Below, piece by piece: positions 1-64,000 of a stretch of 64,000 nucleotides of DNA. The notes under the pieces were generated by a model that saw nothing but the letters and a program-made list of their open reading frames with translations, was not told the DNA's origin and searched no databases. The position numbers and the translations under genes are program-made. The stretch lies in the NCBI GenBank assembly GCA_029246285.1, contig JAQWNW010000045.1, positions 1 through 64,000 on the forward strand, given 5' to 3'. This DNA is from Paracoccaceae bacterium. GTDB taxonomy: Bacteria > Pseudomonadota > Alphaproteobacteria > Rhodobacterales > Rhodobacteraceae. Position 1 is the stretch's first letter; the number at the start of each line of letters is the position of its first letter.

Positions 1-134
1 TTCATTAATCCTTTGTCAGTCACAAAAAGCGGTCTTTTTAAACCGTGACTTTTTAATAAACTAGGCAATTCTTTTACTCTGCCATTTCCAAATAAGATTT
101 GAGTTGGATAAGACCAGTTTCCAAGCAACTTCAT
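1..134 (-). CDS. Iron-containing alcohol dehydrogenase, N-terminal fragment
   Basis: The first 44 codons of a gene that reads leftward off the window edge. The ATG at 132-134 follows a GGAG ribosome site (complement of 141-144), and the upstream tdm gene ends inside that site, so the two are probably translated together. The peptide opens with NWSYPTQILFGNGRVKEL and continues to a VTDKGL stretch, the usual N-terminal beta strand and first nucleotide-binding loop of group III iron-type alcohol dehydrogenases. The metal ligands lie outside the window. Iron-type ADHs are known near one-carbon genes in marine alphaproteobacteria; a role in oxidising formaldehyde or another small alcohol/aldehyde is inferred from context only. 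Confidence 0.75.
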   Translation of the reverse strand, partial: MKLLGNWSYPTQILFGNGRVKELPSLLKSHGLKRPLFVTDKGLM

Positions 135-145
135 CGTTCACTCCT

Positions 146-2518
146 TCAAGAATAATTTCCCTTAACACGTTCTTTGGTTGGATCAAAATGAGGAAATTTA
201 ACGATGCTGGCTTTAAGTCTTTTTTGTAATCCATCCAATTGACCAATTTCTACTTCGGTACCTAGCTCTGAATGCGTAACATCTATTCTTGCTAATGCTA
301 TAACCTTTCCAAGAACTGGAGATTTTATAGACGACGTAATTTCTCCTACTTGGGCCTTTCCTATACGAATACAATCCCCATTAGATGGCACTTCCCCTCC
401 AATCAAATCAAGACCAACCAATTTCTTTTGTGGGTTCTCTTTTCGCTTTTCAATCGCACTTCTACCAATAAAATCATCTGCTTGAGTTTTAAGTGGGACA
501 GTAAATCCAATTCCAGCTTCAAATGGATCAGTTTGGTCGCTAAATTCGGAGCCTGCAAATATTAATCCACTTTCTATCCTTAGCATATCAAGTGCCTCTA
601 AACCCAGGGGAACCATATTATATTTTTCACCTGCTGCCCAAATTGCATCAAAAACTTCCAACGCATCTTTTGGATGGCAAAATACTTCATAGCCTCTTTC
701 TCCGGAATAACCCGTTCGACTAACAACTACACTCGGGCCATGAAAATCTCCCAAACGACCTACCGTAAAACGAAACCATTCCAATTCTTCAACAGTAGCT
801 TGTGTTGGGGGCGTCCAAATAACCTCTGCTAATATATTGACAGATTTTGGACCTTGCACCGCAACATTGTGATGATGATCTGTTGAACTTCGAACCCAAG
901 CATTTAATCCGTGCTTCTCAGCAACTTTTCTCATCCACAAACCGCTGTCGTCATTTCCCCCAATCCAACGAAAGTTTGTTTCCCCAAGCCTAAAAACCGT
1001 TCCATCATCAATCATTCCACCATGCTCGTAACAAATAGCGGTATAAATAACCCCTCCAACAGATAATTTCTTCATGTTCCTTGTTACGCAAAGCTGCATC
1101 AATTCTTCAGCATCTGGACCAGTAACTTCGTATTTACGAAGAGGAGACAAATCCATTATTGCTGCTTTTTCTCTACATCCCCAATATTCTGCAATTGCCC
1201 CAAAGTTTGTCATCTTGTTTGGCAACCAATACCCATTATATTCCACGAAATCACGTGTATGACGGGCAAAGCATTCATGAAATGCAGTTTTCTTAGTATC
1301 TTCCACATCAGCCTCCGGAGTTTTACGCCACCCAATAGAGCGTTCAAAATTTTCGTTAGAATCATAAGTTCGGACTTGTATATCAGTGGGGTTCCATCCA
1401 TTAGCTGGATCAACGTCACAGGGACATGCCGTCGATATACAAATTAAATCAGTCAGAGCTCTTAGCATTACATAATCACCAGGTCTGGACCACGGTTCAT
1501 CCATACCTATTGCATTAGTTTCATCTAACATTGTGTTAAAGAAAAAATTAATAGCTGGCCAACCACCTCGAGGCTTTATATCAAATTTCGCAAGATCAAT
1601 ATTCATATTATCTGAACAATTAACATGACCTGGATAACCCAGATCCTCGTAATATCTTGCAGTACAAGCCAACCCAAAAGTATCATGCCTCCCACAAGTA
1701 TCTTGCACAATTTCGATCAATGCTTCTTGATCAGAGGTCCAGTATTTTGAAAAAATACCAGGTGTAGGATATAAAGAACCCATCAAGCTTCTTGTCGTTG
1801 TTGGATCAATATCTCTTTCCAAACCCTTATCCAAAGCACGTAAACTAAAGGCTTGAAAATCTGAACATTCCCTACCTTGTATATCTAAAACTTGAATAAA
1901 ATCACCTTTTTTTACTTCATATGCGGTAGTACTTCCCGGCTGTATATTTAAATCTACAATTGGATCTGCTAATGGATCTGGTGGCGCTATCCCACCTTTA
2001 CCTTCGCTTGGTGTTGATCGCCGCAAATACACTATCAATTCAGTGGGTACATTTTGTGCCTCGGGTAACATTTTCTCACCTGGCGCAGCAACAATTAAGA
2101 GACCGTCTGATGAAGCAACGAAATCGACGTTTTCTCCAGATCTTGACCCCTCATTAAAAATCCGTATTGCATCACCACTCTTGATGTCAAAGCCAGAGAT
2201 TTCCAAAGCTTTTAATACTTTTTTTCCTGAGGGGTCACCAGACTTTAGCAAGTTAATCAAATAATCTGCTCTACCAGAACCCTTAGCTCCTATCATTCCT
2301 GCATCGGATAAACCATTTGGCGCAAAAAAAACCATTTCTGCAGGTTGCAGTCCTTCTCTATCAACAACAGTTATCTCGTCACCCTTATCAACTCTTATAC
2401 CACGACTACCTCCACCTGGAACAACATGACGCTCTACACCATGTGGTAAAATAGGGAGCCCAGGGATAATGGCTTGTCCTGCTTTACTGGGACGTTCAAA
2501 ACGAGTTTTTATTTCCAT
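146..2518 (-). CDS. tdm: TMAO demethylase (DUF1989 plus GcvT-like domain)
   Basis: About 790 aa. Tdm splits trimethylamine N-oxide into dimethylamine and formaldehyde in the cytoplasm, and its C-terminal domain passes the formaldehyde to tetrahydrofolate. Residues about 190-390 form the DUF1989-type metal domain, with conserved Cys/Asp/His motifs such as GRECSDFQ, CGRHDTFG and STACPCDV. Residues about 410-780 are a GcvT/aminomethyltransferase fold (GVIYTAICYEHGGMIDD, SRTGYSGERGYEVF). This fusion and length match known Tdm; a plain glycine-cleavage T protein would be half the size. The ATG at 2516-2518 shares one base with the upstream cupin stop (TGATG). A GTG one codon earlier is the alternative start. 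Residues about 30-57 resemble residues 190-216, so the N-terminal half may contain a tandem duplication. Confidence 0.88.
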   Translation of the reverse strand: MEIKTRFERPSKAGQAIIPGLPILPHGVERHVVPGGGSRGIRVDKGDEITVVDREGLQPAEMVFFAPNGLSDAGMIGAKGSGRADYLINLLKSGDPSGKKVLKALEISGFDIKSGDAIRIFNEGSRSGENVDFVASSDGLLIVAAPGEKMLPEAQNVPTELIVYLRRSTPSEGKGGIAPPDPLADPIVDLNIQPGSTTAYEVKKGDFIQVLDIQGRECSDFQAFSLRALDKGLERDIDPTTTRSLMGSLYPTPGIFSKYWTSDQEALIEIVQDTCGRHDTFGLACTARYYEDLGYPGHVNCSDNMNIDLAKFDIKPRGGWPAINFFFNTMLDETNAIGMDEPWSRPGDYVMLRALTDLICISTACPCDVDPANGWNPTDIQVRTYDSNENFERSIGWRKTPEADVEDTKKTAFHECFARHTRDFVEYNGYWLPNKMTNFGAIAEYWGCREKAAIMDLSPLRKYEVTGPDAEELMQLCVTRNMKKLSVGGVIYTAICYEHGGMIDDGTVFRLGETNFRWIGGNDDSGLWMRKVAEKHGLNAWVRSSTDHHHNVAVQGPKSVNILAEVIWTPPTQATVEELEWFRFTVGRLGDFHGPSVVVSRTGYSGERGYEVFCHPKDALEVFDAIWAAGEKYNMVPLGLEALDMLRIESGLIFAGSEFSDQTDPFEAGIGFTVPLKTQADDFIGRSAIEKRKENPQKKLVGLDLIGGEVPSNGDCIRIGKAQVGEITSSIKSPVLGKVIALARIDVTHSELGTEVEIGQLDGLQKRLKASIVKFPHFDPTKERVKGNYS

Positions 2519-2895
2519 CACAAATCGCTTTTTTCCAAATTAATAACTACTCCTCTGTGAGTTACCACTAATACACAGCCGGAGGGTGAAAAACTGTCAT
2601 GCCGAGAACCACCGGCTAATGAAACAAAATCTCCTTTTTTATACTCATAGCCATCACTATCAATTAAGTCACCTTCAAGAACAAAAAACTCTTCTGGACC
2701 AGAATGCTCATGAGGATTAGAACGTGCACCTGCATCCATTTTGTATAAATACGACCCTTGCCCAGTTTCTTGATCAAAACTTAAATTATACCACCAAACA
2801 TTATCTTCTGGCTTCCAATCATCAGAAGTTTCTAATGAGTCCCATGTTAATGTTTTCAGGTTTGCGACGGTTCGCAACTCGTCCAATTTATTCAT
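2518..2895 (-). CDS. Small single-domain cupin in the TMAO operon
   Basis: 125 aa. One cupin barrel is visible: motif 1 around residues 58-72 (HEHSGPEEFFVLEGD) and the second histidine in GGSRHDSFSP near residue 97, so a metal site is likely. It resembles the ChrR-type cupins. The gene overlaps tmoW by four bases (ATGA) and tdm by one (TGATG), so all three are probably translationally coupled. No signal peptide is seen; it should be cytoplasmic. The substrate is unknown. Coupling to Tdm suggests handling of a methylated amine or formaldehyde adduct, or a sensor or stabiliser role, but nothing in the sequence decides this. Confidence 0.8.
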   Translation of the reverse strand: MNKLDELRTVANLKTLTWDSLETSDDWKPEDNVWWYNLSFDQETGQGSYLYKMDAGARSNPHEHSGPEEFFVLEGDLIDSDGYEYKKGDFVSLAGGSRHDSFSPSGCVLVVTHRGVVINLEKSDL

Positions 2896-4949
2896 AATCC
2901 TAAAATCTTTTTCCTTTCTGCTGCCCAGGTTCGTATTAAGTGGTCAACAGCGAGACCAATAAAGGCTACACAAAGGCCTAAGACCAACCCATTGCCTGTT
3001 CCATTCTTATCTGAAAGTGCTTTTAAGATATATTGACCTAAATCATCTGTTCCTATCATTGCACCAATAATCACCATAAACAAAGCAAACACTACCGTTT
3101 GATTTACTCCAAGCATCATATGAGGAAATGCCAATGGCAAATCGATCTTCAACCACCTTTGTATTCGATTAACCCCAGACATCAAAGCAGCGTCATGCAA
3201 AGACTCTGGCACACTTCGTATACCTTCAACTGTATAACGAGTAGCCGGAATGGTAGCATAAACAATAACAGCGATTAATACTGATGTATCAGTTACTCCG
3301 AAAAGCATAATTACTGGAATTAAATAAATAAAGGATGGAAATGTTTGAAAAGTATCACAAACAAGAAGAATAATCTTCGTACTTAACTGATGTTGCGCAC
3401 ATAATGAACCAACTGTAATCCCAATTATTGCTGAAACAATTACACCAAATGTAGTCATGTAAGCCGTTATTAAAGCGCGATCATACCATTCCGTTAATGC
3501 AATAAACAATAAAAACCCACCTACTATAAGTGCTGATTTTATACCACCTACAATATACCCTACTCCCATAACCAAAACAAAAGTCGCAACAATAGGCATA
3601 CTAAGATAAGCTTGTTTCATCGGCATAAGTACACTTATTATTAAAAACTCATTAAATACTTTTAATTTAAAAAAGAAAGTATCCCAAATCCAATCAACGC
3701 CTGCTTGCCAAAAATTTTCAGTGGTGATTCCTTTATTGTGCGGAATTAAATACAAATAATTGTAAGTATCTCTAAAGATAAAATTTCCCAAATAAGCAAC
3801 AATTGATCCTAGTATCAATATAAAAATAATTATTAAGATATACTTATGGCGATGAAAAAAACTCTTATTTGCAAAGTAATTTTTCTGTTTGTTAGCCCAA
3901 GCCAGGGACAGTTTATCAAGTGAGACAGCTATCAATACGATACAAATGCCAAGCTCTAAGGCTTGCCCTATTCTCAATTGGTTTAAGGCTAATAAAAGAT
4001 TAAAACCCAAACCTTTCGCACCTATGAACGAGGCTATAACAGCCATAGCCAAACATTGCATAATAACTTGATTTATCCCAATAAGAATATCTCTCCGCGC
4101 AGATGGAATTAAAACACGAAAGAGGAGTTGAAAGTTACTACACCCACTCATCATTCCTGCTTCACTTATTTCAATAGGGACATTTTTCAAACCTAAGATT
4201 GTTAGGCGTACCATTGGAGGGGTTGCAAAGATGATTGTAGCAATTGCCCCTGCATGATCTCCCACTCCAAAAAACACCATTACTGGCACCAAATAGGAAA
4301 AATGAGGCATTGTTTGAGCAATGTTCAAAATCGGGTTCAAGGCTATTTCAACATTCTTATTTTTATAGCCTAATACGCCCAATCCCAATCCAAGCAAAAA
4401 AGAAATAGGTGCTGCTATTAAAACAAAAGATAGCGTTTCCATTGCCGGTTCCCATTGACCAAAGACAGCAATATAAACTGAAGAAAAGCAAACTAAAATC
4501 GCTAAACTAGAGCCCTTTAAAGTATAACCTATAAAAATCGCAATTCCTGACACGACCGTCCATGGTAAAGCGGGCCAATAAGCCCATTTATTTTCACTTA
4601 CAAAATCCCAACTTGTAAAAGTAACAATAGTTTTCACACCCCCAAGTAAAATTTCTCTTATTAAGTCAATTGAAAACAAGATACCGCGAGCAATTGCTCG
4701 TGTTATTTCCTTGAATAAAGGTTTTTCTTCATATTCTTCAATCTCAGGATCAAAGATCTCAATGGGCATAAATTCAAACATAAGGTAGTCTACGAATTCA
4801 TTAATTAATATTGGTAATTGAGCTATCAATGCCGGAAATCGCCACAAGATATTCTGTTCTGAAGGAGTGATGATTGAACATAATATAAAAAATATTATAA
4901 TTAATCCTAATAACTGTAGTCTTTTGTCTTTAACAAATAACTCTACCAT
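2892..4949 (-). CDS. tmoW: TMAO-type ABC transporter, fused double permease
   Basis: 685 aa integral membrane protein. Two ProW/BPD_transp_1 permease domains lie in tandem, at residues about 160-320 and about 470-670. Each has the EAA-type cytoplasmic loop: SEAGMMSGCSNFQLLFRVL in the first half and HDAALMSGVNRIQRWLKI in the second. A hydrophobic N-terminal segment (residues 10-30) and an acidic stretch (EPEIEEYEEK-like, about residue 70) precede domain one. Glycine-betaine permeases normally have one domain and dimerise; here both halves are in one chain, as in TmoW of marine alphaproteobacteria. Start ATG overlaps the tmoV stop by one base (TAATG). Betaine or choline specificity cannot be excluded from the permease alone. 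Confidence 0.85.
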   Translation of the reverse strand: MVELFVKDKRLQLLGLIIIFFILCSIITPSEQNILWRFPALIAQLPILINEFVDYLMFEFMPIEIFDPEIEEYEEKPLFKEITRAIARGILFSIDLIREILLGGVKTIVTFTSWDFVSENKWAYWPALPWTVVSGIAIFIGYTLKGSSLAILVCFSSVYIAVFGQWEPAMETLSFVLIAAPISFLLGLGLGVLGYKNKNVEIALNPILNIAQTMPHFSYLVPVMVFFGVGDHAGAIATIIFATPPMVRLTILGLKNVPIEISEAGMMSGCSNFQLLFRVLIPSARRDILIGINQVIMQCLAMAVIASFIGAKGLGFNLLLALNQLRIGQALELGICIVLIAVSLDKLSLAWANKQKNYFANKSFFHRHKYILIIIFILILGSIVAYLGNFIFRDTYNYLYLIPHNKGITTENFWQAGVDWIWDTFFFKLKVFNEFLIISVLMPMKQAYLSMPIVATFVLVMGVGYIVGGIKSALIVGGFLLFIALTEWYDRALITAYMTTFGVIVSAIIGITVGSLCAQHQLSTKIILLVCDTFQTFPSFIYLIPVIMLFGVTDTSVLIAVIVYATIPATRYTVEGIRSVPESLHDAALMSGVNRIQRWLKIDLPLAFPHMMLGVNQTVVFALFMVIIGAMIGTDDLGQYILKALSDKNGTGNGLVLGLCVAFIGLAVDHLIRTWAAERKKILGL

Positions 4950-6031
4950 TATTTATTGCTCGCACTAGATTGCGCAATAGACGTAGTTTTTCCAAAAAGT
5001 ATATGAATAACTTTTGATGGCTTAACCATTCCGACCAACTTATTATCATTGTCAACCACTTGAACTGGTTGTTTTTCATTTAAAACTTCTTCGGCAACAG
5101 TTTCAATTATAGCATCTCTTAAGACTCTTAAATCACTTAAGCTTTCTGTGTCATCAACAGGATCCATAACTGTTTCAATTTTTAGGACTTTTTCTCTTGG
5201 CACTTCCTCAGTAAACTTTCGCACATATTCTGTAGCTGGGTTTAATACAATATTTGCTGGTGTATCTAATTGTTCAATCACACCATCTTTCATAATTGCA
5301 ATTCTATCCGCAAGACGTAGAGCTTCATCAAAATCATGTGTAACAAATAATATAGTTTTGCTTAAAACACCCTGTAGTCGTAAAAACTCATCCTGCATTT
5401 CTTTACGTATTAATGGATCTAATGCAGAGAAAGGTTCATCCAAAAACCAGATATCCGGCTCAACAGCTAAAGATCGCGCAATACCTACTCTTTGCTGCTG
5501 ACCGCCAGACAATTGTCTTGGAAAATAATTTTCTCGCCCGTCTAATCCAACAAGTTCAACCATTTCAAAAGCCTTGTTGATACTATCTTTTGTACTTTGT
5601 CCCTTAATTTGCAAAGGAAAGGCAATATTTTCCAACACTGTCTTATGAGGAAGTAAAGCAAAACTCTGAAAAACCATACCCATTTTATTACGTCGAAGCT
5701 CGATTAACTCTCTATTTTTCATAGAGAGAAGATCTTGCCCATTAACAAAAATATTTCCTGAAGTTGCTTCCGTTAATCGCGACACACAACGAAGAAGTGT
5801 AGATTTCCCAGATCCAGACAATCCCATTATCACCAACATCTCACCATCATAGACTTCAAAGGATGCATTATTCACACCAACCACGCAGCCGGCTTCCTGA
5901 AATAACTTAGGATCCACATTTCCATCTACATTTTTTAACATTTTTTCAGCATTATCACCAAAAATCTTATAAACAGAGTGGCATTCGATGACAGGATTAC
6001 GCTTTTTCAAAATATGATCTTTCTTTGGCAT
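4949..6031 (-). CDS. tmoV: TMAO-type ABC transporter ATP-binding protein
   Basis: 360 aa ATPase of the glycine betaine/proline (ProV/OpuAA) type. Walker A is GLSGSGKST (about residue 70), the Q-loop is MVFQSFALLPH, the signature is LSGGQQQRVGIARS and Walker B is IWFLDEPFSALD. The tail after about residue 280 is long and contains a partial CBS-like segment (QVVDNDNKLVGMVKPSKV), as in osmoprotectant ATPases. It sits between the binding protein gene and the permease. The 172-base gap upstream contains a strong hairpin (6161-6184), so its expression is probably lower than that of tmoX. The ribosome site is weak (GGGAAA). Confidence 0.86.
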   Translation of the reverse strand: MPKKDHILKKRNPVIECHSVYKIFGDNAEKMLKNVDGNVDPKLFQEAGCVVGVNNASFEVYDGEMLVIMGLSGSGKSTLLRCVSRLTEATSGNIFVNGQDLLSMKNRELIELRRNKMGMVFQSFALLPHKTVLENIAFPLQIKGQSTKDSINKAFEMVELVGLDGRENYFPRQLSGGQQQRVGIARSLAVEPDIWFLDEPFSALDPLIRKEMQDEFLRLQGVLSKTILFVTHDFDEALRLADRIAIMKDGVIEQLDTPANIVLNPATEYVRKFTEEVPREKVLKIETVMDPVDDTESLSDLRVLRDAIIETVAEEVLNEKQPVQVVDNDNKLVGMVKPSKVIHILFGKTTSIAQSSASNK

Positions 6032-6160
6032 AAGATGTTTCCCAGTTGGACTTACATTTAATGATTTTCAAAGATTTTCTTTAATAATTGCCCTAAACTT
6101 AATAAATAAAAATAATAGATTCTAATGATATTTTTTAAATTATGATTTTTATCTCAATAT

Positions 6161-6184
6161 TTCTGGGCGAATAAACGCCCAGAA
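6161..6184 (-). promoter_or_regulatory. Intercistronic stem-loop between tmoX and tmoV
   Basis: A perfect 9-bp inverted repeat (6161-6169 with 6176-6184) around a 6-base loop starts 20 bases after the tmoX stop. The minus-strand transcript has no clean U-run after it, so it looks less like a full terminator and more like a 3' stabiliser or partial terminator. Such elements are common after binding-protein genes, where they let that subunit be made in excess. Confidence 0.7.
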
Positions 6185-6203
6185 AAAGTTTTTATATAAG
6201 ATT

Positions 6204-7142
6204 TTACATTCCAGCTTCTGTAAATGGTTTCCAAACATCTTCGTGATCAGCTAACCAACTTTTTGCAGCATCTTCATGGCTCATTTTATCAATGTCTACC
6301 AAGGCTGCCATCTGGCCTATATCTTGAGTTGTAAATGACATTCTTGAAAATGCTGTATAGGCTGCTGGATGAGTTTTTGGAAATTTATAATTAGCTGCTT
6401 TTTTTAACCAACCTTTTGGCGATCCACAGCTTCCATCTCCCCCATCTGCTTTACGACAACCATCCGTATACTCAGGAAAGTCTATAAAAGTAAATCCTTC
6501 AGCGTCTGTGAAGTTTGGTGTCCAATTAAATATAATTGTACCGCGACCCTCTTTTTTAGCAGCAGCTAAATCTGCCCACAGCGCATCAGCACCACCTGCA
6601 AATTTCACAACATAATCATCCCCTAATCCAAGCGCTTCCACTCTAACAGGCATCAAATCACCATGCCAACTTTGAGGACCTTCAAGCCAACGACCTTTGC
6701 CACCAGAATCTGGAGTAGCAAAAACTTCTTTACAATTTTTTAATGCTTCCCAATTTGGCAATCCTGGACACAAATCTTTTTCAATTACCCAGGTAGGTAC
6801 GCCCATTTCTTCAAGTGTCATCGCTGCATGTGTTCCAGCGTCAATAACTCCACCTTTAGCCATCGCATTATAGAATGACTTTCCAAAGCTAGATTGCCAA
6901 ACTTCATGTGAAATAGTCACGTCACCATTTCTGATAGCTTCATACACAGCTTGAGAGTCTGCTGGTACATATTCTACATTATTTCCCATACTCTCAAAAA
7001 TTCCCCCAATAACATATGCCATAACAACTTGACTAGACCAGTTATGTGTCGGGATCACAATTGGCTTACTACTATCTTCAGCCATAACGGATGCGGGCAG
7101 TGCTAACAAACCTGCAAACAATATTGAAATCAATTTCTTCAT
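6204..7142 (-). CDS. tmoX: TMAO/betaine-type periplasmic substrate-binding protein
   Basis: 312 aa. A clear signal peptide (KKLISILFAGLLALPASVMA, cut near residue 21) sends it to the periplasm. The rest is an OpuAC-type quaternary amine binding protein: IVIPTHNWSSQVVMAYVIGG at the start of lobe one, an EVWQSSFG segment, and many tryptophans (EVWQ, WLEGPQSWHGD, LWADL, NWTPNF) of the kind that form aromatic cages for trimethylammonium groups. Start ATG is preceded by AGGGAG. In the cluster with tmm and tdm it is best read as TmoX; glycine betaine or choline are alternatives. Confidence 0.85.
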   Translation of the reverse strand: MKKLISILFAGLLALPASVMAEDSSKPIVIPTHNWSSQVVMAYVIGGIFESMGNNVEYVPADSQAVYEAIRNGDVTISHEVWQSSFGKSFYNAMAKGGVIDAGTHAAMTLEEMGVPTWVIEKDLCPGLPNWEALKNCKEVFATPDSGGKGRWLEGPQSWHGDLMPVRVEALGLGDDYVVKFAGGADALWADLAAAKKEGRGTIIFNWTPNFTDAEGFTFIDFPEYTDGCRKADGGDGSCGSPKGWLKKAANYKFPKTHPAAYTAFSRMSFTTQDIGQMAALVDIDKMSHEDAAKSWLADHEDVWKPFTEAGM

Positions 7143-7159
7143 TTTATTCTCCCTATTGC

Positions 7160-7175
7160 GATGTCTATTGACATC
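7160..7175 (-). promoter_or_regulatory. Small hairpin just upstream of the tmoX ribosome site
   Basis: Perfect 6-bp inverted repeat GATGTC/GACATC with a 4-base loop. It lies in the 5' leader of tmoX, a few bases before the AGGGAG ribosome site. It could stabilise the leader RNA or, as DNA, be part of an operator; the sequence does not decide. Confidence 0.4.
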
Positions 7176-7213
7176 TATTTCGGTACTAATTTATGACTCG
7201 CGCCATTCTCCCC

Positions 7214-7232
7214 AAGAGTGTACTACACTCTT
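7214..7232. promoter_or_regulatory. Palindrome between tmm and tmoX (operator or mRNA hairpin)
   Basis: Nine-base perfect arms AAGAGTGTA and TACACTCTT around one central base, immediately after the tmm stop codon and about 70 bases before tmoX. There is no following U-run on the minus strand, so a protein-binding operator for an internal tmoX promoter is as likely as an RNA processing hairpin. Confidence 0.55.
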
Positions 7233-7235
7233 TAT

Positions 7236-8579
7236 TCAACTCAAATGCAAATAGCTTTCGAGTGAATCATCAAGCGCATCTACCCACTTTGTGTGATGAG
7301 CAGGCGCTACTTTTTTCGTCATTGGGCTAGTATGCCCTATGTCTCTAAAACTCATAATGTCCTTTTTCTTGTTCTTTTTCCATTCATAGAATGCTTTATC
7401 AGACGCCTCGATATCAAAAGATGGATAGTCCGTCTCGGAAATCAATTCTTTTGTATAAGCACCCTGATAATCTATACATCCATAATCATCTTCTAGCGCA
7501 TCTTCTGCGGCTATCCTATCAATGACATCTTGTTTCATCACTTCTGAACTCGGCAGGTCTATGCGGTCCATAATAATGTCTCTGACATACCAAGCCTGAG
7601 CATCAAACATATTAAAAGTGTACCATTGATCCTGCATACCTAAATAAAAGATTGCAGGATTATTATTCCAAACTACGCCTTTATATAAATCGGCACTGGC
7701 CAATCGATTAGTAGTTTTAAGACGAAGGTCATCAGGTAAGAATGGAAAATGATGTTTGTATCCAGTGCACAATATTATTGAATCAATCCGAGTAGAACTA
7801 CCATCAATAAAATAAGCTTTTTCACCATCAACACGTTCAAGCGCTGGTACCTCTTTCCAATTATCTGGCCAATCAAAACCCATAGGCGCAGTGCGGTGCG
7901 CAACGGTAATTGATTTGCAACCATATTTCCAACATTGCGAACCAATATCTTCTGCCGAATAACTAGTGCCCAAAATTAACAAATCTTGACCCTTAAATTC
8001 TAAAGCGTCACGAAAATCATGTGCGTGCAGGATTCTACCACCAAATTTCTCAAAACCTGGATAATATGGTGCATTAGGGGTCGAAAAGTGCCCAGATGCG
8101 ACGATTACATTATCAAAAATTTCTCTGCTTTCAGTGTCGCTTTCATTATTTCTTGCAGTAATCTCAAATTTTTTACTTGAAGGATCAAAACGAACATCTC
8201 TAACATTTGTGTTAAAACGAATTAAATTTCTTATACCTGCTTTCTCAACACGACCCTTTATATAATCAAATAAAACTTCTCTTGGCGGAAAGCTTGCAAT
8301 AGTTTCACCAAAATGCTCTTCAAATGTGTAGTCAGCAAACTCTAAACCTTCTTTAGGGCCGTTAGACCACAAGTATCTATACATTGAACCATGGCAAGGA
8401 TCGCCAGCAGCGTCTGTCCCTGTTCTCCATGTGTAATTCCATAATCCACCCCAATCAGATTGCTTTTCGTAACAAACAAGCTCTGGTATCAAGGCTCCTT
8501 TTTCCTTAGCAGACTGAAATGCCCTAAGCTGTGCTAAACCCGACGGACCGGCCCCAATTATTGCAACTCTTTTCTTCAT
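7236..8579 (-). CDS. tmm: Trimethylamine monooxygenase
   Basis: 447 aa flavin-containing monooxygenase that oxidises TMA to TMAO with NADPH and O2. Visible motifs: FAD-binding GAGPSGL near the N terminus; a second Rossmann motif [17 protein letters not shown] for NADP; the FMO signature around [14 protein letters not shown]; and the C-terminal [13 protein letters not shown] strand. The length and the [16 protein letters not shown] segment fit bacterial Tmm. The start is set at the second ATG (8579) because GGA lies about 6 bases before it, while the ATG at 8585 abuts the site. It is coupled upstream to the 200-aa unknown gene (21-base gap) and downstream to the importer, so TMA made or taken up enters the TMAO branch. 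Confidence 0.9.
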
Positions 8580-8600
8580 AATCATCCTTTCTAATTTCTA

Positions 8601-9203
8601 TCACGCATATCCGTTAGGAATATCAGGTTCAGCGACTGATAATTCCCAATCCACTTCAAAGCCTAAGACCTCAGTGTCGGGATGCAAGGAATAATTAAAC
8701 AACTTGTTATGCCACCATGTGGATTGATACAAATGGTGGTGCTTTTCAAACCGCCAAACTTTACAATGCAATTCAAAAACTTGGGCATAAGCATTAAAAC
8801 TTAAAATGCATTGATTTTCTTTATAAATTTTTTCAGCACCTAATGAATTGGGTACAAATGTTGCCGTTAAAATATCACTAAATGTTGATGGTTTTTGATA
8901 ATAGGCTTCTGCAAAAAACTTTAAGGCTTCCTGTCTTACCTGAGAAGCATCATTTGTTTTTTTTGCCATATGCTTCATTTCAGGGATAACCGAATAGTCT
9001 GTCGTTTTATTAATTAATGTAATAATTTGTCCCATAGGATCAGACAATTTTGTAAATTTTAATGTTGGCATTATAGCATTATCAGGCCTCCCATCCATTT
9101 GCCTGATCGACATTTGACGAATATGACATTGCCATTTCAAAAACAAATTACGCCGAGGATGGCTTTCGATTGAAGATCCTAGTAATTTGGCAAGAGAACT
9201 CAC
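8601..9203 (-). CDS. Unrecognised conserved-looking protein in TMA cluster (200 aa)
   Basis: I do not recognise a family. It overlaps the nitrilase gene by four bases (ATGA) and is followed by tmm after 21 bases, so it is almost certainly part of the operon. There is no signal peptide or membrane segment. The N-terminal third is basic with HPRRNLFLKWQCHIRQMSIR and a GRPDNAIMP turn; the C-terminal third is rich in aromatic residues and histidine (EKHHHLYQSTWWHNKLF), which could ligate a metal. Composition and codon use match its neighbours, so it is probably a real, established gene. Function is open; a part in dimethylamine or methylamine oxidation is only a guess from position. Confidence 0.75.
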   Translation of the reverse strand: MSSLAKLLGSSIESHPRRNLFLKWQCHIRQMSIRQMDGRPDNAIMPTLKFTKLSDPMGQIITLINKTTDYSVIPEMKHMAKKTNDASQVRQEALKFFAEAYYQKPSTFSDILTATFVPNSLGAEKIYKENQCILSFNAYAQVFELHCKVWRFEKHHHLYQSTWWHNKLFNYSLHPDTEVLGFEVDWELSVAEPDIPNGYA

Positions 9204-10054
9204 GCAACACTCCTATAATCTCTGTTCTTTAAAGCTATTGAAAATGACCTATCATGGCTCAAGCTAGGAATTTTGTTCCTTGCCTCAGCAACTTCATTTA
9301 AATTTATTTTAGCATAAACTATACCTGGCTCTGACCCACCATCAGCCATTATCTGGCCCCAAGGATTTATAATTAAAGAATGCCCATAGGCTTCGCCTCC
9401 ACCCGAAACCTTACCAACGGAGCAAGGGGCAATAATAAATACACCATTTTCAATTGCCCTTGCTCTATTAAGAATATGCCAATGTGCTTCTCCAGTCTTT
9501 TTTGTAAACGCCGCTGGTACACATACTATCTCAGCTCCTGCTTGAGCCATTTTTCTATAGAGCTCTGGAAAACGTAAATCATAGCAAATAGAATGCCCAA
9601 TTAAGCCAAAAGGTGTTTTCATTACAGATGCTTCACTACCAGGTGAGACAAATGCACTTTCGCGAATTACTTGATCAGATGAAAGTTGAATATCAAACAT
9701 ATGGATCTTGTCATAACGCGATATTATTTTCCCATAGCAGTCTAATACAAAACCCCGGTTAAAAATTTTACCCCCTTGAGCAGTAACCGCAATGGAACCA
9801 ATCATAATCCAAACTTTATTTTTCTTCGAAAATTCCTGCATGCTAAGTAAAAACGGATGTATTTCTTCTGGCAGCGCTGGAGGTCTTAGCTTCCCGTTTT
9901 CCGACATCAAACCGCCGCAATATTCTGGAAAAAATAAAAACTCTGCCCCTTTAGACACTGCGCCCTTTGCCAAATTTAACGCCTCTGATAAAGCATCATC
10001 AATACTACTATTAGGTTGCGTTTGAATACATGCTATGTGCAGAGATTTTGCCAT
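9200..10054 (-). CDS. Carbon-nitrogen hydrolase (nitrilase superfamily)
   Basis: 284 aa cytoplasmic amidase-type enzyme. The Glu-Lys-Cys triad is present: Glu in FFPEYCGG (about residue 44), Lys in SRYDKIHMFD (about 113) and Cys in IGHSICYDLRFPELYR (about 150). It belongs to the Nit-like/omega-amidase group by the overall pattern. The start ATG sits one base after the stop of the 137-aa gene. Known Nit proteins deamidate modified glutathione or alpha-keto acid amides such as ketoglutaramate. Placement within the gamma-glutamylmethylamide route suggests hydrolysis of a methylated amide side product (for example an N-methyl-ketoglutaramate-like compound), which is inference only. Confidence 0.82.
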   Translation of the reverse strand: MAKSLHIACIQTQPNSSIDDALSEALNLAKGAVSKGAEFLFFPEYCGGLMSENGKLRPPALPEEIHPFLLSMQEFSKKNKVWIMIGSIAVTAQGGKIFNRGFVLDCYGKIISRYDKIHMFDIQLSSDQVIRESAFVSPGSEASVMKTPFGLIGHSICYDLRFPELYRKMAQAGAEIVCVPAAFTKKTGEAHWHILNRARAIENGVFIIAPCSVGKVSGGGEAYGHSLIINPWGQIMADGGSEPGIVYAKINLNEVAEARNKIPSLSHDRSFSIALKNRDYRSVA

Positions 10055-10055
10055 A

Positions 10056-10469
10056 TTAAAACTTCATATACGCTTTTCTTAAAGTTGATAACGGGTGTCG
10101 ATCTGACATCTGAAATTTAAGCAAAAACTCTCTAGCCATCATGTCACGATCCTGCTGATTGTCTGGTAGCTCCCAATTTGATGGAACTCTTACCCAACCA
10201 TTAATATTTCGATCAAAAACAGCTGCATTTCCTTCTTCATACCCCATATGAACATCTTCCAACCAATTCAAATCATCCCAACCCATTATTTCCATATATT
10301 TAGACAAATAAGGCGTAATATGTTTGTAATCTGGTACAAGATTCACATCATAACGATATCCGATATGCTGTCCTATTTCTTGCTCTCGCTCTGACTCTAA
10401 ACCTTTAGCGTCATCTATAAACTGATTAACGTCTTTAATTTCAGACCCTCGATATTGCGTTCCGGCCAT
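10056..10469 (-). CDS. Unrecognised small acidic protein in methylamine cluster (137 aa)
   Basis: No family is recognised. It has a strong ribosome site (AGGAGA) and lies directly between mgsC and the nitrilase gene. The sequence is acidic in the first half, lacks signal or membrane segments, and has a tryptophan-rich middle (EIMGWDDLNWLEDVHMGYEE, GWVRVPSNWELPDN) and a basic end (STLRKAYMKF). The 52-base gap upstream carries a hairpin that is perfect as minus-strand RNA. The ordered, aromatic-rich sequence and codon use argue for a real gene. It could be an accessory subunit of the N-methylglutamate synthase or of an amine oxidation step; nothing in it shows catalysis. Confidence 0.75.
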   Translation of the reverse strand: MAGTQYRGSEIKDVNQFIDDAKGLESEREQEIGQHIGYRYDVNLVPDYKHITPYLSKYMEIMGWDDLNWLEDVHMGYEEGNAAVFDRNINGWVRVPSNWELPDNQQDRDMMAREFLLKFQMSDRHPLSTLRKAYMKF

Positions 10470-10486
10470 GATAGTCTCCTTCTTTA

Positions 10487-10509
10487 AGTAATAGGGTCAC
10501 CCCATTACT
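10487..10509 (-). promoter_or_regulatory. RNA hairpin between mgsC and the 137-aa gene
   Basis: Arms 10487-10496 and 10500-10509 around a 3-base loop. On the minus-strand RNA all ten pairs form, one of them G-U; on the plus strand that pair would be A-C and fail. The asymmetry argues for a function in the operon mRNA. No U-run follows, and the AGGAGA ribosome site of the next gene comes right after it. Confidence 0.65.
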
Positions 10510-10521
10510 GAATATTACAAC

Positions 10522-11886
10522 TTAAAGATGATGATAGTCCTCAACACCTACTGTATGATTTGTACCAGCCAATGGCACAGCGGCCATCGCAGAAGCTTCC
10601 ATTGTTAATGCCGCTAAATCTTCTGGCTCCAAGCTATGAAGATGCGTTTTACCACAGGCTCTCGCAAACAATTGGGCTTCAATGGTCAGTGTATGTAAAA
10701 AATTATATACCCGTTCCGCTGCTTCATCTGGATCAAGTCTTTTTCTTAACTCTGGATCTTGGGTAGCTACACCAACTGGACATCTACCAGTGTGGCAATT
10801 GTAACAATAACCAGGCTCTGCTCCAATCTCCTCAGGATAATTAGCTTCAGGTATATCCTTGTTACAATTCAAAGCCATCATCACTGAGTGACCTAATGCA
10901 ATTGCATCAGCTCCTAAAGCAATTGCCTTCGCAACATCAGCACCATTTCGAATACCCCCAGCATAAACAAGACTTATTTCGCCTCTCTTTCCTAGATCAT
11001 CGATTGCTTTTCTTGCTTGTCTAATTGCCGCCATACCAGGCACTCCAGTATCTTCAGTAGCCAAATGAGGGCCAGCACCGGTACCACCTTCCATTCCATC
11101 AATGTAAATACTATCAGGATCACATTTTACAGCCATCCTCACATCATCATAAACACGAGCAGCACCTAACTTTAATTGGATCGGTATTTGCCAATCTGTT
11201 GCTTCACGAATTTCACGAATTTTTAATGAAAGGTCATCTGGCCCCAACCAGTCTGGATGCCGAGCAGGGCTACGTTGATCGATTCCAGCTGGTAAAGAAC
11301 GCATTTCTGCCACCTGATCAGTTACCTTTTGACCCATTAAATGACCACCTAGACCAACCTTACAACCCTGCCCAATGAAGAATTCCACTCCATCTGCCAG
11401 AACTAAATGATTAGGATTAAAGCCATATCGAGATTGGATGCACTGATAAAACCATTTCGAACTATATCTTCGCTCATCAGGAATCATGCCCCCTTCGCCT
11501 GAACAAGTTGCAGTACCTGCCATTGTAGCTCCTCGAGCCAATGCAGTTTTAGCTTCATATGACAAAGCTCCAAAACTCATACCAGTAACATAGACTGGTA
11601 TATCTAACACCAAAGGATTCTTAGCTCTTGGACCTATAATTGTCTTAGTTTCACATTTTTCACGGTAACCCTCTATTACAAATCTGGTAAGTGTACCGGG
11701 CATAAAAGTCAGATCGTCCCAATGAGGGATTTTTTTGAATAAAGAAAACCCTCGCATTCTATATCGACCAAGTTCAGACTTAATATGAATATCGTCCATA
11801 ACATGTGGAGGAAAAATAAATGAATTACCTAATCTATAAGGATCTCGATCCAGTGGTTTCTTTTTTGGCATATTTCCATCGGCCAT
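10522..11886 (-). CDS. mgsC: N-methylglutamate synthase subunit C (GltB-type FMN domain)
   Basis: 454 aa, homologous to the FMN-binding/synthase domain of glutamate synthase. Typical stretches are VTGMSFGALSYEAKTALARG, GGMIPDERRYSSKW, DGMEGGTGAGPHLATEDTG and a Cys cluster at about residue 370 (CYNCHTGRCPVGVATQ) like the 3Fe-4S ligands of GltB. It joins methylamine from gamma-glutamylmethylamide to 2-oxoglutarate to give N-methylglutamate. In ordinary GltB this domain is fused to others; the three-gene split mgsA-mgsB-mgsC next to gmaS marks the methylamine version. The start is set at the ATG at 11886, 6-7 bases after GGAG; an upstream GTG lies too near the site. Confidence 0.88.
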   Translation of the reverse strand: MADGNMPKKKPLDRDPYRLGNSFIFPPHVMDDIHIKSELGRYRMRGFSLFKKIPHWDDLTFMPGTLTRFVIEGYREKCETKTIIGPRAKNPLVLDIPVYVTGMSFGALSYEAKTALARGATMAGTATCSGEGGMIPDERRYSSKWFYQCIQSRYGFNPNHLVLADGVEFFIGQGCKVGLGGHLMGQKVTDQVAEMRSLPAGIDQRSPARHPDWLGPDDLSLKIREIREATDWQIPIQLKLGAARVYDDVRMAVKCDPDSIYIDGMEGGTGAGPHLATEDTGVPGMAAIRQARKAIDDLGKRGEISLVYAGGIRNGADVAKAIALGADAIALGHSVMMALNCNKDIPEANYPEEIGAEPGYCYNCHTGRCPVGVATQDPELRKRLDPDEAAERVYNFLHTLTIEAQLFARACGKTHLHSLEPEDLAALTMEASAMAAVPLAGTNHTVGVEDYHHL

Positions 11887-11901
11887 ACGCACTCTCCTTG
11901 T

Positions 11902-12771
11902 TTATAAAATTAATTTTTTCTCAGTTGGCTCTAAATTGTCGTAGTTCCACAACATTTTTCCAGCCACAATTTTAGTGAAATGGTCCACACCATTATCAGG
12001 CATTAACCCATATTGAGTAAGTTTTCTTGTCAACCACGCGCGGTCTAAATCACTCAAAGGTTCCTCAACAGCATCCACACCTAGCGATTGAATTTCTCCA
12101 CCTACGTAGATGGTACCATCATACATGCTGTCACCTAAATTCTTGCCAGCATTACCACAAACAACCATTCTACCACGCTGCATCATAAAACCAGATAAAG
12201 CACCCGTATCACCTCCAACTATGATACTGCCGCCCTTCATATCAATGCCTGTTCTAGACCCAACACTTCCTTTACAAACTAAATCACCACCTCTGATTGC
12301 CGCTCCAAAAGTTGATCCAGCATTCTTTTCCACAATAACCGTGCCAGACATCATGTTTTCGCCACATGACCAGCCCACTCTTCCATTTATCCTTACATTT
12401 GGACCATCGATAAGACCAACACCAAAGTAACCAAGCGAACCTTCAAAAATTAAATTCAAACGATTTAATATCCCTACTCCGAGAGAATGTTTTCCTCTTG
12501 GATCCTTGATGACTATCGTCCCGTATCCCTGAGCCATCAACGAGCGGATTTCAGCATTCACTTCTGTTTCAGTCATATCGCCCGTGTCAATTTCTGTTCG
12601 CTTATTATAATCGACATCTGGGGCCCATGGATACGTGAAACGTTCTTCAGCATCCTCATCGAATTCTATAAACATAGAACGCCCCGTTAATTGCTCAGTT
12701 CTCATTCCGAGAGCAGTCACTCGCTCTTCTTGAGACATGTTCCTTAGTTCAGCATCACTTACGCTTGCCAT
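11902..12771 (-). CDS. mgsB: N-methylglutamate synthase subunit B (GXGXG domain)
   Basis: 289 aa, matching the C-terminal GXGXG beta-helix domain of glutamate synthase. Repeated glycine turns are visible (GRVGWSCGENMMSGTVIVE, RGGDLVCKGSVGSRTG, KGGSIIVGGDTGALSG, GRMVVCGNAGKNLGDS, DGTIYVGGEI). This domain has a structural role, holding the amidotransferase and FMN subunits together. The start overlaps the end of mgsA by 13 bases and mgsC follows at once, so the three are made together. Confidence 0.88.
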   Translation of the reverse strand: MASVSDAELRNMSQEERVTALGMRTEQLTGRSMFIEFDEDAEERFTYPWAPDVDYNKRTEIDTGDMTETEVNAEIRSLMAQGYGTIVIKDPRGKHSLGVGILNRLNLIFEGSLGYFGVGLIDGPNVRINGRVGWSCGENMMSGTVIVEKNAGSTFGAAIRGGDLVCKGSVGSRTGIDMKGGSIIVGGDTGALSGFMMQRGRMVVCGNAGKNLGDSMYDGTIYVGGEIQSLGVDAVEEPLSDLDRAWLTRKLTQYGLMPDNGVDHFTKIVAGKMLWNYDNLEPTEKKLIL

Positions 12772-13694
12772 ACTCTAACCTCCTCATCATATGGATCATA
12801 TGTATCAATTTCTTGAGGTAAGATTGCTCTTATCGCTACTTCCTCAGAAGCCATCGCAATCATCTCATCGCTTTCATAAAGAACCAATGGTTTCGCTGCC
12901 ATTGTATCCTTTGCCATTCCCAGCTGATTTTTTGTTGCAACTAGATAGGTAAAAACACCATCAATTTCTTCAATTGATTTGCGTAAACTATCTTCCAAAG
13001 ATACCCCATTAGACAAATCATGCGCGACATAAACAGCAAGTAATTCACTATCACAATTCGACATAAAACGATGGCCCTTTCTCTCCATCATTCGTCTCAT
13101 AATCCAATAATTGGTAATTTGGCCGTTATGAACAACACTCACATCATTGTAAGGAAACGCCCAGTATGGATGAGCAGACTTAATATCTACATCAGATTCA
13201 GTTGCCATTCGGGTATGACCAATACCGTGCGTACCTTTAAAGTCATTAAGACCGTATAGATCAGATACAACGCTCGCATCACCCAGGTCTTTTATTAATT
13301 CCAAACCATTACCCATTGAAAGTATTTCAACACCCTCTGTTTCCTCGATATGCTCCGCCATCATGCCAGTATCTCCATTGTGACTTAAAACATAACGAAG
13401 AGCATAGGGTGTAATTGCTTCTTTTGATTTAACAACGGCTCCATGTTCAGCTAATATTAAATCTACTTCAGCTATTCTGTTTTCCAATATACTTGTAATA
13501 CCCCGGCCTTTATTCATGTCCTCGGCTTCTGCAGCCTTTAATCTCATTATATAGTCACCACTCGAAGTATCGCCATAAACAGCGTATCCCGTTGAATCAG
13601 GTCCACGATGTTTTAATGCTTGAAGCATCGACGTCATTTCGCCTCCAACATTGGAGCTTTTACCGCGATGGATAAGTCCCGCAATTCCACACAT
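12759..13694 (-). CDS. mgsA: N-methylglutamate synthase subunit A (class II amidotransferase)
   Basis: About 311 aa Ntn-type glutamine amidotransferase domain. The catalytic cysteine must be residue 2 (MCGIAGLIHRGK), which fixes the start at the ATG at 13694 with AAAGG in front; an in-frame GTG five codons upstream would bury the cysteine. Family motifs GPDSTGYAVYG, GIGHTRMATESDVD, HNGQITNY and NCDSELLAVYVAHD are all present. It should release methylamine from gamma-glutamylmethylamide and channel it to MgsC. It follows gmaS after a 76-base gap that carries a hairpin. Confidence 0.88.
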   Translation of the reverse strand: MCGIAGLIHRGKSSNVGGEMTSMLQALKHRGPDSTGYAVYGDTSSGDYIMRLKAAEAEDMNKGRGITSILENRIAEVDLILAEHGAVVKSKEAITPYALRYVLSHNGDTGMMAEHIEETEGVEILSMGNGLELIKDLGDASVVSDLYGLNDFKGTHGIGHTRMATESDVDIKSAHPYWAFPYNDVSVVHNGQITNYWIMRRMMERKGHRFMSNCDSELLAVYVAHDLSNGVSLEDSLRKSIEEIDGVFTYLVATKNQLGMAKDTMAAKPLVLYESDEMIAMASEEVAIRAILPQEIDTYDPYDEEVRVWQA

Positions 13695-13725
13695 TTTCTT
13701 GCCTTTCACTAGTTAAAATAAATAA

Positions 13726-13741
13726 GTGGCGTCACCGCCAC
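13726..13741 (-). promoter_or_regulatory. Stem-loop between gmaS and mgsA
   Basis: Perfect 6-bp GC-rich stem (13726-13731 with 13736-13741) and 4-base loop. On the minus strand it is followed by a T-rich stretch (TTATTTATTTT), so it may act as a weak terminator or attenuator setting the gmaS to mgs ratio. Confidence 0.6.
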
Positions 13742-13770
13742 ATACTTAAAAATATCCTCCTTAAATTTCT

Positions 13771-15252
13771 TTAAGGTAGACACTCCATATAAGTGTCACT
13801 GTCCCAATCCGTCACAGTGGACATAAAGCGAGCCCACTCATCTGACTTATATTCATGATACAACCTATACATCTCACCAGGCATACCGCGCTGAACTACC
13901 TCGTCAGCCTCTAATGCCTCCAATGCCTCTCCAAGGGACATCGGAAGTTTTTTCACATCTTTACCTTCTTTTATCGCTTCATAAATATTTCGTTCTTCAG
14001 GAGCTCCTGGGTCAAGCTTATTCTCAATTCCATCATCAGCAGCTGCTAGAATTGTTGAACCCATGATATAAGGATTAACCATTGAGTCGACAGATCTGTA
14101 CTCAAACCTTCCTGGAGCAGAAACTCTTAGACCTGTTGTTCTATTTTGGAATCCCCAATCTGCAAAAACAGGAGCCCAAAAACCCGTATCCCAAAGTCGC
14201 CGGTAGGAATTAACTGTTGAACAACCAATTGCTGTTAAGGCACGTAAATGATGTACAATCCCACCGATAGCGTCTAATCCGGCCTTCTGCGGCATTTGTG
14301 GATCAGAACCGTCTGGCATAAAGGTATTCTCACCTCCACCAACATACATATAGTTCTCTCTCATGCCGGGTAGGTTATCTGGATCATTTCCACATTTTAC
14401 AAACCTATCTTCACCACCATGCCAAAGAGACATATTGTGATGACAACCAGATGCTGACACACCCATAAAAGGTTTAGTCATAAAACATGCAAAGATGCCA
14501 TGTTCACGAGCAACTTGTGCACAAATTTGTCTATAAGTTGTGAGGCGATCTGCGTTGCGAAGAACATCGTCATACATCCAATTTAACTCCAGTTGCCCTG
14601 GCGCATCCTCGTGATCTCCTTGAATCATATCCAAGCCCATTTTTCGGGTATATTCCATGACTTTCATTGTTACCGGTCGTAAGCTCTCAAACTGATCAAT
14701 GTGATAACAATAAGGCTTAGAAAATCCATCATTTGGTTTTCCATTTTCATCGAACTTTAACCACATCATTTCTGGCTCAGTTCCAACTCTTAAGCTTAAT
14801 CCGTTATGTTTAGATTTAAACTCTTCATGTAAGCGTCTCAGATTTCCTCGTCCATCAGCGGTCAAGAATCCCCCTGGATTTTCTTTTTCCTCGCGATTTC
14901 TAAATAAAGTACAATAAAATCTGCCAATTCTCTTATCCCATGGCAATTGCATAAAGGTCTCTGGCTCTGGTATACCAACTAATTCAGCAGACTCAGGACC
15001 GTAACCTAAATAGTTATCAGCTCTATCTGTAAACAAGTTTACGGTTGCTCCATAAACTAACTGAAACCCCTTTTGAGCAACATTTTCCCAATGATCTGCA
15101 GGAATGCCTTTACCCATAATCTTACCTGTGATCGATACAAATTGTAGATATAGATATTCTATACCTAACTCATCGATCATTTTCCGAACTTCTTTGATTT
15201 TCTCGCTGCGCCCTGGCGCTTCTACGAATTTTTCTAGATCTGTTTCTGCCAC
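13771..15252 (-). CDS. gmaS: Gamma-glutamylmethylamide synthetase
   Basis: 493 aa, glutamine synthetase fold. It uses ATP to join methylamine to glutamate, the entry step of the indirect methylamine pathway. Glutamine synthetase landmarks: GTEPEMMWL, DHEDAPGQLELNW for the metal site, GVSASGCHHNMSLW and GLRVSAPGRFEYRS. The N-terminal ITGKIMGKGIPADHW and overall divergence from GlnA, plus three mgs genes directly downstream, identify it as GmaS and not an ammonia-assimilating enzyme. The start is GTG at 15252, with GGGAG about 11 bases before. It leads the cluster and faces a GntR regulator across two inverted repeats. Confidence 0.9.
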   Translation of the reverse strand: MAETDLEKFVEAPGRSEKIKEVRKMIDELGIEYLYLQFVSITGKIMGKGIPADHWENVAQKGFQLVYGATVNLFTDRADNYLGYGPESAELVGIPEPETFMQLPWDKRIGRFYCTLFRNREEKENPGGFLTADGRGNLRRLHEEFKSKHNGLSLRVGTEPEMMWLKFDENGKPNDGFSKPYCYHIDQFESLRPVTMKVMEYTRKMGLDMIQGDHEDAPGQLELNWMYDDVLRNADRLTTYRQICAQVAREHGIFACFMTKPFMGVSASGCHHNMSLWHGGEDRFVKCGNDPDNLPGMRENYMYVGGGENTFMPDGSDPQMPQKAGLDAIGGIVHHLRALTAIGCSTVNSYRRLWDTGFWAPVFADWGFQNRTTGLRVSAPGRFEYRSVDSMVNPYIMGSTILAAADDGIENKLDPGAPEERNIYEAIKEGKDVKKLPMSLGEALEALEADEVVQRGMPGEMYRLYHEYKSDEWARFMSTVTDWDSDTYMECLP

Positions 15253-15365
15253 TGTTCTTAACTCCCTATTAATCTATTAAATCTGACAACTTTGCGTCGC
15301 GATAATTTCTTGATTTTCAGTGAATAATTCCGTGTAAATATAAAGCTCCCCAAAAAACACCATAG

Positions 15366-15389
15366 ATCTACAACCTATCACTTGTAGAT
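15366..15389. promoter_or_regulatory. Inverted repeat in gmaS/GntR divergent region, site 1
   Basis: Perfect 8-bp arms ATCTACAA and TTGTAGAT separated by 8 bases. It lies between the divergent gmaS and GntR genes, next to a second palindrome. Likely a regulator-binding site; the regulator is probably the adjacent GntR/FCD protein, but this is inference. Confidence 0.55.
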
Positions 15390-15393
15390 TCGC

Positions 15394-15410
15394 TTCACAA
15401 AAATTGTGAA
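15394..15410. promoter_or_regulatory. Inverted repeat in gmaS/GntR divergent region, site 2
   Basis: Perfect 7-bp arms TTCACAA and TTGTGAA with a 3-base spacer. Its centre is about 25 bases from the centre of site 1, a little over two helical turns, so dimers on both sites could touch. A TTGTGA read on the minus strand could also serve as a -35 element for gmaS. Confidence 0.55.
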
Positions 15411-15466
15411 TTAAACTAACTAAATAATCAACCTTTTTTGTGCCAATTTATTGAATTTAATTGACT

Positions 15467-15472
15467 TATAAT
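15467..15472 (+). promoter_or_regulatory. Probable -10 element for the GntR-family gene
   Basis: TATAAT, a perfect -10 hexamer. The matching -35 is poor. Transcription would begin near 15479, which rules out the in-frame TTG at 15478 as translation start and supports the TTG at 15511. Confidence 0.45.
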
Positions 15473-15510
15473 AAATATTGGTACAAAATTGGTTAAAAAG
15501 GGGTAAATGC

Positions 15511-16200
15511 TTGGATAGTAATGTAACATTTAAATACGGGGCAAATGACATTGCTGCTCAATTAAGAAGAGATATTAACAGTGGTATCCTACAAAGATTT
15601 GAAAGGCTTCCACCAGAAAGATCACTATCATTAAAATTTAATGTATCTAGAGGTACAATAAGAGCAGCAATTAATAAATTAGAAACAGAAGGTTTAGTAA
15701 CGACAAAAGCTGGCAGTGGCACTTATATTTCTAAAAAAATATCAGGTGAAAATAGCAGCGTAATTCAAAATGCAAGGCCATTGGAATTAGTTGATGCCCG
15801 GTTTGCATTAGAACCACATATCTGTAGGCTTGCAGTCGTTCATGGAAGAAAGAAAGATTTTGAGAAATTAAACGATTTATTAGAAGAAATGGAAAAGAAT
15901 TATTATAATCCCACTATTTTTGGAGATACAGACACCTCATTTCATAGAGCATTAGCTGAAAGCACTGGAAATTCTCTCTTAATCTGGATGATAGAACAAA
16001 TCACATCTGTAAGAAACCAAGATGAATGGTCCAGAATGCGACATTTAACCTTAAACGAACAAATCATAAAAGAATATAATAAACAACACAGACGAATTTT
16101 AAATGCCATCAATGCAAGAGAGCCTGAAAATGCTGCTAGCATGATGCGCGAACATCTTCAGACAGCCCGCTTATCCCTAACCCAAACAGCAGACATCTAA
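15511..16200 (+). CDS. GntR-family regulator with FCD effector domain
   Basis: 229 aa. The N-terminal winged helix spans residues about 10-75 (LPPERSLSLKFNVSRGTIRAA, LVTTKAGSGTYIS). The C-terminal all-helical FCD domain (about 85-220) has the expected metal/ligand residues: DTSFHRALAESTGNS, HRRILNAI and REHLQTARL. The TTG start is chosen because AAAAAGGGG lies just before it; an in-frame TTG 33 bases upstream has no ribosome site. It is divergent from gmaS, with palindromes between, so it likely controls the methylamine cluster in response to a small carboxylate or amine metabolite and may repress itself. Confidence 0.85.
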   Translation: MDSNVTFKYGANDIAAQLRRDINSGILQRFERLPPERSLSLKFNVSRGTIRAAINKLETEGLVTTKAGSGTYISKKISGENSSVIQNARPLELVDARFALEPHICRLAVVHGRKKDFEKLNDLLEEMEKNYYNPTIFGDTDTSFHRALAESTGNSLLIWMIEQITSVRNQDEWSRMRHLTLNEQIIKEYNKQHRRILNAINAREPENAASMMREHLQTARLSLTQTADI

Positions 16201-16219
16201 TGCTATCTAAATCAAGACT

Positions 16220-16774
16220 TTACCTAGGAGAACGTTTCGCCAAAATTCGCTGAAGGGTTCGTCTATGCATATTTAACCTTCTAGCTGTTTCACTGACGTT
16301 TCGATCACACAGCTCATATACTCTCTGAATATGCTCCCACCTCACTCTATCAGCACTCATAGGGTTCTGAGGAGCAGGGGGCTTATCATCATCCTGGGCC
16401 AATAATGCTGCTGTTACGTCATTTGCATCAGCTGGTTTGGCTAGATAATCCACCGCACCAATTTTTACCGCCGCGACAGCCGTCGTTATTGCCCCATAAC
16501 CCGTTAAAATGATAATCCGGCTTTCAGGCCTTTTCGATCTTATAACCTCTACGACTTCAAGACCGTTCCCATCTTCTAGCCTCAAATCAACTACTGCATA
16601 CTTAGGAGGTCTAACAGTAGCAATTGCCTTACCAGCAGCTATTGATCCTGCCATTTCAACAGAAAACCCTCTTTTTTCCATTGCCCTTGCCAGACGTCTC
16701 AAAAAGGGCTCATCATCATCAACTAAAAGAATTGATGGATCGCTTCCTATTTCACGAAGTGTGCGTTCAACCAT
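16220..16774 (-). CDS. regA: Redox response regulator RegA/PrrA/ActR
   Basis: 184 aa. The receiver domain carries acidic residues LLVDDDEPFLRRL and the phospho-acceptor Asp in AVVDLRLEDGNG (about residue 63). The C-terminal Fis-like HTH ends NMHRRTLQRILAKRSPR, an almost invariant RegA/ActR signature. RegA controls respiration, carbon and nitrogen fixation genes according to oxygen/redox state in alphaproteobacteria. senC lies just upstream, and regB is divergent from senC, the same layout as prrA-prrC-prrB in Rhodobacter. Confidence 0.93.
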   Translation of the reverse strand: MVERTLREIGSDPSILLVDDDEPFLRRLARAMEKRGFSVEMAGSIAAGKAIATVRPPKYAVVDLRLEDGNGLEVVEVIRSKRPESRIIILTGYGAITTAVAAVKIGAVDYLAKPADANDVTAALLAQDDDKPPAPQNPMSADRVRWEHIQRVYELCDRNVSETARRLNMHRRTLQRILAKRSPR

Positions 16775-16830
16775 TAGATAATCCTATTTTTTCAATATGA
16801 TAGTGCGGTGAATACAATCGGTCAAATAAA

Positions 16831-17448
16831 TCATATTTTTCTCATAAAACAAGCGACCTTATCAGCCAGCTGCTCCGCTGTTAATTCTCGCCTAAAGAAG
16901 TCAACAAAACCAATTTCTGGTAAAACCAAGTAAGTAAAGGCAGTATGATCTATGAGATAATTCTGCTCATCATCGTTATTTTGTTTTTTATAGTAAACCC
17001 TATATTTTTTTGTAATCTTTTTTATTTGCTCAACAGAACCAGTCAAAGCAATCATCTTTGGATGCATAAAATCACTGAATTCTTTTAGAACTTCTGTTGT
17101 ATCCCTCTGAGGGTCGAAGGTGACAAAAATAGGTGTAACTGAAAAACCTTTTTTATCCAAAACTCTTACTGCTTCAACATTACGATAAGTATCAAGAGGA
17201 CAAATATCTGGACAAAATGTATATCCAAAATAGAGTAAGGAAGGTTCTTTAATTACATCGATATCTGTTACCACTAATCCATCTTGGTTAATTAACGAAA
17301 AAGAACCACCGATATTACCCGCTACTTGACCACCTCGACATTCAGCAAAAATATTCACCTCATTCTTAAATATTAAAACATATACGGTAATGGTGATGAG
17401 AGAAATTGCTATCGCTACCAAAACAAGCATGGCATAAAATTTTTGCAT
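16831..17448 (-). CDS. senC: SCO1/SenC/PrrC copper-binding thioredoxin-like protein
   Basis: 205 aa. An N-terminal membrane anchor (residues about 4-25) places it on the periplasmic side. The copper motif CPDICP follows in YTFCPDICPLDTYRN, and the third ligand His is in DHTAFTYLVLP. SCO proteins deliver copper to cytochrome oxidase and in Rhodobacter affect RegB signalling. The ATG at 17448 has GGAGG about 8 bases before it, so it is preferred to a start 45 bases upstream. Confidence 0.88.
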   Translation of the reverse strand: MQKFYAMLVLVAIAISLITITVYVLIFKNEVNIFAECRGGQVAGNIGGSFSLINQDGLVVTDIDVIKEPSLLYFGYTFCPDICPLDTYRNVEAVRVLDKKGFSVTPIFVTFDPQRDTTEVLKEFSDFMHPKMIALTGSVEQIKKITKKYRVYYKKQNNDDEQNYLIDHTAFTYLVLPEIGFVDFFRRELTAEQLADKVACFMRKI

Positions 17449-17534
17449 CACATTTCCTCCAAATATAAATATTGATTGAACAAACATACACATGTATTCA
17501 AGAGATGAAGTCCTTATTGCGACAAGAAGGCTTA

Positions 17535-18932
17535 ATGATGTCTAACACTTCTGTTCACTTTTTCGATTCTGATGCTCGCTCAGACTGGGTTCGACTTAGG
17601 ACTTTAATTCTTTTGCGCTGGATGGCAATTATTGGTCAATCTGCTGCAGTATTAGTAGCAATATATTTTTTGGCGTTAGATATATCCATCATTTTATGTT
17701 TTTCTGTTATCGGGGCTTCTGTTGTGGCTAACATTATTGCTATTACCCAATATCCAGAAAACAAGAGGCTCACTGATAAAGAAGCCATGTTTACACTTCT
17801 TTTTGATCTGACTCAATTGATCTTTTTACTTTTCTTGACAGGTGGTTTGAACAATCCTTTTGCTCTCTTAATCTTAGCTCCAGTAACAATTTCAGCTACA
17901 ACTTTAAGACTTCGATCAACTATTTTTTTAGGGATTTGCGCTATAGTAATGGTCACAATCGTCACTAGGTATCATATTCCTTTGAAAGGATTTGATGGAC
18001 ACATTTACGAACTACCATTACTGTTTACTTTAGGTTTTTGGAATGCGCTAATAATCGGAATATTATTTTTAGCCTCTTATGCTCGTAGAGTCAGCGTGGA
18101 AGCACACTCTATGAACCAAGCGCTCCTTGCAACACAAATGGCTTTAGATAGAGAGCAGAAACTAACTGATCTTGGTGGAGTTGTTGCTGCCGCTGCTCAT
18201 GAGTTAGGAACACCTCTAGCAACAATTAAGCTGGTTAGTACAGAACTGGAAGACGAGCTAGAAAAAATACCTGAACTCAAAGAAGATGCTAAATTAATCC
18301 GTGAACAAGCCAATCGATGTAATGAAATACTTAAAAGTATGGGAAGTGTAGGAAAGGAAGATTTACACTTACGCAGTGTACCTATCACAGAAATTGTCCG
18401 GCAGGCTGCTGAACCTCATCTTAATAGAGGTAAGGAGATAAGTTTCACATTTTATAGTGAAGAGTGCGACGACTCCAAGAATGATGAACCCATTGTAGAA
18501 AGGTCTGCACAGATAATACACGGATTAAGGAATTTGATACAAAATGCAGTCGATTTTTCATTTAAAAACGTTTGGATTGATGTCAATTGGTCGAAAGAAA
18601 AAATTACTGTTCGTGTCGTGGATGATGGTGAGGGATTTTCACTAGATATGTTAGGTCAAATTGGTGAACCTTTTATAACAAGAAGGGACCAAACAGAGCA
18701 AAAAACCCCAAGACCAGAATATGAGGGCATGGGTTTAGGTGTGTTTATTGCTAAAACGTTATTAGAAAGATCGGGAGCATCTTTGTCGTTTTCTAACAAC
18801 AGTGATAGTTTGGATGTGAAAGACTTCAGAAATAAAGGAGCTATAGTTGAGGTTCATTGGCCAAGCCCAAAAATTGCTTTAAAACAGTCCGTTGTGTTTG
18901 GGCCATTAGGTGAAAACAAACCAATAAATTAA
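17535..18932 (+). CDS. regB: Redox sensor histidine kinase RegB/PrrB
   Basis: 465 aa membrane kinase. Six hydrophobic segments fill residues about 25-190 and include the quinone-site heptapeptide in TGGLNNPFALL. The H-box is AAAAHELGTPLATIK; the redox-active cysteine region is EQANRCNEIL. ATPase boxes are NLIQNAVDFS, VDDGEGF and GMGLGVFIAK. The ATG at 17535 or 17538 follows AGAAGG; an earlier in-frame ATG at 17472 lacks a site and would overlap the senC leader. It phosphorylates RegA and is inhibited under oxidised conditions. Confidence 0.92.
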   Translation: MMSNTSVHFFDSDARSDWVRLRTLILLRWMAIIGQSAAVLVAIYFLALDISIILCFSVIGASVVANIIAITQYPENKRLTDKEAMFTLLFDLTQLIFLLFLTGGLNNPFALLILAPVTISATTLRLRSTIFLGICAIVMVTIVTRYHIPLKGFDGHIYELPLLFTLGFWNALIIGILFLASYARRVSVEAHSMNQALLATQMALDREQKLTDLGGVVAAAAHELGTPLATIKLVSTELEDELEKIPELKEDAKLIREQANRCNEILKSMGSVGKEDLHLRSVPITEIVRQAAEPHLNRGKEISFTFYSEECDDSKNDEPIVERSAQIIHGLRNLIQNAVDFSFKNVWIDVNWSKEKITVRVVDDGEGFSLDMLGQIGEPFITRRDQTEQKTPRPEYEGMGLGVFIAKTLLERSGASLSFSNNSDSLDVKDFRNKGAIVEVHWPSPKIALKQSVVFGPLGENKPIN

Positions 18933-18969
18933 CTCCTAAAAGAGCTCCCAATACGACTGATTATCTAGT

Positions 18970-19509
18970 ATGAATAAAAAAGTAAGAACTGTTCTAAGCG
19001 ACAAAAATTTAAATGAGGCATCAAAAATTCTAAAACTGCATGTATCAAATGAAGATCAAATGACGCAACTTGCTCGCATTTTGGCGCCATTACTTCCTCA
19101 AAAAGGTGTATTACTAATTAATGGCATTATGGGGTCAGGCAAAACATTCTTATGCAGAAATTTTATTCAAGCCAAACAAGAAAATGAAAAAAAAAATGTC
19201 GAAGATATCCCTTCCCCCACATTTACGCTTGTCCAGACGTATAGCTTTGAAAATTCTGAGGTATGGCATTGCGATTTTTACAGGATTAAGACTACTAGTG
19301 AGTTACTTGAACTTGGCTTAGAAGAAGCGTTTGAAAACGCTTTATGTTTGATTGAATGGCCCAAGGGGTTGGATAATTTAGAGATTTTTGATGTTGCTAA
19401 TCTAGAAATTAAGACAGGTCAAAACATTAACGAAAGAGAATTAATTTTCTTCAGTAAGAGTGAAAAGTGGAAAGCGTTTGCAAAAAAATTTGAAAGTATA
19501 ATATTTTGA
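18970..19509 (+). CDS. tsaE: tRNA threonylcarbamoyladenosine biosynthesis ATPase TsaE
   Basis: 179 aa. P-loop in GIMGSGKTFLCRNF (about residue 54), then SPTFTLVQTY and the WHCDFYRI and LIEWP motifs typical of TsaE. It works with TsaB and TsaD to make t6A37 in tRNAs reading ANN codons. An N-terminal extension of about 20 residues before the family core is unusual but mild. The stop overlaps the next start (TGATG), the first of several overlaps that run to addA. Confidence 0.92.
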   Translation: MNKKVRTVLSDKNLNEASKILKLHVSNEDQMTQLARILAPLLPQKGVLLINGIMGSGKTFLCRNFIQAKQENEKKNVEDIPSPTFTLVQTYSFENSEVWHCDFYRIKTTSELLELGLEEAFENALCLIEWPKGLDNLEIFDVANLEIKTGQNINERELIFFSKSEKWKAFAKKFESIIF

Positions 19510-20498
19510 TGAAGCGAGAAGAGCAAATAAAAGAACTTTTACGAAAAAATAATTTACTTTGTGCTCCAACTGAAAAAATCACAAGCGACGCCTCAAATAG
19601 AAAATATTTAAGATTAACAAAAGGAAACAAAACTGTAATTTTAATGGATTCAAATCCAAAAAAAAATGAACCAGTAAATAATTTTATTTATTTTACAAAT
19701 TTTCTCCGTAAACATCATTTTTCTGCACCAAAAATTTATGATTCAGATATCCCCAATGGTTTATTGCTTTTAGAAGATCTTGGGGCAAGAAATTTTGCAG
19801 ATATCTTAAAAGTCAAACCAAAGGTAGAAACGAATATTTATAAAGAAGCGGTAAATCAATTAATAATGATACAAAGTAAGGAAACACCTAAACAGGCTAA
19901 ACCTTATTCAACAGAAATATTAATAGAAGAAGCATTATTGTTTACTGAATGGTATTTGGGTGAGACTAATTCTTCAAGATTGTCAACCCAGTTTACATCT
20001 CTTTTGACGCCTCTTTTGAAAAAAATAGATCAAACAAAACCGACACTAGTTTTAAGAGACTTTCATGCTGAGAACCTAATATGGATGAATAGTAGAAAGA
20101 ACTTTAAAAGAGTCGGATTGCTCGACTATCAAGATGCTTTAATTGGTCACCCCGCTTATGATATAGCATCATTATTAAAAGATGCCAGGCGAGACGTATC
20201 AATTGAGGTAAGGGATATCATGACGAACCATTATCTTGAAAAAACTAAGCACAATAAAGATTTATTTCTAAGGGATTACTCAATTTTGAGTGCCCAACGA
20301 AATCTTAAAATAATTGGAATATTTTCAAGACTATCTATTCGTGACAAGAAAAAAAATTACGTAAAATTAATTCCACGTGTTTGGAAAAATTTAGAAAATG
20401 ACTTTATGCATCCAGACCTGAAGAACTTATCAAAGTTCATAAATGCTGTTGCACCATATCCAAATGTAAAAATATTAAAAAACCTATCTCAAGAATGA
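19509..20498 (+). CDS. amgK: Anomeric MurNAc/GlcNAc kinase (APH-fold)
   Basis: 329 aa aminoglycoside-phosphotransferase fold. The catalytic loop is LVLRDFHAENLIW (about residue 183) and the metal aspartate is in GLLDYQDALIGHPAYDIASL. This pattern, with murU immediately downstream, identifies AmgK, which phosphorylates MurNAc at C1 in peptidoglycan recycling. A TTG one codon earlier is possible; the ATG at 19509 in TGATG is preferred. It overlaps murU by four bases. Confidence 0.87.
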   Translation: MKREEQIKELLRKNNLLCAPTEKITSDASNRKYLRLTKGNKTVILMDSNPKKNEPVNNFIYFTNFLRKHHFSAPKIYDSDIPNGLLLLEDLGARNFADILKVKPKVETNIYKEAVNQLIMIQSKETPKQAKPYSTEILIEEALLFTEWYLGETNSSRLSTQFTSLLTPLLKKIDQTKPTLVLRDFHAENLIWMNSRKNFKRVGLLDYQDALIGHPAYDIASLLKDARRDVSIEVRDIMTNHYLEKTKHNKDLFLRDYSILSAQRNLKIIGIFSRLSIRDKKKNYVKLIPRVWKNLENDFMHPDLKNLSKFINAVAPYPNVKILKNLSQE

Positions 20499-21184
20499 TA
20501 AAGCCATTAGACACCTCCATAATTTTTGCGGCTGGATTTGGAACGCGAATGCATCCAATCACAAAAGATATCCCTAAACCATTAGTACGTGTTGGTGATA
20601 AAACATTACTAGACCATACTTTAGAATTAGCAAAAAGTGGCAACGTAAAATACTTTTATTTGAACACACACCATCTAGCAGACCAGATTGAAAGACATGT
20701 CGCGAACAAAAATGATATAAAGTTAAGTTTTGAAACGCCAAATATACTTGATACCGGTGGTGGTTTAAAAGCCATCTCTTACCAACTGAATACTCCTATC
20801 ATTTTTACAAGCAATGTTGACGCCATTTGGCAAGGCTCGAATCCTTTTAATATGTTGCGTAAAAATTGGTGTGATAAAAAAATGGACTGTTTACTCTTAC
20901 TTATACCACTTAAAAATTCTATTGGACATTCAAAACTTGGTGACTTTGAAAAAGCTAAAAACGGTTTAATAAGGCGAAGCAAAAAGTCTGGTCTAATTTA
21001 CTCTGGAGTCCAAATAATTAAACATGGCATAACTCAAAAAAACAAAAAAACTATATTTTCGCTAAATGAGACTTGGGATGAATTAATAGAAAAAGAAAGG
21101 TTATATGGTATAGTTTACAATGGTAATTGGGCCGACGTTGGTTCTATGGAAAATCTCCACAAAGCCGAAAAATTGCTGGAGTAA
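20495..21184 (+). CDS. murU: MurNAc-alpha-1-phosphate uridylyltransferase
   Basis: 229 aa nucleotidyltransferase. The N-terminal FAAGFGTRMHPITKDIPKPL is the uridylyltransferase signature; the metal aspartate is in TSNVDAIW and another acid lies near NWADVGSMENL. MurU makes UDP-MurNAc from the AmgK product, bypassing de novo UDP-MurNAc synthesis. Pairing with amgK in one operon supports the call over a general sugar nucleotidyltransferase. Confidence 0.88.
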   Translation: MIKPLDTSIIFAAGFGTRMHPITKDIPKPLVRVGDKTLLDHTLELAKSGNVKYFYLNTHHLADQIERHVANKNDIKLSFETPNILDTGGGLKAISYQLNTPIIFTSNVDAIWQGSNPFNMLRKNWCDKKMDCLLLLIPLKNSIGHSKLGDFEKAKNGLIRRSKKSGLIYSGVQIIKHGITQKNKKTIFSLNETWDELIEKERLYGIVYNGNWADVGSMENLHKAEKLLE

Positions 21185-21192
21185 AAATAACT

Positions 21193-24126
21193 ATGTCTAA
21201 AGTATCACAAAACATCTTTGCCAGTAATGTTGGCTGCAACTTTTCTGATGAATTTGTTGACGGGTTTAACCAGCGTTTTAAAAATTTTCCACCAGAATAC
21301 ATAGCTAATATAAATTTATTTGTTAATACAAAACGTCTTTTAGAGAGCATAAAAAGAAGTTTTTTAATACGCTCTCCTGGTTTTCTACCAAAAATTTTTA
21401 GTATAACTGACCTGCGTCCTCTAGCAATTGAACATCCCTTACCTGGGCTATCAAACTTACAAAAAGAACAACTAAATTTAAACGAATTAATCAAAAAATA
21501 TTTAGCACTTTCACCGAGCACATCCCCAATTTCTGCGTCATACGAACTTGCCAATGATTTAATGAATTTGAGAAATGAAATGTATTCTGAAAATGTTTCG
21601 GTAGAAAAATTGCGCTCGCTTTCGAAAGAAAATATTTCATCTCATTGGCAGCACAGTTTAGAATTCTTAAACATTATTTTTGGATACTGGAGTAAAGATA
21701 TAGGCGATGTCCCAATAGAGGCGATAAATTTAGAAATAATATCAATACTTGATAAAAAGTGGCGCCTGAATCCTCCAAAATATCCCATAATCATTGCTGG
21801 TTCCACCGGGTCGAGAGGAATAACAAAATCATTTATTAAGCTCGTATCCAAACAACAAAAAGGTCTGATTGTTCTGCCAGGATTTGATTTTAGTCAAACA
21901 GAAGAAGTATGGGATAGTTTTCAAAAATCAAATGATTTTGAAGATCATCCGCAATTTAGATATTTTGAGTTATTGAATGAACTCTCAATTAACCCAAAAA
22001 ATATCAAAAACTGGAACAATGAAAAAATTGCTCTGACTCCGAGAAACCAATTGGTATCTCTAGCATTAAGACCGGCACCTGTTACCGACCAATGGTTAGA
22101 AGAAGGTCCAAAGCTTACAGAATTAAACTCAGCTACCTCAGGTCTAACATTAATTGAAGCACCCACAAGCCGGGATGAGGCTAATGCAATAGCGCTATGT
22201 ATTCGAAAAGCCGTAAAGGAAGATAAGTCAATATCATTAATAACACCAGATCAAAATCTGTTAAGACAAGTTAATGCGGCACTGGGGCGTTGGAATTTGA
22301 TACCCGATGATGTTGCAGGAAAATCACTTTCTGTAACACCAACAGGAATATTTTTAAGGCAAATTATTAGGTTGATTGGTCAAGAAATAACTGCTGAAAA
22401 CTTAATTCCTTTGTTAAAAAATCCTCTAACAAATTCAGGTGGTGCTGAGCGCGGTAAGCACTTGACTCTGGTAAGAAGTATCGAATTAAATTTAAGAGAG
22501 AATCAAAATAGAAGTGGCGAAATTCTCGAATTTTTATCAAAAAAACTTAATGAATCAGAAAACAGCAATGACTCCTCATGGCTACATTGGATCCAAAACA
22601 ACTTAGAAAGTCTTCAGACGATGAAAACTGCTTCATTGACTGACTTTTTGAATGTATTAATTCGTACAGGAGAACAATTTTCAAACGGCCCCCTAGAAAA
22701 AAAAGGCCTTCTTTGGTTAGAGAATAGTGGTGAACGCGCTAAAAATGTTCTGAATGACTTACTGAATGCTGGATCAAACATAAAAATATTAGATATTTCA
22801 GAGTTCAGTAACATATTGAATTTTATCTTAAATAAAGAAGTCGTCCGCGAAACTGTAAACGTACATCCATTAATTAAGTTTTGGGGAACTTTGGACGCAC
22901 GTATTTCCAATACAGAAATCACTATCCTTGGCGGTATGAATGAAGGAATTTGGCCCCAAATAAAGAATGCAGATCATTGGCTCAATCGATCGATGAGAAA
23001 AGAAGCTGGTTTATTATCACAGGAAAGAAAGGTTGGATTACTAGCCCATGACTTCCAACAAGGTATCAACAACAATAATGTGATAATTACTAGAAGCGAA
23101 AGAATTGATGATACTCCATCGGTACCTTCCAGGTGGCTAAATAGAATTACAAACCTTTTGAAAGGTTTGGGTACAGATGGGAGAAACCAATTAGACGAGA
23201 TGAAAACCAGAGGTAATTTTTGGTTGAATTTAGCTAAAGCTGTTGAAGAGCCTAGACAAAATATGACTCCCGCAGAAAGACCTTCTCCTGTCCCACCACT
23301 TGCAGTAAGACCCAAACATCTATCAGTTACTCAGATAGAAAAACTCATTAGAGATCCGTATTCTATCTATGCTAGGTATGTTTTAAAACTCAAAAAACTC
23401 CAGCCATTAAAAAAACAAGCAAACGTTCTCCTAAGAGGAAACGTAATTCATAAAATAATGCAAAAGTTTTCGGAGCTAACTAAGAATAACCAGAACCTAT
23501 TAAATAGTTTAGAATTGATAAAACTATCCGAGGACATATTCTCAAAAGAGGTTCCGTGGCCTGCGATCAGATCAGTCTGGAAAATCCAATTTAAGAAAAC
23601 TATTCCATTATTTTTAGAAGCAGAGAAGCTTAGAAGACAAAATGCCAGCCCTCTTTTTTTTGAACATCCGGGCTCAACATTCTTAAGTGAGGTCGGCATA
23701 ACATTAACAGCAATTGCTGATAGAATAGATAAAAATAGGTTAAACGAGTTACTTATTTATGATTATAAATCAGGCAAACCACCAACGCTTAAGCAACTGG
23801 AAACATTTCATAAACAACTTATTTTAGAAGCACTAATTGCTGAGAATGGTGGATTTAAAAATATTCCTGCTGCTCCTGTAATTTCAATTTGTTATATAAG
23901 TTTAAATAATGCCCATCCAAATACTGAAAAGATCATAACACGCGAAGACATTGAAAAAATCAAGAATGAAATTACTCAACTAGTCAGTTATTATCATAGC
24001 GATATTACTGGCTTTACAGCAAGACTAAGAATGGAAAAACTAGAAATAGTTTCTGACTATGATCATCTGTCTCGCTACGGCGAATGGGATGAAACAAATT
24101 CTCCAAAAAAAATGATATTAAAATGA
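21193..24126 (+). CDS. addB: Double-strand break repair protein AddB
   Basis: 977 aa, alphaproteobacterial AddB. It is the second subunit of the AddAB helicase-nuclease. The C-terminal nuclease region shows LSVTQIEKLIRDPYSIYARY, LRGNVIHKIMQKF and the catalytic YDYKSGKPPTLKQLETF (about residue 855). The middle has ILGGMNEGIWP as in inactive-helicase AddB. The ATG at 21193 begins eight bases after murU; an in-frame ATG at 21127 would overlap murU by 58 bases and is rejected. It shares ATGA with addA. Confidence 0.88.
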   Translation: MSKVSQNIFASNVGCNFSDEFVDGFNQRFKNFPPEYIANINLFVNTKRLLESIKRSFLIRSPGFLPKIFSITDLRPLAIEHPLPGLSNLQKEQLNLNELIKKYLALSPSTSPISASYELANDLMNLRNEMYSENVSVEKLRSLSKENISSHWQHSLEFLNIIFGYWSKDIGDVPIEAINLEIISILDKKWRLNPPKYPIIIAGSTGSRGITKSFIKLVSKQQKGLIVLPGFDFSQTEEVWDSFQKSNDFEDHPQFRYFELLNELSINPKNIKNWNNEKIALTPRNQLVSLALRPAPVTDQWLEEGPKLTELNSATSGLTLIEAPTSRDEANAIALCIRKAVKEDKSISLITPDQNLLRQVNAALGRWNLIPDDVAGKSLSVTPTGIFLRQIIRLIGQEITAENLIPLLKNPLTNSGGAERGKHLTLVRSIELNLRENQNRSGEILEFLSKKLNESENSNDSSWLHWIQNNLESLQTMKTASLTDFLNVLIRTGEQFSNGPLEKKGLLWLENSGERAKNVLNDLLNAGSNIKILDISEFSNILNFILNKEVVRETVNVHPLIKFWGTLDARISNTEITILGGMNEGIWPQIKNADHWLNRSMRKEAGLLSQERKVGLLAHDFQQGINNNNVIITRSERIDDTPSVPSRWLNRITNLLKGLGTDGRNQLDEMKTRGNFWLNLAKAVEEPRQNMTPAERPSPVPPLAVRPKHLSVTQIEKLIRDPYSIYARYVLKLKKLQPLKKQANVLLRGNVIHKIMQKFSELTKNNQNLLNSLELIKLSEDIFSKEVPWPAIRSVWKIQFKKTIPLFLEAEKLRRQNASPLFFEHPGSTFLSEVGITLTAIADRIDKNRLNELLIYDYKSGKPPTLKQLETFHKQLILEALIAENGGFKNIPAAPVISICYISLNNAHPNTEKIITREDIEKIKNEITQLVSYYHSDITGFTARLRMEKLEIVSDYDHLSRYGEWDETNSPKKMILK

Positions 24127-27100
24127 ACATTAAATCTTTAGCCAATCAATCGCAAATATTAGCCTCTGAACCTAAGAATTCGACTTGGGTGGGAGCAAAT
24201 GCAGGGTCTGGTAAAACCAAAGTATTAATTGATCGAGTTACTCGACTGTTACTTAACAGTGCTGCTCCACAACATATTCTTTGCCTAACTTACACAAAAG
24301 CTGCAGCCTCGCATATGCAAAATAAACTTTTCGAAAGGCTTGGAACATGGTCAATGCTTCCCAATTCAAGTCTGCGTGACGAACTAAATAATCTTGGGGA
24401 AAATAAAATAAACGATGAAAAGCTTGCTCAGGCTAGAAGGTTATTCGCACGAGCCCTAGATACTCCCGGCGGTCTGAAGATACAAACAATTCATTCATTT
24501 TGTTCATCAATATTGAGACGATTTCCAATGGAGGCTGGAGTGTCACCACATTTCAGAGAACTCGATGATCGAAATATAAGGTCACTTCAGTGTGAAATAC
24601 TAGACACTATAGCTACTAATGATGATTCTGGATTGTTTGAACAATTCTCTGCTTCTGTGAATTTGGAAAACCCACACGAGATACTTTCAGAAATATCCAA
24701 ATATCAAGAATTTTTTTCTACTACAAAAACTAAATATCAAATTTATTCTATATTTGAAGTAAGTCCTGAACTTAAATTAAAAGAAATTGTAGAGTTAGGG
24801 TTTTCAAACTATCAGCCAGAAATCATTATCCACTCACTAGATCTACTAAAACAAGGAAGTCCTAACGACAAAAAGGTTTTTTATAAGCTTAAACAGCTCA
24901 ATCTTGAAAAAATAAACTTGGAACTATTGTTAAATCTCTCAGAAATTTTTTTAATTAGAAATCAGAACGATGCCACTTATCGCGAGAAAGCGTTTCCGAC
25001 TAGTGAAACAATAAAAATTGTTGGTTCTGGGTTTGATGAATTCAACAAATTTAAGAAATTATTTTCTTATGACCTGATAAAAGCGAAAACCACTTACCTA
25101 AATTTCTTAGCTGCTCAAGATACTTTTCTGCTATATAATTTTTCTCATTTGTATTTAACTCAGTATCAAAAAATAAAAACTGAAAAAGGTTATTTAGACT
25201 TTGATGATCAGATACTATTGGTAAAGAAGCTATTATCTAAAAGCAGTGTAGCTCAATGGGTTATGTATCGACTCGACGATGGTATTGAACATATCCTCAT
25301 TGATGAAGCTCAGGATACAAGTCCTGATCAATGGGATATAATAAAACTGCTTTCGGATGAATTTAACTCAGGAATAACGTCAAACAATAAAAAAAGAACT
25401 ATTTTTGCTGTAGGTGATGAAAAGCAATCAATATATTCATTCCAAGGCGCTGATCCTTTTGCGTTTGAGCAAATGCGTAATTATTTCTCTGACAGATTAA
25501 AAGGCGCTGATGATAAGCTATCAGAACAAAAATTATTATACTCGTTTAGATCTTCCCCAATAATTTTAAAGCTAGTCGATAAAATTTTTGGCAAAAAAAA
25601 TCCCTTATTTAACATTTCAAACGAGCACATTGCATACAAAAATGAATTGCCTGGACGCATCGACCTCTGGCCCTTCATACCAAAAAGTAAAAATAATTCC
25701 TCCCATTCATGGTTCGAGCCTATTGATAGCGTTGAGCAAGATAATCCCAATCTAAAATTAGCAGCAAAAATTGCTTCTGAGGTTAAAGCTATATTAGATA
25801 GCAAACAAACCATAGGAGACTCCCAAAAACAAAAAACAGTTACTCCCGGCGATTTTTTAATTCTCTTACGAAGTCGGAAGATATTGTTTCATGCGATTAT
25901 CAAACAACTAAAACTTGCCGGACTGCCCGTCGCAGGTGCAGATAGACTAAATATTACCACAGAGCTTGTAGTAAAAGATTTATTGTCACTTTTTAATTTT
26001 CTAAATACCCCTGATGATGATCTAAACTTTGCTAACCTATTAAAATCACCCTTATGTGGGTTCTCAGAAAAAAAACTTTTTGATCTAGCTCAAAATAGAA
26101 ATAAATCTTTGTGGCTTACTCTACTTTCCCAAAAAACAGAACATATTGATATCTTGAATTTTCTTAACGACCTAAGAAGTAATGTCGACTTTCTTCGCCC
26201 ATATGAAATACTCGAAAGAGCCTTGATCAATCATAATAAACGCGCAGCCTTTTCGGCTAGGTTGGGATTGGAAGTGGAGGAAAGTATAAACGCGTTATTA
26301 GAGCAAGCAAGAAACTTTGAAAAATCTCATATCCCGGACTTAACCTCCTTTATTTTATGGATGGAGTCTGATGATGTTTTTATCAAGAGAGAGTTGGAAA
26401 CTGAAAGTACTACCATAAGGGTGATGACCATTCATGGCTCAAAAGGCCTAGAATCTCCAATTGTAATTTTACCTGACACATCTAGTAAGATCTTGAGAAC
26501 AAGTTCTAAATTTGTCGAAATAGATAATAAAGCGATCACACTTAGAGGGATAAAAAATAACCAAAATCAAAAAGTGACTGAGGCTATTAAAAGAGCAAGA
26601 GAATTACAAATACAAGAAGAGTTTCGGTTGCTATATGTATCTCTAACTCGTGCCGAAAACTGGTTAATAATTTGTGGTGCTGGAAATCGAAGCTCTTCAA
26701 AGGACTGCTGGTACGATATTATCGAAAATGAAATTGCCTCATTCGACTCAAACTTACTTAAATTAACCAAAAATTCTGGTTATACTGTAAAAAGTAAAAA
26801 TTGGTTAGTTTCTGACCAACAAAATAATGAAGAAAAAGACCCAAAATCTATTATAGTTCCCGAATGGGTTGAGCGATCCGCGCTTGAAAAAAACACTATC
26901 CAAAAAAGAATTTCCCCATCAAAACTAATGGGTTTTAAGAGTCTAAATAGCAAAGAAAATTTAGATTCAACTCGAGCAAGAGAACTTGGATCACAAATTC
27001 ATACTTTACTTGAGCATGCCCCAAATCCAATTTCAGAAAACTGGGAGCAAACGAGTGAAAACATTCTCAAAAATTCTGGATTTTACGATCTAGAAATAAT

Positions 27101-27509
27101 GAATGAAGCCTTAAATCAAGTGAAAAAAATTCTAACTGATAAAAAATTACATTTTATTTTTTCTGATAATTCTAATGCAGAAGTATCCTTTCAAATACAT
27201 CTTCCAAGATTAAATAATCACGTTTTTTCAGGGATAATTGATCGAGTAATATGCACTGAAAAAAAAGTAACTGCTATTGATTTCAAATCAAATTTTATCG
27301 TTCCAGACAATGAAAATGAAGTTCCAACTGGCATACTTCAACAAATGGCTATCTATATAGAAGCTTTAACAGTGGTTTATCCAAATAAAGAAATTGAAAT
27401 TGCTATCTTATGGATCAAAAATTTGAAGTTGATGTATTTAAACAAATTAAATTTAAGAATCCTTCTAGATCAGTCCTTAACCCTTGACCTTTCAAACATC
27501 GATTCTTAA
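24123..27509 (+). CDS. addA: Double-strand break repair helicase AddA
   Basis: 1128 aa UvrD-family helicase with a C-terminal nuclease. Walker [13 protein letters not shown] near residue 28, motif [52 protein letters not shown], and [14 protein letters not shown] of motif VI. The C terminus has [18 protein letters not shown] (about residue 1048), the RecB-type nuclease motif. It unwinds and resects broken ends with AddB to load RecA. Length is usual for alphaproteobacterial AddA. Confidence 0.92.
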
Positions 27510-27538
27510 TTATAGACAAACATATAAGGAAAAATAAA

Positions 27539-27859
27539 ATGGCAACAATAGCAGTAACAGACGAAACATTCGAATCCGAGGTTACCAAGTCTAACACGCC
27601 AGTTGTGGTTGATTTTTGGGCTGAATGGTGTGGACCATGTAAAATGATAGGCCCATCATTAGAAGAACTTTCAGAAGAATATGGTGAGAAAATAAAAATA
27701 GTCAAAGTTAATGTAGATGAGAATCCAAACTCTCCATCTCAACTTGGTGTAAGAGGTATTCCAGCTTTATTTTTATTCAAAGATGGTGCCGTAATCTCAA
27801 ACAAAACTGGTGCTGCACCCAAGGCTGCTTTGAAAGACTGGATTGACAGTTCCATTTAG
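27539..27859 (+). CDS. trxA: Thioredoxin
   Basis: 106 aa. Active site WCGPCKM at about residue 30 in [13 protein letters not shown], and the cis-proline loop is [13 protein letters not shown]. Full length for TrxA. It has AAGGA in front and follows addA by 29 bases, so it may be co-transcribed. It ends five bases before the convergent folC. Confidence 0.95.
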
Positions 27860-27863
27860 TTTT

Positions 27864-29138
27864 TTAGGAATTTTTTTTCAAAATATTTCCTGCTAAATAT
27901 AATGAGCCACAAATGATTATTCTTCCTTTAGAGTATTTCTTTTGTATCTTTTTTATTGCTTCTTGAACGTTTTGCGCACTGAAAGAAGCTATCCCTAAAC
28001 CATCTGCAAAATCAGCTATATTCTCTGGTGAGCTAGTACAATCTTCCCCTGGAACAGGTATTCCACACACACTCTTAATAGCCCCTCGAAAGGGTTTTAA
28101 GAACCCAACTATGTCTTTAGTTTTTAACATACCGCATATTAAGATATTTTGCTTATTGGGTAATAAATTTAAAGTACTCGAAATAGCTTTTCCTGCTGCT
28201 TCATTATGGCCTCCATCTAACCATAATTCAAAATCGTTCGCTATATCAACAAGAGGGCCCAGTTTTAATCTCTGCATTCTCGCAGGCCATGAAACATTTC
28301 TCAAACCATATTCAATGGCTTTATTTGAAAGTTTAAGCTCACGCATAGCTGCAATCGCAGTACCCGCATTCATAACTTGATGATCACCAATCAACCTAGG
28401 CAATGGTAATACTAATTTTCCAAACTCATCTTGATAAACTAAAGTATTCTTTTCTTTTTTCACATGCCAATTCTCGCTATAAACCTTCAAAGGACTACCT
28501 AAATCTTTAGAAACCATCCTAATAACTGAAAGTGCTTGCTGAGTTTGTGGTCCAACAATACATGGGACTCCTTTTTTTATAATGCCAGCCTTTTCTTTGG
28601 CGATTGAAGATATTGTGTCTCCTAAGAATTGTGTGTGATCTAAAGAAATAGGCGTAATTATCGTTAATTCTGGATTTTCAATAACATTTGTTGCATCCAA
28701 ACGTCCCCCTAGGCCCACTTCTAACAATGTATAATCAGCTCGTATTCTAGAAAAAGCTAAGAATGCTGCACAGGTTGTTATTTCAAAAAAGGTAATAGGT
28801 TTATTTGCATTTACAATTTGGCACTCTTTCAAAGTTTTGATTAACTCTTTTTCTGTTATCAAATCTCCAGACAATACAATTCTCTCATGAAATTTTGACA
28901 AATGTGGCGATGTATAAGCATGAACAGATTTCCCAAAACCCTCCAATCCTGACCGAATGAGCGCCTGAGTTGATCCTTTACCGTTAGTACCAGCAATGTG
29001 AATGACTGGTGGTACCTCTTTTTCGGGATTATGCAATTTATTTAACAAACTAGTAACCCTATCTAGGGTCAAATCAATAATTTTTGGATGCAACGATAAT
29101 AAATCGCTTAATATAGAAGTACTCTTTAATAAATTCAT
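27864..29138 (-). CDS. folC: Dihydrofolate/folylpolyglutamate synthase
   Basis: 424 aa Mur-ligase-type enzyme. P-loop IAGTNGKGSTQALIRSG (about residue 48), YTSPHLSKFHERIVLSG, LLEVGLGGRLDATNV and LDGGHNEAAGKA are all FolC motifs. It adds glutamate to dihydropteroate and to reduced folates. In alphaproteobacteria it commonly follows accD, as here with a 42-base gap. Folate glutamylation also serves Tdm and other one-carbon steps. Confidence 0.93.
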   Translation of the reverse strand: MNLLKSTSILSDLLSLHPKIIDLTLDRVTSLLNKLHNPEKEVPPVIHIAGTNGKGSTQALIRSGLEGFGKSVHAYTSPHLSKFHERIVLSGDLITEKELIKTLKECQIVNANKPITFFEITTCAAFLAFSRIRADYTLLEVGLGGRLDATNVIENPELTIITPISLDHTQFLGDTISSIAKEKAGIIKKGVPCIVGPQTQQALSVIRMVSKDLGSPLKVYSENWHVKKEKNTLVYQDEFGKLVLPLPRLIGDHQVMNAGTAIAAMRELKLSNKAIEYGLRNVSWPARMQRLKLGPLVDIANDFELWLDGGHNEAAGKAISSTLNLLPNKQNILICGMLKTKDIVGFLKPFRGAIKSVCGIPVPGEDCTSSPENIADFADGLGIASFSAQNVQEAIKKIQKKYSKGRIIICGSLYLAGNILKKNS

Positions 29139-29180
29139 AAAACCATCTTCAATTAATCTGATTTGGTTTGTAAAATTTTA

Positions 29181-30083
29181 TTATTCATTATTTTCAGAAC
29201 TATCTGGTTTTGGCAGATCGCCTTTAATTGCGGGATTTAAGCCCATAAGCATTCTTGATAGCATTACTAATTCTTCTTTGAGATTTTTTCTGTGAACCAC
29301 TCTGTCTAACATCCCATGATCTAATAAGTATTCGGCTTTCTGAAAGCCATCTGGCAATTTCTCTCTTATTGTTTGCTCAATAACTCGCGGTCCAGCAAAA
29401 CAAATTAATGCATTAGGCTCTGCAATTTGTATATCACCTAACATAGCGTAAGATGCTGTTACCCCACCGGTGGTTGGATTTGTTAACACTACAATAAATG
29501 GCAGCTTAGCTTCTTTTAACAATTGAACCGCTACCGTTGTTCTGGGCATCTGCATTAAGGAAAGAATACCTTCTTGCATTCGCGCTCCTCCTGCCGCAGA
29601 AAACAAAACTAAGGGACACTTTTTTTCTACAGCTAACTTGCAGGCTACGATAATTGCATTACCTACATACATGCCCATTGATCCTCCCATAAAACTAAAA
29701 TCTTGGGCTGCAACAATCATTTTTGTTCTACCTATTTCACCTTCTGCTACCAACATAGCCTCATCAGCTTCAGTCTTTTTTTGAGCAGATTTCATTCGAT
29801 CTGGATACTTCTTTTGATCTTTAAAACCTAAAGGATCATTAATTGGCTTAGGAATTTCAATTGGTGTAAACTTTCCATTATCAAACAAAGTCAATAAACG
29901 GTCTCTTGGAGAGATATTCATATGATGATCACAATTTGGGCATACGTTAGCATTCTGAGAAAGTTCTCTGTGAAACAGCATCGTTCCGCATTCTGTGCAT
30001 TTAGTCCAAAGATTCTCTGGGACATCACGTTTTGAAAAAAGAGAATTTATTCTGGGACGAACATAATTTGCTATCCAATTCAT
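29181..30083 (-). CDS. accD: Acetyl-CoA carboxylase carboxyltransferase subunit beta
   Basis: 300 aa. Zn ribbon at residues about 27-53 (CTECGTMLFH and CPNCDHH), then the crotonase-fold carboxyltransferase core with FMGGSMGMYVGNAI, FSAAGGARMQEG, TNPTTGGVTASYA and the CFAGPRVIEQTI segment. It works with AccA to make malonyl-CoA. The gene is upstream of folC and probably in one transcript. Confidence 0.95.
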   Translation of the reverse strand: MNWIANYVRPRINSLFSKRDVPENLWTKCTECGTMLFHRELSQNANVCPNCDHHMNISPRDRLLTLFDNGKFTPIEIPKPINDPLGFKDQKKYPDRMKSAQKKTEADEAMLVAEGEIGRTKMIVAAQDFSFMGGSMGMYVGNAIIVACKLAVEKKCPLVLFSAAGGARMQEGILSLMQMPRTTVAVQLLKEAKLPFIVVLTNPTTGGVTASYAMLGDIQIAEPNALICFAGPRVIEQTIREKLPDGFQKAEYLLDHGMLDRVVHRKNLKEELVMLSRMLMGLNPAIKGDLPKPDSSENNE

Positions 30084-30114
30084 TCTAAAACTTATCCCTG
30101 GTTATCTGGTTTTT

Positions 30115-31011
30115 TCAAATTTCAGCTTTATTTTTATGTCTCTTTAACCAATTAAGCAATATTAAGAAAGTGATTATCTGAAAAGCTGTCTGCAAGATGA
30201 TAATATATGTCATATAAACACCAGTTTTATCAAAATAAAACTTTACCAATGATAAATCAGTTAAGGTATCGCCCAATCCAAAAAACAAAACACCAATAAT
30301 ATTGTTAATAAAATGTATGCCTAACGCATAACTAATATTATTAGACTGTATCGTCAGAATACTAGCAAGGACCCCAAACACAAAAGCATTTAGCATGTAA
30401 ATAAAAGTGTTATTTTCAAAAGTGTTAAAATCATAATGAGCAATGCCAAATAAAATAGACGGGATAATAACCCAGATCCAATAAGAACGAAATCTAGCCC
30501 GCAGTTGTTGCAAGAGATAACCTCTAAACAACACTTCCTCTGCTGATACTTGGATGAATATGACAATAAGAGCGGGTAAAACCCAAGGAAGCCACTCTTT
30601 GATATATGACGTTTCAATCCGAGGTAAATAATTCTGTGAAAACAAAATTGATTCAAATGGAATAATGATTAAACTTACCACTGAAACCGATACAGTTACG
30701 AAAGTAGCCAGCAAAAATTGCTTCCAATTGAGTTTTTTTTTCACTCCAATTAAGGATGCATAAGATCTTTTATGCAAAAATTTTACAATTGTTAACAAAG
30801 CTAAATGCCAGATAATAAAGGATCCAAATAACAAAATAATAGTGATTTTCTGATTATTTAAGAAAGACGAATGGCCAAAAATTGACCAACCATAAAGAAT
30901 AACGGCATAGAAAATAGAAATTAAAACTATAAATAAAAGAAATCCCAATATAATACGCCAAAATTCAGTTTTTTTTGCTTTATTGGAATCGTTCAATGTA
31001 TTTTCTTCCAA
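30115..31011 (-). CDS. CPBP-family intramembrane metalloprotease
   Basis: 298 aa, about seven hydrophobic segments. The diagnostic motif SAEEVLFRGYLLQQLRARF (about residue 157) is followed by SILFGIAHYD and ALGIHFINN, giving the Glu and His residues of CAAX-protease/bacteriocin-processing homologues. Substrate unknown. It ends 31 bases before accD. Conserved membrane protease function is likely; the target cannot be guessed from this context. Confidence 0.85.
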   Translation of the reverse strand: MEENTLNDSNKAKKTEFWRIILGFLLFIVLISIFYAVILYGWSIFGHSSFLNNQKITIILLFGSFIIWHLALLTIVKFLHKRSYASLIGVKKKLNWKQFLLATFVTVSVSVVSLIIIPFESILFSQNYLPRIETSYIKEWLPWVLPALIVIFIQVSAEEVLFRGYLLQQLRARFRSYWIWVIIPSILFGIAHYDFNTFENNTFIYMLNAFVFGVLASILTIQSNNISYALGIHFINNIIGVLFFGLGDTLTDLSLVKFYFDKTGVYMTYIIILQTAFQIITFLILLNWLKRHKNKAEI

Positions 31012-31049
31012 TTCTAAATCCCCGTTTATTATGATTAGTAAATAAAAAA

Positions 31050-31070
31050 CTAGAACACTTGCGCTTCTAG
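31050..31070. repeat. Inverted repeat upstream of the lipoprotein gene
   Basis: Perfect 6-bp arms CTAGAA and TTCTAG separated by 9 bases, in the 129-base region between the divergent CPBP protease and lipoprotein genes. A regulator site is possible; no known consensus is matched. Confidence 0.3.
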
Positions 31071-31140
31071 CGTCGCTAACTTAATTACTTAATTTAAACA
31101 AAAAAGTGTAATAAAATATATAACTAATGAAAACAATTAG

Positions 31141-31800
31141 ATGAAAATTCAATTATTATTTAAGGTAATATTATGCCTTTCCTTAGTGACTGGCTGTAAC
31201 ACCAACACTTTGCTCAATCTTTCTTCACAAACTCCAATACCTCCAGATTCACGAGCTATACTACCAAATAAAAATATTGTTATTCAGGCTCCAGACGGTT
31301 TTTGTTTAGACGAAACTGTCTCAGATACTTCTTCAAAATCACCTTTTCTGCTATTTGGAAACTGCGCTGCAATCTCCCAATCAAACTCCGTTACCCAATC
31401 TAAAGTTTACGCTGTTTTAACAGCAGCTTTATCAAAAGAAAAATCAAAAAATGGCCCATTTAATGAGAAGCAGCTCGATAGTTATTTAAGATCTGAAAAT
31501 GGTAAATCCACATTAAGTTTTAGTGGAAACTCCGAAGATATAAAAGTTTTGGATAGCTTTAAAATGGAAGGATCCTATTTTGTGCTTGTTCAGAATATTG
31601 GTAAAAGAAAATCAAACGCTGTATCTCCACATTCTTGGCGGGCTTATTTAGAAATTTCTGGTTATCTTATTTCTTTATCAATTATTGGATTTAACCAAAA
31701 TCCTATGAAACATGATGAGAGCTTAGAAATCATTCGGCATTTTGTTAATGAGATTAGAACAAATAATGGCTTTAAGCCAACCAGTGTTCCAATAAGTTAA
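31141..31800 (+). CDS. Putative lipoprotein of unknown function
   Basis: 219 aa. A signal peptide of about 19 residues ends in the lipobox LVTGC, so Cys19 should be lipidated. The mature part starts with a Ser/Thr/Pro-rich linker and then a single domain with two cysteines (FCLDETV, FGNCAAIS) and a hydrophobic strand YLISLSIIGF near the end. I do not recognise the family. The 3' end overlaps the convergent proline iminopeptidase gene by four bases. Confidence 0.75.
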   Translation: MKIQLLFKVILCLSLVTGCNTNTLLNLSSQTPIPPDSRAILPNKNIVIQAPDGFCLDETVSDTSSKSPFLLFGNCAAISQSNSVTQSKVYAVLTAALSKEKSKNGPFNEKQLDSYLRSENGKSTLSFSGNSEDIKVLDSFKMEGSYFVLVQNIGKRKSNAVSPHSWRAYLEISGYLISLSIIGFNQNPMKHDESLEIIRHFVNEIRTNNGFKPTSVPIS

Positions 31801-32765
31801 TCCCACAGATCATTTTTGTTACAGGATAAATCATTCATAATTTGCACTAACTGTTTCGCTATTGGCTCTTCTGACAGAGCATGCCCAGCATTTGGTAAAA
31901 TATTTAACTTTGCCTTTCTCCACTTTTCCGCCAATTTATATGCAGCTACTGGGGGGCATATCATGTCATATCGTCCATGTACGATGTAACCCTCCAGATG
32001 GGCTATTTTATCCACTCTATTCAAGATATGATTATCTTCATTTAAGAATCCGTCGTTAATAAAGTAATGATTCTCTATTCTAGAAAAAGCCAAAGAATAT
32101 TTTCCTGATGGAACAGCATTAGTCTGGTCGCCCGCCATAGCGGCCATTCTATTTTCCCAAGCTGCCCACAACTGAGCAAAATGCGTTTCTACATTTATTT
32201 CTCCTGAAAACAACCTCCGATTATAGGCTAAAATTAAGTCGTTTCTTTCTTCTATTGGAATTTCCTCGATAAAATCACGCCATTCTTTAGGCCAGAACTT
32301 TCCCGCCCCACCACCATAAAACCAATTCAATTCAGATTTTGTGTGCAAAAAAATTCCTCTCAAAACCAAACAGGCTATTCGTGAAGGGTGTTCTTGCGCA
32401 TACAGCAAACCTAAAGTAGAGCCCCAAGACCCACCAAAAACTAACCATTTATCTATTTTGAGGTGTTCTCGAATCAATTCAATATCGGATATCAAATGCC
32501 ATGTGCTGTTATTTTGAACGCTAGCGTGAGGTTTTGATCTGCCACAACCCCGTTGATCAAACAAAATGACACGATAAAATTTTGAATCAAAAAATCTTCT
32601 CATAAATGGGCTACACCCACCTCCAGGACCCCCATGCAAAACGATTACAGGAAGACCGTCCTTAGCTCCACACTGTTCAACGTATAACGTATGGCCATCA
32701 CCAACACTTAATTCAAAAGTTTCAAATGGCTCGGTAGGAGGATATAGATGTTTTAAAGCATTCAT
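31797..32765 (-). CDS. pip: Proline iminopeptidase
   Basis: 322 aa alpha/beta hydrolase, S33 family. Oxyanion segment HGGPGGGCSPFMRRFFD, then DQRGCGRSKPHA, nucleophile Ser in FGGSWGSTLGLLYAQEHP (about residue 112), acid in VHGRYDMICPP, and His in PNAGHALSE. Cleaves N-terminal proline from peptides in the cytoplasm. Full length for the family; it is a single gene between two plus-strand genes. Confidence 0.92.
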   Translation of the reverse strand: MNALKHLYPPTEPFETFELSVGDGHTLYVEQCGAKDGLPVIVLHGGPGGGCSPFMRRFFDSKFYRVILFDQRGCGRSKPHASVQNNSTWHLISDIELIREHLKIDKWLVFGGSWGSTLGLLYAQEHPSRIACLVLRGIFLHTKSELNWFYGGGAGKFWPKEWRDFIEEIPIEERNDLILAYNRRLFSGEINVETHFAQLWAAWENRMAAMAGDQTNAVPSGKYSLAFSRIENHYFINDGFLNEDNHILNRVDKIAHLEGYIVHGRYDMICPPVAAYKLAEKWRKAKLNILPNAGHALSEEPIAKQLVQIMNDLSCNKNDLWD

Positions 32766-32841
32766 TTTTATTTTAACCTTTTTTTTTAACTTTGTAACAT
32801 TATCTAAATAGTATATCTCGCAACTAAACTGAGAAAGTTCA

Positions 32842-33585
32842 ATGCCAACCGATCAAAGTATAGACCAAAAAGAAATTAAGAAATTTGAACAGATGGCAGC
32901 TGAGTGGTGGGATTCCCAAGGGAAATTTAAACCCCTCCACCATATGAATCCTTGCAGATTGGATTATATAATTAAACAAATTGAAATTGAATTTAACCGT
33001 TCAACAACTAATCAAAATGCTTTTAATGGCATTGATATTCTAGACATTGGGTGTGGCGGTGGTTTGTTGTCTGAACCAATGGCTCGTCTTGGGGCAAATG
33101 TAACAGGTGTCGATGCAGCGGCAAAAAATATCCCAATCGCTCAAACGCATGCAAAGCAATCGGGGTTAGATATCCATTATAAAGTTGCGACAGCTGAGTC
33201 ATTACTGGAAGATGGGAAGCAGTTTGATGCGATATTAAATATGGAAGTAGTAGAACATGTTAGAAATCCCAAAGAATATATAAAGACATGTGCTAAGTTA
33301 TTAAAGCCAAATGGAATAATGATTTGCTCCACCATCAATAGAACCTCAAAAAGTTTCTTTCTTGCCATATTAGGTGCCGAATATGTTCTACGATGGCTGC
33401 CTAAGGGCACACATGATTGGAAGAAGTTCATAAAACCCGATGAGTTGCTTAATATGATTTCAAATGCTGAACTAGAAGTAGTTGATAAAAGAGGTTTTGT
33501 TTTAAATCCGATCGCTTGGGAGTGGCAAACTTCTGATAGAGACATGAGCGTTAATTATGTAACAACAAGTACAAAGCCTTATTAG
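32842..33585 (+). CDS. ubiG: Ubiquinone biosynthesis O-methyltransferase UbiG
   Basis: 247 aa. The N terminus has [21 protein letters not shown], the usual UbiG opening; SAM site [20 protein letters not shown] (about residue 68), then NMEVVEHV and [15 protein letters not shown], and the C-terminal [12 protein letters not shown]. It performs both O-methylations of ubiquinone. It reads toward the marR gene, ending three bases from it. Confidence 0.94.
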
Positions 33586-33588
33586 CTC

Positions 33589-34014
33589 TTAGTTCTTTAA
33601 TACAGTTCGAAGATCCCTCATAATAGGCAGAACAATCAACATTTTTTCGACACCAATAGTTTCAACTACCTCCTGAATAACTGGCTCAATTAACTTCAAG
33701 CTATCTTCTCTAACTTTTCTGCCAGCCGGACTAATAACTATACATTTTTTTCTGGCGTCTTCCCAATCTGGCGTTATGTGAATATATCCCGCTAACTCAA
33801 GTTTTCCCAATGTATTTGTCATCGCGCCTTTGGTTAACTGAAACAACTTAGCTAAATAAGAAGGTCTCCTTTCTTCACTAACTGTTGCCAAATAATTCAG
33901 CAACATAAATTGACTTAATGCTAATTCCTTCGGAAGGATACGATTCACTTTATTCCTAATTAGTTGATCAACCATTGTTATTTCACTAAAAAATAAACTT
34001 GCCAAACTATCCAT
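33589..34014 (-). CDS. MarR-family transcriptional regulator
   Basis: 141 aa. Winged helix at residues about 30-100: ALSQFMLLNYLAT, LAKLFQLTKGAMTNTLGKLELAGYI and the DWEDARKKCIVISPAGRKV wing. The ligand is unknown. A perfect 12-base palindrome lies about 60 bases upstream, between it and the divergent methyltransferase gene, and is a natural site for autoregulation. Confidence 0.87.
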   Translation of the reverse strand: MDSLASLFFSEITMVDQLIRNKVNRILPKELALSQFMLLNYLATVSEERRPSYLAKLFQLTKGAMTNTLGKLELAGYIHITPDWEDARKKCIVISPAGRKVREDSLKLIEPVIQEVVETIGVEKMLIVLPIMRDLRTVLKN

Positions 34015-34072
34015 TTTCTTTATCCATTTTTAATACAAGAATTCCTTAAACGTACTATATACATTAGATATG

Positions 34073-34084
34073 TTATTTAAATAA
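34073..34084. promoter_or_regulatory. AT-rich palindrome, possible MarR operator
   Basis: TTATTTAAATAA, a perfect 12-base palindrome with flanking partial symmetry, in the 133-base region between the divergent MarR and methyltransferase genes. In such an AT-rich genome a chance match is possible. Confidence 0.35.
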
Positions 34085-34147
34085 TATACGTTGTGAGTTT
34101 AATTTAGATAATTTGCAATAAAAGAAAGGCACATTTTTTCATAAAAA

Positions 34148-34999
34148 ATGGCAAATACAACTAAAATAACTGATAGAAAAACTTTAGTTTTAAATCGCAA
34201 ACGAGCTTCGAATTTTGAGGGCAGTTATGATAAGATTCATCAAATCGCTATAAAGGAAATAAAAGACCGCCTGGAAGAAATAAATAAAGAGTTTAAAGAC
34301 ATTGCAATAATCACTGGCCATCAAAAAATTTGGGGTAAAGCATTCCCTGATGCCCAACTAATAGACGACACAGATACTTTAATATTTGGGAAAGAAAAAT
34401 ATGACCTTATAATACATGCACTTTGTTTACACTGGGCAAATGACCCTGTGGGCCAGTTAATACAGTGCAAAAAATTTTTGGTTGAAGATGGGCTTTTTCT
34501 TGCAACATTATTTGGTGGAAAGACCTTATATGAATTAAACTACTCTTTTTCTCTGGCTGAGTCAGAAATATCTGGTGGTATATCTCCCCGCTTCTTGCCG
34601 ATGGGCGAAATCCGTGATTTAGGAAATCTCTTACAGCGTGTAGGATTTAAATTACCAGTCGCTGACAATTTGACAAACCATATACATTATAAAGATGTTT
34701 ATTCACTAATGAGCGACCTCAGGAAAATGGGAGAAACGAATGCTCTCTTATCAAGGCCAAAAACCTTTACTCGATCCCAAATAATTGAAGAAACGTCTAA
34801 ATTCTATATTAGGAATTTTTCTCAAAATGATAACAAAATAGTTGCAACCTTTGAATTAATTTTCTTAACGGGCTGGTATCCAAGTGAAACTCAACAAAAA
34901 CCCCTAAAGCCAGGTTCAGGTAAAATTAATCTCGGAGTTTTCCTTGACGATTTAAAAAAACAAGCTACTGATCCTAGGAAACAGTTAGAGAAAAAATAG
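34148..34999 (+). CDS. SAM-dependent methyltransferase, BioC/NDUFAF5-like
   Basis: 283 aa. N-terminal LNRKRASNFEGSYDKIHQIAIKEI and the middle DLIIHALCLHWANDPVGQLI followed by LFLATLFGGKTLYELN match the alphaproteobacterial group related to BioC and mitochondrial NDUFAF5. The usual glycine-rich SAM loop is poorly visible (IAIITGHQKIWGKAF), so binding may be altered. NDUFAF5 modifies an arginine of complex I; whether this protein does so is not shown. hemH follows after 11 bases. Confidence 0.78.
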   Translation: MANTTKITDRKTLVLNRKRASNFEGSYDKIHQIAIKEIKDRLEEINKEFKDIAIITGHQKIWGKAFPDAQLIDDTDTLIFGKEKYDLIIHALCLHWANDPVGQLIQCKKFLVEDGLFLATLFGGKTLYELNYSFSLAESEISGGISPRFLPMGEIRDLGNLLQRVGFKLPVADNLTNHIHYKDVYSLMSDLRKMGETNALLSRPKTFTRSQIIEETSKFYIRNFSQNDNKIVATFELIFLTGWYPSETQQKPLKPGSGKINLGVFLDDLKKQATDPRKQLEKK

Positions 35000-35010
35000 T
35001 AGTTACACAA

Positions 35011-36042
35011 ATGGTACAACAACTTCCCAACACTCACCCGAAAGTCAAATTTGGTAAAACCGGGATTTTATTAGCAAACCTCGGCACACCAGATGGAACT
35101 GACTATTGGTCAATGCGAAGATATTTGGGAGAGTTTTTATCAGACAAACGAGTCATCGACTATTCTCCATGGTTATGGCAGCCATTACTTCAACTAATAA
35201 TTCTAACTAAGCGTCCTTTCTCCTCTGGTGCTGCTTACAAGACAATTTGGAATAAAGAGGCAGACGAAAGTCCATTACTAACTATTACAAAAGAACAAAC
35301 ACATAGATTAGAAAAAAAATTAAAAGCTGAGTTTGGAGATAATGTTGAAATAGAATTTTGTATGCGCTACGGCAACCCATCAACAGAACTCAAATTAAAT
35401 AGCTTAATACAAAAAGGTTGCAGTAAAATTATATTTCTTCCGTTATATCCTCATTATGCGGGAGCAACATCTGCATCAGCAAACGATTCATTATTTAGAG
35501 CACTTATGAAAGCTACTTGGCAGCCAACAATAAGAATTATTGAGCCCTATTTCCAACATCCAAAATATATTGAAATATTGTCTGAGTCTATCAAACTTGC
35601 ATACAAAAAAGCTAATATTAAACCTGAGGTATTAGTCTCGTCTTATCATGGGGTGCCAAAAAGGTATCTCAATCAGGGCGATCCGTATCATTGCCAATGT
35701 CAGAAAACCACACGACTTATCAGAGAACAATTGGGATGGTCAAACCAAGATATAATCACAACATTTCAGTCAAAGTTTGGTCCCGAGGAATGGTTACAAC
35801 CGTACACAGTAAAAAAAGTAGCTGAATTAGCGAAAGAAGGAATAAAAAATATAGCAGTTATTGCACCTGCTTTTTCTTCTGATTGTATTGAAACTCTTGA
35901 GGAGATTAATGAGGAAATAAAGGAAAGTTTTATGAGTGCAGGCGGTAAAAATTTTACATATATTCCTTGTTTGAACTCAAGCGAACCCCACATAGACTTT
36001 TTGAAACAATTAATTTCTGAAAATGGGTCCGGTTGGCTTTAA
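35011..36042 (+). CDS. hemH: Ferrochelatase
   Basis: 343 aa. It inserts ferrous iron into protoporphyrin IX, the last step of heme synthesis. N-terminal GILLANLGTPDGTDYWSMRRYL, the conserved catalytic His in SSYHGVPKRYLNQGDPYHCQC (about residue 210) and the acid-rich AFSSDCIETLEEINEE segment are all present. It is membrane-associated. It probably shares a transcript with the upstream methyltransferase gene. Confidence 0.93.
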   Translation: MVQQLPNTHPKVKFGKTGILLANLGTPDGTDYWSMRRYLGEFLSDKRVIDYSPWLWQPLLQLIILTKRPFSSGAAYKTIWNKEADESPLLTITKEQTHRLEKKLKAEFGDNVEIEFCMRYGNPSTELKLNSLIQKGCSKIIFLPLYPHYAGATSASANDSLFRALMKATWQPTIRIIEPYFQHPKYIEILSESIKLAYKKANIKPEVLVSSYHGVPKRYLNQGDPYHCQCQKTTRLIREQLGWSNQDIITTFQSKFGPEEWLQPYTVKKVAELAKEGIKNIAVIAPAFSSDCIETLEEINEEIKESFMSAGGKNFTYIPCLNSSEPHIDFLKQLISENGSGWL

Positions 36043-36061
36043 GAAATATTAAGGTTTTTTG

Positions 36062-36679
36062 TTAATATCCACGAATTGACCAGGTAGATTTTGTGCTAGC
36101 TCCTATTAGTAAATTTTCTATAATAACATAAATTTTTTCCAGATACTTAGGCAATGACCAGAGACACTGCTCATTAAAGTAAGCCCAAGTATCTTCCGAA
36201 AGCAAATTACAAAAGATATCTCTGGCCTCCCTATAAGTAAAATTTGATTTAAGGGAACCACTATCATTTAGAATCTGGATTATCTGCTCACATTGTTGCC
36301 TAAAAAAAAATTTTCTTTCTTCTAATATCAATGCCACCTTCTGGTCGCTCCCTCTCAATAACTTAATTTCAGAAGACACCTTATAAGTAGCCTCATTGTT
36401 ATAACCCCAGTAATCAATAAACGATTTTAATTTTTCTTTTATAGACAAACTCTGATCTATCATCAATTTTTCTAACAATGTTCGGTCCTTATCTATAGAT
36501 TTTAGCAAATAACCTAATAAATCTATGCGACTTGGAAAATATTTATAAAGTGCCTGTCTACTAATGCCAGTATTGATAGCTATATCTTCCATGTTAATTT
36601 TATTTAGTTGAGATGAGTTGAGCAAACTTAAAGTTGAGGATATGATTTTTTTTCTAGTCTCTTCTGATTTAGTTGACAT
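36062..36679 (-). CDS. TetR-family transcriptional regulator
   Basis: 205 aa. N-terminal HTH at residues about 5-50: EETRKKIISSTLSLLN, INMEDIAINTGISRQALYKYFPSRIDLL. The C-terminal ligand domain is not recognisable. The start is the ATG at 36679, with AAAGG about 8 bases before; an in-frame GTG 24 bases upstream is less likely. The gene starts inside a large two-armed inverted repeat (36670-36733), so autoregulation is likely. It is 95 bases downstream of an atypical SDR gene, on the same strand, and may regulate it. Confidence 0.85.
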   Translation of the reverse strand: MSTKSEETRKKIISSTLSLLNSSQLNKINMEDIAINTGISRQALYKYFPSRIDLLGYLLKSIDKDRTLLEKLMIDQSLSIKEKLKSFIDYWGYNNEATYKVSSEIKLLRGSDQKVALILEERKFFFRQQCEQIIQILNDSGSLKSNFTYREARDIFCNLLSEDTWAYFNEQCLWSLPKYLEKIYVIIENLLIGASTKSTWSIRGY

Positions 36680-36733
36680 TGCGTAAACCTTTTTTATATC
36701 CACCTAATCATTTGGTTTACATAGTGTCAACTA
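36670..36733. promoter_or_regulatory. Two-armed operator region over the tetR start
   Basis: A 20-base arm at 36670-36689 is repeated inverted at 36714-36733, with 17 of 20 positions matching and a 24-base spacer. Each arm carries TAGTTGACA and GTAAACC. The left arm covers the tetR start codon, the right arm the likely promoter. This suggests a repressor bound to two sites; the TetR protein itself is the obvious candidate. Confidence 0.6.
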
Positions 36734-36774
36734 ATATGTCTAAAATAAAAGATCAAAGGAGCTTGATATTCTTG

Positions 36775-37596
36775 CTAGTACTCCGACATCAACCCGGGCC
36801 TTACACCAAGTCCCATAGATGCATCAATTACCGAACCATGAAGCACACTTGAAAGAGAACAAGATAAAAAATGCACAACAGCTGCTATCTCTTCAGGTTC
36901 GATCAACCGCTTCTTTGGTAGATTCAGCAAAAACCTTTTTCGCTCTTTCAAAGTTAACTTTGACAAGGTACTGGCCTCAAACATTGCCGTATTAGTTGCT
37001 CCAGGGCAAACCGCAAAAACATCAACACCAAAATGCACTGTCTCAGCAGCTAACTGACGTGTCAAAAAAGCTACTGCCGCCTTGCTCATTCCGTCAGACA
37101 AACGAAACCCTGGAAAAGCCGCAATACCACCGCCAACAGAACTTATATTAATCAACTTTCTATTTGGTGTGTCGGGTAAAGTTAAAAATTGTTGACACAT
37201 TTTAAGTGTTCCATCAGCATTGATATCCAACATAACACTATCTTGAGTTTCCGAGTCATCCGAAAACTCACTAACAGTAGCCGATCCGACTGCTGCATTA
37301 TTTACCAAAATATCTATTTGTCCATGCTGTTGAACGACCCCATTAATACAACGCTTTATCGAGTTTATGTCATTTAAATTTAATGGTTGTATTGTAATAC
37401 CGTCAACATCGCTGAATTTTTCTAAAACCATTTCGGGTGTCTCAGTACCCTTAATATAAGTTAGTGTTACTTTAGCACCATAATCCAATAGGCGCTTCAC
37501 ACATGCCTGACCAATTCCGCCGGACCCACCGGTGACAAGTGCGATACGCCCTTCAAGGCTAAATTGTGATAATAAGTCACAATTAGATATTTTCAT
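36775..37596 (-). CDS. SDR-family protein with altered catalytic site
   Basis: 273 aa Rossmann short-chain dehydrogenase. The cofactor motif is VTGGSGGIGQACV (about residue 20), NNAA is present (VNNAAVGSA), and the active-site Ser is in NISSVGGG. The Tyr of YxxxK is replaced: the sequence reads RLSDGMSKAAVAF, with Asp (GAC) where Tyr (TAC) should be. The Lys is kept. Normal reductase chemistry is therefore doubtful. The ATG at 37596 has GGGGAG before it; an earlier ATG is less favoured. It is transcribed toward tetR. Confidence 0.85.
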   Translation of the reverse strand: MKISNCDLLSQFSLEGRIALVTGGSGGIGQACVKRLLDYGAKVTLTYIKGTETPEMVLEKFSDVDGITIQPLNLNDINSIKRCINGVVQQHGQIDILVNNAAVGSATVSEFSDDSETQDSVMLDINADGTLKMCQQFLTLPDTPNRKLINISSVGGGIAAFPGFRLSDGMSKAAVAFLTRQLAAETVHFGVDVFAVCPGATNTAMFEASTLSKLTLKERKRFLLNLPKKRLIEPEEIAAVVHFLSCSLSSVLHGSVIDASMGLGVRPGLMSEY

Positions 37597-37663
37597 TTCT
37601 TTCTCCCCGTGCATCACTTAGTACTCCAATGATGCAAATGCAAAATGGCTCATATTATTAAAA

Positions 37664-38062
37664 TCAAAGTAAATCTCTAATTACTGCTATAATTGGGATA
37701 TCTGCAGGTGGCATTGGGTAATCTTTTAATTTATCCCTATTAACCCATTTTAATGCTTGACCCTCCATAGGAGTAGGGCTTCCCACCCACTTCCTACAAA
37801 CGAAAACTGGCATAAGTAAGTGAAAATCTTCATAAGAATGACTTGCAAAACTAAGTGGCGCCAAACAACTGCACCATGTATCGATTCCTAGCTCTTCCTT
37901 CAACTCTCGAATCAAAGCTTCCTCAGGAACCTCTCCATTTTCAACCTTTCCACCTGGAAACTCCCACAGGCCAGCCATTGATTTGCCAGATGGGCGTTGA
38001 GATAACAGAACACGCCCGTCACGATCGATTAACACTACAGCAACTACTAAAATAGTTTTCAA
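37664..38062 (-). CDS. mutT: 8-oxo-dGTP diphosphatase MutT (NUDIX)
   Basis: 132 aa. NUDIX box GGKVENGEVPEEALIRELKEELGI at residues about 37-60 with all core Glu residues; preceding GLWEFP is typical of MutT. It hydrolyses 8-oxo-dGTP to stop misincorporation. It overlaps argJ by four bases, a common alphaproteobacterial pair, so the two are likely co-translated. Confidence 0.92.
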   Translation of the reverse strand: MKTILVVAVVLIDRDGRVLLSQRPSGKSMAGLWEFPGGKVENGEVPEEALIRELKEELGIDTWCSCLAPLSFASHSYEDFHLLMPVFVCRKWVGSPTPMEGQALKWVNRDKLKDYPMPPADIPIIAVIRDLL

Positions 38063-39300
38063 GACCTGTAATCCGCATTTATTGAAATATACTCTTGCGT
38101 AAAATCACACGTCCAAAATACAGATTTGAAAGAACCAAGGCCTAAATCTACCTGAATTAAGATCTCGTCATTTTGCATATATTTTGCCGCTTTCTCTTCT
38201 GAATAACTGGGGCTAACCCAGCCATTTTCAGCCACCAATATATTTCCAAAACTGACTTGTAATAAATCTCTATCTACTTTCGCCCCTGATTTTCCAATGG
38301 CCATAATAATTCTACCCCAATTTGGATCCTCACCAGCAATGGCTGTTTTTACTAAAGGTGAATTTGCTATCGATTTTGCGACTTTTCTTGCAGAAGCAAA
38401 AGATGAAGCACCACTAACGTTAACTTCTATAAATTTAGAAGCCCCCTCACCATCTTTAACTACCTGATGAGCTAAATCTCTCATTATTTTTAATAAAGCC
38501 TGTTTAAATTGTTGTAATTGTTTAGGATTTTGATTGTTTATTACGCACCCACTTTTTCCAGTAGCAACTACCATAAGACTATCGGACGTCGAGGTATCTC
38601 CATCAACAGTAATAGAGTTGAACGTTTTTTCGTTTAAATCACTTACAATTTTTTGCAACTGAGATGGGCTTATTCCTACGTCTGTAAAGATATAAACCAG
38701 CATAGTGGCCATATCAGGCGCAATCATACCAGAACCCTTGGCAATACCTGAAATCTTGATAGTTTTATTATCAATTGCAAACTCTCCGGAAGAGCCTTTT
38801 GCAAATGTATCTGTAGTCATTATAGCTTTGGCAGCCTTATTTAATCCACAGGGTGACAAACCAACTACTAATTCCTTGGAGACTGCCCCTATTTTTTCCC
38901 ACTCCAAATGCTCACCAATAACCCCTGTAGAAGCAGAGAAAACATTCCTTTCTGGAATGTCTAATTCTTGAGCAAATTTAGAGCAAATTTCTGATACCGC
39001 ATTATGGCCCTGCTTACCTGTAAAAGCATTCGAGTTTCCCGAATTTACCACAATTGCAAACGGGTCTGAAGATAAATTGACCGATAAAAGTTTCTTTTGA
39101 CAATCAATCACTGCCGCCGATCGAGTGGCAGACTTTGTAAAAACACCTGCAATTGAACTATTATCACATATTTCAGCAAGCATTACATCTAGTCTATTTT
39201 TATATTTAACTCCTGCGCACGCGCTTGAAAACCTAACACCATCGATTAAATTTAGCTCTGGGAATCCGGCTTTTGGAGCTAAAGGAGATATTTTGCCCAT
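38059..39300 (-). CDS. argJ: Arginine biosynthesis bifunctional protein ArgJ
   Basis: 413 aa. It transfers acetyl from N-acetylornithine to glutamate and can make N-acetylglutamate. The autocleavage site Thr is in GMIAPDMATMLVYIF (about residue 200), which gives alpha and beta chains. NSGNSNAFTG and ITVDGDTSTSD are further family motifs. Full length. The gene is followed by mutT with overlap. Confidence 0.94.
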   Translation of the reverse strand: MGKISPLAPKAGFPELNLIDGVRFSSACAGVKYKNRLDVMLAEICDNSSIAGVFTKSATRSAAVIDCQKKLLSVNLSSDPFAIVVNSGNSNAFTGKQGHNAVSEICSKFAQELDIPERNVFSASTGVIGEHLEWEKIGAVSKELVVGLSPCGLNKAAKAIMTTDTFAKGSSGEFAIDNKTIKISGIAKGSGMIAPDMATMLVYIFTDVGISPSQLQKIVSDLNEKTFNSITVDGDTSTSDSLMVVATGKSGCVINNQNPKQLQQFKQALLKIMRDLAHQVVKDGEGASKFIEVNVSGASSFASARKVAKSIANSPLVKTAIAGEDPNWGRIIMAIGKSGAKVDRDLLQVSFGNILVAENGWVSPSYSEEKAAKYMQNDEILIQVDLGLGSFKSVFWTCDFTQEYISINADYRS

Positions 39301-39339
39301 ATCTTATCCAAACTATTATTAACTAAGGATCATTAAAAA

Positions 39340-40188
39340 TCATTTATTGTCCAATATTGACTCGTTGCGGATTATTTTATGATTAATTTCCAAGTCGGAG
39401 TAAATAACATTCGCAGAATCGATAATTTTATTGATTTTTGTTTCGACTTTATTTTGCCTTATCGTTGATACTAGGTCACCTCTTACATCTTCCAAACTTG
39501 GAACTGGGGTTTCTCGGATATTATTTACTTTAATTATATGCCAACCAAAATTGGTTTTAATGGGTTTGGAAACTTCATTTACCTTCAATAACAAAACAGC
39601 CTGCTCAAACGCAGGAACCATTGCACCCCTTCCAAACCACCCTAAACTTCCTCCTTGCTTTCCAGATGGACCTGTTGAATAAGTTTTAGCCAGCTCCAAA
39701 AAATCAGAGTCGTTTTGTAATTTATTCAAAATTTCAATTGCATCCGACTCTGTTTCTAATAGAATGTGTGAAGCATTATACTCAGTAGTAGGTTGATAAT
39801 TTTCAGAAAACTTTACGTATAATTCTTTAATTTCGTCTTCCATAACATCAATTTTCGAGAAATGTTCAATAAGCTCATTAGATAAAAAAGCACGAATATT
39901 ATTTTCCAAACCATATCTAATCTTTTTTAATGCCAAATCAATTTCTTGAGATAATATCTCCTGCTGAATCAATTGTTTAAGTATTCCATCAAAGAGCATA
40001 GAATCTTCCATACTTTTATATTGATCAGACAATCTACTTTGAAACGAAACTACATTTCCAAGTGTTATATCTTCTCCATTCACAGAAGCTAAAACTGTCT
40101 CATCGTTTAATTCCCCAGCATTAATATTGATTGTTTGAAGAAAATAGACTGTAAAAAATACTCCTATGAAAATATTAAAATTCTTCAT
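39340..40188 (-). CDS. Parvulin-type peptidyl-prolyl isomerase, exported
   Basis: 282 aa. A signal peptide (FNIFIGVFFTVYFLQTININAG) precedes a SurA/PrsA-like N-terminal helical region (residues 30-130) and a parvulin domain (about 138-235) with ASHILLETESDAIEIL, GPSGKQGGSLGWFGRGAMVPAFEQAV and NFGWHIIKV. Probably a periplasmic foldase for outer-membrane or secreted proteins. It is divergent from secA, a fitting neighbour for a secretion function. Confidence 0.88.
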   Translation of the reverse strand: MKNFNIFIGVFFTVYFLQTININAGELNDETVLASVNGEDITLGNVVSFQSRLSDQYKSMEDSMLFDGILKQLIQQEILSQEIDLALKKIRYGLENNIRAFLSNELIEHFSKIDVMEDEIKELYVKFSENYQPTTEYNASHILLETESDAIEILNKLQNDSDFLELAKTYSTGPSGKQGGSLGWFGRGAMVPAFEQAVLLLKVNEVSKPIKTNFGWHIIKVNNIRETPVPSLEDVRGDLVSTIRQNKVETKINKIIDSANVIYSDLEINHKIIRNESILDNK

Positions 40189-40412
40189 TTTTCTTCCTTT
40201 TTCCTCTTGATTAGTCTTATTATGATTTTAATTTTTGTATATCATTTTTAGGACAACGTTGACAGTATTAATGACGCCCCTTACATGCCAATATTATAGT
40301 AATTCTTCTTTTGGTCTGTTTTCTATAAGTTAAATTATATAATTGAGAAAAAGAGCAATATAAAATCAAACTTTAGAAGGGTCTCTCTTCTTCTGCAAAT
40401 AAAGGCTACAAC

Positions 40413-43088
40413 ATGCTAGGTCTTAGCAAAATAACAAAAAAAATATTTGGCGACGCTAATGATCGAAAAATAAAATCCGCTGCTCCTATTGTTAAAATTA
40501 TAAATAACTTAGAATCTGATTTCACAAATTTAAGTGATGAAGATTTAATAGAAAAGACAAATGAACTGAAGGAAAGATATTCATCTGGTGAGACCTTAAA
40601 CGAATTATTACCCGAAGCTTTTGCTAATGTAAGAGAGGCCGCTAAAAGAGCCCTTGGATTGCGGGCTTTTGATGTTCAATTGATGGGTGGGATATTTCTT
40701 CATCAAGGGAACATTTCTGAGATGAAGACTGGAGAAGGTAAAACACTTGTAGCCACTCTACCCGCATATCTAAATGCACTTACAGGAAAAAGCGTACATA
40801 TTGTAACCGTTAATGACTACCTCGCTACACGTGACGCAGAATGGATGGGAAAAGTCTACGAAGCCTTAGGTATGACAACTGGGGTTGTAATTCCGAATCA
40901 ACCTGATGAAGAAAAAGAAAGAGCCTATGAGTGTGATGTAATTTACGCAACAAACAATGAGCTAGGTTTTGATTACCTGAGAGACAACATGAAATCCGAA
41001 CTTTCTCAAATTCACCAAAGAGATCATCACTTCGCTATTGTCGATGAAGTTGACAGCATATTAATTGACGAAGCCAGAACACCTTTAATTATTTCTGGTC
41101 CCGCTGAAGATCGAAGCGAAATATATACCACAATAAATAAAGTCATACCAGGAATTCAAGAAGAACATTTCACCTTAGACGAAAAGACAAGAAATGTTAC
41201 CTTTACTGACGAGGGGAACGAGTTCATCGAAAAAAAACTAAAAGATGAGCAAATTATGCCAGCCGAGCAAAATCTTTATGATCCTGAAAGCACTTCCTTG
41301 GTTCATCATGTCACTCAAGCTCTTAGAGCCCATAAATTATACACAAGAGATAAAGATTACATAGTTAGAAATAACGAAGTCGTATTAATTGATGAATTTA
41401 CTGGTAGGATGATGGATGGGCGCAGATTATCTGATGGCTTACATCAAGCGATCGAAGCCAAAGAAGCGTGCAATATTCAACCAGAGAATACAACATTAGC
41501 ATCCGTAACTTTTCAAAATTATTTTAGGCTCTACAGTAAACTTGCTGGAATGACCGGTACAGCTTCGACAGAAGCTGATGAATTTCTTGAAATCTATGGT
41601 TTAGGAGTCGTTGAAGTTCCAACAAACGAAAAAGTTCAACGGATCGATGATCACGACCAAGTTTTTAGAACTGCCAGTGAAAAATATAAAGCTATAGTTA
41701 AAGCTATAATTGAGGCTAATGATATAGATCAGCCGATTTTGGTTGGTACAACTTCAATTGAAAAATCTGAAATGCTTTCGCAGATGTTAAAAGAAAAAAA
41801 CATCCAACATAATGTTCTTAATGCTAGATTTCATGAACAAGAAGCTCAAATTATTGCAGATGCTGGGCGGTCTGGAGCGGTAACCATTGCAACAAATATG
41901 GCAGGAAGAGGAACAGATATCCAGCTTGGTGGAAACGTGGAAATGAAAGTATTGGAAGAATTAGTAGAAAATCCAAATACTGATCCTGAAGAAATTAGAA
42001 AAAAAGTGCTCAATGCAGTTAACGAAGAAAGAGAAAAAGTACTTTTAGCGGGAGGCCTGTATGTACTCGCCACAGAAAGACATGAAAGCCGCCGAATTGA
42101 TCATCAATTAAGAGGAAGATCAGGAAGACAGGGAGATCCTGGCAAGTCTTCTTTCTTCTTATCTTTGGAAGATGATTTAATGCGAATATTTGGATCTGAA
42201 AGACTAGAAAAAGTACTAAATACTTTAGGGATGAAGGAAGACGAAGCTATTGTTCATCCGTGGGTTAATAAGTCACTCGAAAAGGCTCAAGCGAAAGTTG
42301 AAGGAAGAAATTTTGATATCAGGAAGCAGCTTCTAAAGTTTGATGATGTTATGAATGATCAACGAAAGGCAATTTTTGAACAACGTCTCGAAATAATGGA
42401 GGCAGAGGATCTAGGGGAAATTGCACAAGATATGAGACATCAAGTAATTGACGACCTGGTTGATGAATTTATACCACCCAAATCGTATCCAGATCAATGG
42501 GACTTAAAACAACTTGAACAAGAAGTTTTGGAAAAAGTTGGCGTTACTGCAGAGATCGTAAATTGGGGCAATGAAGAGGGGGTTGACGATATTTCCATCC
42601 GAGAACGTATTTATGACGCATCTGATAAGTTTATGGCATCAAAAGCTGTAGAGTTTGGAGTTGATGCAATGCGCTCTGTTGAAAAATCTGTTCTTTTACA
42701 AAGCATAGATCAAAAATGGCGTGAGCATTTATTGACTTTGGACCATTTAAGATCAGTGGTCAGTTTTAGAGGTTATGCTCAAAGAGATCCTTTAAATGAA
42801 TACAAAACAGAAGCATTTGGATTGTTTGAAAGTTTGTTGAATAGCTTGCGCAGTCAGGTAACCTCACAACTTGCTAAAATCCGTCCAATAACTGCAGAAG
42901 AACGCAAGGAAATGATCAACAAAATGATGGAAGAACAAATTCTTAATTCAACTAAAAATAAACCCAGCACAATTGCAAAAGTTTTGTTTAATGAGAAGGA
43001 TAGATCAACTTGGGGAAACCCAGGAAGAAATGATAAGTGTCCATGTGGATCAGGAAAGAAATTTAAACATTGTCATGGCAAACTATAA
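40413..43088 (+). CDS. secA: Preprotein translocase ATPase SecA
   Basis: 891 aa motor of the Sec pathway. Walker [19 protein letters not shown] (about residue 105), [19 protein letters not shown], helicase motif [13 protein letters not shown] and [12 protein letters not shown]. The C-terminal SEC-C metal domain is complete ([21 protein letters not shown]), for SecB binding. The 224-base gap upstream holds a TTGACA (40259-40264) with only a weak -10 partner; I see no clear promoter or other element there. Confidence 0.97.
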
Positions 43089-43118
43089 ATTATTGAACCC
43101 TAAGAATTTCGAGCATTG

Positions 43119-43934
43119 TTAAAAGCTAGGGAAAAAAATTTCTTTAGGAGACAAAGTAAAAATTTCAAACCCATCTTTAGTTACTGCCAGTGAATGCTCA
43201 AATTGTGCTGATAAAGACTTATCTCTTGTTACAGCAGTCCAATCATCAGACAATATTTTTGTCTCCGGCCGACCCAAATTCACCATCGGCTCAATAGTAA
43301 AAAACATTCCCTCCTCAAGATAAGAACCCTCACCCCAATTTCCATAATGTAGGACGTTTGGCTGCGCATGGAAAACACGTCCTAATCCATGTCCACAAAA
43401 GTCTCTCACAACACTCATTCTCTGTGCCTCTACATATCTCTGTATAGCGGCGCCAATATCCCCAAAAGTGTTACCTGGTTTTACCTGTTCTATGCCTAGC
43501 ATAAGGGCGTCATGAGTGACCTGTATTAATCTTTGTGACCTTCTGTTTGCTTTGCCAGCAATATACATTCTACTACTATCGCCAAACCAACCATCCAATA
43601 TACATGTAATATCAATATTTAAAATATCGCCATCTTTTAATTTTTTTGTTGAAGGAATCCCATGACAAACAACATGATTTAATGAAATACAAGAGGACTT
43701 AGGATAGCCTCGATAACCTAATGTTGCTGGTACAGCGCCATTCAAAACCATGAACTCGTGACAAATATTATCTAACTCCTCCGTTGATATCCCTGGTGCA
43801 ACGTAGTCACTAATCATATCAAGGGTTTTTGCTGCTAGGATACAAGATTTTCGCATGCCCTCGTAATCTGAATTATGGTGAATTTTAATACCATCACGCG
43901 TAATTGTTCGATCATCTTGCCTCATAAACATCAT
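43119..43934 (-). CDS. map: Methionine aminopeptidase
   Basis: 271 aa type I enzyme. The metal ligands appear in order: LNIDITCILDGWFGDSSRM (two Asp), GHGLGRVFHAQPNVLHYG (His), FFTIEPMVNLG (Glu) and QFEHSLAVTKDG (Glu). Removes N-terminal Met from nascent chains. It follows sfsA by seven bases, an order common in alphaproteobacteria, and ends 31 bases from the convergent secA. Confidence 0.95.
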   Translation of the reverse strand: MMFMRQDDRTITRDGIKIHHNSDYEGMRKSCILAAKTLDMISDYVAPGISTEELDNICHEFMVLNGAVPATLGYRGYPKSSCISLNHVVCHGIPSTKKLKDGDILNIDITCILDGWFGDSSRMYIAGKANRRSQRLIQVTHDALMLGIEQVKPGNTFGDIGAAIQRYVEAQRMSVVRDFCGHGLGRVFHAQPNVLHYGNWGEGSYLEEGMFFTIEPMVNLGRPETKILSDDWTAVTRDKSLSAQFEHSLAVTKDGFEIFTLSPKEIFFPSF

Positions 43935-43941
43935 TCCTTTT

Positions 43942-44649
43942 TTACTTATGAAGTCCTTCTATCAGCCTTCCAAGTTTAACATTTTCATAGGTTATTTTAG
44001 TGTCATAACATAAAATTTCTACACCAGCTTGTTTCGCTTCTTTAAAACATTGATAATAGTATGGATCTAAGTCACCAGCAACATCATAAAAACTGCAATC
44101 ATTCCTACAGACCAAAAATAATAGTACTGCTCGGTGGCCTTCTTTAACCATGTTTGAAAGTTCAATTAGGTGCTTAGCACCACGGCTAGTAACACTATCA
44201 GGAAACTCTGCGACTGATCTTTTTCTTGATAATGTTAAGCTTTTAACCTCTACGTAACACTTTTCGTGCTCACCATTTTCTAAAAGAAAATCAATTCGAC
44301 TATTTGAGCCATATTTCACCTCTTTCCGAAAAGATGCGTAACCTGATAGCTCTGGTAAGATACCATCTATAAGAGCTTCATTAATGATCTTATTAGCCAT
44401 TCCAGTATCAATTATCACAAATGATCCTGAGCCTAACTCATTTAATTTCCATGAAAATAACAATTTACGGTTTGGGTTGCCGCTATTTTCTATTAAAACT
44501 TTTTGATTTACATTTTTTAATCCAATCATTGAGCCAGTATTGGCACAATGAACAGTTATAATATCATTATTTTTCAATCTAACATCTGCAAAAAATCGTT
44601 TATATCGCTTAATTAAAAATGCTTGTTTTAAATCACTTTGAAATTTCAT
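43942..44649 (-). CDS. sfsA: Sugar fermentation stimulation protein SfsA
   Basis: 235 aa after choosing the ATG at 44649, which matches the family length; a longer frame to 44769 would overlap the divergent MoCF gene. Motifs: RYKRFFADVRLKNNDIITVHCANTG, GSNSRIDFLLENG, CYVEVKSLTL and FPDSVTSRGAKHL, the nuclease-like core of SfsA. The true activity is unsettled; the fold is PD-(D/E)XK-like and nucleic-acid binding is reported for the family. Confidence 0.9.
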   Translation of the reverse strand: MKFQSDLKQAFLIKRYKRFFADVRLKNNDIITVHCANTGSMIGLKNVNQKVLIENSGNPNRKLLFSWKLNELGSGSFVIIDTGMANKIINEALIDGILPELSGYASFRKEVKYGSNSRIDFLLENGEHEKCYVEVKSLTLSRKRSVAEFPDSVTSRGAKHLIELSNMVKEGHRAVLLFLVCRNDCSFYDVAGDLDPYYYQCFKEAKQAGVEILCYDTKITYENVKLGRLIEGLHK

Positions 44650-44695
44650 AATTAAGGGCCTATACCCTAATATTAGACCTTGCAAGGATTCCCAA

Positions 44696-45439
44696 ATGAA
44701 CAATCCAACAGCTGCCATGATAGTGATCGGTGATGAGATATTATCAGGGCGTACTCGCGATAGTAACATGCATTACTTAGCAAAAGAGTTAGTGAAAGTG
44801 GGTGTGTCACTGAAAGAAGTTCGAATTATATCTGATGATCAGGAAGAAATTATTCTTTCAACAAATGAGCTTAGAAAAAAGTTTAACTATGTTTTTACCA
44901 GTGGTGGTATAGGGCCAACACATGATGATATCACGGCCGATTCTATTGCTAAAGCTTTTAAGGTTAAAATTGGAGTTCGCTCAGACGCAAAAAACCTGTT
45001 AAACAAATATTACAAACAAAATGGCATAGAGCTAAATTCTTCTAGAATTAGAATGGCCAGAATTCCAGATACTGCTGAACTTATCGAAAACGCTATTTCA
45101 GGTGCCCCCGGTTTTAAAATAGAAAATGTGTTTGTAATGGCTGGGGTGCCTTCTATATTCCAATCTATGGTAGATGTTACACTCACTAATATGAAGCATG
45201 GATCTCCAGTAAAATCAAAATCAATAATCTTAAACCTTCCCGAAGGGGAGATCGCTGAAAAATTAAAAGCAATGGCCTCAGAAAATCCTGAATTTAGTTT
45301 TGGGTCTTATCCATTTTTAAGAGATGGTATGCTTGGTACTGATATAGTTATACGTGGCCATAATGTGAAGACTGTCGAAATGCTAGCTCAAAAAGTAAAA
45401 GAAACCTTTAGTATTAAAACGGAGAGTGATGATGAGTGA
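44696..45439 (+). CDS. CinA-like molybdopterin-binding (MoCF) domain protein
   Basis: 247 aa. The MoCF fold covers the first 170 residues: MIVIGDEILSGRTRDSNMHYLAKEL and FTSGGIGPTHDDITADSIAKAF. It lacks the C-terminal NMN deamidase of full CinA. The start follows AAGGA. Standalone versions near sfsA-map are common in alphaproteobacteria; their role is unclear, perhaps nucleotide pyrophosphatase. It overlaps the next gene. Confidence 0.87.
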   Translation: MNNPTAAMIVIGDEILSGRTRDSNMHYLAKELVKVGVSLKEVRIISDDQEEIILSTNELRKKFNYVFTSGGIGPTHDDITADSIAKAFKVKIGVRSDAKNLLNKYYKQNGIELNSSRIRMARIPDTAELIENAISGAPGFKIENVFVMAGVPSIFQSMVDVTLTNMKHGSPVKSKSIILNLPEGEIAEKLKAMASENPEFSFGSYPFLRDGMLGTDIVIRGHNVKTVEMLAQKVKETFSIKTESDDE

Positions 45440-46007
45440 ACCTAAAGAAAAAATTACTGCCCTAAACCTTCCAGCAATGGACCCCATGCCAGACCATGTG
45501 AAAAAATACTTTAAATTATGTAAGGATAAATTGGGTCTAATTCCAAATGTGTTAAAAGCCTACTCTTTTAATGAAACAAAACTAAACGCATTTACCAATA
45601 TGTATAATGACCTAATGCTTGGTGAAAGCAACATTTCTCCGTTAGAAAGAGAAATGATTGCAGTCGTAGTATCATCAATTAACAGATGTTATTATTGCTT
45701 AGTGGCACATGGGAATTCAGTGAGAAAATTATCTAAAGATCCTGCGCTTGGGGAGGCAATGGTGATAAATTATAGGATTGCTGACTTAAAGCCAAATCAA
45801 AGAGCCATGATGGACTTTGTTGCAAAAATGACTGAGGAAAGTTATAAAATTGAAGAAGTTGATAGACAAATTTTACGTGAAAACGGATATTCTGATCAAG
45901 ATATATGGGACATTGCTTCTGTTGCCAGTTTCTTCAATATGAGCAACCGCATGGCATCTGCGATTGATATGCGACCAAATACTGAATATCATTCTCTAGA
46001 TAGATAA
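45432..46007 (+). CDS. AhpD-like peroxidase-related protein
   Basis: 191 aa in the carboxymuconolactone decarboxylase/AhpD superfamily. The redox pair is in SSINRCYYCLVAHGNSVRKL (CxxC, about residue 90), followed by the conserved His. EREMIAVVVSS and MDFVAKMTEESYKI are also family-like. The ATG at 45432 is chosen over GTG/ATG upstream because GGAGAG ends six bases before it. It overlaps the MoCF gene by eight bases, so they are probably co-translated. Confidence 0.86.
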   Translation: MSEPKEKITALNLPAMDPMPDHVKKYFKLCKDKLGLIPNVLKAYSFNETKLNAFTNMYNDLMLGESNISPLEREMIAVVVSSINRCYYCLVAHGNSVRKLSKDPALGEAMVINYRIADLKPNQRAMMDFVAKMTEESYKIEEVDRQILRENGYSDQDIWDIASVASFFNMSNRMASAIDMRPNTEYHSLDR

Positions 46008-46009
46008 AA

Positions 46010-46930
46010 TTGAGAACGTTAATTTTCATTATAACCTTACTGTCTTTGCCCGATCGTGGCAATTCAAGTGAACCCTTAAATATACCTTATAAAGCTGATT
46101 TAAGTTACGAAAAACTGTCAAAAAATGATACGTTTTATGTTATTACTGGCAAAAATGATCTATTATCTGAAAAAGATAAACCACATTCTTCTATGATGTT
46201 ACAACAGGTTTGGAAAATTAAAAACTTTAGTAGAACTGTTGATGAAATACAAAAAGAGATCAAGAATAGTCTCGCATTAAATGAATACGAAATAATTTTT
46301 GAATGTGATTTTAAATCATGTGGCGGATTTAAATTTCGTTTTAATTCTAACATACTTAATATGCCAGAAATGTTTGTAAATCTTGGCAATTATAAGTTCT
46401 TAACAGCTAAAGCTATTAACTATGAAAAGTCAAAATTTATCTCTTATATAATTAGTGTTGGCAAAAATACTGGTTATATCCAAATTAACCAATTTGGGGA
46501 AGAAATTGAGAAGAATATCAAAAAAGAACATTCAAAAAATCTATCAAAAAGCTTATCTGCAAACTTTAACGACAACAGAGGGTCAATTATTCTTGAAGGC
46601 TTGAAGTTCAAACCTGGATCAGCAGATATTCTAGAATCTGATTTGAGAATCTTATCTGATTTAGCAAATTTTTTAATTTTGAATAAAAAAGAAAAAATTA
46701 TATTGGTGGGACATACAGACGCTAGCGGACCAATAAAAAGTAACATAAAATTATCAAAAGACAGAGCTGAGTCTGTACAAAAACTATTTGTAAAAAAATT
46801 TAATGTCAGTCCAAATCAAATAACCATAGATGGGGTTGGTTTTTTATCACCAATAGCCTCCAACAACACGGAAGAAGGTCGTGAACAAAACCGCCGCGTT
46901 GAAGTGATTATAGTTCCTCGATCCAATTAG
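46010..46930 (+). CDS. OmpA-domain envelope protein
   Basis: 306 aa. The start appears to be TTG at 46010 with no clear ribosome site; the first 20 residues (RTLIFIITLLSLPDRGNS) look like a signal peptide. The C-terminal OmpA domain, about residues 195-305, has FKPGSADILESDLRILSDLA, ILVGHTDASGP and LSKDRAESVQKLFV, followed by GVGFLSPIASNNTEEGREQNRRVEV, all needed for peptidoglycan binding. The middle (about 30-190) is unrecognised and carries a Cys pair ECDFKSCGG. It probably bridges outer membrane and cell wall. Confidence 0.82.
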   Translation: MRTLIFIITLLSLPDRGNSSEPLNIPYKADLSYEKLSKNDTFYVITGKNDLLSEKDKPHSSMMLQQVWKIKNFSRTVDEIQKEIKNSLALNEYEIIFECDFKSCGGFKFRFNSNILNMPEMFVNLGNYKFLTAKAINYEKSKFISYIISVGKNTGYIQINQFGEEIEKNIKKEHSKNLSKSLSANFNDNRGSIILEGLKFKPGSADILESDLRILSDLANFLILNKKEKIILVGHTDASGPIKSNIKLSKDRAESVQKLFVKKFNVSPNQITIDGVGFLSPIASNNTEEGREQNRRVEVIIVPRSN

Positions 46931-46975
46931 ATTAGGTTAGAAACAATCAAATAAACAGAACTACTGAGAATTTAC

Positions 46976-47004
46976 TTGTTTTTATTTAATTAAATCACTA
47001 TACG
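46976..47004 (+). promoter_or_regulatory. Probable housekeeping promoter for rimP operon
   Basis: TTGTTT (46976-46981) and TATACG (46999-47004) with a 17-base spacer. Transcription would start near 47011, leaving a leader of about 87 bases before rimP. Confidence 0.5.
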
Positions 47005-47020
47005 GCTTCCAACATCGAGT

Positions 47021-47083
47021 GTTTGGCGTCCAAACCCAGAAACTCTCCGACAATTATTACGGGCTGATGGCCCGTTTTTTTTT
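47021..47083 (+). terminator. rimP leader: hairpin plus intrinsic terminator (attenuator)
   Basis: Two stem-loops lie in the rimP leader. The first, 47021-47035, has 6-bp arms GTTTGG and CCAAAC. The second, 47059-47075, has a GC-rich 6-bp stem ACGGGC/GCCCGT, a 5-base loop and then nine T's to 47083, a textbook intrinsic terminator only 14 bases before the rimP start. It can end transcripts from the OmpA-domain gene, or act as an attenuator for the rimP-nusA-infB operon; position inside the leader favours attenuation. Confidence 0.8.
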
Positions 47084-47097
47084 ATTCGAGGTTAACA

Positions 47098-47655
47098 TTG
47101 AATAGTTTGATTACAAAAACACCAATGGAAAGAAAAATTCTTTTAATTGCAAACCCTATCATTCAAGATATGGGATTTGAAGTAATTAGAATTAGACTAG
47201 TCGATGGTAAATCGAAATTAATTCAAATTATGATAGACTCACCAAAAATGAATTTAACTGTTGATGATTGTGCGAATGTTTCAAATGAACTTTCTGCAGC
47301 AATTGATGTTGAAGACCCTTATGAGGACGCGTTTAATTTAGAAGTTTCATCTCCGGGTATTGACCGGCCGTTAACAAGGCTTTGTGATTTTGATCAATGG
47401 AGTGGTTACGAGGCTAAATTAGAAACAACCTCAGCTATCGAGGGGCAAAAACGCTTCAAGGGAATTTTATCAGGTACTGATGATGATGAAGTATTAATTA
47501 AAATGGATATTGGGACAATTGGTTTAAAATTTGATTGGCTTTCAGATGCTAAATTAATTTTAACAGATGAGTTATTAAGAGAAACATTGCAAAACCAGAA
47601 AAACATTATTTTTAATGAAGACGATTTCGACTATATCGAAAAAGAAGAAGGCTGA
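47098..47655 (+). CDS. rimP: Ribosome maturation factor RimP
   Basis: 185 aa, needed for 30S assembly. The N-terminal domain has VIRIRLVDGKSKLIQIMIDSP and DDCANVSNELSAAIDVEDP, then the signature LEVSSPGIDRPLTRLCDF (about residue 82). The start is TTG at 47098, with GAGG in front. First gene of the rimP-nusA-ylxR-infB operon. Confidence 0.93.
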   Translation: MNSLITKTPMERKILLIANPIIQDMGFEVIRIRLVDGKSKLIQIMIDSPKMNLTVDDCANVSNELSAAIDVEDPYEDAFNLEVSSPGIDRPLTRLCDFDQWSGYEAKLETTSAIEGQKRFKGILSGTDDDEVLIKMDIGTIGLKFDWLSDAKLILTDELLRETLQNQKNIIFNEDDFDYIEKEEG

Positions 47656-47668
47656 AAGGATATAATAA

Positions 47669-49273
47669 ATGGCTAATACCAGTGCAAATAAAATAGAGCT
47701 TTTACAAATTGCTGAATCAGTTGCGAGAGAAAAACTAATTGATCCAGACCTAGTTATAAATGCTTTAGAGGAAACATATGCACGAGCTGCAAAGTCAAAA
47801 TACGGTGCAGAACTGGATATTCGCGCTTTCATAGACCGCAAAACTGGGGAACTAACCATGCAACGAATAAGAACAGTAGTTGAGGAAGTGGAAAATAGCT
47901 TTCAAGAGCTCACTGTTGAAGATGCAATAGTTTATAAAGAAGACGCAGTAGTAGGTGATCAGCTAATAGATGAAATACCACCAGTAGAAAGCGGTAGGAT
48001 TGCAGCTCAATCAGGAAAACAGGTTCTCTTACAGAACATACGGCAAGCTGAAAGAGAAAGGCAGTATGAGGAATTTAAGGATCGCGTTGGCACTATCATA
48101 AATGGTGTTGTTAAGAGGGAAGAATATGGAAATGTAATAGTCGATGTCGGAAGAGGCGAGGCAATACTTCGACGAGATCAAAAAATTGGTCGTGAAAGTT
48201 TTAGAAATGGTGATCGAGTCAGAGCTTACATTAAAGATGTAAGATCAGAAGTACGAGGCCCTCAAATATTCTTATCCAGAACAGCCATAGAATTTATGTC
48301 AGAGCTATTTAAAATGGAAGTTCCCGAAATTTATGATGGCATAATCGAAATAAAAACAGTTGCTAGGGACCCAGGTTCTCGTGCTAAAATTGGTGTTATT
48401 TCACATGATAACTCAATAGATCCAGTTGGTGCTTGCGTTGGTATGCGTGGTAGCAGAGTCCAAGCTGTAGTTAATGAATTACAAGGTGAAAAAATAGATA
48501 TAATACCTTGGAATGAGGACGCTCCAACTTTTCTAGTTAATGCTTTACAACCAGCCGAAGTAACTAAAGTAGTTCTTGATGAAGAAGCTGAAAGAATTGA
48601 AGTGGTAGTTCCTGACGAACAATTATCACTTGCTATTGGACGTAGAGGACAAAATGTTAGGTTAGCATCTCAATTGACAAATCTGGACATCGATATAATG
48701 ACAGATTCTCAAGAGTCTGAACGCCGCCAGACTGAATTTAATGAACGTACGGCATTATTCACAGAGGCATTAAATGTAGATGAAGTTGTTGCGCAGCTTC
48801 TCGTCTCAGAGGGTTTTGCTTCTCTGGAGGAGGTAGCATACGTTGAGATTGATGAAATTTTAACAATAGAAGGCTTTGACCAGTCAACGGCGGAAGAGCT
48901 ACAAGCGAGAGCAAGAGAATATCTAGAAGAACAAAGCTCTAAAGCTGTAGCACACGCTCGAGAGCTAGGAGTTGAGGACAGCTTAGCTGGCTTTGAAGGT
49001 TTAACACCACAAATGCTAGTTGCATTAGCAGAAGATGATATTAAAACCCTTGAAGATTTTGCTACTTGTGCAGACTGGGAGCTGTCTGGGGGATGGACAG
49101 TGGTGGAAGGCAAACGTCACAAAGATGAGGGTATTTTAGAAAAATTTGATGTTTCACTTGAGGAAGCACAAAACTTAGTGATGACAGCTAGAATAGAATT
49201 AGGTTGGGTAGATCCCGAAGATCTTAAAAATGACTCAGCTGAAGAAATTGAAGATAATAGATTAGATGAATAA
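47669..49273 (+). CDS. nusA: Transcription termination/antitermination factor NusA
   Basis: 534 aa. N-terminal RNA polymerase-binding domain (1-130), S1 domain (about 135-200, GTIINGVVKREEYGNVIVDVG), two KH domains (about 230-345, GACVGMRGSRVQAVVNELQGE and LAIGRRGQNVRLASQLT) and two acidic helix-hairpin-helix repeats in the C terminus (residues about 370-520). NusA modulates pausing and termination; in this operon it can feed back on its own leader hairpin. Confidence 0.96.
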   Translation: MANTSANKIELLQIAESVAREKLIDPDLVINALEETYARAAKSKYGAELDIRAFIDRKTGELTMQRIRTVVEEVENSFQELTVEDAIVYKEDAVVGDQLIDEIPPVESGRIAAQSGKQVLLQNIRQAERERQYEEFKDRVGTIINGVVKREEYGNVIVDVGRGEAILRRDQKIGRESFRNGDRVRAYIKDVRSEVRGPQIFLSRTAIEFMSELFKMEVPEIYDGIIEIKTVARDPGSRAKIGVISHDNSIDPVGACVGMRGSRVQAVVNELQGEKIDIIPWNEDAPTFLVNALQPAEVTKVVLDEEAERIEVVVPDEQLSLAIGRRGQNVRLASQLTNLDIDIMTDSQESERRQTEFNERTALFTEALNVDEVVAQLLVSEGFASLEEVAYVEIDEILTIEGFDQSTAEELQARAREYLEEQSSKAVAHARELGVEDSLAGFEGLTPQMLVALAEDDIKTLEDFATCADWELSGGWTVVEGKRHKDEGILEKFDVSLEEAQNLVMTARIELGWVDPEDLKNDSAEEIEDNRLDE

Positions 49274-49290
49274 TTGCGTGGTCTTCATAA

Positions 49291-49911
49291 ATGGAAATAC
49301 TTAAGCAAGAAAACTCTTCAAAATGTTCCACCCGACGATGTATTTCGTCTGGTGAAACATGCTATAAATCAGATATGATACGTTTTGTTGTTGATCCAAA
49401 CAATGAAATATTGCCAGATATTGCAGAAAAACTTCCTGGGCGTGGCATTTGGATTAAAACTAATAAAAATGCTTTATCTAAAGCCATATCAAAAAAACTA
49501 TTTTTAAAAGCCACCAACAACAAAGTTCTGGTAAAAAATGATTTGCCCTCTCTTGTCGAAAATATTTTATTAAAAAATCTCATATCTTTGATCTCCTTAT
49601 CAAGAAAATCAGGAAATGCTATATTTGGTTACGAAAAAGTGAAGTCTAGCTTAATTAATGGAACAGCTAGAGTTCTTATACAAGCAAGAGATGGATCTAT
49701 TAATCAAAAAGGCAAATTAAGACCACCAAAAGGTACGAATACTTATATCGACTGCCTAACTAGTAATGAGTTAGGAGAAGCATTTGGGAGAAATTATGTG
49801 GTTCATGTCTCGCTTACCTCTGGTGGTCTCAGTAAACGTGTAGTACATGAAGCATCAAGATTAAATAAATTACGCGGATTCGATGATCTTAAACAAGAGC
49901 TTTTCACATAA
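49291..49911 (+). CDS. YlxR-like RNA-binding protein with L7Ae-type domain
   Basis: 206 aa. The first 90 residues are a DUF448/YlxR domain (STRRCISSGETCYKSDMIRF, KLPGRGIWIKTNK). The second half looks like an L7Ae/ribosomal domain (LISLSRKSGNAIFGYEKV, GTARVLIQARDGS). The fusion is usual in alphaproteobacteria, between nusA and infB. It probably binds RNA during transcription-translation coupling. Confidence 0.87.
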   Translation: MEILKQENSSKCSTRRCISSGETCYKSDMIRFVVDPNNEILPDIAEKLPGRGIWIKTNKNALSKAISKKLFLKATNNKVLVKNDLPSLVENILLKNLISLISLSRKSGNAIFGYEKVKSSLINGTARVLIQARDGSINQKGKLRPPKGTNTYIDCLTSNELGEAFGRNYVVHVSLTSGGLSKRVVHEASRLNKLRGFDDLKQELFT

Positions 49912-49938
49912 ACTAACAATAATTAGGTTTTAGAATAT

Positions 49939-52431
49939 ATGAGTGATACTGAAAATAAATCTGGGAAAAAACTTGGTCTTTTGGGGGGCAGTCCTTCTAG
50001 ACCTGGACAAGTAAGACAAAGCTTCAGTCATGGGCGTTCAAAGTCTGTTGTTGTTGAAACAAAAAGAAAACGGGTTATTGTGCCTAAACCCTCTATTAGT
50101 TCCCAGGTCAAAAGTTCACCACAAAAATCTTCATCACCATCAAAAACTCCAGGTGGAATTTCCAGTAGTGAATTAGAGCGTAGAAAAAAAGCTTTGGCCA
50201 TTGCAAGAAAAAGAGAAGAAGAAGATAAAAATAAAAGAGATGCTGATGAAAAGCTCAGGGAAGCGGAGCGTGCGAAAAAGCGCGCCGACTTAGAAACAAA
50301 AGAACAAGAAGAACAGGAACGTAAAGAGAAAGAAAAAGAAAAAAGGGAGGAGGAGAAAAGAGCAATTGCTGCTGTAATGGAAGCAAAAAAAATTGCAGAA
50401 GATATACCAGTAATTCCTGTTCCAGATGATTCTAGTCGACCCACATCAAAACCTTCCAGAAAATTACCTGAACGAGAAGAGAATCGAAAACAGCAAACAC
50501 CTAGAGCACCAAAGGGGTTAGATACAGACAGGCGTAGATCAGGGAAATTAACGCTGAGCCAAGCATTGAGTGATGAGGGAGGTCGCCAAAGATCAATGGC
50601 GGCTATTAGAAGAAAACAAGAGCGCGAAAAACGCAAAATGCTTGAAAACAGCCAAGAGCGCGAAAAAGTTGTACGAGACGTCCAAGTTCCTGAAACCATT
50701 GTTGTCCAAGAGCTAGCTAATAGAATGGCTGAGCGTGTGTCCGATGTAGTGAAGTCGCTCATGACGAATGGGATGATGGTAACACAAAATCAATCGATAG
50801 ATGCTGATACTGCTGAACTAATAATTCAAGAATTTGGTCACAAAATTGTAAGAGTCTCTGATGCTGACGTTGAAGACGTCATTGATACTATAGAAGACGA
50901 TCCTGCCAACTTAAAACCAAGAGCTCCAGTAATAACGGTTATGGGACACGTTGATCACGGAAAAACCTCCCTACTAGATGTCATTAGAAAAGCAAATGTA
51001 GTTTCAGGAGAAGCTGGCGGAATAACACAACATATTGGAGCATACCAAGTAAAAACAGATGACGGTAAAACATTTTCATTTCTTGATACACCTGGACACG
51101 CAGCCTTCACTTCAATGCGCTCTCGAGGAGCCCAAGTAACAGACATAGTTGTACTAGTTGTGGCCGCTGATGATAGTGTGATGCCTCAAACAATTGAGGC
51201 GATCAACCATTCAAAAGCTGCAAATGTTCCCATAATTGTTGCTATCAACAAATGCGACAAACAAGCAGCAGATCCAGACAAAGTTCGTACAGAGTTATTG
51301 CAACACGAAGTAATTGTTGAGAAAATGTCTGGTGATGTTTTGGATGTGGAGGTTTCCGCGGAAACAGGTCAAGGGATAGATACATTATTAGAATACATCT
51401 CATTGCAATCAGATTTATTAGAGCTCAAGGCCAATCCAGATAGAGCCGCGGAAGGTGCGGTGATTGAAGCAAAGCTAGATGTGGGTAGAGGCCCCATCGC
51501 TACTGTACTAGTTCAAAAAGGTACTCTAAATCAGGGTGATATCTTTGTTGTAGGCGAGCAATGGGGGCGAGTGCGAGCACTTATAAACGATCAAAATGAT
51601 CGTGTAAAAAATGCAGGGCCATCTGTGCCAGTCGAAGTGCTTGGATTGAATGGGACACCAGAAGCCGGTGATGTACTTAATGTTGTTGCAACAGAAGCAC
51701 AAGCAAGAGAAATTGCCGACTATCGAGCCCAAGTTTTAAAAGATAAGAAAGCTGCGGTTGGAACAGGCACTAGCCTAGAACAATTATTGGCAAATGCCAA
51801 AGCAAACGAAAACCTGAAAGAGCTTCCAATTTTAGTAAAGTCTGACGTCCAAGGGTCTTCTGAAGCTATTTTACAAGCGATGGAAAAAATTGGAAATGAT
51901 GAGGTTCGTGTGCAAGTTTTACACTCTGGTGTTGGCGCAATTACTGAATCAGATGTCACTCTAGCAGAAGCATCCAAAGCGCCAATTGTCGGTTTTAATG
52001 TTCGAGCGAATGCCCCAGCGCGTCAATCGGCCAATCAAAAAGGCGTTGAGCTTCGTTATTATTCCGTAATTTATGATTTGGTTGACGATATAAAGGCCGC
52101 TGCTTCTGGGCTTTTATCTTCAGAAGTTCGTGAAAACTTTATTGGTTATGCCAAAATATTAGAAGTGTTTAAAGTTACCGGAGTAGGAAGAGTGGCCGGT
52201 TGCCAAATTACTGAAGGCCTTGCCCGCAGATCATCTGGTGTACGCTTACTTAGAGATGATGTAGTTATTCACGAAGGAACATTAAAAACATTAAAAAGAT
52301 TCAAAGATGAGGTTAATGAGGTAAACTTAGGTCAAGAATGCGGAATGGCTTTTGAGAACTATGAAGATATTAGAAAAGATGACGTTATAGAAATTTTTGA
52401 ACGACAAGAAATCGAAAGAAAGTTATCTTAA
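49939..52431 (+). CDS. infB: Translation initiation factor IF-2
   Basis: 830 aa. A charged, low-complexity N-terminal region (residues about 60-200, Lys/Glu-rich, coiled-coil-like) leads to the GTPase: G1 [14 protein letters not shown] (about residue 335), G3 DTPGHAAF, G4 [12 protein letters not shown]. The C-terminal domains carry fMet-tRNA binding ([22 protein letters not shown]). Usually followed by rbfA, but here the next gene is dnaK after 194 bases. Confidence 0.96.
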
Positions 52432-52497
52432 TATTCTAATTTGTATTTCTTATGAAACTACACCTTTTAAAAAATTTATTTATTTACAGCGCTTACC

Positions 52498-52526
52498 CTT
52501 GTAGGAGTCATGTAGCAAACCTATAT
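52498..52526 (+). promoter_or_regulatory. Probable RpoH heat-shock promoter for dnaK
   Basis: CTTGTA (52498-52503) and CTATAT (52521-52526) with a 17-base spacer, matching the alphaproteobacterial sigma-32 pattern CTTG-N17-CTATNT, preceded by ACC. It lies 100 bases before dnaK. No CIRCE element is seen nearby. Confidence 0.65.
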
Positions 52527-52625
52527 ACTATTCGAATTTAACAAAAAAATCTCTTAAGAGCACTAAAATTATTAAGTAAAATTATGATTATGGTACGATC
52601 TTAGTCATTTTGAAAGGACTAACAA

Positions 52626-54548
52626 ATGGGAAAAGTAATAGGAATTGATTTAGGAACAACAAACTCTTGCATAGCAATAATGGATGGCTCTCAACCGAAA
52701 GTAGTAGAAAATACGGAAGGGGCGAGAACCACGCCATCTATTGTAGCCTTTGTTGAAGATGAAAAGCTTGTTGGCCAACCCGCAAAAAGGCAAGCTGTTA
52801 CAAATCCCGATAATACTGTTTTTGCTGTAAAAAGGCTAATTGGCAGACCTTTAAAAGATAAACATATCCAAAAAGACATCAAAAATATTCCTTATTCACT
52901 TGTTGATGGCGGCAATGGAGATGCTTGGGTAGAGGCAAATAATGATAAATTTTCACCGTCTCAAATCTCTGCATTTATACTTCAAAAAATGAAAGAAACA
53001 GCAGAGGCGTATCTAGGAGAAGATGTTGATCAAGCAGTGATAACCGTTCCAGCCTATTTTAATGACGCTCAAAGACAAGCCACCAAAGATGCTGGAAAAA
53101 TAGCTGGCTTAGAGGTTCTCAGAATAATAAATGAACCCACTGCTGCAGCCCTGGCATATGGATTAGATAAGAAAGAAGCGAGGACTATCGCTGTCTATGA
53201 TTTGGGTGGAGGTACCTTTGATGTAACAATTTTAGAAATTGACGATGGCTTGTTTGAGGTAAAATCTACGAATGGAGATACCTATTTAGGTGGTGAAGAT
53301 TTTGACATGAGGATCGTCGATTACTTAGCAGAAGAATTTAAGAAGGAAAATGGTGTTGATCTAAAAAAAGATAAGATGGCACTACAGAGATTAAAAGAAG
53401 CGGCTGAAAAAGCTAAGATAGAACTTTCGGCAAGCCAACAAACGGAAATAAATCAACCATTTATCTCAATGGATCCAAATGGTGGTCAACCCCTCCATAT
53501 GGTTTTAAAATTAACAAGATCTAAATTAGAAAGTCTTGTAGCTGATTTAATAAAACAATCCCTTAAGCCATGCCAAGCAGCCTTAAAAGACGCTGGATTG
53601 TCAAAAGGTGATATTGATGAAGTCGTACTAGTTGGTGGAATGACTAGAATGCCAAAGGTAATGGAAGAAGTTTCAACTTTCTTTGGAAAAGACCCTCACA
53701 AAGGCGTTAACCCTGATGAGGTTGTAGCAATGGGTGCAGCTATTCAAGCAGGTGTTTTACAAGGAGATGTTAAAGACGTGGTGTTGTTAGACGTTACACC
53801 CTTATCACTTGGAATTGAGACTTTAGGTGGTGTTTTTACTCGTTTAATTGATAGAAACACAACTATTCCAACAAAGAAGTCTCAAGTTTTTTCAACAGCA
53901 GAGGATAATCAAACAGCTGTAACGATACGGGTTTTTCAGGGTGAAAGAGAAATGGCCGCGGATAATAAAGTTTTAGGTCAGTTTAATTTAGAAGAAATAC
54001 CACCTGCACCAAGAGGGCTTCCACAAATCGAAGTGGCATTCGATATTGATGCAAACGGAATTGTATCTGTAAATGCAAAAGACAAGGCAACAGGTAAAGA
54101 ACAGCAAATTACTATCCAAGCCTCAGGCGGTCTCTCTGATGACGAAATCGACCAGATGGTTCAAGATGCTGAAGCAAATGCTGAAGCAGATAAAGAACGT
54201 AAAGATCTTGTTGAAGCAAAAAATCAAGCAGAAGGTCTTATTCATTCAACAAACAAATCACTTGAAGAGCACAGTGATAAAGTTGACCCAACAACTGTTG
54301 AAGCAATCGAGCTCGCTATAAAAGCCTTGGAAGAAGTTCTTGATAGTGAGGATGCAGAAAAAATTAAGTCTGGTATCCAGAACGTAACTGAAGCGTCAAT
54401 GAAGCTAGGTGAAGCGATTTATAAAGCCTCTGCAGATGCTGAAGGAGCTACTGCTCCAGAAGGAATGGATGAAGAAGAGCTACGCGGAGTAGATGAGGAT
54501 ATCGTTGATGCTGATTTTGAAGATCTAAACAACGAAGATAATAAATAA
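52626..54548 (+). CDS. dnaK: Molecular chaperone DnaK (Hsp70)
   Basis: 640 aa. N-terminal [58 protein letters not shown] and [12 protein letters not shown] form the ATPase; substrate-binding domain from about residue 390; acidic tail ending [17 protein letters not shown]. Full length. It has AAAGGA before the start. The upstream promoter is of RpoH type, and dnaJ follows behind a terminator. Confidence 0.98.
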
Positions 54549-54568
54549 ATATTTATCACAATACTGCA

Positions 54569-54594
54569 AGGGGCGTTTAATAACGCCCCTTTTT
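54569..54594 (+). terminator. Intrinsic terminator between dnaK and dnaJ
   Basis: Perfect 9-bp stem AGGGGCGTT/AACGCCCCT around a 4-base loop, followed by five T's. It should end most dnaK transcripts, with some readthrough to dnaJ 17 bases later. This would keep DnaK well above DnaJ. Confidence 0.85.
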
Positions 54595-54610
54595 GAAAAG
54601 GACAAAGTCA

Positions 54611-55747
54611 TTGTCAAAACGTGATTATTATGAAGTTCTTGGAGTGTCCAAAAGCGCCTCAGAAAGTGAGCTAAAAAAAGCTTACAGAACAAAAGCAAAA
54701 GAACTCCATCCGGATAGAAATTCTGGGAATCCTAACGCCGAGAGTCAGTTTAAAGAAGTAAATGAAGCGTATGATATATTAAAAGATCAAAATAAAAAAG
54801 CAGCGTATGATAGATACGGTCACGCTGCTTTCGAAGGAGGCAACGCAGGTCCGGGAGCAGGTGGTTTCCATGCGGGCAGTGACTTTTCCTCTGCATTTTC
54901 AGATGTTTTTGAAGATCTATTTGGTGATTTTAGGGGTGGTCAAAATAACAAACAGCGAGCTTCACGGGGATCTGACCTTCGATATAATCTTAGTATAAGT
55001 TTGGAAGAAGCGTATTCTGGCATCCAAAAAACTTTAAATATACCATCTATCATAAATTGTAGTAGTTGTAATGGCTCTGGTGCCTCAGGTGGTTCAGAAC
55101 CATCTACATGCCCTACATGTTCTGGAATGGGAAAAGTCAGAGCACAGCAGGGATTTTTTACAGTAGAAAGAGGGTGCCCTACATGTTCTGGGATGGGACA
55201 GATAATTAAAAACCCCTGCCAAAAATGCAAAGGATCTGGACAGGAAGAAAAGGAACGGTCCCTGTCGGTAAATATACCATCAGGAGTAGAGACCGGAACC
55301 AGAATTCGACTTAGTGGGGAAGGAGAAGCCGGTGTTCGTGGGGGACCAAGTGGTGATCTGTACATCTTTACAGAAGTCATGGAACATAAAATTTTTACAC
55401 GAGATGGTAAAAATCTATATTGCCGTATTCCAGTAAGTATGACAACAGCAGCTATCGGCGGTGAAATAGAGGCACCAACAATAGACGGTGGACGTAGCCG
55501 AGTACGAATTCCAAACGGCAGCCAGTCTGGAAGACAAATGAGACTACGTAACAAGGGAATGCCTGCTTTAAGAGGTTCAAACGCAGGGGACCTTTTTATT
55601 GAACTTGCTGTAGAAACACCAGTGAACCTTACTTCGAAACAAAAAGAACTTTTGCAAGAATTTGAAGCATTAAGCGCAGATAACAACCCACACAGTAAGA
55701 ATTTTTTCTCTAGCGTAAAAAGCTTTTGGGGTTCAGTGAAGAGCTAA
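54611..55747 (+). CDS. dnaJ: Chaperone DnaJ (Hsp40)
   Basis: 378 aa. J-domain with HPD in [13 protein letters not shown], Gly/Phe linker about residues 75-125, and four zinc repeats ([16 protein letters not shown] twice, CQKCKGSG). C-terminal peptide-binding domains follow. The start is TTG at 54611, with AAAAGGA nine bases before; an in-frame TTG at 54593 lies in the terminator T-run and is rejected. Its 3' end overlaps the convergent kinase gene by 15 bases. Confidence 0.95.
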
Positions 55748-56617
55748 CGTTTGGATACCAGATTTTTTCCAAAACATTTTTACCTCTGAAAGTCTTGGTA
55801 TGGCCTCCGATGTACCATATCGTGTTACCTGTAAAGCTGCTGCAAAAGACGCTATTTCCATTGCATCATTCACAGATTTTTTCTGATCCAAGTTAGAAGC
55901 AAAGTATCCTAAATAAGTGTCTCCAGCTCCAGTAGTATCCACAGGCTGTACTGTAGGAGACTTAACTCGGAAATTCTCAGCATTAGACAAATAACAAGAC
56001 CCTTTTGAGCCGTTAGTAATCAAAAGTGGTTTATTAAAACATTTACCAAATGCTTTCAACAAAAGAGCGTATTCTGTTTCGTTAACAACTACCAAATCGA
56101 TAAAATTTAATACTTTCCTTACATGTGAAACATCAAACGGTGCCGCTGAATATATTACTTTCATTTTATGCGATTTAGCTATTTTTGCTGCTTCTAAAAC
56201 CAAATTGACTTCATTTTGCAACAAGCAAATATCCTTTGGTTTAGCATTCTCAAAACCCTTTTTTATTCTTTCCAAAGTTTGAGTGTCGTTAGCCCCAGCA
56301 TAAAACGTTATCGCATTTTCGCCGGCTGGATCTATGGTTATGTTCGCATGCCCTGTATTCAAATTACTGTAGTTTACATGGTCTACATTTATACCATGTT
56401 TTTTCATTAATTCTAATTCACGATTTCCATCTGGACCCACAGCTCCAATATGAAAAACATCAGAACCAGCTTTCTTGGCCGCTATAGATTGATTGGCACC
56501 TTTTCCACCCAATCCTTTCTTGAAGCTATCAGCTCGAACAGACTCACCAGGAACAGGAATTCTTGGAGTTTTATAAAAGTTGTCTATAACAATTGATCCA
56601 AAATTAAATATTGTCAA
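55733..56617 (-). CDS. PfkB-family sugar kinase, ribokinase-like
   Basis: 294 aa. N-terminal [44 protein letters not shown] and the C-terminal anion hole and catalytic base in [19 protein letters not shown] fit ribokinase-type PfkB. No other sugar genes are adjacent, so the substrate (ribose or a nucleoside) is open. It is three bases from maeB, on the same strand. Confidence 0.85.
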
Positions 56618-56620
56618 AAA

Positions 56621-58879
56621 CTAACCCACCTTACAGGCGGCCATAACAGCCATATTCAAAATATCATTTGCTGTAGCAGCAGTGTTACACAATTGAACTG
56701 GACTATCGATACCAGCTAGAATTGGGCCAATGACTGTGGCACCACCCATTTCTTGCATTAATTTTACAGATATAGAACCAGAATGCCTTGCAGGAACAAC
56801 TAGGATATTAGCCGGTGCTGTTAAGCGGCAAAATGGATATTCAGCCAATACCTTCGCATTCAAAGCAACATCTGCGGTCATTTCCCCGTCATATTCAAAA
56901 TTTACACCTCTCTCATCTAATACAGATGGTGCTTTACTCATTTTTTCTGCTCTCTCTGAAACAGGGTACCCAAAATTTGAAAAGCTAACAAACGCAACCC
57001 TAGGCTCCATACCCAAATTTCTTGCAACTCTAGCAGCGCTCTCAGCTATATCAGCTAAATCCTCTTCTTCAGGCCACTCATGAACCAAAGTATCAGCCAC
57101 TAAAATTAACCTTCCTCGAAGAATCATTGCCGTAACCCCAACAACACCATCACCAGGCTTAGCATCAAACACACGATTTATACGACTCAAGACAGCTGAT
57201 GATTTTCGAGTAGCACCCGTTACCATGCCGTCACCATGACCATGGGCTAACATTAATGAGGAAAATATGTGCCTGTCTCTAGAGGCCATCTTATGGCAAT
57301 CACCTTGATCAAAGCCCAGCCGTTGTAAACGTTCATAAAGAAAACTCTTGTACTCTGGCAAATGGACAGTCTTTGCCGCATTGATAACTTCTAATTCAGA
57401 GTAGGCATCAAGCAGACCCTCTGCGTCTAACTTTTCTTTGACATCTTTTTCTCTTCCAACAACTATAGCTTGACCCAAACCAGAGCGAACATAGCTAACC
57501 GCTGCTCTAAGAACTCTTATGTCATCTCCTTCTGCAAAAATCATTCGAGCCTGCGCATTCTTAGCTCGTACATGTAAAGTCTGTAACATAGACGCAGTTG
57601 GGTCCATACGACTTCTTAAAGCTAACTCATAGGCCGACATATCGATAATTGGACGACGGGCGCATCCTGTATCCATTCCTGCTTTTGCAACCGCTGGTGG
57701 TATCCTATATATCAAACGTGGATCAAAAGGTGTTGGAATTATATAATCTCTCCCAAAACTTAATTTCTTTCCATATGCCATAGCCACTTCATCAGGAACA
57801 TCCTCACGCGCTAATTTTGCCAATGCTTCTGCACAAGCAATTTTCATCGGATCATTTATTGCTCTCGCATTTATATCTAGAGCTCCTCTAAATAAATATG
57901 GAAAACCTAAAACATTATTAACCTGATTGGGATAGTCTGATCTACCAGTGGCGACAATAGCATCTGGTCTGATCAAATGAGCCTCCTCAGGGGTTATTTC
58001 CGGGTCTGGATTTGCCATAGCAAAAATCACTGGATCTTCATTCATACTTTCAAGCATTTTTGAAGTGACCGCCGCTTTTACTGACACACCAATAAACACA
58101 TCAGCCCCCTTCATAGCATCCTCTAGAGACCTAGTCTTCGTTACAATTGCGTGAGCTGATTTCCATTGGTTCATTCCTTCCAAACGCCCCTGGTAAATAA
58201 CCCCCTTAGTATCACAAGCAATACAGTTTTCATGTTTTGCGCCCATCGATTTAATTAATTCTAGGCAAGCTATTCCTGCTGCACCGGCACCATTTAAAAC
58301 GATTTTACATTCTTCTATTTTTTTCCCTGTTAGGTAAAGAGCATTTAACAACCCAGCCGCACAAATGACCGCCGTACCATGTTGATCATCGTGAAAAACA
58401 GGAATATCCATTATTTCTTTTAACTGCTGTTCAATTATAAAACAGTCTGGTGCTTTGATATCTTCTAAGTTTATACCACCAAAAGATGGGCCCATATACT
58501 TAACAGCATTAATGAATTCCTCGGGATCTTCCGTGTCAAGCTCAATATCAATCGAATTTACATCCGCAAACCTCTTAAATAAAACAGCCTTACCTTCCAT
58601 AACAGGCTTTGAGGCCAATGCTCCAAGATTTCCCAAACCTAAAATAGCTGTACCATTTGATATCACCGCCACGGTGTTTCCCCGAGTTGTATAATCAAAA
58701 GCACTTTCTGGGTTCTGAGCTATTTCAACTACTGGAACGGCTACGCCTGGTGAATAAGCAAGAGATAAATCTCTTTGTGTTGCCATAGCTGTTGAAGCAA
58801 CAACTTCTAATTTACCTGGAGTTGGCTTCATATGATATGCCAAAGCCTCTTCCTTTGTAAATTTTCCATTTCCTGACAT
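56621..58879 (-). CDS. maeB: NADP-dependent malic enzyme (MaeB-type, with PTA domain)
   Basis: 752 aa. Malic enzyme domain (about 1-420): YSPGVAVP, DVNSIDIELDTEDPEEF, FHDDQHGTAV, NGAGAAGIACLEL. Then a phosphotransacetylase-like domain (about 430-750) ending GPILAGIDSPVQLC, which in MaeB is regulatory, not catalytic. It converts malate to pyruvate with NADPH. The ATG at 58879 with GGAAA before it is chosen; an upstream in-frame start adds 20 residues unlike the family. Divergent from mutS. Confidence 0.94.
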   Translation of the reverse strand: MSGNGKFTKEEALAYHMKPTPGKLEVVASTAMATQRDLSLAYSPGVAVPVVEIAQNPESAFDYTTRGNTVAVISNGTAILGLGNLGALASKPVMEGKAVLFKRFADVNSIDIELDTEDPEEFINAVKYMGPSFGGINLEDIKAPDCFIIEQQLKEIMDIPVFHDDQHGTAVICAAGLLNALYLTGKKIEECKIVLNGAGAAGIACLELIKSMGAKHENCIACDTKGVIYQGRLEGMNQWKSAHAIVTKTRSLEDAMKGADVFIGVSVKAAVTSKMLESMNEDPVIFAMANPDPEITPEEAHLIRPDAIVATGRSDYPNQVNNVLGFPYLFRGALDINARAINDPMKIACAEALAKLAREDVPDEVAMAYGKKLSFGRDYIIPTPFDPRLIYRIPPAVAKAGMDTGCARRPIIDMSAYELALRSRMDPTASMLQTLHVRAKNAQARMIFAEGDDIRVLRAAVSYVRSGLGQAIVVGREKDVKEKLDAEGLLDAYSELEVINAAKTVHLPEYKSFLYERLQRLGFDQGDCHKMASRDRHIFSSLMLAHGHGDGMVTGATRKSSAVLSRINRVFDAKPGDGVVGVTAMILRGRLILVADTLVHEWPEEEDLADIAESAARVARNLGMEPRVAFVSFSNFGYPVSERAEKMSKAPSVLDERGVNFEYDGEMTADVALNAKVLAEYPFCRLTAPANILVVPARHSGSISVKLMQEMGGATVIGPILAGIDSPVQLCNTAATANDILNMAVMAACKVG

Positions 58880-59017
58880 GATAATTTCCAAATATTTTTT
58901 ACGAAATATCTCAATAACAAAGTAATTGACACTTCTCAACCCAAACCTATTTTGTTAGCTTTAAACTATTAACCAACAAATGTAGTAAATTGATGTGGAA
59001 CTTTAATTGGTGAGTAT

Positions 59018-61660
59018 ATGAGTACTAATAAGCCAAAAATCACTCCTATGATGGCTCAGTATTTCTCCATAAAGAAAAATTATACTGATGCATTATTATT
59101 TTACAGAATGGGTGACTTCTACGAACTTTTTTTTGAAGATGCTATAAAGGCGTCAGAAGCGTTAAACATTATTTTAACATCACGAGGGAAACATTTAGAA
59201 CAAAAAATACCTATGTGTGGTGTTCCGGTACACTCAGCCAATAACTATTTATTATCTCTCATTAAAAAAGGCTTTAAAGTAGCAGTTTGTGAACAGCTTG
59301 AAAATCCATTAGAGGCCAAAAAACGTGGTTATAAAGCAATCGTAAAAAGAGATGTGGTTAGAGTAATCACCCCTGGAACAATAACAGAGGATTCTCTACT
59401 TGAAGCACATGAAAATAACTTTTTAGGTTCACTTTCAGAAATAAGAGGATCACTTGCTCTTGCATGGGTAGATATATCTACTGGTGATTTTATCGTAACC
59501 TCTTGTAACAAGCAAAATCTTAAAACATTAATTTTAAGGTTAAATTTAAAAGAGCTGCTTGTTTCTGAAAACCTGATAGATGAATTTAATGATTTCAATA
59601 TTGCTCTAACGCCCATTTCAAATGCTATATTTGAAAGCACTGGAGCAAAAACACAGATTTGTGCTTTCTATGGTGTTAAAACACTTGAAGGCTTTGGGGC
59701 ATTCAGCAGAACCGAATTATCAGCGATTAATTCTATAATCAGTTATTTAGAATTAACTCAAAAAAGCACACTACCAATCCTAAAAAGACCATTAAAAGAA
59801 GTTTCCACGAACGCTTTACAAATTGATAGCTTCACAAGGAAAAACTTAGAGATAGTCCGTTCTCTTTCTGGTGAAAAAGATGGATCTCTTTTAGATACTA
59901 TTGATAAGACAATAACAGCTTGTGGGGCTCGATTATTAACAAGCCGTTTAAACAACCCCTCATCAAATAAAACTATTATTATTGACCGCCTAAATGACCT
60001 CGAGTTTTTTTATGAAAAGAATAATGACCGAATAACTCTTCAAACTGAACTTAGGAATATTCTTGATATTGAAAGGGCCTTAACTCGAATATCATTAAAC
60101 AGGTCTGATCCACGTGACCTCAAGGCTATCGGAAATAGTCTGCAAAATTGTGATAAAATATATTATTATTTGAATAATATAAAACCACCTCATGCTCTAT
60201 CATTTGATATAAAACCTCTGAGTGGGCATAAAACTTTAATTAAAACAATTGAAGATGCATTAAGAGAAGACCTTTCAAATAATTTTAAAGATGGTGGCTT
60301 TATTAAAACAGGATATAATGATGAGCTGGATAAGCAACGTGATCTAAGAGACAAAGGAGCTAAACTTCTAGGCTCTATGCAGCAAAAACTAATCACACTT
60401 TCTGAGGTGTCCAGTTTAAAAATTAAACATAACAATGTTTTGGGTTACTTCATCGAAATACCCACGCGTCACTCACAAAAAATGCTATCACCACCATTAA
60501 GTGATGTTTTTATTCACAGGCAGACAACAGCGAACTCTATCAGGTTTACAACCACAGAGCTTGGAAAGACAGAGTCTAATATTCTAAACGCCACATCAGC
60601 CGCTTTAAACATAGAGCTTGATATATTAAATAAAATCCAAACAAAGATATTAAAAAACTCTCTAGAAATTCTTGATACTGCGAAAATACTTGCAATTATT
60701 GATGTTAATTGCGCCTTATCTCAGGCCGCTCAAGAAAATGATTGGTGCAAACCAATTATAGATAACTCAAGGGATTTTGAGATTGTAAATGGTAGGCACC
60801 CAGTTGTAGAAAAAGCTCTACAAAAGACTTCAGAAAGTTCATTTATCCCAAACTGTTGTAATTTGAGCTGTGAGAAAAATAACCCCAATATTTGGCTTAT
60901 TACTGGACCAAATATGGCCGGTAAATCCACTTTTTTACGGCAAAATGCTCTTTTGGTAATTTTAGCTCAGATGGGTTCTTATGTTCCAGCAAAATCCGCC
61001 AAAATTGGTATAGTTGATCAATTATTTAGTAGGATTGGGGCTTCAGATGATATTGCTAAAGGTCACTCCACTTTTATGATGGAAATGGTTGAAACCGCAA
61101 TTATTTTAAACCAAGCAACTATGAGATCTTTGGTTATTTTAGATGAAATTGGAAGAGGTACATCAACATTTGACGGGCTTTCAATCGCCTGGGCAACGCT
61201 CGAATATTTACATGAAAAGAATCTCTCTAGAGGTTTATTTGCTACTCATTATCACGAGCTGACCGTTCTTTCAAAAAATCTTGAAGGTTTAACCAATGCT
61301 ACCGTAAAGGTAAAAGAGCATAATGATGAAATTATTTTTTTATATGAAGTAGGTTTAGGTATTGCAGACAAGTCTTACGGCGTACAGGTGGCTAAACTAG
61401 CCGGAATGCCACCAGAAGTTTTAGAACGGGCTAAATCAGTTTTAATCGAACTAAGTTCAGATGAGCATACAAACCTTAATGATAAGGATAGTTTACTGAA
61501 TAATTTACCACTGTTTGATATTGGATTAAAAAACCAAACTGTGCATTCGTCAAAAGAATTACAACTAAAACAAAAAATAGATAAACTTAAGCCAGACGAC
61601 CTAACTCCGAGAGAAGCTCTGGAGGCCATCTATGATTTGAAAAAAAGTCTATTAAATTAG
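59018..61660 (+). CDS. mutS: DNA mismatch repair protein MutS
   Basis: 880 aa. Mismatch-binding FYRMGDFYELFFEDA near residue 30 (Phe-x-Glu motif), core and lever domains, then ATPase Walker A ITGPNMAGKSTFLRQ (about residue 630), DEIGRGTSTFDGLSIAWA and the ATHYHELT motif. Full length. It overlaps the convergent grpE by four bases at its 3' end. maeB beside mutS is a common alphaproteobacterial arrangement. Confidence 0.97.
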   Translation: MSTNKPKITPMMAQYFSIKKNYTDALLFYRMGDFYELFFEDAIKASEALNIILTSRGKHLEQKIPMCGVPVHSANNYLLSLIKKGFKVAVCEQLENPLEAKKRGYKAIVKRDVVRVITPGTITEDSLLEAHENNFLGSLSEIRGSLALAWVDISTGDFIVTSCNKQNLKTLILRLNLKELLVSENLIDEFNDFNIALTPISNAIFESTGAKTQICAFYGVKTLEGFGAFSRTELSAINSIISYLELTQKSTLPILKRPLKEVSTNALQIDSFTRKNLEIVRSLSGEKDGSLLDTIDKTITACGARLLTSRLNNPSSNKTIIIDRLNDLEFFYEKNNDRITLQTELRNILDIERALTRISLNRSDPRDLKAIGNSLQNCDKIYYYLNNIKPPHALSFDIKPLSGHKTLIKTIEDALREDLSNNFKDGGFIKTGYNDELDKQRDLRDKGAKLLGSMQQKLITLSEVSSLKIKHNNVLGYFIEIPTRHSQKMLSPPLSDVFIHRQTTANSIRFTTTELGKTESNILNATSAALNIELDILNKIQTKILKNSLEILDTAKILAIIDVNCALSQAAQENDWCKPIIDNSRDFEIVNGRHPVVEKALQKTSESSFIPNCCNLSCEKNNPNIWLITGPNMAGKSTFLRQNALLVILAQMGSYVPAKSAKIGIVDQLFSRIGASDDIAKGHSTFMMEMVETAIILNQATMRSLVILDEIGRGTSTFDGLSIAWATLEYLHEKNLSRGLFATHYHELTVLSKNLEGLTNATVKVKEHNDEIIFLYEVGLGIADKSYGVQVAKLAGMPPEVLERAKSVLIELSSDEHTNLNDKDSLLNNLPLFDIGLKNQTVHSSKELQLKQKIDKLKPDDLTPREALEAIYDLKKSLLN

Positions 61661-62238
61661 TTTGATTTTGAAGAGACTCCAACATGCGCTGGGCGAAGTA
61701 ATCTATCACCAATCTTAAACCCAACAGCCATAACCTGAATTATCTCACCAGCGTTTGAGTCAGGCATTGGTGCTTCGAACATAGCTTGGTGAATCAAAGG
61801 ATCAAAAACATCTCCAACCTCAGGAGCAACCCTTGAGATTTTATGTTTTTCAAATCCATTAATTAATTCTTTCCTAGTTAGCTCTATACCTTCGATCAAG
61901 GCCTTATTTGCCTTTCTCTGCTCATCGCTAACCGCGTCAAGAGCCCTTGTAATGTTGTCATAAACTGAAAGGAGGTCTCTAGCTAACTTGGTCCCTCCAT
62001 ATACCTCCGCATCACTTCTATCTCTAATTGACCTTTTTCTTAAATTTTCTGAGTCTGCTAGTGATCGCATCAACTTATCTTTTAAGGAGTCTCTCTCTTC
62101 TATCAGTTTTTCTAGCTCTGGTGTGCTATCCTCATTATTTTCACCATCACTATTGTCAACATCTCCTTCTTCAGCTTCAGCAATAAGCTCGTCCAATGAA
62201 AGAAGTTCTTCTGATTTATTATTTTGTTTCTTGCTCAT
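61657..62238 (-). CDS. grpE: Nucleotide exchange factor GrpE
   Basis: 193 aa. An acidic N-terminal segment and long helix (residues about 10-85) lead to LMRSLADSENLRKRSIRDR, LLSVYDNITRALD and the C-terminal beta wing IQVMAVGFKIGDRLLRPAHVGVS. It releases ADP from DnaK. It is downstream of hrcA with an 11-base gap, so probably one transcript. Confidence 0.95.
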   Translation of the reverse strand: MSKKQNNKSEELLSLDELIAEAEEGDVDNSDGENNEDSTPELEKLIEERDSLKDKLMRSLADSENLRKRSIRDRSDAEVYGGTKLARDLLSVYDNITRALDAVSDEQRKANKALIEGIELTRKELINGFEKHKISRVAPEVGDVFDPLIHQAMFEAPMPDSNAGEIIQVMAVGFKIGDRLLRPAHVGVSSKSN

Positions 62239-62249
62239 ATTTTCCTCTA

Positions 62250-63314
62250 TTAACCACGTTCTGATAAGGTTTTTCCTACTAATTGGGCTGTATAATCTAC
62301 AATAGGCACGATCCTTCCATAATTTAATCTAGTTGGACCAATCACACCAACAGCCCCAATAATTTTGTGTTCAGAGTTCATATAGGGAGAAATAACCAAA
62401 GAACTACCCGAAAGTGAAAAAAGTTTATTTTCTGAACCAATAAAAACACGAACTCCATCCCCTTTTTCGGTTAAGTTAAGAAAATTAGCAATATCCTGTT
62501 TTCTTTCTAGATCATCAAAAAGCTCTCTTATTTTTTCAAAGTCTTCTTCTGCTGATGTTCCATCAATTAAATTTGCACGACCTCTGACTATCAGACGACT
62601 ATTGTCTGTATCTTTTCCATCCCAAATAGCCAAGCCATCCTTTATTAACTGCGCAGCGATTTTGTCAATCTCTAGACGCCTTTTACTGACCTCTCCCTCC
62701 ATCACACTCCTAAGTTCTGACAAAGTTAAACCTTGGGCATGCGCATTCATGAAATTAGCTGCCTCTCTAAAATCAGACTGAGTTTGTCCCACTGGGGGTT
62801 CAAATACTCTGTTTTCTACCATCCCATCTGCTGTAACCAAAACGGCTAAAGCGCGCTCTTCAGAAAGGCTTACAAACTCTATGTGTTTTATTGGAGCTTC
62901 CAGTTTTGGTGCTAAGACGAGACTAGCACTCTGTGTTAAGCCAGACAGGACAGAACCCGTTCGATTTAAAATACCAGATAAATTTTGAGGATCATCTTTC
63001 ACATTATGATCAATTATTTCTTGTTCTTCATTGGAAATTTCACCAAATTCTAAAAGCGCATCCACAAAAAGCCTCAGGCCTCTTTGCGTGGGAATTCTAC
63101 CAGAAGAAACATGTGGGCTGTCTAATAATCCAAGTAGCTCTAAGTCTTGCATCACATTTCTTATTGTTGCCGGAGAGATGTCTTCCTGAAAAGATTTTGC
63201 AAGTGTTTGAGAGCCAATTGGCTCACCTGTACTCAAGTAAGACTCCACTAGATTTCTAAATACGATACGACTGCGCTCGTTCATTTCTTGAATTAAGTTT
63301 TGTTTTTGTATCAT
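62250..63314 (-). CDS. hrcA: Heat-inducible repressor HrcA
   Basis: 354 aa. N-terminal winged helix: RIVFRNLVESYLSTGEPIGSQTLAKSF and ISPATIRNVMQDLELLGLL, followed by SGRIPTQRGLRLFVDALLE and the GAF-like C-terminal part with GAVGVIGPTRLNYGRIVPIVDYTAQ. HrcA normally binds CIRCE upstream of groESL. No CIRCE is seen in this window. The start is at 63314 with GAGAG before it. Confidence 0.95.
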   Translation of the reverse strand: MIQKQNLIQEMNERSRIVFRNLVESYLSTGEPIGSQTLAKSFQEDISPATIRNVMQDLELLGLLDSPHVSSGRIPTQRGLRLFVDALLEFGEISNEEQEIIDHNVKDDPQNLSGILNRTGSVLSGLTQSASLVLAPKLEAPIKHIEFVSLSEERALAVLVTADGMVENRVFEPPVGQTQSDFREAANFMNAHAQGLTLSELRSVMEGEVSKRRLEIDKIAAQLIKDGLAIWDGKDTDNSRLIVRGRANLIDGTSAEEDFEKIRELFDDLERKQDIANFLNLTEKGDGVRVFIGSENKLFSLSGSSLVISPYMNSEHKIIGAVGVIGPTRLNYGRIVPIVDYTAQLVGKTLSERG

Positions 63315-63338
63315 ATAAAGCTCTCAAGAGGTTAAATA

Positions 63339-63367
63339 TATCTAATGACTTGTTTATCATCAGTCAA
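63339..63367 (-). promoter_or_regulatory. Probable sigma-70-type promoter for hrcA-grpE
   Basis: On the minus strand TTGACT (complement of 63362-63367) and TAGATA (complement of 63339-63344) are separated by 17 bases. Transcription would start about 20 bases before the hrcA start codon. Confidence 0.55.
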
Positions 63368-63438
63368 TTGAGCATTTGCTCTTTACTCAAACTGTTATGA
63401 TTGTTTATTTAACCCATAAAAATTAAAGGGTATAACCT

Positions 63439-64000
63439 ATGCGACCTTCAAATAGAAATAACAATGAAATGCGATCTGTCGAGATAGAAACAGGTATAAC
63501 GATGCATGCAGAAGGATCATGTATAATCAAATGTGGCGGTACACACGTTTTGTGTACAGCTTCTGTTGAAGAGCGCGTTCCCCCATTCTTACGTAACTCA
63601 GGACTTGGTTGGGTTACTGGTGAATATGGAATGTTACCTGGGTCTACTTCAACAAGGAACAGACGTGAGGCCACCTCTGGAAAACAATCAGGACGTACCC
63701 AAGAAATTCAAAGATTGATAGGAAGATCCTTAAGGGCTTGTATCGACAGACGCATTTTAGGAGAAAGACAAATCACAATTGATTGCGATGTAATTCAAGC
63801 AGACGGAGGTACAAGATGCGCTTCAATCACAGGTGGATGGGTAGCCTTAAAATTAGCAACCAATCGCTTGTTATCCAGAGAAATTATTAATAGTGATCCA
63901 ATTATTGAAACAGTCGCAGCCGTTAGTTGTGGAATATATGCTAAGCAAGCTGTTCTTGACCTAGATTACGCTGAAGATAGCGAAGCAGAGACAGATGCTA
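63439..64000 (+). CDS. rph: Ribonuclease PH, N-terminal part (runs off window end)
   Basis: The first 187 codons of rph, open at the window end (full family length is about 238). AAAGGG precedes the ATG. Motifs: [57 protein letters not shown] and [16 protein letters not shown], then the [13 protein letters not shown] stretch. It trims tRNA 3' ends with phosphate. It is divergent from hrcA, a typical alphaproteobacterial pair. Confidence 0.95.

Follow-up and report, generated by a model that had tools for sequence, protein, structure and literature searches.

What does a 200-codon gene of no recognised family do in the middle of an operon for methylated amines? The gene, here termed X200, lies between a nitrilase-family gene and tmm in the window, i.e. 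the whole 64,000-nt stretch of Paracoccaceae DNA that was analysed, and an earlier note made from the sequence had considered it locked into an operon for trimethylamine (TMA).

146–2521, minus: tdm, TMAO demethylase (NF053776, 1204.7 bits, cut-off 1100)
2518–2895, minus: small cupin (PF12973)
2892–4949, minus: tmoV-like ABC permease with two permease stretches (PF00528 twice)
4949–6031, minus: tmoW-like ABC ATPase (PF00005, TIGR01186)
6204–7142, minus: tmoX-like substrate-binding protein (OpuAC; PF04069)
7236–8585, minus: tmm, trimethylamine monooxygenase (NF058570, 796.6 bits, cut-off 675)
8601–9203, minus: X200, orphan family, 200 codons, GTG start; most conserved residues F21-x2-WQC-x2-RQ-x3-R34-x3-G38-x-P, D85-P86, H165-N166-x2-F169-N170 and W186
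9200–10054, minus: nitrilase-family amidohydrolase (PF00795; 178 bits with the deaminated glutathione amidase model, cut-off of 500 not reached)
10056–10469, minus: p137, second orphan family and, by co-occurrence, marker of the cluster type (no Pfam or NCBIfam match)
10522–11892, minus: AltC, protein with a glutamate-synthase FMN domain, similar to MgsC yet of a type apart (PF01645)
11902–12771, minus: AltB, GXGXG-domain protein, MgsB-like (PF01493)
12759–13709, minus: AltA, class II glutamine amidotransferase-like, MgsA-like (PF13522/PF13537)
13771–15252, minus: AltGS, glutamine-synthetase-like ligase, not a canonical GmaS (PF00120; TIGR03105 317.7 bits, cut-off 469.6)
15478–16200, plus: GntR-type regulator, divergently transcribed and named by eye, which stays close to AltGS in many relatives

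The products of tmoX, tmoW and tmoV (2892–7142, minus) are only 50%, 56% and 41–45% identical to those of a same-genus genome (L001), whereas the other operon genes reach 91–99%; matches of 73–80% to the window's tmoX/W/V occur in another genome (G090, L076). The transporter cassette thus seems to have been swapped inside the operon. The nitrilase-family gene (9200–10054) could encode an omega-amidase-like repair enzyme for oxoglutarate amides.

X200 is a genuine gene of an orphan family

X200 is no chance reading frame: it stays open not only in the window but also in the two same-genus genomes, evolves at a dN/dS of 0.13 relative to the first of these (dN 0.031, dS 0.246) and of 0.11 relative to the second (dN 0.168, dS 1.53), and belongs to a family conserved over much of the class. 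Its four-base overlap with the nitrilase-family gene (9200–9203) is as the earlier note had described. The 21-base distance to tmm given there holds for a tmm start at the second in-frame ATG (8579); with the ATG of the listed ORF (8585), the gap is 15 bases.

The absence of a recognised family, likewise noted before, was borne out: searches of X200 against Pfam, NCBIfam, PHROG and PADLOC returned nothing near significance (best E 0.02), and Pfam and NCBIfam searches with each member of a 37-sequence alignment nothing better than E 0.019. Neither the window protein nor any of the 37 members matched PF11927, GcvT or reductase families in Pfam. Rubredoxin-like and other weak matches from phmmer and hmmsearch against the PDB were rejected (E 0.05 or worse).

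Two alignments were built, of 17 (A1) and 37 (A3) sequences. Same-genus copies (L019/L020), repeat copies (L003, L021, L080, L081) and a spurious sequence (L018) were left out of both, and L001, L005, L008 and the partial L045 out of the larger one. Across the 37 sequences, with identities to the window's X200 down to 17%, columns F21, Q25, C26, R29, R34, G38, D85, F108, H165, N166 and F169 are invariant, and W24, Q30, P40, P86, F116, S120, L134, F136, V149, N170, F182 and W186 nearly so. The aromatic and histidine-rich motif quoted earlier, EKHHHLYQSTWWHNKLF, is present in the translation. It had been read as a possible metal site; of its histidines, H165 alone is universal, and H155–H157 fall outside both sets of conserved columns, so that a metal site in this HHH stretch is unlikely and was rejected.

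The window carries a second, paralogous GmaS/Mgs-like system

The genes upstream of p137 had been taken for gmaS and the NMG synthase genes mgs. This assignment was dropped, since AltGS, at 317.7 bits, stays below the cut-off of 469.6 of TIGR03105 (named type III glutamate–ammonia ligase), which the canonical ligase of these genomes exceeds, and since none of the 250 plasmid records matched encodes a protein that reaches 60% identity to AltC. The canonical operon is found on another contig of the same genome (C44), which holds a complete mgsA–mgsB–mgsC–gmaS run (301, 227, 443 and 435 aa) with a ligase scoring 654 bits. Between the two sets of this genome, identities range from 28 to 52% (AltC to MgsC, 52%; AltB to MgsB, 39%; AltA to MgsA, 33%), while AltC is 77–100% identical among the p137 clusters read. 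The window hence holds a second, paralogous GmaS/Mgs-like system (AltGS–AltABC–p137), to which X200 belongs.

The two types coexist in many genomes. GmaS exceeded the cut-off in 32 of the 44 genomes with p137 and was not found above it in the other 12; in one genome (G325), Alt and canonical sets stand back to back. Seventy-two GS-like sequences, assigned to classes by identity before the analysis and with identical ones counted once, were placed in a tree, in which the 32 canonical sequences formed a clade (support 0.986) and the 33 Alt sequences grouped with one further sequence, L140 (support 0.766). By PDB match, AltGS is no closer to GmaS than to GS: an entry named glutamate–methylamine ligase (9qur) scored 204 bits, ordinary glutamine synthetases 201.8 and RhGmaS (7cql) 196.5. 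In G378 (L170/L063), a canonical GmaS stands in the AltGS position, upstream of AltA.

X200 follows the p137 cluster rather than tmm

The genomes with X200 analysed here comprise 15 of a family sample and 24 further ones of a class sample, 39 in all, with the same-genus genomes G149 and G150 kept outside this set; adding G102, G231, G345, G356 and G377 gives the 44 genomes with p137. Among the 149 genomes of the family sample, X200 was found in 15 and p137 in 16, and all 15 genomes with X200 have p137; the sole p137 genome lacking X200 (G102) has a contig that ends within the nitrilase gene. In the class sample (337 genomes), X200 occurred in 25 and a clear p137 in 29, again with p137 in 25 of the 25. 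Hypergeometric probabilities for this nesting, which ignore shared ancestry, are 6e-34 for the class sample and, as a second figure, 1e-19. The 24 X200 genomes outside the home family span 17 families. Of the 30 class genomes that have an AltGS of at least 65% identity, 24 also have X200.

Four genomes with a clear p137 cluster (G231, G345, G356, G377) yielded no X200 by profile in the stretches read around it, which implies that the system can run without X200; in G356, for example, the same AltGS–AltABC–p137 set is found. A search of the phylum sample recovered X200 in two of 349 genomes, both within the class, the share of that sample lying outside the class not being shown. Neither X200 nor p137 had a tblastn match in 72,556 plasmids, and a scan of viral contigs gave no relative.

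p137 accompanies the Alt ligase/synthase cluster in a nearly one-to-one manner (29/337 and 16/149 genomes) and, at 64–87% identity in the loci read outside the genus, is far more conserved than X200. Two candidate genomes were dropped: G108 for X200, where the match covered about 54 aa at E 2e-4, the 37-row profile gave 5.6 bits and 6 kb of sequence showed no cluster genes, and G344 for p137 (27% identity, E 8e-4). Also left out of the cluster genomes were G083, G046 and G415, whose AltGS-like ligases (70, 51 and 61%) had no mgs-like genes beside them in the sequence read. AltGS is present in G322 and G342 (72 and 88%) as well, with neither p137 nor X200; there the contigs break off within or ahead of the cluster.

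In 33 of the 39 genomes, no more than about 4.5 kb separates X200 from p137. All 15 home-family genomes have X200 downstream of p137 on the same strand, and in other families it is near p137 in 18 of 24, on the opposite strand in 15 and co-directional in three. Since strand varies across families and proximity is kept, the link survives rearrangement. In the remaining six genomes (G166, G325, G334, G410, G418, G428), X200 is located elsewhere though p137 is present; in G418 it follows tdm. In 10 of the 15 home-family loci, X200 is followed directly by tmm. Over all, tmm exceeds its cut-off in 22 of the 39 genomes and at least 16 show none, G146 having a tmm fragment at a contig end; in the nine tmm-containing genomes outside the home family, it is at least 3.3 kb from X200 or on another contig. 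Because proximity to p137 is kept and tmm is often distant or absent, X200 is to be counted as a gene of the p137 cluster, with tmm as a frequent neighbour in one family. Homologues thus sit mainly inside methylated-amine clusters, the context that had been proposed as a check; of the suggested lock into a TMA operon, the methylated-amine operon stands and the tie to TMA oxidation as such does not.

AltGS retains the amine pocket of GmaS

Seven amine-pocket residues of RhGmaS (K30′, Y147, Q175, D177, E179, E186 and N188; roles according to the part of PMC7948447 consulted) are identical in 33 of 33 AltGS and 32 of 32 canonical sequences. Asp50, which binds ammonium in GS, is absent from both AltGS and canonical GmaS; AltGS has Val in 31 and Trp in two sequences at this position, as read from an alignment that has an insertion nearby and in which Arg312 could not be mapped. 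An extra stretch of AltGS (about DRADNYLGYG in the window) lies near the loop of GS Asp50. One constant difference among the positions checked is the replacement of GmaS Tyr174 by Ile (33/33 AltGS); in the same portion of PMC7948447, Tyr174 is counted among the ATP-phosphate ligands, beside the pocket residue Gln175. PMC7948447 also gives the Km values of RhGmaS, 16 mM for DMA as compared with 27 µM for MMA.

With the seven pocket residues kept and Asp50 gone, AltGS should take a methylated amine, and because a canonical GmaS is often present for MMA, an amine other than MMA is plausible. In 12 of the 36 loci that were clustered, a DAO-type FAD oxidoreductase (PF01266; e.g. L066 15824–17272, minus) is encoded no more than about 1.2 kb away from AltGS; it had no match in the window and is a candidate dehydrogenase for N-methylated glutamate. 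In G345, an mgdABC-like run, judged by eye, follows p137, which fits any N-methylated glutamate.

Dimethylamine as a possible substrate

In the window, the Alt set stands in the same operon as tmm, the TMAO transporter genes and tdm, and the product of Tdm is dimethylamine (DMA). The earlier statement that the window lacks a recognisable DMA monooxygenase held when extended to the whole genome with PF11927 (HODM/Dmm alpha-like): one distant gene was found, on another contig (L130 4393–5262, minus; 25% to R. conchae DmmC over 171 aa), with no match to DmmA, DmmB or DmmD in the 10 kb read around it. This gene adjoins an OpuA-type ABC transporter set and a GS-like gene, as judged by similarity to window genes, and GS-like genes are also near the PF11927 gene in L183–L186.

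By PF11927 and reading of neighbours, none of the 39 X200 genomes, 22 of them with tmm, has a recognisable DMA monooxygenase. PF11927, which we take to equal DUF3445 and, from the R. conchae gene order, to be DmmC, occurs in 12 of the 39, and all 12 loci were read with R. conchae DmmA–D as queries. Ten gave a DmmC match of 24–30% over at most 233 aa and two (L187, L191) none; no DmmA or DmmB match was obtained at E 1e-4 in any of the 12, and a GcvT-like protein was found at 25–26% in L181 and L187. For comparison, DmmC of Ruegeria and Methylocella are 62% identical according to the part of PMC5520151 consulted. Eleven of the 22 tmm-containing X200 genomes have no PF11927 gene at all. Among plasmid records, Tmm was matched in 139 and DmmC in 148, with nearly the same genus counts, and 14 of the best 15 of the 139 Tmm records are among the 25 of the 148 DmmC records listed. 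This suggests two alternative arrangements, Tmm with Dmm or Tmm with Alt, in a comparison of plasmid records with X200 genomes, some incomplete, that is no controlled genome-wide test.

Tentatively, and at unfavourable odds, the window operon might encode a glutamate-dependent DMA pathway filed under gmaS/mgs, with p137 and X200 as dedicated, undescribed proteins. AltGS would make gamma-glutamyl-dimethylamide from the DMA released by Tdm, AltABC would convert it to N,N-dimethylglutamate, and dehydrogenases would strip the methyl groups from the latter. If true, such a route would fill the ‘DMA bottleneck’ reported for marine bacteria with tmm and tdm that lack dmm, possibly including SAR11. 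Against DMA stand the canonical GmaS in the place of AltGS in G378, which suggests that the Alt synthase may work with ordinary GMA, and the 12 of 44 p137 genomes without a GmaS over the cut-off, in view of which the Alt set may serve as another route for MMA. No tmm was seen in at least 16 of the 39 X200 genomes, and the PDB entry that AltGS matches best is named as a methylamine ligase. The SAR11 glxBCD–glnT genes, assigned to MMA by homology in the portion of PMC3160333 consulted, also count against DMA. A literature search for gamma-glutamyl-dimethylamide or dimethylglutamate retrieved only unrelated work, judged by title and the start of the abstract.

Fold models of X200

X200 was folded in two jobs, full-length and trimmed, on the same three sequences, two of them 75% and 92% identical to the window's, so that the jobs are not independent; mean pLDDT was 43 and 52, and pTM 0.39 and 0.47. 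The best Foldseek match in the PDB was a PNPOx-like protein in both cases (full: probability 0.96, E 0.025; trimmed: probability 0.84, E 0.12), and neither search gave a match at E 0.001 or better. VIA-align placed the full model with PNPOx/HupZ/F420-type split barrels in 48 of 50 rows (Z 5.7–6.9) and the trimmed one in 50 of 50 (Z 6.0–8.8), with HupZ/HutZ on top (Z 8.8–8.1 over 108–113 residues, rmsd 3.2–3.8); these rows, which we take to be split barrels from our reading of the entries, are re-ranked Foldseek matches, in which Z below about 8 can reflect a common arrangement and the absence of a family does not speak against it.

Sequence profiles did not support a PNPOx assignment, which was rejected on that level: none of the 37 X200 members matched a split-barrel Pfam family, and hhalign against a 20-sequence PNPOx set stayed at the control level of 17 unrelated families, a weak test because the set mixed subfamilies and contained at least one row (L100) that looks wrong-frame. 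The invariant residues fall largely in the model's first helix and in the HN-LFN helix, neither of which is known as an FMN-binding motif, and no known FMN, F420 or haem motif was recognised. From the models, a split-barrel fold for X200 is somewhat more likely than not.

Role of X200

We favour X200 as a dedicated accessory protein of the second GmaS/NMG-synthase-like system (AltGS–AltABC–p137), not of TMA oxidation proper, with a probability of roughly 0.45. That the family exists, is conserved and is nested in a p137 set distinct from canonical GmaS/Mgs is established directly; the chemistry, the fold and the accessory role are proposed. AltGS, its GmaS amine pocket kept, would join a methylated amine to glutamate, AltA would then free the amine again, and the FMN subunit AltC would place it on the alpha-carbon of an oxoglutarate unit, yielding an N-methylated glutamate for demethylation by a dehydrogenase. 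The most likely target of X200 would be AltABC and not the amine; X200, small, soluble and perhaps a split barrel, may bind flavin or haem and help to load, reduce or protect the FMN synthase. Such a flavin- or haem-linked role is the leading mechanism, and clearly one that we infer with the help of the models; its weakest link is the cofactor step, which taken by itself is rather improbable.

Alternatively, X200 might itself be a flavin- or haem-dependent oxidative enzyme that demethylates DMA or N-methylated glutamate and so supplies the missing DMA step, as would suit a modelled fold class that includes flavin, F420 and haem proteins, some of them oxidoreductases, the lack of a recognisable Dmm in any X200 genome and the position ahead of tmm in 10 of 15 home-family genomes. 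However, four genomes with the p137 cluster do without X200, tmm is remote or missing in the genomes counted above, X200 has no recognisable cofactor motif, and the Alt ligase/synthase together with Mgd-type dehydrogenases (the run identified by eye in G345) already offers a demethylation route, all of which makes this decidedly unlikely.

Equally unlikely is a regulatory or adaptor role, in which X200 would respond to the level of amine or of glutamyl amides and adjust the ligase, the synthase or an ammonium/methylammonium transporter. GS-type enzymes often have protein effectors. X200 is divergent from an AmtB-type transporter gene in three genomes (G184, G312 and G410; L049, L056 and L059, the last gene named by eye) and directly downstream of canonical gmaS in G180, where the match starts about 30 bases after the gmaS stop. 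Yet the AmtB adjacency is limited to one family (f34), X200 of the home family sits amid an enzyme operon, and Pfam gave no helix-turn-helix or PII match.

Still less likely is an enzyme that would act with the nitrilase in the repair of by-products such as 2-oxoglutarate amides. In 13 of 15 home-family loci and in G378, p137 and X200 are separated by a nitrilase gene, which in the window overlaps X200 by four bases, but it is missing from that interval in G037 and G054 and in 17 other linked genomes of other families, all of which keep X200. A nitrilase-family gene is found on the cluster's far side in G229 and G225 (43–46%).

An accessory subunit of trimethylamine monooxygenase, suggested by its place directly before tmm in the window and, in total, in 10 of the 15 home-family loci, is highly improbable and largely refuted by distribution, as 17 of 39 X200 genomes lack tmm over the cut-off (one of them, G146, with the contig-end fragment) and the nine other-family genomes with tmm have it at a distance or on another contig.

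One genome carries two paralogous GmaS/Mgs-like sets, the second in an operon that also has tmm and tdm but showed no Dmm; through this operon, the DMA question becomes directly testable in alphaproteobacteria, and two orphan families, X200 and p137, gain a pathway. Homology-based annotation may be mixing Alt and canonical sets. Neither X200 nor p137, which have no searchable name, is described in the literature searched, including the parts consulted of PMC5520151, PMC13390433, PMC3160333, PMC4543880, PMC5023235, PMC6237917, PMC7574528 and PMC7948447; according to the part of PMC13390433 covered, unnamed ORFs were omitted from its cluster figure.

Comparison with known systems

In modelled topology, X200 resembles PNPOx-like and HupZ/HutZ split-barrel proteins (Z 6.0–8.8 for the trimmed model); it differs from them in having no sequence-profile support and in that many of its invariant residues lie in an N-terminal helix. 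DmmDABC (HODM) fills the metabolic slot from DMA to MMA, between Tdm and the MMA pathway, which X200 would also occupy; the two gene sets were not seen together in the plasmids and X200 genomes searched.

The closest comparison is with the canonical NMG pathway of GmaS and MgsABC (e.g. on the Ruegeria conchae plasmid NZ_CP081104). For Methyloversatilis, the portion of PMC5023235 consulted numbers the loci of gmaS, mgsABC and mgdABCD without a gap, so that nothing like p137 or X200 lies between them. The NMG synthase of M. extorquens works in P. putida from mgsABC, whether gmaS is present or not, according to the part of PMC6237917 covered; the canonical synthase therefore needs no partner like X200 or p137. 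The same part calls the redox cofactor of NMG synthase unknown. Canonical and Alt sets consist of the same kinds of genes, i.e. a GS-like ligase and GATase, GXGXG and FMN subunits. They differ in order, the ligase coming first in Alt and last in the alphaproteobacterial canonical sets read here, although Methyloversatilis also lists its ligase gene first (PMC5023235, same portion). Unlike the canonical GmaS/MgsABC sets, the Alt cluster has p137 and X200 as orphan genes of its own.
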